NCBI GenBank assembly: GCA_963971225.1
Contig: OZ020269.1
Location: forward strand, 21,016,921-21,080,920
Source: Melieria omissa
Lineage: Eukaryota > Arthropoda > Insecta > Diptera > Ulidiidae
Reading direction: 5' to 3'
DNA length: 64,000 nucleotides
How positions within the stretch are numbered: position 1 is the stretch's first letter; each line of letters opens with the position of its first letter. Positions 1 to 64,000 of the stretch are shown here, one piece after another. Made by a program: the position numbers and the translations under genes. Below the pieces are notes generated by a model that had not been told where the DNA came from, searched no databases, and worked only from the letters and a program-made list of their open reading frames with translations.

Positions 1-2367
1 CCGGAGCTCTAATATGACTCCAACTTCAAGCACTATTGACATGTTGTTGTTGCTATAATTTTAGGCCAACTGATCTGTTTACAGCAGCAATACGGTTAAA
101 CCATTAAATGCCAACGCATGTTTAGCTTTTTAACAGGTAAAATTGTCTTAGAGTTGAATAAACCGTTCGAAATAAACAGCAACAACAATAACAACAACAA
201 CACCAAAAACATTCACAAAGACCCGCCAAATCAAACGAACGCTCATTTGTTTGCGCGCTGCGTTCATATTATTTTGACACAATGACTTTTGCTCCAAAAT
301 TTTATTTGAATTCTATTTCCAGCTTTCTTTGTGTTGGTTTTTAGTTTTTGTCACAGCCTAATTCCGCGTAAAAGCGTTAACAAACGAAAAGTGTGCAGAT
401 TCCAGAAAAAATCGGTCACGTTTATGTGCCTCAACAAATTCTAAACTAAATTAAGCATCATTAATGTTTTTTATTGAAAATAAAAGAAAAACGTAGAACT
501 AAAAAAAGATCGTTAATGTTTGCGTACAGCATTTTGGTCGTTGTCATTGAGTGTCGGCTGCACGGCAAATTTGCATTTCAAATATGCAAATTCAATTGTC
601 ATCATTTAGGAAATTCCGCAAAATTGCACAATTTTTTACATACAGAATTTTTTTGCTGCTATTTGTGCATGCAACACAAACGCACGTGCAGCGTCACAAG
701 ACCGACAAGAACTAAATATAACTTTTTGAATGCATAAAAAATAAATAGAAAAAATTAAACACATTAAAATTCAAATGAGGTACGAGTATTTAAAAATTAA
801 TAAAATTAAAATAAAACTAAAAAGTAAATAAAATAGTTTCAAAATTTAAAAAAAATTAAAAAGGGAATGAAGATATTACAAAACAACAAATATGTAAAAC
901 AAAAAAATATATATATAAATTTATAAATAAATAAAATAATTAATAAGCTTTAGTTGTGGTAATTTAAATGAAATAAATTATTAAAAATAATTAGTAATAA
1001 AATAAAATGAAATAATTTGAAAATTGAAAATTTACAAAAAGACAAAACAATAAATTTTAAATTAATTAATTAAAACTTCAATATGATAAAAACACAACTG
1101 CAAATAACTATAAAAAACATTTGTGAATATTATTAATGAAAATTGAAATTAAATGAAAACATTTTAAGCTAAAAAATATAAGTAAAAAAGTGAAATTAAA
1201 TACAAATATTTAAAAAATAAAAAATAAATAGATACCAAATAATAAACATTTAAAATATTTCGAGATTAAAAAATTTAGTTATATTTTTACCAACCCAATA
1301 CGACATTTAGTAATATTAATAATGCAAATTCAAATGAAAACATATTAAGGGTTTAAAATTAAAAATTAATTTAATTATTTAAAAATTTTAATTTGTTTTT
1401 ATTATTAAAATTTAAGAAATATAAATTTTGAGATTGAAAATATTAAACAAATTTAAAATATTAAAAAAAATACTAAACATAATAAAATAAAACCATTTAA
1501 ATAAAAATATTTGAAATATAACAAAAAAATTATACAAAAACAAAATGAAATAAAATAAACAGAAAAAATTTTATGAGTATTGCTAAATTAAATTAGTAAT
1601 AAGATAAGCAATAAGCAGATTAAATTTCAATTTTGAAAAATATATAAAAAGTAAATAAAACTCAAATGAAAATAGTTAGATACAAAACGATTTTAGTAAT
1701 TAATAATAATTTAAAATTAAAAAAATATTATAAAAAATAAAACAAGTAAAAAATAACATTAAAATAAACATGTTTACAAATACAGTAAATTAAAAAAACA
1801 TTTGAATTGAATTATTATTCAAATTCAAAAAATTTAAAAATATAAACTAATTTATAAAGAAATGAAATATTTTAAAATTAAAAATAGAATAGAAAAAATA
1901 AATAAAAAAACTAAACTAAAGCACTGACACTCCTTATCATTCACTTATTTTTCGCATTTCGCCAACGCAATTCCTAAGCAGCTATAAGCCAACACGCCAT
2001 TCGCAGTCCTAAACGCGTCTTCGTGTACGAGTACAGAGTACGCAGCTAGACGCGCTAATAAGTGGCACAAATTACTGCCTCAAATGACGCCAACAACCTC
2101 GAGTAACCCTTTCGACACACCCGTTGCTGCTTACTTATGTGTCGGTGCATATCTATTGCCGATCTCTGTACATGTATGCTCACACTTGCGCTCAAAGTTT
2201 GCGTGTAGCCGAAGTGTGAATCGCGCAGCGGGCGCAAAGATGACCGAAACTAGTGGGCGTGCGGTTCGGTTCAGTTTCGGTCTTGACCTACTTATCTGTT
2301 ACCCTACAACATAATAGCGAACGTTGTAAATTAGCTCAGTTGGACATCGAATTCCCGTTGTAATTAA
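1..2367. other. Non-coding stretch with AT-rich low-complexity block
   Basis: I see no convincing exon here. From about 740 to 1918 the sequence is almost entirely A and T, built of short imperfect words such as aaaatt, taaata and attaaa, with no coding character. The flanks (1-740 and 1920-2360) have ordinary composition. Short frames inside them lack recognisable domains and consistent splice sites. The stretch could be an upstream intron of the + strand CUB/LDLa gene or intergenic DNA. The sequence does not decide. Confidence 0.6.
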
Positions 2368-3393
2368 CAGAAACTCAGGAAATATTTCGGATTCTCTGAC
2401 AGCTCTATTAAGTTGCTTGAGAGCTACCTTGGCCATCGTTGGCAAAAGGTGGTTATCGGAAATACAAGTTCTGAGCTGAGGAGACTCTACTCAGGGGTGC
2501 CACAGGGGTCCATACTTGGTCCCATTCTCTTTAGCATATTTGTCAATGATATAACATACTGTTGTAATAACGTATCAATCCATTTGTATGCTGATGATGC
2601 TCAGATCTATCTTTCGCGTCCAGTTGGTCTCTCTGAGGACCTAATATGTAGAATTAATGAAGATCTTCGTTCGATTTCATTATGGGCAAAGCAAAACAAC
2701 TTAGCTTTAAATGCATCGAAAACCAAAGCTATATGCATTGCACCGTGCCTGCAGGTTGAAAAATATCTACCTAATCTAATCTTGGAAGATACTTCTATAA
2801 AATTTGAGTCGACTGTTACCAGTCTTGGTTATAAATTGAATTCCAGCTTGGGATGTTCTGATCACATCAACCATACTATAAGTAAAATCTACTTTGCATT
2901 GAGAAAGTTATGGTGCACAACAGACTTTGTTCCTCAGGAGGTTAAACTGAAATTGGTTAGAACTCTTATTGTGCCACTCATATTGTATAGTGAGCTCCTC
3001 TATGGGCACCTTGATAATGCATCATTGCGGAAGTTGCAACTGGCTTTAAATAACTGCGCCAGATATATATATTCAAAGCGCAAGTTTGACCATATTTCCC
3101 AATTTTCCTGCAGGATACTCAACTGTAGTCTCAGTGCGTTTTTAAATGTTCGCAATCTAGTCTTCTTGCATAAGTTAATTTATACAAAGCGACCGGAATA
3201 TCTTTTTAAAAAGTTGCGTTTTTCGCAGTCTGTTAGAACCCATAACCTCATTGTGCCACGTAGTAATTACCTCACGTCCTCTAGAACGTTCTTTGTCAAT
3301 GCTGTAAAACTATGGAATTCCCTACCAAATATTATTAAATCCGAGCAAAATCTAAGGCGCTTTAAGTTGGCAGTATTCAACCTATTTCAGTAA
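2368..3393 (+). pseudogene. Reverse transcriptase fragment of non-LTR element
   Basis: This frame encodes the C-terminal half of a retrotransposon ORF2. Visible RT motifs are SGVPQGSILGP (about residue 45 from the break) and the catalytic YADD box about 40 residues later. A thumb/C-terminal region follows, ending in a block containing KLWNSLPNIIKSEQNLRRFK. The endonuclease domain and the first RT motifs are missing, so the copy cannot act on its own, although the remaining frame has no stop or frameshift. That suggests a fairly recent insertion. The enzyme would copy element RNA into a nicked chromosomal target. It has no relation to the neighbouring host gene. Confidence 0.85.
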
Positions 3394-3667
3394 ATTTTAA
3401 TTTTTAACTTTCTTTTCTCTTCTTTTTCTCTGTTTTCTGTATTTCCTTGCTCCAATTATTATCTTAATATCTGACTAAGTTTGAGATCATGTTATCAGTT
3501 TAGATTAGTTTTAGTATATTAAGTTTAGCATATCAAGTTTTGTACATAAGAAAATTGAAATGTTACTATCAGTTAATGTATTCTTTCATGATGTGCTTAA
3601 AAGACAATCAGTCTTACATGTACAACCAGCTACCTTTAAATAAATATAAATATAAATATAAATATAA
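2368..3667 (+). mobile_element. 5'-truncated non-LTR retrotransposon (LINE)
   Basis: A reverse-transcriptase reading frame begins abruptly after an in-frame stop at 2365-2367 and runs to 3393. A short 3' UTR (3394-3637) follows, then a tail of repeated AAATAT units (3638-3667). An abrupt 5' start inside the RT domain plus a simple-repeat tail is the usual signature of a 5'-truncated, target-primed insertion. The repeat tail (not pure poly-A) and the C-terminal block resembling LWNSLP resemble CR1/Jockey-group insect elements. The exact clade is an inference. Confidence 0.85.
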
Positions 3668-5514
3668 CATTAAAACATATAAGAAGAAATTCTTTTTTGG
3701 GCATTTATTCTTTTAGCAGCAAACGACAAAACTCTGAGTAAAAAAGAAACTATGAAAAGTTCCTAACTCATAGGTTTCGTTCCAAATATTTGCTTATAAC
3801 ATAAATTATGGATGGCAAATATGGTTGAAATGGTAGTGGGATCAAAACTTGTGCACGGAATCTCTCACAATTTAATCCTATGTTCGCCTCTGACATGAAT
3901 GTGTGTTTAACTTTGGTAGGTAAAAGGCCTCTTATATAAAAACAACCAGCCCTAGAAGGGAATGAGATAAGAACTACGGTTCTTACCGTCCAGATCGAAC
4001 GGTCTTTTTTAACTAATCCTTCTTTAAAACATAAATACTATTTTTCTATATTTTCCCCTCATATACCAGTGTACGTCTTATGTATCGAAACGAAGCAACT
4101 CGCAGCATCGCACAACAACCACACACGCACAACCATAGCGACAGCGACAACACAATTAAGTGCGCGCTTGATTAATTTACTTATACTTTAACCTTTAACA
4201 TTAAACGCAACAACAACAATACTAACAATTATAAGTGAGTGAAAGATGTGCATACAACAATCAATGACCGCACCGAACTCACACATACACACACACACAC
4301 ACACAGCCATTGCATTGGAATACAGCGCCCAGTGTGCGCTCAAACGCCAAATTAAACGGCAAACACAAACAGACACGAGACGATCGAACGTTTGGACCGG
4401 CGCATGTTTGATTGAACAGTCAAGTGTGCAATTTTTGCGACACATTCGAGTGATCGAGTGATAATTTATTGAGTGTGGAAATTGGCGTTTTTTCCTGTTG
4501 GCGGCCAATGTTAGTGGCCACTGTATGTAATTTTTGCCAATTACATAATGCCACCTCAAGGGGACGATGTGTTTTTTATAGACAGTATTAACTTGTTTAA
4601 TTGAACGTGTTATTTGAAAGTTATTGTTTGATTTTTTTCAAGTTCTGCGAAAATTTGATTATGAACTAAGCAAAATGTCTCTAGTAGAGTGCGACTTGGT
4701 TGGTTGGTTCTTGGTTGTTTTATTTACATATTTTGTGTATTTGTATATTGAGTTTCTTTTAACACAAATTTTCATCACATTTTTCGCTACTGAACTAATG
4801 TCATGTATCTATTTTGTTTTTATCCAAAGAGGTGGAAAAAGCTTCGTAGAAACTGTCATGCAGTCATGTGTCCATTGAACAGAACCTCAACAATGAGAGT
4901 CAATTGAAGCCACTCGCGATTTGCTCCAGTTTGAATCTTTTACAAAAATATCTACAAACAATAATTCATACACATTTCTTCAAAAAAATCTTTCTTACTT
5001 GTCTTCATTGCACTCAATTCGATTTACAATTCACAGTTGACAGACATTGTTTGCATAAAATGTTATACCTGGTTATTCAGAAAGCAGTGTATAAATACAG
5101 AAATATATCAGTCAAACAGCATTTGCTCATGTTTACGGTTGATTTAATTGTAACGTGTTTCCAATAATTAAAAAACAGTTCTGCACGTGTTAAAAACATA
5201 CAACAGTAAGCCAAAAATATTCCTAAAATTAAAATTAAAATAAATAAAAATCAAAAAGTGCGAATCAGTCAGTGTTGACCGATTCATTTATTAGCTGTAA
5301 TTTGTTTTTTCACATTTGCAGCATGAAAATTGGTAATGAGTTAGACACTAATTTTTTCATCTACACTAAATTTTGTATTCCTAACAACAAACGAGCGTAT
5401 TTGATTCTCGTTAAAACTTTTTCTCTTTCGGAATATTTACCCACATCATTACTTACTTAACTGACAATAAAAATTCGTTACAGCAAAAGTTCTTTTTAGA
5501 CGTCTTTGATTTGA
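3668..5514. other. Non-coding stretch, no gene seen
   Basis: I see no exon with recognisable protein similarity. An (AC)n microsatellite sits at about 4280-4306. The segment 4080-4480 is less AT-rich than its surroundings and could hold a regulatory or untranslated sequence, but nothing in it is diagnostic. The frames around 4624-5167 are AT-rich and hydrophobic by composition only. Confidence 0.5.
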
Positions 5515-5730
5515 GTGCGGCTTCACCAGTTCGTCACACCAAGAGGTAATAAGGGTGTCCACAACTTGTCTCCCTCTTCGCCGTCGACCTCCAACTATCA
5601 TATCGAACATCTTTTTCGCTGGAACTTCATTGTCCATAGCCAGCGAAGCCGATGTATGTTGATTCGCTATGCTATGTCCAAATCTGTAAACAGCTCATGG
5701 TTCGCATTCTATAATCGTTTCCAATACAAA
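5515..5730 (-). pseudogene. Scrap of a LINE C-terminal region
   Basis: Read on the minus strand, this encodes a piece with GHS...MDNEVPAKKMFDMI followed by VGGRRRRGRQ. That order matches the C-terminal end of RTE-like or related non-LTR ORF2 proteins: a W-x-GH-x-x-RM-like start, then a G-[KR]-RRRGRP-like basic motif. Only about 60-70 residues are recognisable, there are no flanking RT motifs, and the tail of the frame diverges. I take it as an old retroelement remnant. A chance basic frame is possible. Confidence 0.4.
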
Positions 5731-6106
5731 GAGGGCCACTAAAAGAGCCAAACAACCTTGTAAGGGTCCCACCTCCATCATTAAAAAAAGATTAATTAAA
5801 ACCGGTGCCAGATATCTATGATGGCCACATTCTTATAAATTATAAACTGTGATCTTAACAAAATCCAATGATAAGCATCGTGCTGCTTCACTAACCTTGT
5901 CCACGCGTAGTAACAAATAAAGTTTATTGATTTGTGGCTAAAAGTATATATGAGTGTTTTAACAAAGATGAATAATGAAATATTTATGGAAACTTTAATT
6001 AATGCAATGGGCCTCCTTCTGATACAAATATGAGAGTAATCCTTGCATTGAGCCCAAAGGTTTTGAGCTGAAGCACTGAACTACTGATGCACTCATGTGC
6101 TGCATA

Positions 6107-6331
6107 CATATCGCTCCTTCGCTGCAAGAGAAAATTCAATTTTAAAATTTACCATTACAGGCAGTTCAAGGTATCACAAAATTTTTCATGTCGTCTTGTG
6201 AGCAAAGTATTAATTATTTTACAAAGAGGTTTTGACAGATAAAAGATCATATGCAGATAAACACAGGGCTGCCATAAACTAAAAAAAAATTTTTTTGAGT
6301 TATGACGTTCTTGCAGCGAAGGAGCGATATG
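6107..6331. mobile_element. 225-bp MITE with perfect 23-bp inverted ends and TA flanks
   Basis: The left end begins catatcgctccttcgctg and the right end is its exact reverse complement over 23 bp. TA lies immediately outside on both sides (6105-6106 and 6332-6333). The interior is AT-rich and non-coding. TA duplication with short perfect terminal inverted repeats fits a non-autonomous Tc1/mariner-type MITE. The perfect ends suggest recent activity. Confidence 0.8.
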
Positions 6332-6611
6332 TATCTGTAAAGTCTAGAAAACTCAGACTTGTTTTCAAATGAAATGTTTTTTCAAAAAGAAACTCATCTG
6401 TAAGCATGTTGACTACAAAATTTCAGGTCTGAAGAGCGATGGTCAAAAAGTTTTGATTTTCACTCTGACCAAACCCAAAGTGGGCAAACATGTTTGCATG
6501 TTCGTAGAACCGTCTGCAACCAAGTAAATGAATTCAGTTTGAAAGCAAGTTTGATGTCTGTAGCGCGCTTAAGATAACCTAACTTAGGTAGTTGAGAACT
6601 CTTTTTGTTTA

Positions 6612-6729
6612 GTTAACTTGTTTTAATTGGTTTAGTTGACTTAGTGTTTACTAAGTCAACTAAACCAATTAAAACAAGTTAACAAGTTAGTGTTTACTAA
6701 GTCAACTAAACCAATTAAAACAAGTTAAC
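6612..6729. repeat. Perfect 33-bp palindrome (6-nt loop) with duplicated right arm
   Basis: Arm 6612-6644 begins gttaacttgttttaattgg and is the exact reverse complement of 6651-6683. They are separated by the hexamer tgttta. The loop plus right arm (6643-6683, 41 bp) is repeated exactly at 6689-6729, a 46-bp period. The motifs tagtcaac and ggtttagttg inside the palindrome recur in the tandem array that starts immediately downstream, so the two structures probably share an origin. Confidence 0.9.
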
Positions 6730-7400
6730 TAGTTGAAAGATTTTCCCATTTAGTCAACTCTTATAACTGGCTTAGTTGGTTTGGAGAACAATTGAAATTC
6801 AAGTGTTCCTATTAAGTCCACTCTTTAAACTGGTTTGAAAAACCATTGCATTTCCAGTATAGAAAATTCTTAGTTGAGAGTTTTTCCTAATTAGTCAACT
6901 CTTCTTACTGGTTTAGTTGGTTTCGAAATCCATTAAAATCCCCGTATAGGAAACTTCTTAGTTGAGAGTAATTTCTACTTAGTCAACTCATCTAACTGGT
7001 TTAATTGGTGTGGAAAACCATTAAAATCCCAGTATAGCAAACTTCGTAGTTGAGAGCTTTTCCTATTAAGTTAACTCTTCCTACTGGTTTAGTTGGCTTG
7101 GAAAAGCATCGACATCCGAGTAAGAAGTTTGCTTCTTAGTTGAGAGTAATTTCTACTTAGTCAACTCTTCTTACTGGTTTTGTTGATTTGGAAAACCATG
7201 GAAGTCCCAATATGGCAAACTCGTAGTTGAGAGTTTTTCCTATTTAGTCAACTCTACTTACTTAGTTTGGAAAATAATAAAAGTTCCAGTATAGCAAACT
7301 TCTAAGTTAAGAATTTTTTTCTATTAAGTCAACACTTCTTACTGGTTTACTTAGTTTGGACAAACATAGAAATCCCTGTATATCAAACTTCCTAAGTTCA
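6730..7400. repeat. Degenerate ~88-bp tandem array, about 7 units
   Basis: The word tagttgagag...tagtcaactc...actggtttagttgg recurs at about 6731, 6871, 6960, 7049, 7139, 7225 and 7316. Spacing is about 87-90 bp after the first interval. Units differ by substitutions and small indels and contain no conserved frame. This is a minisatellite-like local amplification, with no evidence of transposition. Confidence 0.85.
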
Positions 7401-8425
7401 ACTTAAGAAACAGTTACTATGATCTACCTTCATTTCGATATCTTTACTCCGTCAAAAGTTATTCTGCACACCAGTTGTTTAGAGAGCAGACAGACAACTA
7501 GACGAACACTGTATTTGAACAAATGAATAGTCAGTCAGTCAATTGAAGCCAGTCAGTCAGTTAGTTACACTATGTGTCGCCCATACCGTGACACCTCACT
7601 GCAGACTTCACAACCAGGAAACGCACTCATTGCGTTTTGTTTGTGTGATTAACACTTTGTTGAGTATGTCAACTGCCGCAGTTGTCAAAACACATTTTCA
7701 GCCATTTATTTTCAACTCAAATATTTGCATTTATGTTTTGGTTGCAAAGTGGGGAGAAGCGAAAAATTTCATCATAAGTGGATAATTTATTTTTAATTTT
7801 CCGTCAAACATAACAAATTACCAACATGTGTCGACGAGAAATGCCATAAAAGTCTCAAACAATGGTAGCAAAACTTTCACTTTTCAATGCTTACAACAAA
7901 AACAATAAGAAGAAAAACACAAAAACACAGCCAACTAAGCTAAATGCATGTAATTCAAAGGAATGGGACGAGAGGCAGTAAGGGTGCAGCCAAGAAGGTA
8001 TTTGTTGTATGATGCATATTTATGACGCGCAGTTGAATTGGTAAAATTTTATGTAATAACAAATAAGTGTCGGTAATGTAGTGAAACATTTGTGAAAACA
8101 ATGATTTGGTGAGAGGAAAGATAAGAGGGGAAGAAAATCAGTTTACTTAGATGGAATGGAGAGGTTAAGTGGCTGTGAAATTTGGGCCTATTAGATCCTA
8201 TGGTTCACAGTGGAGTGAATAAGTATGTAAAAAACGGGGGTCTGACAGGAATATCTCACTTATCTCTTGCCTCTTTAAGTAGAGAATGCGACTTAAAGAG
8301 ACTTAGAGAGAGAACTTAGGGTATAACTGCATTGGCTAACTAGGTGAAGTATCCAAACTTGAAGTGAACACTTTACCAGGCTCAATAATAGCCTCAATGA
8401 CCCAATTGCTTAGAATTTAAGACTT
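7401..8425. other. Non-coding stretch, no gene seen
   Basis: The composition is ordinary and AT-rich. The frame at 7543-7785 has no recognisable domain and no supporting splice sites. Nothing else is seen. Confidence 0.5.
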
Positions 8426-8662
8426 CTCTACATGTCCGTTCAATCTAACCTAAAAAACTGAATACTAAAATACTTGAATTCATAGCTAAGAACGGTTCTC
8501 CACGTGGCCTTTCAATCTAACCTCAAATACTGAACAATAAAATATCTGACTTTATAGCTAAGAACCCAAGAATTCATTGTTTTCCTAAGAATTCAACAGT
8601 ACACCACGCGGCCTTTCAAACTAACCTAAAAAACTGAATGCTAAAATACCTGAATTCATAGT
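8425..8662. repeat. Short degenerate tandem repeat, 3 units
   Basis: Three related segments, about 75-100 bp each, share ttcaatctaacctaaaaaactgaa followed by a variant of taaaatacctgaattcatagctaagaac. They sit directly upstream of the polypyrimidine tract of the first visible exon of the + strand gene and end about 20 bases before its splice acceptor. Confidence 0.7.
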
Positions 8663-8682
8663 TTCCTCTTCTTTGTTTTCAG

Positions 8683-9032
8683 ATGTCAACTTTCTGGCGA
8701 ATCCCAACTTCGAGCCCATCTGCAATGCACAGCAAGAACACTTCATCGAGAGCGATGGCAAAGAATCTAGTCTCATACTTGAGTTCAGTCCCGGCGTTTT
8801 AGCCGAGAAGAGCAAATCGTGCACGCGCATACTGAGCGCACCGTCCAACTATGGTTTCATAGTGCGTCTCATACTGCCAAAGATACGACACAGTCGACAC
8901 AATGCGGCTGCAACGGTGGCGCCACCCACAGCCGTTGCAGCGCTGCAGGCGAACGAGGCGAGCTCGCTGCTGGAAAAGTTCAACTCGACGGCACTAAAAA
9001 AGGTGCTTGGTCGCACCTGCCCGCTGAGCATA
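8683..9032 (+). CDS. CUB/LDLa membrane protein, first visible exon (CUB-like)
   Basis: This exon of a cell-surface receptor-like protein follows a strong pyrimidine-rich acceptor ending ttttcag at 8682 and stops at a GTAAGT donor at 9033. It starts with the last two bases of a split codon, so at least one upstream coding exon exists. It ends in phase 0. The 116 codons include an FEPIC...SDGKESSLILEFSPG stretch and CTRILSAPSNYGFIVRLI, which I read as a CUB-like extracellular module (cysteine pair, hydrophobic beta-strands). An alanine-rich linker and RTCPLSI follow. The next exon, 13.3 kb away, continues in frame. In Drosophila the combination CUB plus LDLa plus a single membrane span is known in Culd-type proteins. 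Orthology to Culd is an inference, so no symbol is given. Confidence 0.75.
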
Positions 9033-11508
9033 GTAAGTACATAAATCTATATGAATATATATATATGAATATTTTTTAAGTTTAAATTTGTTGCTGTAAC
9101 TCTTGGTTGCGTTTTGCTTTCCTTTGTTGAGCCAAATTTTGTTTGCTGCTGCGTGAGATTCTGTGGCTTTTGGTCGATTCAACGAACTAATTAGCGGTGC
9201 CACTAATTTGATTTGTATTAGCCACAGAAGCGTAAAGGCCAAAAACGAGTCTCACACCCATTTCACATGCTATCTAAATGGATTTTGTTATATTTGAAAA
9301 ATGTTAGTAAGAAAATAATAAAAATAGTAAAACTAGTTGCCAAGTCCAAGCACCGTTCCACGTTTGGCAAAAACTTGCTCGCCGCGACTGCGCACACGCA
9401 TGTTGTACTTGCGTACATATATACATACTCACATATACACACATACATAACATACATACATATGAATATTCATACTTATATACGTTACGCATGGAGCGTT
9501 GACCAAACGTAGTTTTGATGAATCACACCGCATGGCCGCAAGCGTAGTTTTTCGGCTGATTTCTTTTGTTGTTGTTTTTATACATACATTTTATATTTTT
9601 GGCCTTTTTGCTGTTTTTTGTTTGTTTGATTCTGTGGTTCTGGTTTTGTTTTTTCATAGCTGCCATATTTTTGACGCTCTTTTGCTCGCATTGCCTCGGT
9701 TAGTGTTTGTTGTGTAATTTTTTTGCTCACCATTGCTGCAGGAAGTCGTTTTTCGCTTCACGCCACATGGAACAAGTGATTTTTAGCGCTGTCCTGCTCC
9801 AAAATAATAGAAATAAAAACTCAAATTTACTTAAAATAGAAAAATTAAAAAACATGTAATAAAGAAAAAATCACTTGAAAAGCGCAAAAAACGCTGCGTG
9901 TTTAATTGCACATACATCTCGAACGGATTTGAGAGTTTTGTTTATTTTACTTTTGTGCTTTGTGGTGTTTTTCTTGTTTTATTTCTAAATGGTTCACTTT
10001 AAGTTTGTGTAATTAAGGTATTAAAAACAAAATAACATTGAGGCCCAGCATTGGAGTACAGCACAAATAAAGCAACAACAACTAAATATGGCACAATTAA
10101 GAATATGAGTTACCTAGAATTAAGCAAACATGTGTATGTTTGTATGTCAGTATAGAGTTGTATTTTTCTTTTATTTTTATTTTATACATGAACCGCATTT
10201 CATTGGGATTCTAGAATTTTTTGCTTGTTAGCCAACAGTCTGAAAGTTGATTTTTTTTGTGTGGAAATTTTACTCTGGTTTTTGTGTAATTTGCAGTAAA
10301 GCAACTTTGAGAGATGCAAGTGCGTTTTTGCAGTTAAGACTTCAATAAAATGACTTTTAAGGTCACAAACAGTTTTGTGCAGTTATAAAGCAGCCAAAAA
10401 GAAATATGTTAGTAGCCTCGCACAGTAATTTTCTTAGTCTAAGAAGGTTATGGGTTATTGGTTTTGGTTTTCAGATGCTTTTCTGATTCAAGTAAAATTT
10501 AAACACTATAAAATTTTCCTAGCATTAACACTGAAATTCTCAAGGAAATAAAAACTATTCCATTGATGTCTTTAATAATTTAATAATTAATGTATGACTT
10601 TTTAAAATGAAAAAAAATTAAAATGAAAAAAAATTAAAATTAAATGATGAAGAAGAAGAATTTCGTTCGGTATTGGCGATGCATTCTGGTGTAAAAATCT
10701 TAAACTGAGTCTAATTTGATGGGAGTTTCTTATATCTTTTTAATTGATTAAAAATTTTTTAGTCTTCTACTACTTTTAGTTCTTTGAGGAGTTTACTTAA
10801 AACTAATCTCCAAGCAGTTTAATTTACTATTTTTTATTATTTCGCTTGTTTCATTTTCTCAAAATGTTTGTTTGAATCACACGTTCGTCAACGTTAAGAA
10901 ATTGAATGTCCGTGTTCCGCGTCTTGTTCAATTCCTTTCTTTCTCTTTCGTTCAACAGGGTAGTCTTTGTCCGTCCGTGTTGTCATATTTGTCATTGTCC
11001 GTCCATAAAGTCCCAATCCCACATAAACCTTAGACATGTTTTAGTGTGTTTGTTAATGCTTTTCCATCTAACATTGTTGCTTATTTTAGATTTCTTGGCC
11101 TAGAACGACACCGTAATGGTGTCTCAGCCACTGAATTCATCGAACTTGGTCCCCTGCAAACTTTCTCTGTTGCCAGATTCATGAATCAATAGAGATTCGC
11201 TTCCGTAGAGAAGATAAAGACCGCATCGTTGAAAGAACTCAAAGCCATAAAAAAAGTGCATATCAGAAGTGTTTCGAGGATTGGAAAAAGCATTGACTCA
11301 GCTGTACTTATATCTGAGGGGAACTACTTTGAAGGGAACAAAATAGAAACTGATGAAAAAATTATAATTTTTATTTTTAACAAACCTCGTAGCTCTTGTA
11401 TAAGGTTATGGATTGAATATGCCTTATAATTTTAAATCCGTATTAATCCGTATTATTTTTAAAAGACGAGAAGACCCTATATATTTATATATATATATTT
11501 TTTTACTT

Positions 11509-11575
11509 TTTTACTTGTTAATGATGATTTCAAATATATATATATATGATTTGAAATATAATATATATATGATTT

Positions 11576-11613
<38 letters not shown>

Positions 11614-11635
11614 AAATCATCATTAACAAGTAAAA
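11509..11635. repeat. AT-rich palindrome with ~26-bp unique arms around (TA)n
   Basis: The left arm ttttacttgttaatgatgat (continuing ttcaaa) and the right arm ending atgattaacaagtaaaa-type sequence are exact reverse complements. Each runs into (TA)n tracts that also pair. The centre has further tatatgatttgaaat copies. The structure could fold into one long hairpin and is flanked by TA-rich sequence. A short palindromic MITE or a microsatellite-driven inversion are both possible. Confidence 0.75.
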
Positions 11636-14020
11636 TTGCATTAGACTTGAGCTTGTAAAAAGGTTTTTGAAATGTTTTTTTTTAGCACAGCATTTCGCGT
11701 TGCTGATTCTCCCTGAAATTCTCGTAATAAGCTTATTAATCTGATATCTTTAGTAACTAAAATGACAGTAAATTTTGATTTAATTTGTGGTCTCGTTATT
11801 GTAACTTGTGTGCTTTCATATTTCGGCAAAACTCTTCAACATTATAGTTTGTTTTCCACTGATTGCTTTTAGTTCAAACTATGCTTTGAGTCTGCTCGGA
11901 AAGCTATATAAATATTTCAATAAATCGATCTGTATTTGTGTACTAAGATATGTATTTAGGTTAGCTTAGGTTTAACTGGTTAGCTATAAAATCTCGCATT
12001 GACTTCGTTCGAGTCCTCAACGCTACTAGATAGATGTCCTTAAAGTACAGAGTAACCGTACAGACGTATAAAAAATATATGAGCCTTTGTCTTCACAAGC
12101 CTTAGTAGATCGTGATATGTATGTCTCTAAGCTGTCTAGATTTCAAGAAAGCTTTCTTTGTTATTTATAAATCTGTTTTTTAATTTGTAAGGTTGATCCC
12201 ATTGACTATAAATAAATTGAATTAAAATTAAATGAAAATTAAATTCGGGTTCAACCTTCAAGTCCAACAAAAGTCAATCAGTGGCATATGTACATACATA
12301 TATCAATTATTTATTTTGATGATCTATCAATTTTTGATGAAAAATAATCTAAAAAATTGTTTGCATGCATTATCAAATTTTAATTTTGTCAACACTGACC
12401 CAACCACCTTTGCCACGTGCTCCAAGATTTCACTATCGCACAGCCAATCACACCAGTAACCAGTCTCACACAGTTTTCACTGATGCCATAATTTTTCTGT
12501 ATTTGTTTTGCATTTCTTGCGGCATTGCGTGTTTCGGCGCCATTTGCCGCCAACATCGCATAACGCAACAACGCAGCATGCAGCGTGCCGCATCTCTGGC
12601 AAACCGTTACCGCCTAAGCTCAGCCTCATGCACGCACATACACACATACACCTAACTACTTACCTATGCAACTATGTACCTAAGCATGAAAATAAATTTT
12701 CCTTAGTGTCCATTGTATGCAAATGAAGTCGAACACAGAAATGTTGCTAAAAACTAACGTCTTCCTGCTTCAAAACGCATTCATTGTTCAATTTCATTTT
12801 TGTATTTATGTGTGTTTTTCAGTAGGTATTTAATGTGTTTATAGCTTTATGTACGTTGTGTTGTTGTTGTTGTTATTTTCTAGCGCCTATCACAATAAAT
12901 TATCCCTTTGCGATGCTGAACTGTGTTGTGACTGTGGCCTTATGGCTTTCACATTATTGCTAGCTGTTGTTGTTGTTTTTATTAACCATATGCTCACTTG
13001 CGGGGGCATGTCGAACTGACCACATCACAACATTGTCTCAGCAGTGACCATTAGGAATTCAAGGTGAAAATGAGATCATTTAGACAACAAATTTTAATTG
13101 CATTGTTTAGCGTAAAAATTATACGCAAACAGTTGAGAGACAACAAGAAAAGACAACAGAAAGACAGATAGTAGGGAGAGAAAACGAAAAAACATATGTT
13201 GGCTGCGCATTGATGGCATAAACAATCGCCGCAACAGCAACAGCAACAACAACTACAATATTTATAATGACACCAACAACCACAACAACAATGACAATCT
13301 TTGCTTTGCTTTGTTTCGATCTTATCAAAGGCTATGAATATTGTTTGTTTTTTTTTGCGCTTGTGGCTACTTGAATTGAATTTTGTTGTTGAGTTTTCGA
13401 CAAGTTTACAAAGCTAATTAGCTGAATTTAGAAGCGAGCAAATGTTGATTTGCATAGTAATGACTTGCCAAAAAAATTTGCCAGTCTTAGTTCAAGTCTC
13501 AACATAGAAGAAGTTTGATTAAGTCAGACAACTGGAAAAACATTATTGTTTTCAGTCCTTCAGTCATACACACATTTATCTACATATATACTGACACTCA
13601 ATGTCGCAAGCAAGGAGGGGGTTTTTTGGGCTCAAACTCACAAAAATAAACTATGTGTTTGTTGAAAAAATTTTGACAATATTTGTAACCTAAAATTTGA
13701 CATTTGGACGTGTATTGTTGATAGAATAGTTTGCACATGTTGATAGAATCACTTATCTTCTCTCTAAGGAGTTATAAAGAGTTCTACACACTTTTCGAAT
13801 GGATTCTATAGACTCAGCTGGACAAGGGACCTGCAAAGATGTTCAACTATGCCGTTAAGTGGCATTGAATTATTCGAAAACTATCACAAGATGCAAATGG
13901 CGGCAAATGTTAATTCAACGTCAGAATTGACGTTTGTATCTATTGACTTGTTTACTATGTATTCTTGATTTAAACGAGAAAGTATCTCGTTATGTGCTCT
14001 CATACATCACTATGCATCTT

Positions 14021-14110
14021 TTAGGTTAGGTTAGGTTAGGTTAGGTTAGGTTAGGTTAGGTTAGATTAGGTTAGGTTAGGTTAGGTTAGGTTAAGTTAAG
14101 TTAGGTTAGG
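14021..14110 (+). repeat. (TTAGG)18 pentamer array, tail of a retroposon
   Basis: Eighteen consecutive pentamers read TTAGG on the + strand, with a few variants (TTAGA, TTAAG twice). The array abuts the 3' end of a minus-strand retroposon at 14111. Two other family members (21529-21809 and 34960-35166) also end in shorter CCTAA runs, so the array is best explained as the element's simple-repeat tail. It is not a telomeric relic. Confidence 0.85.
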
Positions 14111-14410
14111 TTATGGAGGCTGTCTCTGCAAGAGACAAACTCGGAGGCCTAGGAGTCCAATTGTGATGTCCCATATTTCACCCATTTTTCTTTTTAAGAT
14201 GTGAATGCAACACTGCTTTTTCCAACATCTGTTACAACACACATTTCAAGCGAATGAGGGAAGGGGGGAGGTTCTTATAATTCTCATCTGTTTCATAGGG
14301 AAAACAAAAGAAGTAGCCAAGCCTTACACCAGCTCGAGCTAGGAATCAAACCTAGGGCCTCTGTAATGAGAAGCCAGCGCGCTACAATTCAGTGTGTAGC
14401 GAGGCAGACG
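14111..14410 (-). mobile_element. SINE-like retroposon with CCTAA-repeat tail (family B, copy 1)
   Basis: Read on the minus strand, the 5' part resembles a tRNA-derived head. A block gcgctggcttctcat is followed by ggtttgattcc, close to a pol III B box. The body then contains gattcgcttgaaatgtgtg-like sequence and a conserved 3' block with the words cctccgag, gtctctt and agacagcctccataacc. The element finishes in the pentamer array. The A box is poorly preserved. The same body and 3' block recur at 21529-21809 and, degenerate, at 34960-35166. Confidence 0.7.
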
Positions 14411-15404
14411 ACACCCCTTCAAATTCTTAGTTCAATGGTCTCAAAGACTCTACGTGTCTCTTTTCTAGGTTCTAGATGAAATTCTCAGGATTTAAAGTAT
14501 GAATACAAATAAACTATTAGACTTTTGAATAGCTCATTTGATAATACACTGTTTTAAGTATATCTCTATGCGGCATTTTTTTTTCATAAGAACTCCAAAA
14601 ACAACAGCAAACTTTAAAACTAGCGCAAACAAAATTCAATTTTACCATATTACCATAACCAGATAATACTAACAACGGTGTATTGTGTGGCAGCTAAGAT
14701 TGTTTTAGTTCATCACTTGAACTTATTTTTGTGTTCTAGATTTGTCTCAATTTTCCATGTATTAGACAGATTTGCTTTGACTTATTCCAACCCCGCAGGT
14801 TACTTTTGTGCTCTACATAATGAAATTAGGAGTTCATGGTTGAAAATTGGAATTAACTAGAAAATATTAACATTTATCTGTATTAAGATTCCTGAACCCA
14901 ATGTATAAAATAAATTTAAAGTGATCAGAGCATCTATTTCCAACGAAATCTCCGATTAAATTTAAGAAAGTTTGGATGATTCTCCAGCGTCCAGTGGCAT
15001 CATGGTTCTTTATGACCCAAGGGGTCCGAATATTTATTATTCGGTTTCGAATATTTATGTTACTAGTTTTACGCGTCCAAAGATATACATATGATACCCC
15101 TATATCTGATCTGGTAAAGCAAGTTCAGAGAAAAATACTCAGAGGTGAACGATGTGGAAGATGGCTTTGGTACAGTGATGTAGTCATCACTCACTGTTAT
15201 TCACGAGAAGAAGATGGTTTAAGAACAGTGGTGGTCATTCTGCTACTCCCGAGAAGAAGAGAACATGAATCATAATTGAATATTATTTACATTTATTTAG
15301 CCAATCATATTTTATGAACTGAACCACAACCATTTCTCGTTTCGTTTGTCAGTTTTTAATTCAAATCAGTTTAAATATGAACGGAATTCAATACTATGTA
15401 TATA

Positions 15405-16696
15405 ACACTTCGTTCAATAATGTGTGTGACTGACACATAGATGGCGGCACTAATACTAAATCAATATTTTTTTTCGAAATTGTGAACCTTTCTAGGCTTA
15501 CTGTCAGAATTATATGTCAATCCGACCATTAGTTTACAAGTTACAGTGCTTTAAGTGACACTACTTTTGAGTTTTCAAAAAAAATGAATTCAAAGCAATT
15601 CCGTGTGCTGATTTATCATTGTTTTTTAATGAAAAAAAATACTGTTCAATGCCAGGAATGGCTTGAAAAACATTATTCGGACTCTGCTCCATCAAAAAGA
15701 ACCATTTGCTATTGGTAGCCGAATTCAAACGTGGTCGTACAGACACCGATGACATTCCATCTACTGGACGGCCAAATGACGCTGTTATTCCGGAAAACGT
15801 TAAAAAAACACTGAAAATCATTATGTCCGACCGTAAAGTGAAAGTGGGGGAAATTGCTGACATTCTAAAGATATCAGCAGGCAGTGTACACACCATAATA
15901 CACGAACATTTGGTTATGAAAAAGGTGTTTTCGGAATGGGTGCCGCGTTTGCTCACACCGGAGCAAAAACAACAACGAATCGATGATTCAAAGAGCTGTT
16001 TGGACATGTTTACGCGCAACAAGTCGGAGTTTTTGCGTCGGTACATCACAATGGATGAAACATGGATCCACCATTTCACTCCAGAGTCAAATCGGCAGTC
16101 TGCTGAGTGGCATGCTACCGGTGAAAGCCGCCCAAAGCGTCCAAAGGCACAAACATCGGCTGGCAAGGTTATGGCGTCAGTATTTTGGGATGTGCACGGA
16201 ATAATATTCATCGACTATCTTGAGAAAGGGAAAACAATCAATAGCGACTATTATATAGCGTTGTTGGAACGTTTGAAAGAAGAAATCGCGATTAAGCGGC
16301 CCCATATGAAGAAGAAAAAAGTGTTGTTTCAGCAAGACAATGCACCGTGTCACAAGTCGATGAAAACGATGGCAAAAATGCATGAATTGGGCTTCGAATT
16401 GCTTCCTCATCCCCCGTATTCTCCAGATCTGGCCCCCAGCGACTACTGGCTCTTCGCAGATCTCAAAAAGATGCTCCGTGGTAAGAGATTTGGCTCAAAT
16501 GATGAAGTAATCGCCGAAACTAACGCCTATTTTGAAGGCAAAGAAAAATCTTTCTACAAAGGCGGTATTGAAAGATTGGAAAAGCGTTGGAATGATTGTA
16601 TCTCCTTAAAAGGGGACTGTGTTGATGAATAAAAACGAATTTTGGCAAAAAAATGTGTTTTAATTAGTTAGTCACACACATTATTGAACGAAGTGT
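15405..16696 (+). mobile_element. Mariner transposon, copy 1 (1292 bp)
   Basis: The perfect 27-bp terminal inverted repeats begin acacttcgttcaataatgtg (15405-15431 and 16670-16696). TA target duplications lie at 15403-15404 and 16697-16698. Length and structure are those of a full mariner. It lies in the long intron of the CUB/LDLa gene, in the gene's orientation. A near-identical copy lies in opposite orientation at 50125-51406. Intact ends and high identity imply recent transposition. Confidence 0.95.
15584..16632 (+). pseudogene. Mariner transposase, one frameshift
   Basis: The transposase would bind the inverted ends and catalyse cut-and-paste movement into TA sites. The N-terminal helix-turn-helix region starts MNSKQFRVLIYHCF at 15584. 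The catalytic D,D34D triad is visible as MDETW, QDNAPCH and APSDYW, with exactly 34 residues between the second and third aspartates. Compared with copy 2, one T is missing near 15717, which turns the codons after CYW into an immediate TAG and shifts the frame. From 15706 to the TAA at 16630-16632 the other frame is fully open. All catalytic residues therefore remain encoded, but no single frame covers the protein. Confidence 0.93.
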
Positions 16697-18166
16697 TATT
16701 TTGATATTTCAACGTTTTCAAGTGTACTTAGCTCGTATCTAAACTTGAGATTCTAGGACCAAGGGCCAAACTCTTCTTTTCCTGGTGATGCTGATCACAT
16801 AGCTCCCTCCTCTACGCACCGGTGTCATTCTTCCTTTTACTGTAGAACATAAAAGGCAACCACATGCTATCAATGTTTCAGTTATGATCTGACAACATTG
16901 CTTCAACAAGTTATAAATTATTCAACTGATACGTTGACAATATTGGAAATTGTCAGTTGGCATAACTCGACATGCATGAAATCAAATTACAATATTTGAA
17001 TGAATGAAAACATTAACAGTTTTGTTGCGTAGCGGCGCGTACACACATAAAATCGAATCGAAATGAATTGAATTGAAAATCATAGAATTGCCACCTACGT
17101 GGTGGATTTCTGAAACCACGTAATACAGTTGCTGGCCCTAACCTCAAACGGAACATCAATGTGTTGTTGCGGTTTGAAGGTGTGAAGCAATTTTGTGCAA
17201 TTTGCATTGGAATGCCAACTCGAAACAAAACAGAAAAACAGTTTTCATTTTCATTTTTGACGCATTCCAAATACAATAAAAAATAAATAAATAAATAAAT
17301 AAGCGTAGCTTGACGCATTGCGTCTCGGATTTGGCGTCTCAGAAAAGCGTGCAGAATACAACAATAACAAAAAACAAATTGGATACAAAACAAAACTACA
17401 AACATTGAAATTTAAACACACAGTCAGTGCGACTGATATTTTGGTGTTTTGCGTTCGTTGATTTTTATTTTGGCGCCAAAAATGCGCAGCACACGCAGAC
17501 ACACACAAACAGACACACACGCGCGTGTATTCGTTCCGTCAATCAGCGTGTGAGTTGCCTTTCCGTTGTTTTCTAGCCGCAAGTGTGCGCCGCTTAAGGC
17601 GAACGTGATCGCAATGCTAAGCTTTGCCGCAGCGGGGGTGGCTGTATCCTGTTTTTGTTCGAAATGTATTTGTTTTTTACAACATTTTGTTGCTGCTAAA
17701 TATGCATGAAACATGCGCTGCTAGCGGAATTTCATTCGATTTGAAATGTTATTTTTTATTAAATAAATGTAAATTCTGTTCTGTTCTGTCTTGAAGAGTT
17801 GCGTAGAGTCCGACCGATTAATCGGCATCGGCATCGGCATCGGCTAGTATCGGCCAATAAAATTGGTATCGGCATCGGCTAGTATCGGCATCGGCCAAAA
17901 AAAAAAGAATCGGCATCGGCATCGGCTTCGGCCTTTTTTGGCCGATGCCACATCGGCTCTTTTTGGCCGATGCCACATCGGTTTTTTTTGGTGGATTTTC
18001 CTGCTTTAATTTCTTGTTTGTTTTTATTTGCAGCTGAATCGCACTGTCTTTCTTTTTCATATCTCGCTTTGTATATTTATTACATTTTTATTATACGTTA
18101 CAACCCAGTGTTGCCTGATTAGGGGGTTTCTCCATAGATTTGTTTGGATTTTATGACAAATACTTA

Positions 18167-19620
18167 AGGGGAGGTTCTCCTCTTTTTTTTTTCAAAAAAT
18201 CAATTTTTTTTTGATGAAATGAAAGGTATGAATGTCGAGAATATGTGTGCAAAAGGATTTTTCGATCCGCAGCATATTTATCGCATAGGAGCGTCTCTGA
18301 TGCGTCGAACTTTCGCGCGCGGAGGAACGACTTACGACTTTAAGGGGGTCTTCTACCTTGTTGGTTCAAAAAAATCGATTTTACTTTTTTGCAGTTTTGT
18401 GGCCTAGAAGGTACTAGAAATATAATATTCAAAGGGTATAACCGAAATCTTATTATTTCGGGGTTTTTAGAGTCATCGAATATAGCTCCGCATGCTGTTA
18501 TCGCAGCGCTCATCGCCACTTTAAATGCAATTTCCCAAAAGTTGTGTTTTTGCAACTGGTTGGCAAGATATCTCGAGAACTAATTGATCAATTAACTAAA
18601 GTGATATATCAAAATTTGCGGAAAACATATGGCTATCGTTTGACACGAGCTTTTTAGATTTTTTTCATTTTAACGATTTTTACAGCTATTCTTGACCTTG
18701 AAAACGTAGACATTTTTGTTTGTTTGTTGCCTGTTTCGTGAAATTTTGGAATTTTTCAAAAACCTCGTGTCAAACGATAGCCAAAGTCATAAAGAAACTA
18801 AATCATTTTGCTTTTTTTGTTTCAGACGACTTTCATGGGCTGAATCGTGACAACCGTTTTAGTATAAATTTTTCGTAAGGGACATTTCAAGGTCAAATCA
18901 CGGTCAAACTAGAGACAGTAAAATTTCAGAAAAATTAATGTTGGAAGTATAGAAATAAACGAATTCAATGCAAAAAACCGAACCTTGATTGCATTATTGG
19001 TTCCCCTACAATCTATTGTCAAAAAACAGTATCAAAAACGAGGCCACAAGGTAGAAGACCCCCTTAAACGCGTTTATCTCAAAACCATTTTTTTCATCCT
19101 AACGTCAAGCGTAACTCATGATCTACTTATCCGAGTTACTTCATCTATAGCATTTCTTAAAGGGTATGATTTTTTATATGACTTATACCTAAAACAAATA
19201 TAAACAAATGTGTAATAATAGTCTTTTAACAAAAGAAAAGTCGAAAAAAAGATGGTAAAAATTGAACTTTTTCTATGATTATGCATAAATTAGATGATTT
19301 TTTATAAAAATTATTCAAAGATAGGTATAAGTCATAGGGAATTTAATATTTTTTACTATAAAAAAAAAATTTTTGATTTCAGTTCACTACAAGTGGCTAC
19401 AGCCTTGACGTTTCCGAACAATGTCTCGCTTGCAGAGGTTGACAAGACCCGCCATTTTTGGGCCGCCATATTGGATTTTGTAAAAAAAAATTTTTTCTTG
19501 TATTTTAGAAAGATGGCTTAATAAATCATCAAAACCGTCTATTCGTGAGTCGTTTCATTATCCGACAGTAAATGAAAGAATTTCGCTTTATTTTCGGCCG
19601 AAAAGAGGAGAACCTCCCCT
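18167..19620. mobile_element. Palindrome-ended element inside the hAT copy (outer)
   Basis: The left end aggggaggttctcctctttt and the right end aaaagaggagaacctcccct are reverse complements, with TA immediately outside both (18165-18166 and 19621-19622). The interior is non-coding. A second element with related ends (18344-19063) sits inside, so this appears to be a family member that received a relative. Confidence 0.8.
18344..19063. mobile_element. Related TTAA-flanked element nested inside (inner)
   Basis: The left end gggggtcttctaccttg and the right end caaggtagaagaccccc are exact reverse complements. TTAA flanks both (18340-18343 and 19064-19067). Both outer and inner left ends continue into ttcaaaaaatc and a T-rich run, so they look like members of one family. 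A separate perfect 19-bp inverted repeat, ggctatcgtttgacacgag at 18631-18649 with its complement at 18764-18782, lies in its middle. Flanks allow TTAA (piggyBac-like) or TA target sites. No transposase is encoded. Confidence 0.75.
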
Positions 19621-19769
19621 TACGGAGACAATATTTTACAGATATTTTTAATCTATTTTTGCTACATCAACACCTTGTTCAGCTATATTGGCTATTGGGT
19701 CTTTTGTTAATTGCTTGTGCCAAATAGAATGAGCAATTTTCATGAAATATTTATTTTATGTGTTATAAA

Positions 19770-20106
19770 ATTGGACAGCCGCCGTGGCTCAGTTGGTTAG
19801 TGCGCGGTCCAAGCGAGTCGCATGCAGAGCGACGCTAGTTCGAATTCTGCATGTAGTAACACCTAAAAAAAAATAACGGGAAACTCGTTTTCTCTTTCGG
19901 TGGCTGTCCTCTCAGCTGGAAATGGCAAACCTCTGAGAGCAAAAATTGCCTATGAAAAAGCTCCCAACCTGCCGTTCGGAACCGGCATAAAACTGTAGGT
20001 CCCTTCCACCCGCGTACAAAATTCACACGCACAACACGGGTGGTTGCGGGAAGCTAGGCCTTAGTCTCGCGTAAGCCGGCTGTCGTGCCAATCAATTAAA
20101 ATTAAA
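19770..20106 (+). mobile_element. tRNA-derived SINE (family A, copy 1)
   Basis: A tRNA-like head carries an A box tggctcagttgg (19785-19796) and a B box agttcgaattc (19837-19847). A body of about 230 bp follows, ending ggctgtcgtgccaatcaa and an A/T-rich tail. A 14-bp target duplication, ttatgtgttataaa, flanks it at 19756-19769 and 20107-20120. It was inserted into the hAT-like element. A second, diverged copy lies on the minus strand within 60781-61691. It would be transcribed by RNA polymerase III and mobilised by a LINE. Confidence 0.9.
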
Positions 20107-21528
20107 TTATGTGTTATAAATTTGGGGGAAATTTTAGTTTAATGTATTTAAATTCTGAATTTTCTTGTAATTTTATTTAGTTTTTAGTTGTTTATTTTCT
20201 CGTTTTTGTTTGTTAATTTGCGATGAATGTGATGAAATGTACTATATATGTAATAGTTCCTTTTGTTGTTTTATAAAATAAGCTGTGTTTTTGATTGAAT
20301 TCATTTGTGTTTTTTTTTCTATGGAATCGGCATCGGCATCGGCATCGGCCGCTTTTCGGCCTTTTGACCGATTAATCGGCATCGGCTGAGAATTGGCCGA
20401 TGCCGATTAATCGGCATCGGCATCGGCCAAAAAATTTGGTATCGGTCGGACTCTAGAGTTGCGTGCTACGCGCCCACAGAGGCTTGACGGCAACGACGGT
20501 CGCTGCATGCAAATCGTCGAAAGGTAGGCGGCCGCTTATCTGACGCCAACTGCCTACGAAAAACTATACTCGCAGTGTACATATAACAGCGTATTATTTG
20601 TTGTTGTATCACTCTTATCATTCAACATTGCTGTTTTTGTTGTTGCATTCAATTAATTTATTTATAGAATTAATCTCTTTCATTCGCTATGCGCAATTTT
20701 AATTTGTTTTCGTTTCAAGGCTGCACGCTCGCGTCATTTTGCATACTGAATAATTCTCATTCATTTGGGCTTTGAACAGCCATCGGCCCCCCACCCCGCG
20801 GCCAGCGCTGTCACAGCTGATGTGCACACATAGACGATTCACACACGTTGTCGTATGGCGGCTGTTTGCTCTCTGCTTATCGGCGCACAATTAGCATCTG
20901 AATTGTGCCCAATGACAATTCATTGCATTGTCTTTGCCTACGTCTTTGCAATATCGAATGCGAAAGCAAAACTTCACACTACTCTCAAGACGCACTCAGA
21001 GTTTTATGTATGCCAAGTCATGTTCTGCCTTTTGCCGCACAAATTACGCCAAAAGTGAAAATGTTGCCGGTTCAGTGTCGATTCTTGCCGAAAGCGGTCG
21101 TCTATTAGCATTTGAATTAATTGTAGCTAATCAAATTGAAATTAGTGGCTGCCATAAACGGCGATATTCGTGTCAAGCACACAGAAGGTGCAAAGTATTT
21201 CGACTGCATGATGAAAGCTTCTTATATGTAAATGATTTTTGAATTAGCTTAATTAGTTTTTTAAAAACGTTTTTGGGTTTGGTTGTTGTTAGGAAAAAAT
21301 GGTGAGAATTTTTAATGATTTGACACATGGGTGACCTTCTGTTGTCGAAAAATACACAAAGGCCACAAAAGGGTCCATTCTGATATCACAAAGAAGAAAC
21401 TGTACTGTGTGATGTGTTGATTTATGAATCTCAATCATATTAACACCAGAACACAAAAATATTGGATTTGCTTGCTGATGACTGCTGTCGAAGCTGTGTG
21501 AACAAAAAAGAGAGAGAGATGTGGGATA

Positions 21529-21809
21529 GGTTATGGTAGCTGCTTTTGTAAGAGGTTCGATTCCTAGCTCCGACTGGTGAAAGACTCATCTACTTCTATC
21601 GCTCTCCACGTGAAGCAGATGAAACCTACAAGAACCCCTCCCCTTTCCCTGATTCGCTTGAAATGTGTGTTGTATTACATGTTAAAAAAAAACAGTGTTG
21701 CATACAAATTTCAGAAAACTGATGAAATATGTGGTATCACAATTGATTCTCTCTCTGAGGTCTCCGAGTGCGTCTCTTACAGAGGCAGCCACCATAACCT
21801 AACATAACC
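21529..21809 (+). mobile_element. Retroposon family B relative with inverted ends (copy 2)
   Basis: From the B-box-like aggttcgattcc (about 21552) onward it matches the minus-strand copy at 14111-14410, including the words cgcttgaaatgtgtgttgta and the 3' block ending agaggcagccaccataacc. Unlike copy 1, its 5' end (aggttatggtagctgctttt...) is an inverted version of its own 3' end. The A-box half of the head is gone. The tail is only two CCTAA-like units. Confidence 0.65.
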
Positions 21810-22350
21810 ACATATTTCAGTAGAACCGGAATTTAGATGTTATTCATGGCTCATTACTTTAATCAATGAAATTATTTTCGCAGAGAAAGTTCTACTGATT
21901 CGCCTGATAACCACCCAAAGCCTTAAAGAGTGACTAGCATTACCAGAAATTTGAGGACTTCGAGAAATTTTGATTCCATTGACCATTTTATGGCGTATCA
22001 ACGACTCACTTATTTTTCAGTGGAACCGAACTTAAGTCGTTCGTATATGCAAACAAAAATTAACAGTGAATGTGTAATGTAACGTAGTCCTATAAAGTCA
22101 CTAACGATACCACAAATTCCAGGGCCTATAGAAATTTTGAGACCATTGAACTAGGAATTTTATGGCACCTTAAATTATTAACCCATTTAGTTTGTAATTG
22201 GCTCAGATATAAGTATATCAGCAGAACAATCAATTACAATTTTATTGAATGCTCATTCTTTCATTTCAAGTTTCAGCTGACTATTCCAATTACCACATGT
22301 AGCCTTATAAAGTTACCAGCAGTTCCAGAAAATAATTTCATAAATATTAA
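21810..22350. repeat. Degenerate ~180-bp repeat, about 3 units
   Basis: Related phrases recur three times before the exon at 22378: ttcagtagaaccggaattta versus ttcagtggaaccgaacttaa, then ccttataaag with cagcagttccagaa versus cctataaag with caacgataccacaaattcc. Divergence is high and unit borders are uncertain. No coding potential is seen. Confidence 0.5.
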
Positions 22351-22377
22351 TTGATTCTTCTTTCTCTAAATTTGCAG

Positions 22378-22598
22378 TTCAGTTCGCACGATCCGCACAC
22401 GCCGCAGTGGCGCGTCGATCCTTGTCAGCTGGAAGACACCGCACCCGAAATGGAGGATCCGGTGCGTCTGTTTCACGGCCGTGTGCGCATTGTATGGGAA
22501 CATGGCCACAACACGCTTCACTCCAAGCTGATGGTCACTGCGCTCGGCAAAGGCGATCAGTGTCGCAGCGAGGACAAGCATCAGTGCCTCAAAATTGG
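22378..22598 (+). CDS. CUB/LDLa membrane protein, second visible exon
   Basis: The acceptor is tttctctaaatttgcag at 22377 and the donor is GTAACT at 22599. Phase 0 on entry matches the previous exon, and the exit phase (two bases) matches the next. It encodes the distal part of the CUB-like region, with WRVDPCQLEDTAPEMEDPVR, then GRVRIVWEHGHNT and SKLMVTAL. The first cysteines of the LDLa module follow (CRSEDKHQCLKIG). The WEHGHNT segment looks strongly constrained, with GC-rich third positions compared with the AT-rich flanks. Confidence 0.85.
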
Positions 22599-22661
22599 GT
22601 AACTAACTCTCATCATTCACCACTCACTCGTCCAAATATTAAATCTCAAATTATCCTACAG

Positions 22662-23176
22662 CGACGAACCGATTTTGTGCATTTCCAAGGAGCTGGTCTG
22701 CGACGGCATACGTCACTGTCCGTACAGCAATGAATACGACAGCGACGAGGACTACGCCATGTGCTGGAAGCGTCGCCGCTACGGCGAACCCATACCGCCC
22801 GCCATGGAAACGGACATCTTCGAGCACTTTGCACTTGAAGTCTTTCGTAATTTGTTCGCCTTCGATGTGCCCGCGTTGCCGACGAGCACCAGTCAGCCGG
22901 ACGTGGATGCCGCGCCTGTCAATTCGACAACGCTGCGCAAAGTAGAGACGGCGCCCACAGTTGTCGGCAATGGCACCAACAACAATGCCAGCGCCGGCAC
23001 AACGCCACTGAACGTCGATAACAGCACCGAAAGCGTTGCTGGCGGCAGCGGACACCATCGTCGCAATTCGACGCGCTCCGGCCTCAACTCTGATCTCTCT
23101 AAATATGGGCCGTGGGGCTATCTGATGCTGGGCATGTTGCTCTGCGGTGGCGCGCTGCTGATTTGCGGCCTCTGGG
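22662..23176 (+). CDS. CUB/LDLa membrane protein, LDLa and transmembrane exon
   Basis: It joins the preceding exon through a 63-bp intron (ttatcctacag acceptor). It completes the LDL-receptor class A module: CISKELVCDGIRHCPYSNEY followed by DSDED and C. The six cysteines and the acidic calcium-binding cluster are in the usual order. A stalk of about 90 residues, rich in S, T and N, has several N-glycosylation sequons (NSTT, NNAS, DNST). One membrane span follows, GYLMLGMLLCGGALLICGLW. The GTAAGT donor is at 23177. This implies a type I surface protein with an extracellular ligand-binding region. Confidence 0.9.
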
Positions 23177-23558
23177 GTAAGTAATGTCGATGTTGTTCTT
23201 ATATGAAATTTGTTCAATTGTTGGTTTCCGTCTCCTGACATGTGCATTTTTTTCCATTTTTTGTATTTTTGTTTGTCTCGCATTGTCACTCATCAATCAA
23301 CACATACACACACAAACACAACAAACAAACTTCCCCTTCCTCTCGATCGCTTCCACACTTTTCGTCCTTTCTATATTAAAATTCAAATTCAAACTCAAAT
23401 CGAATTCAAACTCTCTCTCTCACGCACACATAACAAATTTTCACTCTCCATTATAAAAAACAATTGCATTTCAATCAATCCATTGCTCAATTAATGAATC
23501 AATCAATCGAACAATTTGACCTAACACCTTCTCCTCTTCGAATTCGTCTTCCCCACAG

Positions 23559-23609
23559 TTTGCTGTTGTCGCTTAAGCTTTCACATTCAATCCATACGTT
23601 CACTTTCAG
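23559..23609 (+). other. In-frame alternative 5' extension of the last exon
   Basis: cttccccacag at 23548-23558 is a good acceptor. Using it keeps the frame and inserts 17 residues beginning VCCC directly after the membrane span. Juxtamembrane cysteine clusters of this kind are common palmitoylation sites. Both acceptors have pyrimidine-rich tracts, so the sequence does not tell which is used, or whether both are. Confidence 0.55.
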
Positions 23610-23968
23610 CCTCCGCCTCGCAGCATGCGGCCAACAACGAGCGCGAAGCGGCGCTCCAGAGCGGCGTCATGGGCGGCGAGCCGCAGTCCGGCAGCGCATC
23701 GCCGCCCAACTACGAGGAGCTCGATCCGCCGCCCGCCTACTCGGTGCTCTTTCCCAACCAGAAAGCCGCCTCCAGCACGACGCTCAGCTCCATGGGCGCC
23801 GCCTCGCTGGTGCCGGCGACAGTCGTCGTTGCAGTCACCACCAGCGGTGTGCTGCCAGCAACGCCGCCATCCACTGCAGCAGCAACAACAACGCGCGTGC
23901 AATTGGAATCGCCGGCAGCGTCGAGCAGCAACGCACACCACCGGCCGGCGACGACGATGACGAATTGA
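23610..23968 (+). CDS. CUB/LDLa membrane protein, cytosolic tail exon
   Basis: The last exon starts after cactttcag and ends at TGA 23966-23968. The reading frame continues exactly from the membrane exon. The tail contains SPPNYEELDPPPAYSVLF, giving two PPxY motifs (PPNY, PPAY) that bind WW domains of Nedd4-type ubiquitin ligases. This fits receptor endocytosis and turnover. The rest is low-complexity A/T/S/P sequence ending ATTMTN. An alternative in-frame acceptor 51 bases upstream (exon start 23559) would add VCCCRLSFHIQSIRSLS next to the membrane. Confidence 0.85.
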
Positions 23969-24815
23969 GCGATCGGCGCGGCGCTCGACGAAATCGGATT
24001 GGCGCCTTCGTCGCCGTCCCACGCGCTCGCACCAAACAAATGACAAGCTGGCGCCCACTGCACCAACGCTCGCGGCCGCGCGCGCAACACTCCGGCAACG
24101 CAGCCGCTCCACGACTGACTTTAGTTGTATTTACTTAATTTAAAGTGCACCCGCGCCCGGAGCAACGTTGCGTGTCACAGGACGTTCGACAGGACGCTGC
24201 AAGAGTTGCCAAAAAAAACGAAAACAAACCAACAAATCAACGCACCAGACGCGTCCAACTGCCGCCAGCTCTTTGTAGCATTTGTTAGTATAATTTCAGT
24301 GTGCTGGCCGCATCGAGTCTTGGCAGCGTGAAAGCAAAGTGCTGGCACGCATTGGCAACACTTTTCATTAGTTGTTCGGTTCGCTTGACTGCCGTCGAAC
24401 ACGTTCACTGCCGAGGACAACGAGCGGCGGCGGCTGCGTGTGTTGTATTTAGTTAGCGTAGTGTAAAGTCCTTTTCATTTCGCTTTCAACTAAATAACTC
24501 GTAGGTAATGAGAACGGAGCGATGTAATTTTAATGTACGATTGTAAAAAAATAATTAATTGTGACAAATGTACAACAACAACAACTGACACACATTCTAG
24601 CATATGGAAAAAATGTAAAGCGTGCAGCGTATTTCTACTGTAATGTTTGAATTTAATTTATTATAATGTGATATAATTTAATGGTTCACGTAGCATAAGC
24701 AATGCAAATGGATGAACATAAAACAGACAAATAACATTCAATATTTTAACGGAAAAAACAGAAAATGAAAAATATAACCAAATAAAAATTTACAATAAAT
24801 GTTTTCATTCAATAT
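23969..24815 (+). promoter_or_regulatory. 3' UTR with two poly(A) signals
   Basis: After the TGA, an 0.8-kb non-coding stretch runs to two canonical AATAAA hexamers (24781-24786 and 24794-24799) followed by a T-rich segment. I take this as the 3' end of the + strand gene. The exact cleavage site cannot be read from sequence. Confidence 0.6.
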
Positions 24816-25559
24816 TTTGCTTTGGGCTAAGTGAAGTGTGAGTGGGGGGGGAGGTCAGCCAGTCAAACGCAGGTAAAATGACATAAATAACACAAACACT
24901 TGAAATTGCTGTTAATTGCGTGAATGGTTTAATTGTGAAATTGAGCTATGAATTTTAAATAATGATCTATGTTCAACAGTTGTTAAATGTTTATGGTTGG
25001 CTATGAAAACAATTAACCTCATTTTACAAAAAAGCTGTGTATGATGTGTGTATGTGCAAATAAGTCTTTGGAAAGCAGATTACAATTTTCCATGATTGAA
25101 AAATTGATCGGAGGTGTGCAGAAGTGAAAGAGAAGAGTAAAGGGATAATTAAATGAGCTGTCTTTGATTTTCTAGGCTTTCCGGTGAGATGGTCGTTTCA
25201 GCTTTGGAAAACTGGAGAGATCTGTTAGAACACAGAGTTGCTTTTTAAGGCAGATATGTCTTCTGAATTAGTCGTATTCACCAATTTTCTTGGTTTTCTG
25301 ATAGACAGCAACCTAATTTTCAAAATTTAAGCCTTCTGGTACAAATCATCTGGTACGAATCATTTTTTGAATCAGATATGTCTTTTAAATTTAAAGCTAT
25401 GCATACATATTCCAAGGCCAGTAGATGACATAGAAGTCAGGAGTCCCATACCACTTATTCATTCCTATCAATGAACTTAGAATAGAACTGAGAGGAGTAG
25501 ACAAGATAAGATAAGAGAAAGAAGTTTAAAGAGAATAACCGTAACCAGTTATTTGGATC
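24816..25559. other. Intergenic, no gene seen
   Basis: AT-rich sequence between the 3' end of the CUB/LDLa gene and a tandem array. No exon, tRNA or mobile element is recognised. Confidence 0.5.
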
Positions 25560-26400
25560 ATCACCAAAATTTTCTTGTTTTTGTTGGCTTTGAGAATTGC
25601 ATATCACTGACTTGTTCTCATCCACGAATTTGGGAGTTGAACAGAGTAGTGTAGAAGAAAAAGAAATAAGTTCAAAGAATGTTCTGGTGTCTGTTGATTT
25701 TAGGAATCATTCAGTGGTAAGAATTGTTTTCATCAGAGAATTCAGGGAACAGAGAAGTATAGAAAGAAATGAGGAAGAAATTCAGAGAGTAAGCAAAAAA
25801 ACGTAGAAAAAAGAAAGAAAATCAAAGATAATAGCAAATGTTCTGTTGGTTCTAGGAATTCTTTATCACTGAATCGTTTTTATCAAAAAACTCAAAGTTG
25901 AACAGAGATTGATAAAAAAAGAAGAGGAAGAAATTTAGAGAGCGGGTAGAGAAGCATGGAAAAAAGAAAGAACTATCCAAATGTACTGTTTTTGTTGGTT
26001 CTAAGAATCCGTTATCACTGAATTGTTTGCATCAAAGACCTCAGAGTTGAACAGAGAAGTAAAAAAAGAGAAGAGAAAGAAATTTAGAGAGTTAGTAGAG
26101 GAGCGTGGAAGAGAGAAAGATATTCAAAGAGGGAACCAAATGTCCTGTTTCTGTTGGTTCTAGGAATCCGTTATGACTGAATTGTTTGCATCAAAGAGTG
26201 GAACAGAGGAATATAAAAAGAAAAGAAAAAAAGTTCAGTGCGCTGAAAAAATAATTAAATTGAAAGGTAACAGCAGGAATCCAAATGTTCTGGTGTCTGT
26301 TGGTTCTAGGAATCTACCACTGAATCGTTTCTATCAAAGAATTCAGAGTTGAACAGAGAAGTATAGAAAGAGAAGATAAAAACAATTCAGGAAGAGTATT
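25560..26400. repeat. Degenerate ~150-bp tandem array, about 6 units
   Basis: The phrases gttggttctaggaatc, tatcactgaat, atcaaagaattcagagttga and acagagaagtat recur in the same order at about 25570, 25690, 25840, 25995, 26150 and 26295. Each is followed by an A/G-rich block (agagaagagaaagaa). Units are diverged and non-coding. The purine-rich block gives strong strand asymmetry. Confidence 0.8.
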
Positions 26401-27979
26401 AGGGACCGATGGTTTACAACATTAGTAAAAATTTCTCGCTATTATTCTTTTCGCTCTATTATTCTTTTGGTTTTAGAAAGCTCGTTATTATGTAAGAACT
26501 CAGAGTTGATCAAAAAGCCAAGTAGAAAGAGATCAGAGAAAAAAAAGCAAACGAAGAGAGAGAGAGAGATTCAGTTGGAATTTCAGGAGCCACTAGACAA
26601 CAACATGATCGAAATTTTGTAGTCTTAGTGTTTTTTTTAGAATTCCTCTAGAATTTGATTTACATTTGATTTACAATGAATTCTAAAGAAGAACACCAAA
26701 CTTAATCAGAGGTTTATTGAAAGCAACAATAACAATACATGAATTCGGTAGATGACACCAATAACGCAGTTTTATTGTTGTTTTCAAAAAACTCTCATGA
26801 TTAATTTGGTCTCAAAATTTATCAAACTTGAGTAGAAAGCAACAATACGAATACATGAAGCAGTAGACAGAGGTCAAATTAAATTCCTATTGTTGTTGTT
26901 TTTGGGAATTTTATTAATTTGTTTGTCCAACCAAAAACTTGATCAGGGATGAATATAAATGGAAAATAAACTGTTTTATTTTCAGCAAATTCAGATCGAA
27001 TAATATTGACCAGTAAGTGAGATCATAATTGAAATTTGTTGGCTTATCTGTCTTATGGCTTTATGATTTCTGACTGTTTTGGAAGCTTTTAGACGTAAGC
27101 AATAAATGTTTCTGTTTAACTCGCGAGTAGCACAACGTACATCACTTTTTTAAACTAAATCTATTATTAAACTTTTTACTAAGAACTTTCTGCTTAATTG
27201 AAAATTGCCCATTTATTGTTTGATCCGACTAAACTTTACACTTTGAAAACGTCCCTAAGACAATACAAAAAATTGCAATGGGAAACATGTTTCTTACGAA
27301 GCCGACCAAATGAAATTTGAGTTATTTATATTTGAAGTCGGTATTGATTTTTTGTATCTTTGAACTCAGGGTCCAAAAATCATATCTGCAACAAAATATT
27401 GCGAGTACTATTTGAATTTCATGAACATAGTGCGAGACAATTTTGCTTACCGACGCACTCACAACAGATAAATAAACATTGCATATTTTTAGGGTCCATG
27501 TTTGATTGATTGTTGCCAGATTGTTGCGAAGAGTTAACAAACAAGTGGAAATGACACTATGAGCCAAAAGTAAATAAATATTTATCTGTCAGACGGATCA
27601 GTGGACGGGCATTAGGTACTAAATCGATAACTTCAGTGATTTTAATGATGTGTGTATATACTTTTCCAAATCATCTGTTCTAACTTCCGTGCTTTAAAGA
27701 CTTTTTAAGGCAGTTCAGTAAACTTTATTATTGTCAGATATGCTCACCTTCTCCATGAAATGTTCCTATAGAGAACGATTAGCCCAACTAACTGACGGAA
27801 GTTCCCTCTGTATAGAGACTTACAAAAATTAAGAAATGAGATAAATTACCTTACTGGTCTTAAGTGGCGCTTAGCATAAGTTTCCTTCAATTGCAGTCAT
27901 TTGCAGCCTGCCATGCTCGCTTGTGGGTTGAAGTTAATATTTGTGAACATGGACCATTTGTTGCTTTGATGGCCGCAGA
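26401..27979. other. Intergenic, no gene seen
   Basis: AT-rich, with scattered weak echoes of the preceding array up to about 26960 (gatcagagg, aatacatgaa). No exon is recognised. Confidence 0.5.
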
Positions 27980-28179
27980 NNNNNNNNNNNNNNNNNNNNN
28001 NNNNNNNNNNNNNNNNNNNNNNNNNNNNNNNNNNNNNNNNNNNNNNNNNNNNNNNNNNNNNNNNNNNNNNNNNNNNNNNNNNNNNNNNNNNNNNNNNNNN
28101 NNNNNNNNNNNNNNNNNNNNNNNNNNNNNNNNNNNNNNNNNNNNNNNNNNNNNNNNNNNNNNNNNNNNNNNNNNNNNNN
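27980..28179. other. Assembly gap (200 N)
   Basis: Exactly 200 undetermined bases. The round number suggests a placeholder, so the true length is unknown. Reading frames that cross it are meaningless. Confidence 0.99.
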
Positions 28180-28639
28180 TGAAGCAAATTCATGTATGCA
28201 TAATAGTTGAAGTAACAAATATACATAACATATATTTTGTATCCTTTTAGGCTTTGACACAAGTTTTACCATCGATATGGACTAAAACAGTAGTATCGGT
28301 TGGACACTACTAAAAATTCATATAAATTGTATTACTCATACGCCACATACCTCAAGGTGCTTAATACGATACGAAGGCAATCTACACATTCCACATACGC
28401 AAGGTAGGCTCTCACTCTTGTGTGTATTTATAATGTACATGTATGTACATACTTAGGCTTAGACATACCGGCCTATGATATTTGTCTCTCTTCCTGTTCC
28501 TTAACTTAAGGACTAAAAGCGTAAAAGTTGATTCGTTGAATAACACATCACAACAAAAAACCCTTTTTTCTATTGAATGGAGTTTTTCTACTGTTTCTTA
28601 CTAATTTGGGTGCGCTGATTTCTAATCTATCCTCAGATT

Positions 28640-29475
28640 TTTTCTAGCAGCTCTAGTTACTGAGATATAGGTACCGTGTCATTTTTTCAGTTTTCCCTCT
28701 ACTTTTTTCATATTTTTGATCGTAATTTCTAAAGCAAAAAATCGATTGAGAAGATTTGTACCTTGTCGCATTGACAACACCTCTCGGCTTCTTTTTGATG
28801 CAACTTATTGTTATAAGTTTAAAAATGAAGCGGTAATTGAACCTCAAATTCGGAAAATATGGAATTTTAAGGCGTTTTCTTTGATGGTCAAAAACATACA
28901 CATTTTTTGTAAATTAATTAACCCTTTCGGTACTTCTTTTTTGTTTGTAACTTTAAAAATCAAAACTTTTTTATTTTGCAATTCCAAATTGTTTTTTTTG
29001 CCTGTATTTTAGACTATAAATGGAACATATAAAAGAGCATATTTTACGGCTCTTTATTTTTGAAGGAAACAGTATGAGAAGTGATGAAAATGGCTATGCT
29101 ACATGTCTGCTATTATTTCGATGCGAATATGTAATCTGCCAAATAATTTGGCTGTGTTCTATTGCTTGATGTTTCTTCTTAAGATATTCATATACTTCGT
29201 AACTTGATTTATGAAACATCTGTACATTTTTCGCCATCAGAAAAAACCCCTTGAAATTCAATATTTTCTTACTTTGAAACTTTATTACCACGCCCATTTA
29301 AAACGCATAAAATTGATTAATATCAGAAAAGATGGTGTGAAGTGTTGTAAATGCAACGATATAAAAATCATATCGATAGGATTATTGATTCAGAAATTAC
29401 AGTCGAAAACGAGAAGAAAGCCGAGGAAAATTCGAAAAAGTGGCACGCCTATTGTTTGCGAAAACTAGAGCTGTT
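28640..29475. repeat. Diverged long inverted repeat (~260-bp arms)
   Basis: The left arm (about 28640-28905) and the reverse complement of the right arm (about 29210-29475) align along most of their length. Both outer ends carry agctctagtt. Shared inner words include gtaatttctaaagc/gtaatttctgaatc, gacaacacctc/acaacacttca and tttaaggcgttttctttgatgg/ttcaaggggttttttctgatgg. The spacer is about 300 bp. Even the conceptual translations of the arms are similar. I read it as an old fold-back or MITE-like element. No transposase is encoded. Confidence 0.7.
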
Positions 29476-29689
29476 ACATAAAAACAGAGTATGGTTTTGA
29501 AAACAGCGTGGAAAAACGATTCACATTCATGTAAAAAACTCCATGCAACAGACATGCTGTTGCGCAGTGTAATCATACGACTGCAACTATTTGAAGCTTA
29601 GTTACGATTATCCTTGACATAAACAGTTAAGTGGTTTGCAAAATAATCAATAACCCCGGACATCACTTATATATTTTACGCTTTAAAGT

Positions 29690-29990
29690 TTCGGTTTGTA
29701 GTTGTAGTTATGATAATAGTTGCTTTCTTGAATGTCTGAAAAATTATGAACGTACTTATACGACACAGACACAAAATTAGTTAATCTTCTGAAAGACAAT
29801 AAACAATTTAAAAAATATCACTCATACGCTCCGATGTTTAGATATCACTCATACGACAACACAGTGGTTGTTGTTGTAATAAAAGTGCTTTCTTGAATAT
29901 CTGAAAAATAATGAAAAATTACGAATATCACTCATACGCCCTCAAAAGTATCCATAAAAATCTAATTATAACTCATACGACATGTTGGAT
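29690..29990. repeat. Repeat with recurring ATATCACTCATACG motif
   Basis: The motif (at)atcactcatacg(ac/cc) occurs at about 29815, 29840, 29920 and, variant, at 29750 and 29966. Two longer units share gctttcttgaatgtctgaaaaat (about 29720 and 29888). The related ctcatacgccacatac at 28337 suggests the array once extended further. Non-coding. Confidence 0.6.
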
Positions 29991-29999
29991 ACGTAATTA

Positions 30000-31569
30000 T
30001 ATAAAAATGTGCCACTGATCCCCGGCTGATGTCCTGCTGATACATAATGTAGTGGAGAAAATGTGGTGAAAAAATGCAAAACATACACGAATAAAATTTA
30101 TACGTTAACATTAAGCAGACATACAACTTCCTTAAGTAAAACCGACCGAAACCTTCTCCAAACATACTCACTTCTGTTGCCTTTCGTGCGCTGTTCTAAT
30201 AAAAAGTCATTACGCAATTTGTTTTTTTGTTTGTTTGCAATTGTGGTCTTCATTGATGATGTTTTGCATCGTTTTATTTCAATTCTTCAATCAAGTGACA
30301 TTTATTAGTTTAATATTTGAATTTAATTCTCCATAATTTTCCTTAATATTTTCATCATTATTTAATTTACACATAAGACTTGCACACACACATAAAATTC
30401 TTAAATATTTTTTGCTCATGTTTCTAATGCATCGTTTTGAATCATTGCTGCTGGCTGCTGCTTGCCTTATCTCACTAAATAGATTCGCTTGACATTTGTG
30501 GCAAATTCATTACTTTACTTCGTACAATTATTAGTAATTAGTAATTTTGTTGTTGTGTTTTCAATTCAAAGTGTAAACAAAGAACACATGAAAAAAGGTA
30601 GTTACAATAAAGTTGAAATGTGAATGAAATCGGCTTTAAATCAAATGTTGCATATGCACTTTTCAGCAATGATCTGCGCTTCGGGGCGTCGTACGAGACT
30701 AAAAGGCCAAGAATGTCGCGCATGGCCGACACGCCCAGTGAGCAACAACTGCGCTACGAAAGTGTTCGCCTAGTTCGAAGCACTTTCGTTGGCGCGCTTA
30801 TGGCGATTTGTGTTCGGTCTGTTCGTGTGGCGTTACTGGAAATTTGCTAATAAATCGTTTGCTGCTTAAACACTAACAAGTTTACTCAACTTACTGCACT
30901 TTAATTAGCTAATTTTACTATAGTTTTGCTGGGTTTTTCTTTTCATAATTTGTAATCGCATAGCTCATATTAATTTGCTAGTGTTTGCTTATCGTAAACG
31001 ATGCTGCAACAGTTGCAGCATTTCAATGCTTTTGTTTTTGTTTTTGTATTATCGTTTTAGTTAATTATTAAATATTTATTTGAAAATGTTTTATTTTGCT
31101 AGTTACTAGTGCCAATTGTAGCTTGTTTTCATGCTTCAGCCGATGCCACGCGTCTACGGCCAACGACAGCCGTCGATTGTCGACTGTCGGCGGTTTGCAG
31201 TTGCGCGCGTGTCGGCGTTGAGTTTTAAAAAATTTTTATTCATAAGAATTGGGCGTTTCATTTGTTTCTTTGTTCATAAAATGTTTCTTCACTTTTACAA
31301 CGACATTCGTCTAACTTCAAACTACGTGTACGCGGCGTACGTTCCTTACTAAACAACAACTACATACTAAGCGTTCGGGTTCATTTTTAAGTTTTTCTCA
31401 AAGTGTGAAGTTGGCTGTGTGTGTCTGTGTTTCTTGTGTTTTCTTTTCAGTGTATTTTACAATTCGTCTCTTAGTGGTGTAATGACGCTTCTGCTTTGCT
31501 TATATGCTAACAATTTTAATCTCTTTGCGTAACTTTGTGTGATGATTCAATAATGAATTCAATAATCTG
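30000..31569. other. Intergenic, no gene seen
   Basis: Ordinary AT-rich sequence with a slightly GC-richer patch at 30660-30850 and another at 31130-31230. Short frames there lack domain similarity and splice support. Nothing is called. Confidence 0.45.
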
Positions 31570-33640
31570 CATTTAATTGTAGATTAATTTTTTTTTTTTT
31601 ATTTTCTAAATAAGAAAAACTATTTTGCAGTGTATTTAAAAAGAAGTTTTGTGGTCAATAAGGCGTTGTATGACAAGTGAGGTAAGAAATAACCATAAAA
31701 AAGTTTATTAAATATAAAATTATAAAATTATGTAAAATTTTAATAATTAAAAATTATAATGCTTTGTAAAAAATTTCTTAAATGATTAGTAGGACAATAA
31801 ATAAAATAATTAATTAATAAGTTAATGATCTACATAGTAAATAATTGAACTAAATAATTATTTTATTTATTAACCTAACCTATTTCATTTACTTAGTCAC
31901 TAATTATTTACGTTCTTAGTTGATTTCTTAAGAAGTTTCTTGATTTTTTAATTTTTAATTTCTTGATTCCTTAATTTTTTAGTTTTTTTAAGAAGGTAAC
32001 TAAGAACTTGCTTAATTAATAACTAAGAAAATTAAAGAGGTTAGGTTGGTTAGGAAAAAAATATTTAATTAGTTAATTAACTAAATAAATAACTTAATTA
32101 TTAAGTAAATAGTTAAGTTATTATATTATTAATTAATTAAGAAATTAATGAAAAATTATCATTACCAATAATAAAATGAATAATTATTTAATTTCTTAGA
32201 ATTTAGTAAACTAATTTATAAAATTTATGAATAACTTCATTAATTAACTTCACTAATTAATTCAACAAAATAAATTAATTAATCAACTACATGATTTAAT
32301 TTATTTCAACTAAAAGAATTCGTTGTGGTAAACATAACAAAAAGGCATTTCAAATTCTTACAATTATTCAGTTGATTAAAAAAAATTATTTTAAAATTAA
32401 ACATGTAATTAGTTGGCTATTAATGTTAAAGTAATTATAAAATATTTAAAAGAGTTCATTTAATTTTAAATCATTTTTTTTTAATTTAATAAATTTCAAT
32501 ATAAATTAATCATTGAAATATTAAATTGGTTACGTTATTAAATTATTATATTGAAAATTATTGAAATACTAAATTGGTTATATTATTAAAATATTGATCT
32601 TAGTAAAAATTAAGTAATTATTTCAGAAATCAAGAAATAATTTAAACAACTAAAACTAACTAACCTAATAACTAATAAAAAAAATTGATTAATTGAAAAT
32701 TCATTATTCATTATTTTCTTTTAACTATATAATTTGAATTTAATTATTAAATAACTATTCAATTAATTATTAATTAATTAATAATTTAAATAACTAAACC
32801 TAACTAACCTTATAACTAATAAAAAAATTGAAAATTGAATCATCTTCATCTTTTCTTTTTACTAAATAATTTGAGTTTAATTATTAAATAACTATTCAAT
32901 TAATTATTCATTAATTCAGTTAATTTAACTAATTAATTAAATTAATTAAATTAATTAATAAATTAACTTAATTAAATTAATTAATGTAACTACTTATTTC
33001 AATAAATTAAATAAGTAGTTATAATTAATTGAAACTAAACTAAATAAATTTTTATTTGTTAAATAATAATGTTTGTTAAATAATAATATTAAATATGCAG
33101 TTGTTTAATTAATTATATAGTTAAATTAATATTTTCAATTATCTATTAATTAAAAAAAAATAAACAACTTATTCTGAAATAATTGTGTAATTTGGTAATT
33201 ATTAATTTACAATTAATTAAATTAAGTTTTTTTTGGTCACTCAAAACAAATTGGTTCTTATTATAGAACTAATTATTTAATTAATTAATTTGTAATTTTT
33301 AAAATTTAATTTAATTTAATTAATTAAATTACAAATTAATGAATAATTAATAATTAATTAACTTATTTTTTAATTAATTAATTGAATTAATTAACTTAAT
33401 GTATGACCTAATTAATTTTTATTTAATCCAAAAAAATAATTTTTTAAATTTGCCATTAATTACTTAATTAATTAATTAAAAATTAATCATGAATCTAATT
33501 AATTGAATAACTAACCAAGTTGCAATATTTGATTTGTTTTTTAGAAAATTTAAAAAATTTTTTATTGAAAGAATTTCCATAAAAACCCTCAACTTAAATA
33601 CACTGCAAAACATCCATTAAATATGCAACAAAAAATAAAT
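31570..33640. repeat. AT-rich low-complexity block rich in AATTAATT
   Basis: About 2 kb consist mostly of permutations of taattaatta, aattaaat and attaaata, many of them self-complementary, with occasional ctaacctaac words. It is non-coding. This kind of DNA is prone to unpairing and mis-assembly. Confidence 0.85.
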
Positions 33641-34959
33641 TTTAAAGCACTGACTTACGCCTAACTGTATGTGTATACATCTAAAAGCTTTCAAGTTGAC
33701 GCTTGGACCAAAGTATGCCGAACTCAAAGGAAACAACAACACAAAAAGTGAAAACTTTCATTATCGAAAACCGTCAACAGTTTTTCACACATTTTTAATT
33801 CTAGGAAATATAATTTTTTGAAAAAGCAAAATTCACGCACACTTTTCTCTCTGTGTACGTGTGACTAGTTCAGCAAGTGACCACGCGGCCGAAAGCAATT
33901 TTATTGGCTCGAGAAGCCAATTGTTGCTCGACGCACGTGGCATTTTCATACGCAAACACATATACATACATACATACATACACAGTGGTACAAATACAAA
34001 TATGCAAGTACAGGTGCTGTGGTAAATAAATTCCTTATTTCAGTAGTGAAATGTTTGCCTTTTTGCTTTGCAATTTTCTTCTTCATTTTTTTTTCGTTTG
34101 TTGCTCTCAGCTGTGGTTTTTTTCCTCTCTGTTTATTTTTGTTTTTGTTCTTGTCCTCGTCATTTCGGTGTGTTTTTGATTTTGCTGAAAAATAAGGCCC
34201 GTGGATACACACTATAAAAAAGCGAATACTAAGTTCTAGGCTTTCCTACAATTGTTGTTGTTGTTGTTGTTCATGTTCGGCTGCTACTTTTGTATAGTTC
34301 GAGTTCGGCACAGACGTGCAAAGATGCTCTTAAAATGTCATTTTCATAAATTTATAATTAAATTGTATTGTGTTGTCCTAGCTGGCGCTTACATTATTAG
34401 ATTCACTTACTTACAGTGTTTTTGTTTATGTTTGTGGCTGTATGTGTGTTCGTTTCTATTTTGTGGATTTGTTGAATGGGCTTTGCGGTTTGTTTCGCAC
34501 GATTTGTTCATTAGATTTAAACATTTAACATTTAGCTGTGCTAAAAATACAAAGTGCTGTAAGTGTCCATATGCTTCTTCTTCTTTTTCTGCCGCAGTAA
34601 CACCTCAAACTGTCTCTTGTAGTTTAACTTTTCTTAAATTCTTTAACCGACATACTCGCGTTCTAACTTCAGTTGACAAAAGAGTATCGTGAAATGCTTC
34701 TTTGAGATATTGAAAAAACATGGTTTCAAGGTGAAAAAGATAGAATAAATTTTGTATTCAGATGGAAATTGTCTTTTAATTCTAAAATAAATCTTATTTT
34801 ATTAATGATGGGGGTTTAATTTTGGGTGGAGATTAACGAGTTTATGTTGTTTTACTTCCTAATGCAGCTTTCTAGAGACCTGAAGTAGTCGTAAATTTCA
34901 TTTCTGAAAACTACATCGATTTTTGTTGCGTAGATCGTTGAGACTAATTCTTCAATTGT
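33641..34959. other. Intergenic, no gene seen
   Basis: It includes a short catacata microsatellite near 33960 and a frame at 34252-34692 that is hydrophobic and cysteine-rich but shows no known domain. I do not call a gene. Confidence 0.45.
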
Positions 34960-35166
34960 CTTCTGATGTTATTGTAGCCAGCTCCTGATTGGCTACAGCT
35001 GGACATCGGCCCAATACATCAATCACCACTTTCTCCTCAAACTTTTTATCAACCTTTAACCCATGTAACATTGTTGAAGAAACAATGTTGAATACAAGCA
35101 AATGAAGCCTATAGAACCTTCAGTTTGTCTTATCAGAGGCAGCCACCTAACCTAACCTTACCAAAC
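34960..35166 (+). mobile_element. Degenerate family B retroposon (copy 3)
   Basis: The 3' part retains cagtttgtcttatcagaggc and agccacctaacctaacc, matching the 3' block and CCTAA tail of the copies at 14111-14410 and 21529-21809. Upstream sequence (atgtaacattgttgaag, acaatgttgaata) aligns only loosely. The 5' border is uncertain. Confidence 0.55.
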
Positions 35167-35469
35167 CTATGAGAGAAGTACAACTGCTCCAAATTTCAAC
35201 CAACTATGTGAAAATTCACCAGTGACAACATTTTATTAATTAATTTTTCCTTATTAACTCATAACTTGGATGATTAGTTCGTATCTAAGAAATTTGGTGG
35301 GTACTAAGGTGTTTGCCTGGTTCTTGCCAAAAATAAGTTGGGCTTGGTGACATTCAACTGGTTCTTTCAAGCAGTCAAGTAAGGCCTCTGATGAATTCTA
35401 TTTAGTCAATTGATTCGTGTCTTAGACACATTACTTAAAAGAACTTCAGCTTTTAGGTGATGTATTACA

Positions 35470-36520
35470 TATTTCGTTGCTGTCTTAGATATTTCGTTCG
35501 TGTCAAGGGTGGCTAGCTGGTTTCCGAGGCAATCAGCTGATGGCTTAGATATGTAATGGGTGCAGCGTAGTTCACTAGATTGCTCGTGAAGGACCGTGTC
35601 AACTGCTGTCTGACTACCAAACACACTCTTCGACAGTTAGCTACCGTCTTCAAAATTTCCTTAGTTGAAACATTGGACAGTTAGCTGGAGTCTTAGGGCG
35701 CTAAATGGTGCCTTAGAGAGCTAAGTAGAGTCTTAAACATTTCTCTCAGCTAGCTTATGTCTCACATAGTTCACTGAAGTCTTAAGCAGCTAGTTGGACC
35801 ATTGTACAATTAGATGGTATCTTAGACAGTTAAGTGCCTCACGCCTTGAATATTAAGGCAGTGTTTAAATAGTTGGTTGTCGCCTCAGGTTGTTGGTTTG
35901 GGCATTGGATAGTTAGCTGGTGTCTTAGACTAGTTAACTGGTAACTTGAATAGCTAAGTAGTGCTTCAAACAGTTCTCTTCTATCTTGGATAGTTGACTA
36001 CCGTTTTAAACATTGCAACGATATTTTTAAACGGCTAGTTGAAGAATTGGACAGTTAACAGGTATCTCAGGGAGTTAGCTGGTGTCTTGGATAGCTAAAT
36101 AGTGCTTCAAGTAGTTCATCGCTCTTCTGTGTATGACAGTGTGACACTGAGCTGGTATTCCAGATAGTTAATCCACCAGTAAAGTAAGACACCAGTCTTA
36201 GAAAGTTAGATGGCTCGCGTCTTGGAAGTTAAGGTATTGTCTCAAATAATTGGTTGGTATCTCAGGTAGATAGTTTCAGCATTGAGTAGAGCGCAGGTGT
36301 GCTATACAGTTAGCTGGTAGCTTGTATGCATACAGTCCTCTGCTGTCTTGGATACTTAACTAATGTCTCAAACAGTTCGCTGAAGTCTCAAGCAATTAAT
36401 TAGAACATTGAACAGTCAATCGTTCTTAGACAGTCTATCTGCTGCTTTGGCTGTCGACTTGGATACTAAGGTAGTGTCTCAAACAGTTGGTTGGTGTCTC
36501 AGACAGTGGCGTCTACAATA
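35470..36520. repeat. Highly degenerate short tandem array (tagctggtgtcttaga)
   Basis: Variants of acagttagctggtgtcttagatag, with spacing of roughly 30-60 bp, fill about 1 kb. Examples lie near 35678, 35910, 36075, 36310 and 36490. Divergence is high and higher-order periodicity is blurred. No reading frame is preserved. Confidence 0.7.
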
Positions 36521-38980
36521 CGACTTACGTCTTGTTCAAAAATCCGCAACTGAAAAGAAAAAAACTAACTGATAAACTGGTTGACGGCTTCAATACTTTT
36601 ACGATGCAAAATATTCTCTTCCATATATTCAAATTTCAAGGCCTATCAAAGAAACATTTCCGTTACTCCTTTCTTCAGCCGAGTGCCTTCTGACTTTTAT
36701 CGCTTCTTTATCAACAAATTCAACTTCCGAGTGTCTTCGATTCGCTTGTTCATTCATTTCTAATCTCCACTTTCCAATATATCTTCTTTTCATATTCTTA
36801 ATTCCCTACTACTTATTATTATTTCTATCTCTTTTTCACCTTTACAAATATCCATTTCATTGCACAATTTTATGGTACAGTGTTGCATTAAATATTTTTC
36901 GTACTGTACTATTTTTTTTGTTGCTTAAAAAAAATTCTGCTTTTCACTGAACGTTAGAGTTAAAAATGCTCAAATGTTTGCTCGGAAAATGTTAGTTTAT
37001 GTATGCAAGTTTGTGTTTTTGTTGTTGTCTCCTTAGGTTTTGTTGCTTGCTCGAAAAAAATAATGTTATCAAATTGTTGTCTTGTACGGTATAAAAAATA
37101 GAAAAAGTTTACAAATGGTTTTTCGGAAAAAATGTACGCTTTGTTTGCAAAAATTTCTTAAACTGTTTCATTTGTTATGGAAAATTTACCTTAGCTTTCT
37201 TCATCTGGTTTTTTGTTGTTGTTTGTATTTTGTTAAATTGCTGCTTGAAATATTTTCCATAAAATGTTTGTTTGTTCCTCTAGTGAGTTTTGTTTGGTTT
37301 GGTTTTTTCATTTCTGTTGCCAGCATTTAGGAGTTTCTGGATATGATCTATGTTTAGTTTTGTTTTCGTATTTCTGGAAAATGATTTGCTTTCATTTCAG
37401 CTTTTTCGGCTCTCGGCTGGACCGTTAAATATGCATATGTATAGGTATTTATGTGTAAATATATGTGTGTATATTTTTTTATGATTGTTTATTTTATTTT
37501 ATTATTGTATTGTTTGTTTTTTTGGGGGCTTGTAGTTAATTTTTTTTAGTTTTTTATTGTTTTTAATTTTCTTTGGTAATTGAGAAAACTTTGAGCGCAT
37601 TTTTGTAGGATTTGTAGGATTTAGTGTAATATTTTGGAATTGATTTTCTCGTTTCTTTGAAATGAGAAGAATGCGTTAATGATGCCAAAAGTTCCAATAT
37701 TTTCGAGTTGAGTTTAAAAAGTTTTAGTTTTAATAACAATGTGTGAGTTTAACTAGATTTTAGAGCTTAAATAAGGTTTTCAGAAATTGTGAAGAGGTTT
37801 TTTTGTGAAGAGGTTTTCATTGAATGGATTTTCAAGGATCATATGCAATTTATGTTATAAGAGGAGAGAGGAGAGGAGGAGTGAATAAAACGGCTTATGT
37901 TCGTAGGCGGTATAGGAAAATTGATGTTTAATGGACCATGAAACGGCTTTAAAAAAAGAAAACAAAAATTAAATTCAAGCATATTTTCTACTTGAGAAAA
38001 TCCAACTCAAATAATTCCGTTGGGGAAGGACTTTTCAATTTGTCAGTTTGTGGATAGTCTGTGATTACTTTGAGACCGTTTTCAATTGCCAGTTTGTGGG
38101 ATCCAACAGAGAAAGTACAGAAAGTTTGACTAGTTGAGAAAGTTTCAGAGAAGTACTTAGAAGATTATATTATTTTTTTTTATTTGTTTACTCCACTTGG
38201 GAGTAAAGGGCCTCAACACGGCCATGCCTTTTGTTGGTTACGTAAATCAATTGAAATCTTGCCAGATTTCTTAGGCTCTCATTTTAATGTGTAGTCTCAT
38301 TTTGATACCATTTATGTGGTAACACCAACAAATCAATTGCCGCCTGTATAACTGATCATAATTTAAGAACGGCTCGACCGATTTGACTAATATTTTTTAG
38401 TTGTGATCACAACTGTCAGGGCACAGTTTGGATAAAAGAACATTTTTAGAAAATTCACTGAGAAAGTCAGGGCGTAGTACTTATTTACAAACTAAGATTT
38501 TTAGTTTAACTTTAGAACTATAAGCTAGGAAAGAAAAGAATAGCTTATAAGGAATGAATCTTGGTACAAACTTAGTATTGAGTTGTCTCCTTTGACAGGA
38601 AAAATAAGGTCAGCATTAAAAAAAGGTTGTCTGGATGAAGATAGTTTCCAAAAATCTTACTATGTCAGCAAGTGGAACCTTACTGCCACAAAATCTGAGG
38701 AGTGCCTTCTAATTTGAAAGCCTTTCATATCGATTAGTATGAGCAATATACTATAATATCATTAGAAAAGAACCCCCACTTGAGTCTAAAGAGAGTCAAA
38801 GGGGGGTTTTGGAGTTTAAACCCCTTCTCCCCTTCTCACACCAAACAAAAAATTCTTTATGAAAAATATGGTTTCAAATAGTATTAAGCTCAAAACTTGT
38901 TCGTAAACAACCTCATCGCTCTCCCTCCACCAAATGAAATCGTGGATGCACCACTGAGATATAGTATAGTCTCGAGACCA
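36521..38980. other. Intergenic, no gene seen
   Basis: AT-rich, with T-rich tracts at 36880-37560. Short frames are compositional. No mobile element was recognised with confidence. Confidence 0.45.
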
Positions 38981-39850
38981 TACAAGACGAAATCAAATTT
39001 GTTTCGAGCCAGAATAGTTATATGGATTATTTTACTTCCCAAACTCAAAGTAGAGATTGAGAGAAAAATGTGGATTTTCTACTTGTCTAAATCTAAGTAG
39101 TGACTGAGGGAAAGAGCTTTGATTTCCCACTCAAATTAGAGACTGAGAGAAAATGTGGAATATTTTCAAGCTTACTTCACTTCTCCCACTCTAAATAGAG
39201 ACTGAGGGAAAGATGTGGAATATTTTTAAAATTAAGAAGTTCAGGTTTGATTGAAACCAGAATAATTTGAATGACATTTATATTATTTGAATTACTACTT
39301 TTTCTTTAAAGATTTCTTTAAAGTTAACTATGGCATTGAGTAAAATCAGAAATATCTATCGCTAAGCACTTAGAGACAGAAAGAGAGATCTGGATGACTT
39401 TCAAGACTATTTCACCGCTTCTGCTGTAAGTAGAGACTGAAAGAGAGTTAACTATAGCATTACGTAAAATAAAAAAATGTTCATCTCTAAGTAGAGATTG
39501 AGAGAAAGATTTGTATTATTTTCAGGACTAATTTACTTCCAACCTCTAAGTAGGAAGTAGTTTCGATATAACTTTAGCATTACATGTATCAAATAAAAAA
39601 TCTAATTCCAAGTGGAGACTAAGAAAAATATATAAATTATTGTCAAAACTATTTAACAACTCCTGCTCCAACTGGAGACAGAGTTTTAAGTCAACTATGG
39701 TTTAGTAAAAAAGTAAAAAATCTCCAACTCTAAGTAGAAACTGAAAAATATAAATTATTTTCAAGACTATATTACTTCTCTAACTTCAATTCAAAGACTA
39801 AGAAAGAGTTTCAAATAAACTATGACAACTATGTAAAATCGAAAATATAT
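38981..39850. repeat. Degenerate tandem array (aagtagagactgagagaaag)
   Basis: The phrases aagtagagactgagagaaag and tggaatattttcaagactatt with cacttctcc recur near 39045, 39130, 39190, 39370, 39425, 39485, 39610, 39730 and 39790. Spacing varies, about 60-120 bp. Non-coding. It lies downstream of the Stac 3' end. Confidence 0.75.
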
Positions 39851-40619
39851 GGAACCTTTGGCATTCCGTTGCGAAATGATGTAATAATTGCACACAATTG
39901 ATGTCTGTATTCTTTCCAACTTGCTTTCTGTACAGTTCAATGTGAGTATGTGGTCCTGCAATGATTTTAGTTTTTGCTCATTGCACGACTTGCAGCTATA
40001 CTTTGGTAATTATCGTTAATTTCCAGAGATCAAAATGCAATTTTGACGTTGCAGCTCCGCACACAACTAACACAAGAATCTTCATCTTCTATCCGTTCGT
40101 AGTCCACTGAACCTTTGAAAATTCGATCACCTTGTCTAACTTCTAACTAACATCGTTTACTGTTTCCAATGGTATGGCGTTGTCTCTCTCACACACTTGA
40201 GCGCACCAACAGTGAGCTACTCCCAACTTGTAACCAGCACTTTAGGCCTCCTCGTTCCATCTGAAGCTGGCGCCGGAGCTGTAGTTGTAGTTTGGCTAAA
40301 CCGAAACCGAAAATGAAAATCGTTGCTCGAGAACCGCAACGACGACAACGAATGCAATGCGTGAGGAGAACCGAGGACTGGGTCGAAATGTTGCGTTGCG
40401 TGTGTGCTCGTTCGATGGCGATGCGGTGATGCGGCGATGTTGTGTTCGATGCCGAATGATATGACAAACATTTGTTCCCTTGTTCTGGCTTTGTGCGTGT
40501 GTGCATCTGCGTGTCCGCTGTCCGCTGTTCGCTGTCGCCGCCGTTGCAGCCGCTCGGCCCGCTCAGCCCCCGTGCGCCACCGCCTAGCAACCGCCATACC
40601 ATGGAAAGGTCCAGCACCA
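39851..40619 (-). other. Downstream flank / probable 3' UTR of Stac
   Basis: This follows the second stop (TGA at 40622-40620) on the minus strand. The first 230 bases are GC-rich like the coding sequence, then composition drops. I saw no AATAAA on the minus strand close by, so the 3' end of the transcript is not placed. Confidence 0.4.
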
Positions 40620-43034
40620 TCAGTGCGGAAGCATCAGCGGTCGCGCTGTGCTGGTGAGTTTGTGGCGCGCCAGCGGCTTCTCGCCGTACTCGTCGAACGA
40701 GTACAGCGGCGAAATCTTGAGGCCCGTCTTCTCGGGTATGATCTTGAAGTGGGGCTGCTCGGTGCTGACAATGAGCGGACGCTTCATCGAGTGCATGTAC
40801 TCGGAGTGCGGCGCGCCCAGCGGCCGGCGCGTGCTCGGGACGTTCATTTTCTTGCAAGGCTCAGGTTTGGCTTCGACGTTCATTTGGCAGTTGTGGGGCG
40901 AGTACTTGTTGGGCTTGTAGATCGAGAAGATGTTGTTGATCAGACTCAGCGCCGAGTGGCCGCCAGCGGACGGGTGATGGCCGCCGGCGGTTGGCTGCTG
41001 CGTCTGCACCGCGTGCTCGGGATAGAAGTTGTTGTACTTGTAGGAGGGCAGGGTGTCCGCGGCCGGGTAGACTTTGTGGCCGTAGTTGTAGGCGCGGTGT
41101 AGGGGCGAGCCCGCATGCTCAAAAAAATGAAACTCGCTGGCGTTGTTGGCCTCGGAGCCGGCGGGACCGAGCTGCGGCGGCGACGGCATGCCCTCGAGCA
41201 GCGACTTCTTGATCATCATGCGCTCCTGCTCGCGGTCGTGCATGTCGATCGGCTGGCCGTTGTTGTAGCAGCCGACGTTGACGTTCTTCACCTTGAGATT
41301 GCTCTGCATGTTGCGGCGCTGCATGTCGAGGTCGATGGGGCTGGGCGGCTTCTCCAGCTCCTCCCAGTACTTCTCCAGGTCGATGTTGAAGTCTTCGAGG
41401 TCCATTTCGGTCGAGTCGGAGCAGCTGTCCTCGTCGTAGCGGCTGGGCGGCTGCACCTCGAGCAGGGACTTGCTGCGCGCCGGCCGCCGGTAGGCGGACG
41501 CATAGTGCAGACTTGGGCCCGCGGTGGACAGGTAGCGCTCGTCGTCGTCGAGGAACTTGTCCTGCAGCAGCAGGCGCTCGCGTTCGTCGCGTATGAAGTG
41601 CTCCAGGTCGGTGTCGTAGGCGACGGCGCGGCAGTGCAGGTGCTCCTCCTCCTCGGCGGCCGGATGGTGTCCGGGGCAGTGCAGGCGCGACCGTGGCCTG
41701 GCCATATGGAGCTGTTGCTGGCGGTGGTAGCAATAGTCTTCGGCGGCGCAGCAACAGATCATCGTGGGTGGCGGCGGCGGTGGCTGCTCGCATTCGCGCT
41801 CACGCTCTCGGCCGCGTCCCGAGTGCAGCGAGTAGCGCGAGGCCGCGGCCACACGATGGTTGCCTCGATGATCCTCGATCCAGTCGGCGGCGGCGTGTAG
41901 GTTCCTGTTGCTACCACCACTGGCGCCAGCGCCATACATGCCCGCGGGCGCGCCGCGACTACGCCACGTACGACGTCCCATCGCGCCCCCGCCACCAACA
42001 CCAACACCAACCGCGTAGCCGGGGTAGATCTCGTCCAGCAGGCACTTGGCGTTGGTGCAGTGCTCGCGGGCGCAGCACGGGTGCGCGTCGTGCGCGTACG
42101 CCAGCGCGCTCTCGTCCAGGCTGTTGCTGCAGTAGTAGCCCATGGACTTGCGGAAGGCCTCTTGTTTCTCGCGGCGCGTGTTACCCGCCGGCGGCAGTTC
42201 GTAGTCCATGACGTCGAACGGTGTCGTCTTGGACGTGCTGGCACTGAACGAGTAAGACTTGGGCACATTGGTGCGGTTCTTCAGGATCGACGTGGTGGCG
42301 CCCTCGTAGGCGCTGCCCATCATAAAGCAGCTCTGTGATTTGGGACACTGAAACTCCTTGCAGCTGGTCGAGCGCTGCAGTCCATAGCCCGGCGAGCCTT
42401 CGCCCTCGCCGCGCTTGCCCCTAGCGCCGCTCCCGCTCCCGCTCACGCCGGGCTGGTCATCCAGGTCGTCGGCCACGCCCACGCCCACATAGAACTCGTC
42501 CTGCTCGCGTATGTTGCGCAACTTTCGATACGTGCCGTACTTGATGCAGTCCGGCACATAGTCCTCCTCCAGATCCTCGGAGCGGTTCGAGTAAATATTG
42601 TCCGTGTACCAGGTCGGGTCGAGTTGCTTCGGTTTCGGTTTAGCCGCTTGCATTCTGTCTCGTTTCGATTGACGATAGCTCTCAAAGCAAATATTCTTCA
42701 TTTTCTCCAGCTTCTGTTCGCGAATGCGCTCCCAGTTCTCCCAATTCTTGTCGTTCTTACTTCTACCGTTGGCGGCGTCGGCGCCGTAGCCGTACACGCC
42801 GCCGCTGCCGCCTCCATTGTTCGGCGCATACTCGCCGTTGTAGTCGAGGTTGGTGTTCTTCAGCGTCTGCTCGCCGGAGCGCGCATCCTTGTTGATATTA
42901 TTGTAGCTGGTCGTGCTGCCACCGCTATCGGTGACGACTATCCTTATCCTACGTTTGGTCTTGTCTAGCAGCTTCGACGACAGCAGCGACGACTTTTGCG
43001 GCTTGTCGCGTTCGGCTGGCGGCCCTTCTGGCTG
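40620..43034 (-). CDS. Stac: Stac in-frame extension beyond the TGA (804 codons)
   Basis: Directly after the TGA that ends the second SH3 domain, the same frame stays open for 804 codons to a TGA at 40622-40620. The first in-frame ATG comes only about 112 codons in, so the extension is not obviously an independent gene. Sequence quality argues for real coding. It is GC-rich with coding-like composition. It begins QPEGPPAERDKPQKSS, then has a basic patch (KTKRRIRI), a charged helix-like stretch (NWENWERIREQKLEKMKNIC), histidine/cysteine-rich runs, an acidic DLEDFNIDLEKYWEELEKPP segment, and a distinctive C-terminus near LKISPLYSFDEYGEKPLARH. It is mostly low-complexity and probably disordered, with no known domain. 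Use needs stop readthrough, or an unlikely alternative acceptor at 43031. Confidence 0.75.
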   Translation of the reverse strand, partial: QPEGPPAERDKPQKSSLLSSKLLDKTKRRIRIVVTDSGGSTTSYNNINKDARSGEQTLKNTNLDYNGEYAPNNGGGSGGVYGYGADAANGRSKNDKNWENWERIREQKLEKMKNICFESYRQSKRDRMQAAKPKPKQLDPTWYTDNIYSNRSEDLEEDYVPDCIKYGTYRKLRNIREQDEFYVGVGVADDLDDQPGVSGSGSGARGKRGEGEGSPGYGLQRSTSCKEFQCPKSQSCFMMGSAYEGATTSILKNRTNVPKSYSFSASTSKTTPFDVMDYELPPAGNTRREKQEAFRKSMGYYCSNSLDESALAYAHDAHPCCAREHCTNAKCLLDEIYPGYAVGVGVGGGGAMGRRTWRSRGAPAGMYGAGASGGSNRNLHAAADWIEDHRGNHRVAAASRYSLHSGRGRERERECEQPPPPPPTMICCCAAEDYCYHRQQQLHMARPRSRLHCPGHHPAAEEEEHLHCRAVAYDTDLEHFIRDERERLLLQDKFLDDDERYLSTAGPSLHYASAYRRPARSKSLLEVQPPSRYDEDSCSDSTEMDLEDFNIDLEKYWEELEKPPSPIDLDMQRRNMQSNLKVKNVNVGCYNNGQPIDMHDREQERMMIKKSLLEGMPSPPQLGPAGSEANNASEFHFFEHAGSPLHRAYNYGHKVYPAADTLPSYKYNNFYPEHAVQTQQPTAGGHHPSAGGHSALSLINNIFSIYKPNKYSPHNCQMNVEAKPEPCKKMNVPSTRRPLGAPHSEYMHSMKRPLIVSTEQPHFKIIPEKTGLKISPLYSFDEYGEKPLARHKLTSTARPLMLPH

Positions 43035-43037
43035 TCA
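43035..43037 (-). promoter_or_regulatory. Stac: Putative leaky stop codon (TGA-C)
   Basis: The last SH3 exon ends with codons for YLQEV, then TGA followed by CAG. TGA with C at the next position is the most permissive stop context known for readthrough in flies. The position matches where vertebrate STAC proteins end (a few residues after the SH3), so it is probably the ancestral stop, with a functional extension added downstream. Confidence 0.7.
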
Positions 43038-43124
43038 CACCTCCTGCAGGTACTTGATGGGGCAATAGCCCTGACGATTGTCAGCGGAGCGCACCATAAC
43101 CATCCCGTTCACCTCGTCACCAGT
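43035..43124 (-). CDS. Stac: Stac, exon with end of second SH3 domain
   Basis: The acceptor is tcgtttttcag at 43125. The exon enters in phase 0 from the previous exon across a 79-bp intron. It encodes TGDEVNGMVMVRSADNRQGY then CPIKYLQEV and the TGA. This is the distal half of the second STAC SH3 domain (the G-x-x-P/C-x-x-Y-L-like ending). In the STAC family the SH3 pair binds the voltage-gated calcium channel loop. Confidence 0.9.
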   Translation of the reverse strand, partial: TGDEVNGMVMVRSADNRQGYCPIKYLQEV

Positions 43125-43203
43125 CTGAAAAACGACACAAACAACAAATGCAGTTTAAGTTTTAAATATCGAAAGCAGCGGGAATTGTAGAGCGTCGCGG
43201 CAC

Positions 43204-43398
43204 CTGTATAACAATTTGATCCCTTAGTAAAGTCATATTCTCTCCACGCTCACCATCTGACACTTGCAGATTGTGCGTGACCTGTAGCGGTTTCTCATTG
43301 GCATTCAGACGTACGCAATACTTGGAGGGGAAGTAGCCAACACGCCCCAGCACTTTGCCCTTCCACCAGTCGGGGTCGGATGTGTCGATTACGGTGAC
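43204..43398 (-). CDS. Stac: Stac, exon spanning SH3-1 C-half and SH3-2 N-half
   Basis: 65 codons, phase 0 at both ends, acceptor gttcttttgaacag-type and donor cag/GTG. It contains the core of the first SH3 (VTVIDTSDPDWWKGK, with the paired tryptophans, then GRVGYFPSKYCVRL). A short linker (NANEKP) follows, then the start of the second SH3 (LQVTHNLQVSDGERGENMTL). This two-SH3 arrangement with a very short linker is characteristic of STAC proteins. These stabilise L-type calcium channels at the membrane in muscle and neurons. Confidence 0.93.
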
Positions 43399-43589
43399 CT
43401 GTTCAAAGAGAACAAAATACGAAACGGTTAAACAGGAAATAGTTAAATGAAATAATTAATGGATATGAAGATTTTTAAAAGATTTGTTGATGTAAGTGTA
43501 GAGTAACCAACACTTTTCAAGTGCCCAGAATCGATCCACCAACACATTGAAAGAAACTAGGTTAGGTTATGTTAACCCTTTTGCTACGG

Positions 43590-44480
43590 GATTTTTTTGA
43601 AATTCGGGGTCCAAGGGGCCAAACATGGGTTAAGGTGTTGTATGAAGAAACTTGATCTAATGATTGATAAATTTGATTGACTCAATTTTGGTGAAAATAC
43701 TCCAAATCAAATATAATTCGACACATATTTTTCAGTTTTTTGAAAATCAAAATCTACCGGGGTGCACCAAGGGTTAAGGTTCGTGTAGGGAAAGACTACA
43801 AAAAAAAACCACTTAACTGATTGACCTATTGACTTCAAAGTTGATGAAAACATTTGAACTCAAAAACAGATTGACGCGTGTTTTTAATTTTTTTTTTAAT
43901 CAAAAGTTAAAGAGGCTAACGTTGGGTTAAGAATTTGTAGGAAACCAGAATTTATGGGCCTTTTGACTTCAAACTTAGTGAAAGTAATCTTAGTGAGAAA
44001 TCATTTGACAAGTGTATTTTTTTCGAAAATCAAAATCTGACGGGGTCAACGATGGGTTAAGAGTTTGCTCGTGAAAAGAAATTAATTAAGTGCCCAGTGA
44101 CTTAAAAGTTGGTAAAAGTACTCTAAGTGATAAATACTTCGACACATGTCTTTTCTTTTTTTGAAAATCAAAATCTTACGGGGTCAACAATGGGTTAAAA
44201 TATTGTAAGGTGAAACAAAATTTGGTGGGCCTTTCGACTTTAAGCTTAGTGAAAGTACTTAACATGCGAAATAATTCGATATGTGCTTTTCACTTTTTTG
44301 AAAATCAAAATCTGTTGAGGTCATTGGTGAGTTAAGAGTTGGTATGGAGAAACAAGATTTTACTGGGTCATTTGACTTCGAACTTGGTGAAATTTTTCTC
44401 GGTAAGATAATTTAATACGTGGTTTTTGTGTTTTAGAAAATAAAAATCTGGTGGGGTCAAGAAAGGGTTCAGAAGACTCC
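43590..44480. repeat. Degenerate ~140-bp tandem array, about 6 units
   Basis: The phrase tgaaaatcaaaatct, then cggggtcaacaatgggttaag recurs at about 43742, 43895 (diverged), 44030, 44162, 44302 and 44438. It alternates with ttgacttcaaacttggtgaaa and attcgacacatgt. Non-coding, inside the Stac intron just upstream of an exon. Confidence 0.85.
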
Positions 44481-46369
44481 GTTGACTTGAAACTTGCGTG
44501 CAAAGCCGCAGGGCCCTGCGAGTGTAAAAATATAACATTACAAAACGGGTTTACTTGAATTTGTAAAACTCTTAAACATTCAGTTTATTAATTTTGTATT
44601 CTTTCAAAAACTTGAAAATTTTCCAAGGACCAATAAAAATGTATCTTTGAAACCATAGAGGATTGAGACAAACAAAACAAAACAAACTACTAACCAAAGT
44701 GAAAATTGCCAAAAGTAGGTTTCTGTTCAACGTTGCTCAAATGGCAAATAATTTTTGCCATAGATAACTTTGCTCTAACTGTAAATTAATTTCCGCTGCC
44801 ACTCATAACTAATTCTTGACAAGAAATGTTGTTTCTCTATTGCTGACATTTGCTGGCTTCAGGAGTTTCACGTTTTTAGTGTTCAGCAAACTGAAAATTA
44901 TTTAATGCCACAAGCAACGTTGTGTCATGGCACATTGGAACTTTGATGAAAATATTCCCACAATTTCATACCAAATAAGAACAACAACAACAATACAAAT
45001 GACAAGCACGCGCTTTGATGCGTCCAACTCAGCCACATTAAATCGACTTGGCGCCCTTTTAATTTGAATAGCACTGCCGTCAAAAACTGCCACTGCCAGC
45101 GGCGCAGCAAGTTGTTGAACTTTCACACTGCATCCGGCGCATCCGAATTGAGCGCACAAAAGCGCAAAACCGCCACTGTTTTCGGGCTGCGTGCAGTCGT
45201 TGTCACTGCATTTCCTCCGTTTTTTACGCAGCGCCCCTTTTTTCGCTGCCTGCACCCACTTGGTTTGTTTGTTCGCTCGCTTTGCGTTACGTGTTAGGCG
45301 CTTTTAATACCACTTCTGTTGTTGCTTTTGGGGTTTTTTTATGATTTCATTTATGTTGAGCGCATTTGTTCATTTTGTGTTTCCGCTTCCGTTTGATGTG
45401 ATTGGCGTGAATGTTGTTGGCAGCCGAGAGCGTATCGCGTTGCTGTCAATTGGAAAACTGCACTACGCGCACAGCTGCAGGCACCTGAGGCCGCAAAAAA
45501 GCTCCAAATAATACTACAAAATACAACAACACTACACTAAATGACGAAACATGATGACGAGGTGTCGCAATAGTCAGCGCTGCGAAATGATTGGTTGCAA
45601 TTGTGCCAACTTGCTTCACAGTGCTTCGTATATGAGTTGTTATTATTGCTAATATTGTTGTTGTTAATATTGATTGTTGTTCTTGTAACAGTGTTCATTG
45701 TTGTTGTATTTAATGAAATTGCGCTGATTGTTGGCATCTAAGAGTAATTCGGTTGAGAGTTATGCCAACAAATGCAATGAGTATTTTAGGGAATAGCTGA
45801 AGGGTTATTTGCACACGATTTGTATGCCATGTAAACACCACTTGATTGAACATTTACCAAAGTATACTCTTAGGTAATTTAGCAGCGTGCCGTAATCCTT
45901 GTTTACATACGCAGCGCTTTTCGGTTCGCTTCAATTCGGTTCGGTTCGCTTCAACTGCTACGTGTCGACATTGACTGATGGCCACACAGCGTCGAACGAT
46001 GACTCTTGTTGCACCCTATACATGCGTATGGTATATAATACATATTTGTATATATGTATGTAAAGTATACATGGAATCGGGATAGGATGGGGTTGAATAA
46101 ACCCATAACAAGTTCACAAAAGTGCTTAGAAATTATACAAATTGCTTCATAGCTGCTCAGAAATCGCTCTTAGATGGTTAAATTCTATTACTGACCCCCA
46201 GTAATTTTTCTTCTGAATATTTTTTTGGAACACACTTACCCCCTAACTCCATCCCTTAATGGAGCTACCCTACAAAATAATGGGTTTCTAAAATGGGCTC
46301 CTATTGTTTACCGGTTGCTATCAGACATTTTAATTGTAAAACTGACTCCCAGTTGTGTTCTATTCTCTT

Positions 46370-46760
46370 AAAATAATTTTGTATTTTTTGCAATCTCTGA
46401 GTAAGTCATTCAAATCGGTCCAGTAGTTTACGAGATATAATGCTTCCCATAAGTTGACAACCTCACAACTTTGTTTGCATGAGGGACGCTCCAGGTGGTG
46501 AGGTTTCGAACTTTAAATAGTTTTGTATTTTCTCAGTCAGTTTGCCGATCGCTGAATAAGTCATTCAAATCGGTTTAGTAGTTTACGAGATGTAATACCA
46601 TAAGTTGACAACTTCACAACTTTTTTGTATGGGATGCGCCCCCTGGGGGTAAATTTTTTAACTTTAATTAATTTTGTATTTTTTTGCAGTCAAAAATGTT
46701 GCCAAACTCTGAGTAAGTCATTCAAATCGGTTCAGTAGTTTAAGAGATATGATATTTTCT
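46370..46760. repeat. ~155-bp tandem repeat, about 2.5 units
   Basis: Three occurrences of gagtaagtcattcaaatcgg, followed by a variant of tagtttacgagat, and two of cataagttgacaa, followed by cacaacttt. Spacing is about 155 bp. Divergence is low to moderate. Non-coding. Confidence 0.85.
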
Positions 46761-47353
46761 CGCTTTCTTTAGAACATTTTCTTATGGGCTTCTACAAAGC
46801 AAAACTTCAATTATATAGTCGAAACCCCATTAACTTCCCCATTACACATATCATCGCACATATGATTGTGTAGAACATTCTTCATATTCGGTCTTGACCT
46901 GAACGCAATTTCCTCATCTGTTTATCTTGGAAATAACTTTGAGTTCATTTCGTATTAACACAAACCACAACCGAGTGAACTGTGTTTTTGGTTATGTTGT
47001 TTTTGTTACCATTACATATATTCGTATATATATATCTACAGATATCACACGTGAAGCATTTAATTTTATTGATTTCATGTACTTCAAAACGTAAATGCCA
47101 TAATTAAATGGCATTGCGTGCTGCCACAAAATGCCACCGCAGCGAAAGCGAATAGCTTTAATATTCGATGCTTTTATTAATTAATTCATTTCAATTTGTT
47201 TTCATTAAATAAATACGACTATTAAATTAAATAAGGCTACGTACGACAATTTGTAATTTTATGTAAATATTCTGACTATTTAATTTTGTGACTGTTATTA
47301 AATTTCTGTTGAAGCATTCAATTGTTTAATTTCTCGGAAAATTATTAAAAGAA

Positions 47354-47450
47354 AATATTTATTAAAAATATTTATTCAAATTATTTATTTAAAATATTTA
47401 TTCAAAATATTTATTCAAAATATTTATTCAAAATATTTATTCAAAATATT
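47354..47450. repeat. 13-bp microsatellite-like array (caaaatatttatt)
   Basis: About six tandem units of caaaatatttatt, the last four nearly perfect. Low complexity, no coding content. Confidence 0.9.
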
Positions 47451-50124
47451 CATAGACAGGAGTTTTCAAAAGGAACGCTCGAAATTTGTTAGGTTACGGC
47501 AGCCATGTTGTCAGGGGAAGTTTTATCAAATTTTTTGTCCATTGTTTAGGTGGCAAAATACCTTTAAAAGTTGTGGCATTGAACACTGTGTGAAAACCAA
47601 TAAATTTCATTACCAAAATGGTTTTTGCATTCGCGAAACATTCTGCATAATCCGCGATTTTTTAGCGACGTGCCAATTTTTGAATGAATAAATATGTAAA
47701 CGGGGAAAATGGGATTGGACTGACAAGGTAGAGTACCAATGAAATCCGAAAGAGCCTCGGAAGGGTCTTACTATGTTGGTGACCGGAGCAAACGACTTAA
47801 GGACCACGATTAGAGATTATAGAACTACAATGTACAGACTCTTTATAGAGTCCAGACCCTTTATAAGTGTCTCTATTCAACTGGCGGAGGCCCTCATGTA
47901 AGGCTAACATCACCGTCATCCAGGAAATGCATTGATCAGAACAAGGATGCTCTAAGCGAGCAAATTTGAGCCTTGGGGCAATCCAGGACCAACTAGAATG
48001 AAATGCATGCCGAGAAAGTCACTGTTTGATGAAGGTTTTAGGTGTGGAGAATCATTGGTTTGTACTTCTTTGAAAAATAAACTGTCTTTGCCAAAACCTT
48101 CAATGGTGAGCGCTACAGATTAGAGATAAGTAACTTTTTGTGACCTTAACTGAATGATGTGAATATCGATAAGGTGTGGTTTCGAATGTTTTAGGCACAT
48201 TTGTTTTAGCAAGATTACTCTAAGGGAGATTGAGGTACTGAAACTGGAGTTGTTAGACATTCTTCGCATAACAAAAGTGACAGTCCGGCTAAAAAAGATT
48301 CAGAGTCTCTGGGAAACTTAATGTCATGGGCCTCAGAGCCACCCAACGCTGGGCTGGCCACATCTACTTCAGATAGTTGAGAGCCCGGGCACTGACAAGT
48401 CAAGGGGTGAAGCAATACCTGTTATTATTACAATTACAATCCGCAGCAATGTCTACGTGACTATTGACACGCCAGACAATGTATACCAAAAATTCAAAAG
48501 AATGACACCTTAGCCATATCCTTAATTTCCTTTCCTTTCAAGAGCATTCTACCAACTATCTCTTTGTTTATGCCACTGACCTTTTCAGTGTCTTGAAATC
48601 TACAGCACCACTCTCACACATTGCCATCATTCGATTTATGTTTTCAATTTGTTATTTGTAATGCACACATGACGACCATTGATAGCACCAACTTGCGAAA
48701 AAGTTGCCAATATTTTTGTATTTTTTCTTTAGTATCACAGCGGAAAAATGTGTACATGTCTATAATAACAATAACAACAACCAGCTCAAAACAAGAACAA
48801 AAACCAATACATACAAACACTAATACATACGACCAAAAATCGCTCGCTATACGAGTATACAAACGCAGGAATATGATTTATTGGCCAAATACATTGATAA
48901 CATAACAATTTGCCAACAATATTTTTTTGGTTTGCGTCGCACCATCTCGCTCTAATATGTATGGCAAATGCCTGAACAAAATCCTACAAATATACATGTT
49001 AACTCTCGGCAATCGTTGTTCGCATTGTCTGGGGGATTATGCGGGTTCGTTGGGCATTAGATATGTTGCTGTCATATGTTGCGATGCGCTCATTCAAGGT
49101 CACATTTTTCTCATTCAGCTTTTATTTTTATCAATTATTTGGAATTTAATTCCAAACATTTGAGATTAAATTTGCAATAATGAAATGTAATCCCAAAGGA
49201 TTGACTGACAACATTTTTGTGCAAATGTGATAAAAACATTTTTAATTTAATTTACGAATTTTGTATAAAATATTCCCAAAGTTATTAGATAAAAAATGGC
49301 TTAAATTATGTTGGCTGTATTTAGGATTGAAATTGAATTTTATTCAAATAGAGAGCGAGAGAGAGTATTTTCATAGCTTTCAATTACAATCTTTAAAAAA
49401 CCAAAGCAGTTGTCTCTGTCTTGATTGATTGGTACTCGTAACTATTGATATTTCAGCGTATGATAAGATGATTCAATCGTTACGCTCCTAATACTTGGAT
49501 TGGCAGTTTCTAAGTTGTTTAATAGACCTGGAGAAGATATCCCGAAGCAACTTCCACAAATTCATCAGAGCCACCAAGTAGCTCTCATCAACTGGAAGTG
49601 TATAGGTGAAGTCTCTTCACGTGGTAAGTAATGGCCTTGAAACACCCACCTACGCACCCATCTTTGGTTAGAATGGATTGGATTGAAGTGACCGATTTCT
49701 ATTGAAAGTTTACATAGATAGGCAACCAGGTAGAAGTGGCTATCCCCAGACGGAACCCATATCAGCCATAAAGCTCCATTGGGATATTACGATTAGTCGA
49801 GCTTAAGTTCACTAACTCACATTAATTCACTCACTCATTGTATCAGTATGAGCTTCCTACGAAGACTAGTAGACTCAACCTTCAGTTTGACCTTCTTACA
49901 AAGCCTAGTCGATTTTCAACAGTCTTATCAGATAGTTTTATCAGATGGTGACTTTTCTTCCTTCTAGAGCGCGAAGTCAATTGTTTCCTCTATTTCGTCC
50001 ATATAATTTCGGCAGAAAGATAAATTAAAGTGACCTCCTTCTGAATGAATGGTCTTCTCATGGTTCTCATCTGGTCCCTTTTAAGTAAGAGCAGTTCTTT
50101 AGAACGACAAAAGTCCTACTACTA

Positions 50125-51406
50125 ACACTTCGTTCAATAATGTGTGTGACTAACTAATTAAAACACATTTTTTTGCCAAAATTAGTTTTTATTCATCAAC
50201 ATAGTCCCCTTTTAGGGAGATACAATCATTCTAACGCTTTTCCAATCTTTCGATACCGCCTTTGTAGAACGATTTTTCTTTGCCTTCAAAATAGGCGTTA
50301 GTTTCGGCGATTACTTCATCAATTGAGCCAAATCTCTTACCACGGAGCATCTTTTTGAGGTCTGCGAAGAGCCAGTAGTTGCTGGGGGCCAGATCTGGAG
50401 AATACGGGGGATGAGGAAGCAATTCGAAGCCCAATTCATGCATTTTTGCCATCGTTTTCATCGACACGGTGCATTGTCTTGGTGAAAGAACACTTTTTTC
50501 TTATTCATATGGGGCCGCTTAATCGCGATTTCTTCTTTCAAACGTTCCAACAACGCTATATAATAGTCGCTATTGATTGTTTTCCCTTTCTCAAGATAGT
50601 CGATGAATATTATTTCGTGCACATCCCAAAATACTGACGCCATAACCTTGCCAGCCGATGTTTGTGCCTTTGGACGCTTTGGGCGGCTTTCACCGGTTGC
50701 ATGCCACTCAGCAGACTGCCGATTTGACTCTGGAGTGAAATGGTGGATCCATGTTTCATCCATTGTGATGTACCGATGCAAAAACTCCGACTTGTTGCGC
50801 GTAAACATGTCCAAACAGCTCTTTGAATCATCGATTCGTTGTTGTTTTTGCTCCGGTGTGAGCAAACGCGGCACCCATTTCGAAAACACCTTTTTCATAA
50901 CCAAATGTTCGTGTATTATGGTGTGTACACTGCCTGCTGATATCTTTAGAATGTCAGAAATCTCCCCCACTTTCACTTTACGGTCGGACATAATGATTTT
51001 CAGTGTTTTTTCAACGTTTTCCGGAATAACAGCGTCATTTGGCCGTCCAGTAGATGGAATGTCATCGGTGTCTGTACGACCACGTTTGAATTCGGCATAC
51101 CAATAGCAAATGGTTCTTTTTGATGGAGCAGAGTCCGAATAATGTTTTTCAAGCCATTCCTGGCATTGAACAGTATTTTTTTTCATTAAAAAGCAATGAT
51201 AAATCAGCACACGGAATTGCTTTGAATTCATTTTTTTTTTGAAAACTCAAAAGTAGTGTCACTTAAAGCACTGTAACTTGTAAACTAATGGTCGGATATA
51301 ATTTTGACAGTAAGCCTAAAAAGGTTCACAATTTCGAAAAAAAATATTGATTTAGTATTAGTGCCGCCATCTATGTGTCAGTCACACACATTATTGAACG
51401 AAGTGT
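50125..51406 (-). mobile_element. Mariner transposon, copy 2 (1282 bp)
   Basis: It has the same 27-bp inverted ends as the copy at 15405-16696, flanked by TA (50123-50124 and 51407-51408). It is inserted in the Stac intron in the gene's own orientation. It differs from copy 1 by small indels, including a 6-bp difference in the 5' untranslated part, a 7-bp coding deletion, and A-run length. The two are clearly the same family. Confidence 0.95.
50189..51231 (-). pseudogene. Mariner transposase, frameshift and nonsense
   Basis: It is open from ATG 51231 through MDETW up to the second catalytic aspartate (HQDNAPC). There a 7-bp deletion between gtc repeats removes the histidine-lysine codons and shifts the frame. 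The remainder, including APSNYW where copy 1 has APSDYW, continues in another frame. The third catalytic aspartate is therefore replaced by asparagine. A TGG-to-TAG change truncates the last dozen codons. At position 15717 of copy 1, where that copy lost a T, this copy is normal. It is thus dead by independent lesions. Confidence 0.93.
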
Positions 51407-52284
51407 TACTAAGGCTCAAAGAGATCTCTCATTGTGATGCAATGGCGAAACTCCTACATTTACGTCGCTGATGAGCGTGAGGACTAAAACAAGTATTTTT
51501 TCTATCTTCCCGATATGTACAGAAGAAAGCTTTCTAAGATTACTAAGGAAAGGGGGGCCCAGAGAAGTCTATTGCTGGTCAGGAAGAACGGTGATGTACA
51601 TAATTACAGCCACCACAGAAGCAAAGCTAATTTTTCCATATGTTTACCTTTCAGAAAGTGTGCCAAAAACAAACAGCTCACTGTTCCGAAAGCTCACTGA
51701 GTCGCCAGTGAGGACCGAACTGAGCACAAGTTTTTGCAGCCCCAACACCAAAGAGACCAACCCATGAGCATTGCTTAAGCGATCTCAGAAAATAATTGCT
51801 CTACCGAAACATAACGTGTTGCTGGTAGTCGACCACTGCTCTACAGCGAAGAAAACGACTTGACTGGTTTTTCAGAAATATAGTCCTCAGTAAAGTAAAT
51901 TTTTTCAACGTCGTCGAAACTACGAAGGTTCATAAAAAGCGTTGAAAAAATTAGGTTCGTAATCTAGGATTCCTTCGTTTATAAAAACGTATGAAATTAG
52001 GTGTGTAGGTGTATAGATAGAAGTAATTGCTTTGAGGGGAGCTCAAATAGACCAACGATGGGTGCATTGAAATAGTGTTTAATTTAGACTCATAGAACAT
52101 GTCCGTCAAAATTAAGTAAACAGTGAATAATCCGATCGGCTCGATCGTCAAATTATTGAAGAAAACAATTGGATCCTTCTTATCCTAAAAAATGAAATTC
52201 AAATCCATTGGGGAATATTTTAGATCCAGATGTGTCCTTCTTTTTCTGGTACAATTCAAGTACCGTAGAAGATGAAGTGAAAGT

Positions 52285-53035
52285 TAATATATGAAAGACT
52301 TTGTTGTTGTTGTAGATCAACCACCAGTTTGTAGGCTAGATCCCAGATGATTGAAGAAAAAGTAACTCAAGTGAGTCCTCCTTCTTTTGAAGAGTGGAAT
52401 TCAAATGCAGTGAAGTTAAAATTAATGCTAATATATGAAAGACTTTGTTGTTCTTGAAAGTAAAAACAGTATGAAAGACTTTGTTGTTTTTGTGTACCAA
52501 ACACCAGATTATAGACATGATCCCCAGATGATTAAAGAAAGAATAACTCAAGGGAGTCCTTCTTCTGGAGAATGAAATTCAAACGCATACAAGTTGAAGT
52601 GAAAGTTAATTAAGAAGACACTTTGTTGTTGTATGAAGGACATTGTAGTTGTTGTAAATGAACCACCAGATTTGATGATAAATCACTAGATGATTGACTA
52701 ACAAGTCAAGACTTTCTTGCTGTTGAAAGTAAAAACAGGATGAAAGACTTTGTTGTTGTTATATACCAACCACTTGATTGTAAACTTTATCCCCAGATGA
52801 TTGAAGAAAAAGTTAGTGGAATTCAAATGCATAGAAGGTGAGGGAAAGTTAATATGTGAGAGACTTTGTTGTTTTTAAAACTAATACAGTATGAAAGACT
52901 CTGTTGCTGTTGTTGTAAATTACCACCAGATTGTTAAAGAAAAAGTAACCCATATGAGTACTTCTTCTGACGAGTGCATTGAAATGCATAGAAGTTGAAG
53001 TGAAAGTGAATGTCTACTTTGTTGTTATTGTTATT
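52285..53035. repeat. Degenerate tandem array (gaaagactttgttgttgttg)
   Basis: Recurring phrases in similar order: gaaagactttgttgttgttg, aaccaccagattgtag, cccagatgattgaagaaaaa, gtaactcaagtgagtcc, aattcaaatgcatagaagtt. Units start near 52290, 52435, 52610, 52735 and 52885, about 145-170 bp each. It ends about 50 bp before the Stac exon at 53089. Confidence 0.8.
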
Positions 53036-53088
53036 AGATACTGTCCTGTGCTACAGCTAAGTGTCTTAAATTATGTTGTCAAATTTAC

Positions 53089-53184
53089 CTTATAGCCAGC
53101 TTTCAGATCCAACTCATCGGCATGACGCGCTTTGAAATTGTACAAAATTACATACAAATTCGTTGGCAATAAACGGTGAGATTT
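53089..53184 (-). CDS. Stac: Stac, exon with start of first SH3 domain
   Basis: 32 codons in phase 0, with acceptor atatttttcag and donor aag/GTAAAT. It encodes KSHRLLPTNLYVILYNFKAR then HADELDLKAGYK. This is the beginning of the first SH3 (the ALYDY-like motif appears as ILYNF, followed by the E-L-D-L-K-x-G RT-loop pattern). It joins in frame to the exon at 43398 across the 9.7-kb intron. Confidence 0.92.
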
Positions 53185-53350
53185 CTGAAAAATATAAAAA
53201 ATTGCTTGTAATAAAAGTGAAACTAATAAATTCAAGGACACTAATTAGACTAAAATTTTACTTGCAAGAAAATAAAAAATAATTATGTATATATATGAGA
53301 TCAACTATATTCAAAACACATCACAAAACTTATAGTCAAACTTCACTTAC

Positions 53351-53484
53351 GGGCGATGGGCAGGGTGACGTGCTGGCCGACGATTGTGATTTCTCCATTT
53401 CGTCGGGCAGATCGACGCTGCCGCCACGCATGCCACGGCTCGCATAGAGCAATTTGCGTCCTTGATGCGACGGGCTGGAGGGCG
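53351..53484 (-). CDS. Stac: Stac, linker exon upstream of SH3
   Basis: 134 bp between an acceptor ending ctttacag and a CCC/GTAAGT donor. It enters with two bases of a split codon that complete a serine with the upstream exon, and leaves in phase 0. It encodes a serine/proline-rich linker with SPSHQGRKLLYASRGMRGGS, then VDLPDEMEKSQSSAS, typical of the region between C1 and SH3 in fly STAC. No folded domain. Confidence 0.85.
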
Positions 53485-55035
53485 CTGTAAAGGAACGTTT
53501 CAGGTCTGGGTTAGCAGTTGCGATGCGATGTGTGTGTGCGTGTGAGTGCGTTAGAAGCGACAGCGCACATACAGAACAGAATGAACGAGTAGAAGAGGTA
53601 CAAAGTGGGAGAAAGTGGGGCGCGTTGGTTGTTGTTGTTGTGGTTGTGGGTGATACGAGTATGTTGCGGCGTGTTGGTGCAGCATTGGCGCGGCGAGTGT
53701 TGAGTAAATCATAAATAGGCGGTGTGATGGTTTTTGTTGTAAATGTTGTGTTGATTTGTTGTAGTCGCAGTTGAGTGAAGTGCAAAAATGGAAAGAGAAG
53801 AGAAGCAACGGCATTTTAGCGATTAATGACGTTTGATTCATATGTGTTTTGTACAAGTTGATTTGATTCTTTAGTGAGTCTTGGTGGGTGGTTTGGGTTC
53901 GCGAATACGAAGATATTGTGTGTAAAAGATTGTATTGAATGCATTTTGAAATTGGTGTTGAAATGTGAACATGGTTGAGAGACATTAGTTTGTGTTTTTT
54001 ATACTTTGTGGGGTGAGTAAAGTTTTTTGAAAAAGTCTCTAAATACTTGTGAACGCAACAAAACAGCAGCTACTACTTGTTTACGTGGCGCAACGAAAAT
54101 GTTTGTACTTATATATTTTATTGAACGCTTTAATGAACGCTAAATTAGGTGAAGTGAAACTTTTCAACTATGAAATGGAACGCACTAACTAAACGAAAGC
54201 ACTACTTATGAAGTTTTGAAGTCGAGTAACAAAATACTTATCGAATTGTATTACTTGGTTATGAGAAACTGCTGAACAATGTTTGCTTTTTTATTTACAG
54301 TATTAGAACAACAACATATTTTACATAATGTTTCAATGAGTTGTTATTAGTTATCGATGAAATTCATTTTCTAAGTTTTTGTGTGTCGAGCAACAAGAAA
54401 ACAGCTATTTGTTTTTGCTTTATTTGTGGCTTACCAACCAGTTGAAATTTTGGCTAAAAACATAGTACTTCAGTGGTTTTTTTAAAGACTTTGAGAAGCG
54501 AAGGGTAGGGGCTTGAGTTGGTTCTTTTTAGGTTTCGATGAGTTGGAAATCTGAAAAGCTTTTGTGTTTGTATGGCCTAAGGTTTTGTGTTTGTATAGAA
54601 AGTTGTAATATTTTTTGTTCATAAAGAACTTTCAAATTTTGTTTCTTGCATTGATTTCGCATTTCTGGACTGTAAATGATTGTAACGTCTTTTGAATTCG
54701 AGAAGCATTGAATGTCTAAAAATGTGTCAAATCGAATTTCATCTGATTTCTCAAAGCAAATCTTTATATAATTAGAGCATCAGCATATATATTAGTGACC
54801 GCGGTAGAGTGTCGACTAGCAGAGAGAGAGAGCTATATGACAAGCGAAAGTCAGTGTGTTCGCGCAAGTTTGCACAGGTTTTTGAGAGACAGGTGTATAA
54901 ATAGTAGGTACGGTGAGAATGGGGTCCACGTTGAAGTACAGCGGATAGGTGGACCTGATGGCGCAATGCGTGCATTGCATCGGGGCTGAGTGGGTGTGTT
55001 GGGGACTTGGTAGACTTGACGTTGGCTCTACTTAC

Positions 55036-55239
55036 AATGCAAACGGCTGTTATTCGACGGCGGCGTACTGTGCTCCAGATGTCCGCCCGAGCCGCCATGA
55101 TAGTATCCGACGGTCGAGGGGCCCGCCACCGGCTGCTGTCTGCGTCGTATCTGACCGTGCAGCTCCGACGATTCGGGCGAGTCCAAACTCAACGATTTCA
55201 TGCGTAAATTTAACTTTTGACGGCGTGGCGAGTGTGGAG
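55036..55239 (-). CDS. Stac: Stac, upstream linker exon
   Basis: The donor GTAAGT follows 55036, and the one-base overhang fits the next exon exactly. It encodes HSPRRQKLNLRMKSLSLDSP followed by ESSELHGQIRRRQQ and a G/S/H-rich stretch. The basic and serine-rich MKSLSLDSPES region resembles the conserved phospho-rich segment of STAC proteins. The 5' border (acceptor after caacaacaacag) has a weak pyrimidine tract and is tentative. No C1 zinc-finger motif (H-x-F...C-x-x-C) was found in this window. Confidence 0.7.
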
Positions 55240-58125
55240 CTGTTGTTGTTTTTGTTTTCATTTATTTGTTTTGTCAAGTGTTGATTTTTTGTTTTTGGTT
55301 TGATTTTCAAAATTGGTTTTGTAAGAATTGTTTGGTATTTGTTGTTCGAGTGTTGTTAACAAGGATGATGCGATGTTGTTGATGCGAGACGATTTTTTTG
55401 ATACGTGATTAACGGTCGACGCACAAACAAATGCAAATTGTTGTTTTGTAGAAGAAAACAATGTATATAAAATGCATTAATTTTTGTTAATTTGTTAATT
55501 GAAATCTTTGCTACGACTACCAATTAAACATTGAGCAAAAAAGGTAAAGAAATACAAAGACAAAAGTAGTCAAACACGCAGAAATAGCGAGTGAGTTGGT
55601 GTGTTGGGGCGCGCAGTGCTCGCTGATTGATTGATCCAGCTGAGCAGAGCGCGTGAGCAGGTGAGCGAGCGCCATAGAAAGCGAACGAACGAGAGAGAGA
55701 GAGAGCGAGTAGGAGTAGAGTTAACAGTATTCGAGTGTCAGTGTGCGTAGTGTGGACGCGTGTTTTGGAGCTGCACGTAATTGCCGTGTGGAAAAAAAAT
55801 TTACAAAACCTATAGAAAAAATAATGAATTGCAATTTTGTGTGTTTGCTTTGATTGTGTGTTGTGTAGTTTATTCGATGGTTGTGTTTTTGCTCAAAGCG
55901 CTGCACATTGCGGCTGGTCGCGTGATCTCTTGACCCCCGGGCAGCGTCGATGGCTGTGTTCCTTTGTTTTCCAGCATTTTTGTATGTTTTGTGTGCCGCG
56001 TTTCGACTTTGTGACTGTGCAGAGCGTTTGTCGGTGAAGTGGTGTGGTGTGTTGTGTTGTTGTGGCGGCGGTGCCGGTGCTGGGGCTGTGCGCGGGTGGT
56101 GGGTGGGGCTTGGTGCAAGTGCCAGTTGATATTTGCATTTCGTGCATTCACATGGACAAAGTGCGCGCGTACACATGCACTAAAGTGGTTCGTGTTTGCT
56201 TTTTGTTGTGTGCTTTACAGTTGTTTTTCGTTTGCCGAAATTACATTGTTTGTGTGCGTGAACAGAAAAGTTCTACTTTGAGCATTTTTCAGTGCCCATG
56301 CTATTTGTTTTTGACTATCTACAAGGAGGCTGCAAAATACCAAACATGGAAAAAAGGTTGTCGCCACTCGCAGACGTGCCGAACAAACGACCAAATCTTA
56401 AATGCTATTTAACTTGGCTACAACAATAACAAAAGGAATTTTCAAACCATTGCAGGAGAAAAAAGGTGAGTGAAAAGTTTTTCGATATTACTTGGGAGAA
56501 ACATAGAAATGATTTAATTTAATTTAAATGTTTACTGTGCATATATGAATTGTTACAATTTTTTAATAAATATATAAATAATAATAATATAATAATAAAT
56601 AAAATACTAATAATCTCATTTCATGAACATAGTTATACTAGAAAGTCGTTACATAATTACAAAATATAACTACAAATTAAAAACATACCTTACGGCTTTT
56701 GCTAAGACAACAAAATACATGAAAAAGTTATTTCTAACGCTGAATATTTTCCGAGGATTTATTACTCTGTGAGATAAAACTTTTGACCCATATAAACGAT
56801 ATAAGCGTAAAACTAGAGGTCATTCTTAGTAACTTGGCATACTCAGTTTTTTAATTTTCTGATTCGTTGTCCCTTTAAAAGGGCAAAAATATACATATTT
56901 GAAGGTCCTTTCACTGACATATTTTGGAACTGAAACAAAATTGGAAATATAGTCTTGAGGCGATAATTTTCTTCTTTCATTCATTCATCAGTGCACAACC
57001 ACAAATATTGAAATAAATAAGATGAGAAGAACATCAGACCAGAAAAAGAAAAACTGAGCATGCCATGTTACTATGAATGATTTCTAGTTTCACGCCCATA
57101 TAATCTTTTGGATGAGTCTCGACAAAAGTAGTTTTTTGCCGCACAGTGTTTTACATTCTCCTCACTATCTTTGAACAAACAATCTCTTCCGGTCTGCAAA
57201 AGAATTTTTGCTTTTGACTTTTTTGTTCTCATAGTCCATCAACTTATTACTTCAACTAAGACATACACCACCTTGTCAAGGCACTATGCTCCCTAGAGCA
57301 GTGATCAAGAAGATAGCTTTAAGTTCTCATTATTTGAAAAAGTATTGAAGAAAAAGTATTTTCGCAAGATTCCAATAACTTGGAAGTTTAAGTCTGATAT
57401 GCTGCATGGGGTAAATGGGGCTTGCCGACTACCTGGAGAGTTGCGAGTCTGGGCAATTGGCAGTCAAGAGAGAGGTGGTACAATGGACAGTAATGTCCAC
57501 GTGCCTTTGTCCATGGATACTCGTATAACAATACTACATGGGATAGTCGGTAGTTATGGACGTTGGTAATGAGAAACTAAACTTATAGTTCGAGGTAAAT
57601 TTCAAGGTTTCTTAAACTCACCATTTCACAAGACTGGGCAGTTAGTTAGTTAGAAAACACCTGTCATATGATAGAAGACAGTTCCCAGTGAGAAATCTTG
57701 CAATGGGCGGAGCTGTAGTAAACAGATTTTGGAGTTAATTAAAAAAGTGGGTTCTGTTTATATATAAAATTTGTTGAATCTTGTCGTATGTGATCGATGA
57801 AAAATGGTGCTCAGTGCGAGATCTTGCAATAGGTTGAATCGCTATCGCTACTAAAGCCTTGGAAATCGACATAGAATTCAATAGACCGATTTCATACCTA
57901 CTTACTTCATTGTTATATTAAGTGGCGCACAAAGTTTTTGGAAGGAGGGGGTTCTGTCACAGCCATCATGAGCTGTCAGCCATAATGAGCTTAAAAACAT
58001 GTCAGTTCGGTTAGTCTATCTGTTATTTGTGTTAGCTGTCAGTTATTGCTTTTGTGTACTTATTAACTTCCTCCTACATGGATGAAAAAGAATTTATGGA
58101 GGCTGAATGCAGTTTATATTGAAGT
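55240..58125. other. Probable upstream Stac intron, no exon recognised
   Basis: The part from 55590 to 56160 is GT- and GC-richer, with gagagaga and tgttgtgttg tracts. Frames there are compositional and have no domain. From 56470 to 58100 the sequence is AT-rich. No mobile element was recognised with confidence. Confidence 0.45.
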
Positions 58126-58800
58126 TTTATTTCTCGTTGAAATCGATTTCCGCACCTTGGCTTATTGCAGGAACTGTCTTAATATCTTCGGTAGTTTGGT
58201 AGTGGAACAAAAGTCTTAAAGTTGCCATTGTAGGTATTGTCTTTCAATCTTCTCTACTTAGGCACTGAAACAGAAGTTCTAAAATGGCCCATTGCAGGAT
58301 CCTCTTTCTGATCTTCACTAGTCTAGTTAATTCATAAGTCCCAAAGTTGTTCATTGCAAATCTTGTATTTCATTCTTTTCTACTCAAGTACTGGAAGAGA
58401 AGTCCTTGAATGGCCCATTGCAGGATCCGTCTTCTTATCTTCACCAGTCTGTTTTTTATACGGAATTCCCAAAGTGGCCCATTGCAGGTCCTGTCCCTGA
58501 ATATTTTCCACTCAGGTACCATCTTCCAACCTTCTCTAGTCAGATTTTATTTGTACGAAAGCATAAAGTAGCTTATTGCAGGAACAGTCTTCCTTCAACA
58601 AACGTCCCAAAGTGGTTTATTATAGGTCTTGTATCTCTTTCTTTTCTTTTCTGGTACTGAAACAGAAGTCCTTAGTTACCCACTGTACGATCAGTTTCTC
58701 GATATTCGCTTGTCTGATATTAATACGGAAGTCCGAAAATTACAGGACCCGCCTTCTTACCTTTCCTAGTCAGATGTTAGGTCGGAAGTCCCAAAGTGTT
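58126..58800. repeat. ~64-bp tandem array, about 9 units
   Basis: The phrase cccaaagtggcccattgcag, continued by gatcctgtctt and tcttctctagtc, recurs with the attgcagg core at about 58164, 58229, 58290, 58352, 58419, 58482, 58574 and 58617. Spacing is mostly 61-67 bp. Non-coding. It shows the most regular periodicity of the arrays in this window. Confidence 0.85.
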
Positions 58801-60428
58801 GGAGTATATTACTTCATTGCTTAGTAGAGAAAAACAATTATTTTAATGTGTCTTACAATTTCTACGCTGACTGTATAAGAATTCTGTCCTTCTGTGTGCT
58901 GTCAAATTCCATCGTTTCATGCAGATACCAAACTATTAAATGCCATTTCATAGTGACAAGTTGTCACTGTTGTTACTGACAACTGTCACATTACACACGC
59001 TGTAACGCACGTGACATTACTCCAGCCAGCTGCGCTGGCAGCTCGCGTGAATTTTTACAACCTCATAAAAGTGCATTTCCCCCACGAATATTACATTAAA
59101 AAATCATTTCATTTCATTTAAAGCAAATACAGCACTAAACCGACGGATTATGGCGAACATGACGCCACAGCATTTACAAATGTGTGGCAAAAAACAGCAA
59201 CAATAATAATAATAAAACGATAAAGATGTCTGTGTGTATGTGTGCACTGGTGCGTTGTGATTTTCACCCTAATTGGAAGAGCAATAAAAGCGGCTCTACG
59301 CCAAGCCGACACCATAAAAATGAAACAATAATATTTGAATTTAATTCTCTATTTGGTTTTTTACTTTAAACACACATTTACACATTTTCCAGCTAGTTTG
59401 TATTAATACATAAATTGTAATGATATTTTAATTATAATATTAACAACGATAAACATATTCAGACAATAATTGTAATTGTAGAAGCAATAGTTCGATAGTA
59501 AAAATAATAAATAATATATACAAATATTACAAGAGAAATGGAAAACGATTTGTGTACAACACACTGACAGGCGAACATTCGAATATTTCATTTTTCCGGT
59601 AAATATTTAAAAATTTTTAATATATGTATACGAGTATGTGTAGTTATGCTTTCTATATATATATACGTATGTATGTATTGACATCGAACTGAAAATACTT
59701 TGCAATGCTTGCAACATAACAACAACAAGCTAATTAAAATGAATTCTACAAATATGCTACAAATATGAATTAAATTGCGTAAACAGAAATTTTAACAAAT
59801 AAACTTAGGAAAAAGTTATATAATTATTACAAAAAACTGCACAATAATTTATGTAATTTTAATAAAAAAACCTGAAAACAAAAGTTTCATTATATAAACA
59901 AATTAAAAACAAATTAGCGTAAAGCATTTGCTTTGGCTCCTTTAAAGAACAAAACGTGTACAATTGATTTATATGAGTTGTAGTATTTTTTTTTAACATT
60001 ATTTCCTCGTTTCGAAACTTTTACGTACTCTCTGTGCTGTTGCTTTTGTTACAAAAACGTGATAATTGCAAACATTTAAATGATTATTTGAAATTTGTAA
60101 TTTAAGCCTGAAATCAAGAGCATGCAGTCTGTGAAAGTCTGGCTTCAGCTGTGAAAACTTCAAATGTATTGAAAAAATGTATATTGTTTTAAAATAATAT
60201 GATTTGTTTGTTGATCTTATTATGAGGCTTCGAGTTTGGTTGGTTGGTTGGTTGGTTGAGTGCTGGTGACACTAAGAAACTGCTTTTAAATTACATTATT
60301 ATATTTTTTTTAGTAAAAATTAATTTTTATTATATTTGAAGGCGAAGGTGTTTGACTTTTAAAGAAATATAATTAAAACAAATTATACATTAAATGATTA
60401 GATATTTAATAAAAATCAAAGGAAATGC
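58801..60428. other. Non-coding stretch, no gene seen
   Basis: AT-rich, with TA-rich microsatellite words near 59640 and a (GGTT)n run at 60236-60257. No exon is recognised. Confidence 0.45.
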
Positions 60429-60826
60429 AAGGTGCAGTAAAAAAAATCCTTAAATTTTTTTATAGTTAGTTTTAGTCGTCTGTACCTCGCTTAGTGTAAG
60501 TGTCATAGGGTTAAGTTTGATGGCTTTAGAAAGACAGGATTTCGTACTAAAAAAACTTCTCAGACAGTTTTGTGTTTGCTTCATTCGGTTTTGTTTGAGC
60601 GTGTGTCAAAAATGAACACCAGCAATGAGAAAATGTTCCATATTTTATAGTTTTTCTTCCATAAAGAAGAACTCACTAGCCAGGTGGCTAAAAATCTGAA
60701 TAGTGCTTATGATCCTGACTCTGTAATAGCCAATCATGCTGAATAAAACCAAAATGACAAATGACATGACAATTATCATACTTCTTCTTCTTCTTGACTG
60801 GCACGACAGCCCGATTACGAGACTAA

Positions 60827-61420
60827 CAGCCTGATTCTGTGCATTCTTGACAAATTTTTTATCAAGAAATTTTGTCAAGATTTTTATCAAGCAAAAGCTT
60901 TGTTCGTATTCTGATCCAACATTGATAAAGTAAAAAGCTCATTTAATTCAACATAAGGTGAATATGCGACAGTTGTTAAATTGTCAAAAAATAAGACAAA
61001 CAGTTTAAGTAAAGTAAGTTTTGCAAAAAAAAACCGGCCTTGATAGCCCAGCGGGTACGCGCTGGCTTCTCATACCAAGCGCCCTTGGATCGAATCCTGG
61101 CTGGGCTGGAAATAAGTTCGTGCGTTTTTTTCAATAGTTTCATCACAATAGGCGCTTTTCGCATACAAAAAATAATTCGTGGGAGGTAACGGCATTTTTT
61201 TTTTATTTTCTCTGATGTAAAAGTGTAAACATGCACAATTCTTCCATTTTCAATAGGCAAAATTTCAATTTGTATGCTGTTGTCAATACCATTCAAACTT
61301 TTGACAATTTATCAAGAAAAGAGCTTTTATTTTTGGGATAGAATACCGATTCTTGACAAATAATAAAAACTTGACAAATAGTCAATATGGTGAATTTATC
61401 AAGTGTACAGAATCGGGCTG
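60827..61420. mobile_element. TAA-flanked inverted-repeat element within the SINE
   Basis: The left end cagcctgattctgtgcattc and the right-end complement cagcccgattctgtacactt match apart from single substitutions. A TAA duplication lies at 60824-60826 and 61421-61423, at a point where the other SINE copy is continuous. Subterminal regions carry repeated cttgacaaat/atcaag words. A 3-bp TWA target site is typical of PIF/Harbinger-type elements; that family assignment is inferred. No transposase is encoded. Confidence 0.8.
61036..61210 (+). mobile_element. tRNA-like retroposon inside the inverted-repeat element
   Basis: A tRNA-like head carries A box tagcccagcggg (about 61044-61055) and an excellent B box ggatcgaatcc (61087-61097). 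A unique stretch ending in a T-rich run follows near 61198-61207. Its block gcgctggcttctcat is shared with the family B retroposon head. Acceptor-stem pairing is poor, so I do not call a tRNA gene. No target duplication was found, so its exact limits are uncertain. Confidence 0.55.
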
Positions 61421-62590
61421 TAAGGCCTACCTATCCGCACGTGTTGTGCGTGCGAATGTTTTTAAAAGGCTGGAAGGGACCTACAGTTTTATGCCGATTC
61501 CGAACGGTGAGTTCGGAGCTTTTTCATAGGCAATTTTACTGTTAGATGTTTGCCATTTCCAGCTGAGCGGACAGCTGCCGAAAGAAAAATTGTTGTTTTT
61601 CTTTTTTCGGTGTTACCGCAACGGAGTATTGAACTCGCGGAGGCTTGACTCGCGACCCAACGCACTAGCCAGCTGAGCTACGGCGACTGCTTGACAATTA
61701 TCATATATGTCAGTAAAATCATGGACATTTTTGAGTCTGATCGTCGTTTAAGCACAGTTTCAATTGTTCTGGAACTACATAAGCATTGCACAAACAGTCG
61801 TTTGAAACCACTTGAATAAGGTTACAAGAAGAAGCAGGATGTAACGCGAGTTAATGCAAAACAACCTCATGGCTCGAATTTCTAACTGCGAACTGCAACC
61901 AAATCGATCCATTTTTAAAGCGAATGATGACTGGTGATGAAAAAGTGAATCACTTACGACAATGACAAGCAAAACTAGTTGTGGAGGGATTGCGGTGAGC
62001 CGGCAGAAACGGTAACCCAGCCAAAACTGACGGTCAGGAAGGATTTTTTTGGAAATCATCTACTATAAGCTGTTCTCTTATAGCCAAACTCCTAATTCAG
62101 TTCTATACTCTCAACAATGTAATCGTTTGAAGGCAACAATATACTGTTTTGATTCAGACTTGTACTGTCGACACAATTGAACCATCGGAAGTCATCGCTC
62201 AGAAGCTACCAGCTTTGGCCAAAAGCAGAGGAATTGTGTTTCATTAGAACAACGCCAGCCCACACACACATGGATAGTAAGTCGCCAGAAGCAATAACTG
62301 CAGAAAATTGGTTGGGAGTTTCTCCAAATCGGGCACTAAGTGATTATCACCTGTCGAAAATTTCGTCTCAAGAGAAACTTGCAAAAATTAGCTGTCCCAG
62401 TTCTTGGCCCATGGGGATGAGGGTTTTTCTGTGCGAGGCGCAATGGAATCAATTACCTTTCAAATTTCAACAAGTTATCGAATAAAACAATGCATATTTG
62501 ACCTAAATAGGATCATTCCAACAATGTTAACTAAAGCCTTCAAATCTATGCAAAAATAGAACCATATTTTATTCCCTTTTACTGCACCTT

Positions 62591-63242
62591 ATTGGTATTT
62601 TTTATTAGTTTGTGAATGCTACAAAATATATTTTTACTAAGTTTTAAATTTTTTTTCGTTAGTTATTTAATTCAAGGAAAATCAAATTTAATAAATAAAG
62701 AAAATCTCGCCCTCCAATTTATATAATAAAAATTAATTTTTATTATTTTTACTTTGAGGTTTTTTTGAGGTTGCTAGTAGGTTCTTGGCTTTAAAGGAGT
62801 TCAGGGGCACATTTTTTTTCTAAATTATAAAAAAGGAAAATGTTTTAGGTCTGCTAACACAAGTTTTGTATAAAAAATCGGTTCAAATTAAATTTAAAAC
62901 TAAATTTAAAATTAAATTCTCTAAAAACACGCAATTAAACATTTGCGCAAAGTTGTCGCGGCTGCATTGCTTGTAGCGTGTTTGAGCTGCAAAATCAATT
63001 TCAAAGCGGGAAAACGCTTCAACACACACGCTTGAAAATAAGCGTTGAGCAATTTTGGACAACTTTTTTACATTCATAACTTGCTGTCGCTTTAGTTCTG
63101 GTTGTCTGTCTGTCTGTTTGTCAACACTGGCGCATATTTTGCTTTTCCATTTGCAGTTTTGCAGTCATCCAGGCTCAGCTCATTTTTTCGCTTTTCGCTG
63201 TTGTTATTGTTGTTGTTATTTTTGCTGTACTTTTCATCTCAC
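62591..63242. other. Non-coding stretch, no gene seen
   Basis: AT-rich, no recognisable exon or element. Confidence 0.5.
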
Positions 63243-63399
63243 TGCAAACGCACACGTCGCGGTGGCTTCTGTGCCTCACCCTTCGGTGTGGCCGTTTTAC
63301 TGCGTGCCTCAGTTGCCGCTTCAGTTGAGCTGTTCTTCAGTATTTTCTTGTGCAGCATTAGCGGCTCGCCAAAAGGACGCACCGGCTGTGCATGTGTGC
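63243..63399 (-). CDS. Possible upstream exon of Stac
   Basis: On the minus strand, 157 bp lie between an AG acceptor (gaattagttacag) and a GTGAGA donor. They encode PVRPFGEPLMLHKKILKNSS followed by a T/A/K/E-rich stretch and PKGEAQKPPRRVRL. GC content and amino-acid composition stand out from the flanks. Its exit phase does not fit the exon at 55239 directly, so at least one further exon would lie between, or it belongs to another transcript. No domain is visible. Confidence 0.45.
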
Positions 63400-64000
63400 C
63401 TGTAACTAATTCGAAATGCCAACACAATTAGTGCATTTTGTCAGTTAACTGCAGCCGACTTTGTGGGCGCTTTCAGTCACTTAAGTGAAAACAACCAGCA
63501 GGCAGAACTCGAGGTCGATTCAGTTGCACCTTGTACAGTTTTCGCTTTTTTCATTAGTTGTTTTTCTTGTTGTTATTGTTACGGGCTTTTGGCGCTGGTT
63601 AGTTGTGTTGGTTAGTTGAGGCGTCGGTTAGTGACATTAGTTGGTTAGTTCATGGGTTTGCTTACATTTTCTTCAGTTAAAATCAATCAACATCATTGCA
63701 CACTAAGTTATGTTAAAGTTTAAAAACAAATAGTTAAAATTCTGTGGAAAACATTTCTACATTTGTATGCGGCCAGAATTATGTAAAAATAGAAATTTTG
63801 GTTTCTGATTTAATGTTAGTGTTGAATTCATGCATAAAGTGAAACATAAAAATACTTGACTTTCATTTTTTGCCAATTAAAAATTGGTGGGTATTAAAAA
63901 ATTGATATATTCCTACTACTTAAGTATTTTTTATTGGAAATAAATATTATTTTAAATTACCCGCCAAAACAACTGTGCCAAAGAATTTGAAAAGAAAATT
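63400..64000. other. Non-coding edge of window
   Basis: It contains gttagttg-type repeats at 63597-63650, then AT-rich DNA. Nothing else is seen. Confidence 0.5.

What the first reader, a model, noticed from the sequence alone, without database searches (positions are those of the whole stretch)
40620..43037. Stac stop codon (TGA-C) followed by an 804-codon open frame: candidate readthrough giving a giant C-terminal extension
Seen: the SH3-2 exon ends in TGA followed by CAG at 43037-43035, and the identical frame continues without a stop for 804 codons with coding-like composition. The first in-frame ATG lies about 112 codons downstream, so there is no simple start for a separate protein. Known: vertebrate STAC proteins stop just after this SH3, and TGA followed by C is the leakiest stop context in flies. 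Inferred: regulated readthrough appends a large, mostly disordered tail, possibly a channel-scaffolding module. An extension this long would be exceptional.
Basis: partly seen in the sequence, partly recalled or inferred. Interest (0 to 1): 0.9.

Follow-up and report, generated by a model that had tools for sequence, protein, structure and literature searches.

The report
Ancient readthrough tail on fly Stac
In this fly, the gene for the calcium-channel helper protein Stac probably makes a second, much longer protein when ribosomes ignore its stop codon, and the tail is conserved across flies and midges, so it is probably useful and not an accident.

Summary
On the minus strand the last SH3 exon of an insect Stac gene ends in TGA (43037-43035), then CAG, and the same frame stays open for 804 codons to TGA 40622-40620. 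In 1000 shuffles the longest open run was 422 codons. The extension is real coding sequence: 125 relatives, and every listed hit with an organism name is a dipteran.

The stop recurs. 110 of 112 newly listed Stac models end exactly there. Seven relatives translated with Trp at the stop run straight across it, and three partial models begin at the next codon. In 9 of these 10 the first ten residues after the stop match the window better than any other part of the same protein. No ATG lies in the first 111 codons. Splicing around the TGA is the main rival. No RNA, ribosome or peptide data could be examined.

Best reading: functional stop-codon readthrough giving Stac a long, mostly disordered tail (585 of 804 residues under pLDDT 50). 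A beetle Stac model ends in related motifs, so the tail may predate flies. The kind is known, extensions over 1000 residues are annotated, and FlyBase may already list this gene; I could not check.

The parts
43035..43037 (-). TGA stop codon of the short Stac form, followed by C; proposed readthrough site
   Evidence: Seven relatives carry Trp at this position and three partial models begin at the next codon
40620..43034 (-). 804-codon in-frame extension plus its terminal TGA (40622-40620)
   Evidence: 125 homologues at E<=0.001; codon-position bias and shuffles
43035..43124 (-). Last Stac exon: end of SH3-2 and the stop codon
   Evidence: tblastn with Stac models P0126 and P0131; alignment to STAC3 structures
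43204..43398 (-). Stac exon: end of SH3-1 and start of SH3-2
53089..53184 (-). Stac exon: start of SH3-1
   Evidence: ends set by eye from reading frame and AG/GT
53351..53484 (-). Stac linker exon upstream of the SH3 domains
   Evidence: ends set by eye
55036..55240 (-). Stac linker exon (APHSPRRQKLNLRMKSLSL...)
   Evidence: upstream end approximate
42972..43040 (-). Rival feature: in-frame 69-nt stretch from GAG|GTGTGA to an AG with 60% pyrimidine upstream; would skip the TGA if it were an intron
   Evidence: no RNA evidence for or against

Best explanation
The locus encodes two forms of Stac from one message. Most ribosomes stop at TGA 43037-43035 and make ordinary Stac, which ends right after its second SH3 domain. 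A fraction decode the TGA, in the leaky TGA-C context, with a near-cognate tRNA and continue in frame for 804 codons, making Stac with a long, largely disordered tail of conserved short motifs and a few helices. Shown: the stop, the open frame, protein-level conservation of the frame, recurrence of the stop in other Diptera, and no ATG before codon 112. Inferred: that ribosomes read through, at what rate, and that the tail adds protein-binding motifs to the calcium-channel adaptor.
For: 125 homologues of the extension at E<=0.001 among 7988 scored candidates, every listed one with an organism name being dipteran. Of the 112 models newly listed, 110 end exactly in the L-Q/R-E/D-V before the stop. 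Seven of 232 fetched proteins run across the stop with Trp there, and all seven also run past the terminal stop through Trp, as a TGA=Trp translation would. NCBI partial models of Teleopsis, Lucilia and D. miranda begin at the next codon. The next residue is Gln in all ten. In 9 of the 10 the first ten residues after the stop match the window better (4 to 8 identities) than any other 10-mer of the same protein (best 3 to 5). Stac and extension models lie on contigs of equal length in six named species. TGA and a following C are both favoured in readthrough genes, most of all in ancient ones (PMC5100048 section 7).
Against: No ribosome, peptide or RNA data were available. No annotated full-length extended Stac was found among proteins of 1218-3876 residues (7979 candidates scored, none at E<=0.001). 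In P0112 the first ten residues after the stop do not exceed control (2 matches, 67 of 779 control 10-mers as good; it seems to carry a two-residue insertion). The TGA in the seven is inferred from Trp. Met112 is itself nearly invariant in the alignment, so an internal start there is not excluded. [quoted passage not shown] both are optional marks. Evidence that crosses the stop covers ten relatives only.
Confidence: 0.78

Rival explanations
1. The extension is joined to Stac by alternative splicing that skips the TGA, either from GAG|GTGTGA (43040) to an acceptor inside the extension or from the 43204 donor to an acceptor after the TGA.
For: GAG|GT is a possible donor, and models in Glossina (P0003), Anopheles (P0066, P0072, P0074, P0077, P0081), Choristoneura (P0153) and Phaedon (P0209) continue after LQE as if it were used. 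A 69-nt in-frame intron 43040-42972 with 60% pyrimidine at its acceptor can be drawn. How the beetle Phaedon joins its tail is unknown.
Against: The Glossina model needs a gap of only about 9 nt, too short for an intron. Acceptor 43031 is weak (40% pyrimidine, AG 9 nt upstream) and would cut away half of SH3-2. Conservation begins in the first codons after the stop, which a 69-nt intron would delete.
Confidence: 0.14
2. The extension is a separate protein, made from its own transcript or by reinitiation or a non-AUG start downstream of the Stac stop.
For: NCBI annotates it as a separate gene in several species. Met112 is nearly invariant. Near-cognate codons such as CTG occur at codons 17, 18, 22, 58 and 109. 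Gall midge models begin with a clade-specific block of their own.
Against: Residues 1-111 are coding-conserved before any ATG: W101, E102, R105 and E106 are nearly invariant and the first ten residues are conserved. Three out-of-frame ATGs precede the first in-frame one. The frame agrees with Stac in the window and in the seven relatives that cross the stop.
Confidence: 0.05
3. The TGA is decoded as selenocysteine, is edited to UGG, or is an assembly error.
For: TGA is the selenocysteine codon, and A-to-I editing would give a Trp codon (recalled).
Against: No Rfam match at E<=1 in 40300-43500 or 34000-40640 (that Rfam holds SECIS models is recalled). The A of TGA follows a G, a context recalled to be poor for ADAR. 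Models in many species stop at the same place, which excludes an error.
Confidence: 0.03

Closest known systems
Functional stop-codon readthrough genes of insects (328 genes annotated in FlyBase, PMC4528330; Anopheles and Drosophila sets, PMC5100048)
   Same: TGA-C stop, conserved in-frame second ORF, long extension that looks disordered with conserved islands
   Different: 804 codons is far above the usual 8-300 residues. Window and most relatives match at 4 to 8 of the first ten residues after the stop (one of ten at 2), while fly-mosquito readthrough pairs average 3.9. Hairpin and CAGCAGCA marks are absent
kelch of Drosophila
   Same: Recalled: UGA suppression adds a second ORF of several hundred codons; named as an early readthrough case in PMC4528330 section 23
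   Different: Unrelated protein; its readthrough is experimentally shown, that of Stac is not
Vertebrate STAC1-3 and Drosophila Dstac/Stacl
   Same: Tandem SH3 module aligning to STAC3 structures up to the residue before the stop, E 3e-25
   Different: The solved constructs end there, and nothing in the PDB sequences resembles the extension. Passages found in PMC7573238 and PMC8258685 mention no such tail

Membership tests
Functional insect stop-codon readthrough | In-frame ORF after the stop under protein-coding constraint | tested here: met
   125 homologues and 34-row alignment; protein level only, nucleotide codon scores not possible
Functional insect stop-codon readthrough | First stop codon conserved across species | tested here: met
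   110 of 112 models end there; seven relatives with Trp and three partial models starting after it. TGA identity in the seven is inferred
Functional insect stop-codon readthrough | Leaky context, typically TGA then C | tested here: met
   TGA CAG in the window; Gln next in all ten relatives, hence C
Functional insect stop-codon readthrough | Alternative splicing does not explain the downstream coding | tested here: inconclusive
   Conserved first codons and weak sites argue against it, but no RNA data
Functional insect stop-codon readthrough | A downstream start does not explain it | tested here: inconclusive
   Conserved residues before the first ATG argue against it; Met112 is nearly invariant
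Functional insect stop-codon readthrough | Not a selenoprotein | tested here: met
   No Rfam match at E<=1 in 34000-43500; no dedicated SECIS search
Functional insect stop-codon readthrough | Optional: stable RNA structure or CAGCAGCA near the stop | tested here: not met
   Four folds with z +1.35, +0.09, +0.51 and +2.14; no CAGCAGCA. Found in 9% and 23% of Anopheles candidates, so not required
Functional insect stop-codon readthrough | Extended protein or ribosomes detected after the stop | not testable with these tools
   Needs ribosome profiling, proteomics or reporters
STAC family | C-terminal tandem SH3 domains | tested here: met
   (Pfam labels SH3-1 only; STAC3 structures cover both)
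STAC family | C1 (cysteine-rich) domain upstream | not tested
   Those exons did not match inside the window; fly models such as P0126 carry PF00130

The most novel reading that the evidence does not exclude
Stac of holometabolous insects has carried a readthrough switch since before flies and beetles parted. The tail is constrained much like ordinary protein, against the rule that readthrough regions are weakly conserved, so the extended protein is a main product in some tissue and a distinct calcium-channel scaffold. A beetle Stac model ends in the same motifs, and a divergent Hermetia copy may have become a permanent fusion.
Probability: 0.35. Interest if true: 0.8.

Novelty: new member of a known kind. 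Interest (0 to 1): 0.6.

Why it matters
If true, the known roles of fly Stac (excitation-contraction coupling, PMC7573238 abstract start; neuropeptide release, PMC8258685 passages) may have been studied without the form that carries the long tail. It would be among the longer readthrough extensions and an unusually well conserved one. One base change at the TGA would separate the roles of the two forms. It would also correct gene models that split the gene or invent an intron around the stop.

Tried and rejected
Rejected: chance open frame (shuffles, homologues); selenocysteine; a downstream hairpin as the driver; a known domain or solved relative in the extension (Pfam, PDB sequences, none). 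The Choristoneura tail P0153 was not significantly related (best blastp E 0.022).

Led nowhere: search for full-length extended Stac among proteins of 1218-3876 residues (none). Scans of viral contigs and genome contigs for DNA of relatives (none). Literature, ten searches of the held library: CG43729 (one paper, listing only); Dstac; stop codon readthrough + Drosophila + Jungreis (30 of 108 listed); AGAP005258 (none); stac + readthrough + Drosophila + SH3 (none); Stacl (two papers, listing only); readthrough + longest + kelch and others (one); readthrough + insect + 'SH3 and cysteine-rich' (none); stac + readthrough + Drosophila (one review, listing only). Term look-ups for stac inside PMC5100048, PMC3840789, PMC4528330 and PMC4999894 gave none; in PMC13170385 the two matches were 'stacks'. 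Supplementary gene lists could not be opened. The D. busckii extension protein is named CG43729, so FlyBase may already hold this case.

A control mended: one search counted the tested peptide of P0105 and P0003 among its own controls; one search repeats it with the peptide left out and without P0003.

Full report
Observation. The minus strand of the window holds the 3' part of an insect Stac gene. Exons matching Stac models of Bactrocera latifrons (P0126) and D. madeirensis (P0131) lie at about 55240-55036, 53484-53351, 53184-53089, 43398-43204 and 43124-43035. The tandem SH3 module aligns to STAC3 structures to the end of those chains, which is the residue before the stop. The last exon ends GAG GTG TGA, then CAG, and the frame stays open for 804 codons to another TGA. 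There is no AATAAA or ATTAAA inside the extension; the first AATAAA after the second stop is at 38184.

Chance. In 1000 dinucleotide shuffles of the region the longest open run averaged 205 codons and reached 422. GC is 0.83 at codon position 3 and 0.46 at position 2.

Homologues. Searching the extension alone gave 125 proteins at E<=0.001 among 7988 scored candidates; 120 are listed. I read 29 of the 120 and 6 more, saw the two ends of most of the rest (output cut in the middle), and aligned 33 of them with the window. W142, Y143, T144, I765, I766, P767, K769, T770, G771, R798 and P799 are among the columns called invariant. Flies share long blocks; midges and mosquitoes share shorter islands between low-complexity stretches.

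The stop in relatives. A second search, with a query that spans the stop (read as Trp), gave 517 hits, 120 of them listed. Of the 112 proteins newly listed, 110 end exactly in L-Q/R-E/D-V before the stop; the exceptions are Choristoneura P0153 and Phaedon P0209. Many of these 112 are isoforms of one gene and most are from moths, beetles and other non-dipterans, so they are not 110 species. Seven of the 232 fetched proteins run straight through with Trp: P0001, whose SH3 piece is identical to that of B. latifrons, and P0099, P0105, P0112, P0116, P0118 and P0120; for four of these six I compared the SH3 piece, and it is closest to the Diamesa or Anopheles model. All seven also run past the terminal stop through another Trp, the mark of a TGA=Trp translation. 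I therefore read both as TGA, which is an inference. Three NCBI partial models (Teleopsis, Lucilia, D. miranda) begin at the very next codon. In all ten the next residue is Gln, so the base after the stop is C.

Where coding begins. Ungapped, the first ten residues after the stop match the window at 8, 6, 4, 2, 6, 6 and 5 places (P0001, P0099, P0105, P0112, P0116, P0118, P0120) and at 8, 7 and 5 (P0002, P0004, P0016). The best other 10-mer of each protein reaches 3 to 5, and only in P0112 do controls equal or exceed the observed value (67 of 779). So conservation starts at the stop. The first in-frame ATG is codon 112, after three out-of-frame ATGs. Met112 is nearly invariant, which leaves an internal start open, but W101, E102, R105 and E106 before it are nearly invariant too.

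Synteny. In six named species the Stac and the extension model are reported on contigs of equal length, presumably the same contig: Lucilia 64,449,796; Scaptodrosophila 30,391,885; D. madeirensis 20,557,154 (DMAD_02585 and DMAD_02587); Lutzomyia 31,137,733; Phlebotomus 2,674,162; Contarinia 13,623,110.

Alternatives. GAG|GTGTGA could serve as a donor, and gene predictors seem to have used it in Glossina, Anopheles, Choristoneura and Phaedon. The Glossina gap is only about 9 nt. The acceptor at 43031 is weak (40% pyrimidine, an AG 9 nt upstream). Of the in-frame acceptors listed in the first 108 codons only one reaches 60% pyrimidine; it would make a 69-nt intron, 43040-42972, and delete the conserved first codons. 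No Rfam match was found in 34000-43500. No unusually stable fold lies at the stop and no CAGCAGCA 8-mer is present.

Age. The beetle model P0209 (Phaedon) has 178 residues after LQE. Their end matches the fly extension: best blastp E 4e-9 against 121 sequences, and hmmsearch E 2e-8 against a best of 0.078 among 900 shuffled tails, with none of 110 other Stac proteins in the 12 best rows. Shared motifs are KRPL, FxIIPxKxGLxIS and a final SRPL or ARPL. How the beetle joins the tail is unknown. The Hermetia protein P0049 has a divergent SH3-2 and the extension in one model, with Gly at the stop position; it may be a permanent fusion or an annotator's splice.

Structure. The AlphaFold model of the extension has mean pLDDT 46; 585 of 804 residues are below 50. 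One confident helix lies at 96-129, weaker ones around 476-503 and 553-577. There is no Pfam match and no match among PDB sequences.

Literature. PMC4528330 section 23, read whole: 328 genes carry readthrough annotation in FlyBase; extensions run from 4 to more than 1000 residues, most 8-300; long ones look disordered. PMC5100048 section 7 part 1 and section 13, read: TGA with a following C is favoured, more so in ancient cases; readthrough regions are conserved less than ordinary coding sequence, with a mean of 3.9 of 10 residues matching between fly and mosquito. Of PMC7573238 and PMC8258685 I saw passages and the start of the abstract. In ten searches I found no held paper on readthrough of Stac; supplementary lists and several Dstac papers were out of reach.

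Conclusion. Functional readthrough of the Stac TGA is the best explanation (0.78) and splicing around it the main rival (0.14). The kind is known. What stands out is the length, the depth of conservation and the gene. The main gaps are the lack of DNA of relatives and of any RNA or translation data.

Noticed in passing
40587-40622 (-): After the second TGA the frame reads WCWTFPWYGGC and then TAG; the Bactrocera-like P0001 reads WCWTFPWYGDC there and ends, 10 of 11 the same. Either 3' UTR conservation or a possible double readthrough.
   Followed up: partly
15667-16632 (+) and 50458-51246 (-): Two mariner-type transposase ORFs (Transposase_1), 96% identical over 211 residues; recent insertions on either side of the Stac 3' end.
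   Followed up: partly
2368-3393 (+): Reverse transcriptase fragment (RVT_1, E 1e-14).
   Followed up: partly
22603-23184 (+): 193-residue ORF with a cysteine-rich stretch (CDGIRHCPYSNEYDSDEDYAMC) that looks like an LDL-receptor class A repeat and a hydrophobic C-terminal stretch; no Pfam match.
   Followed up: partly
27980-28179: Run of 200 N, an assembly gap.
   Followed up: no
P0049 (Hermetia illucens, no window coordinates): Divergent Stac-like protein in which SH3-2 runs into the extension without a stop (LREVGRGDRK), perhaps a constitutive fusion.
   Followed up: partly
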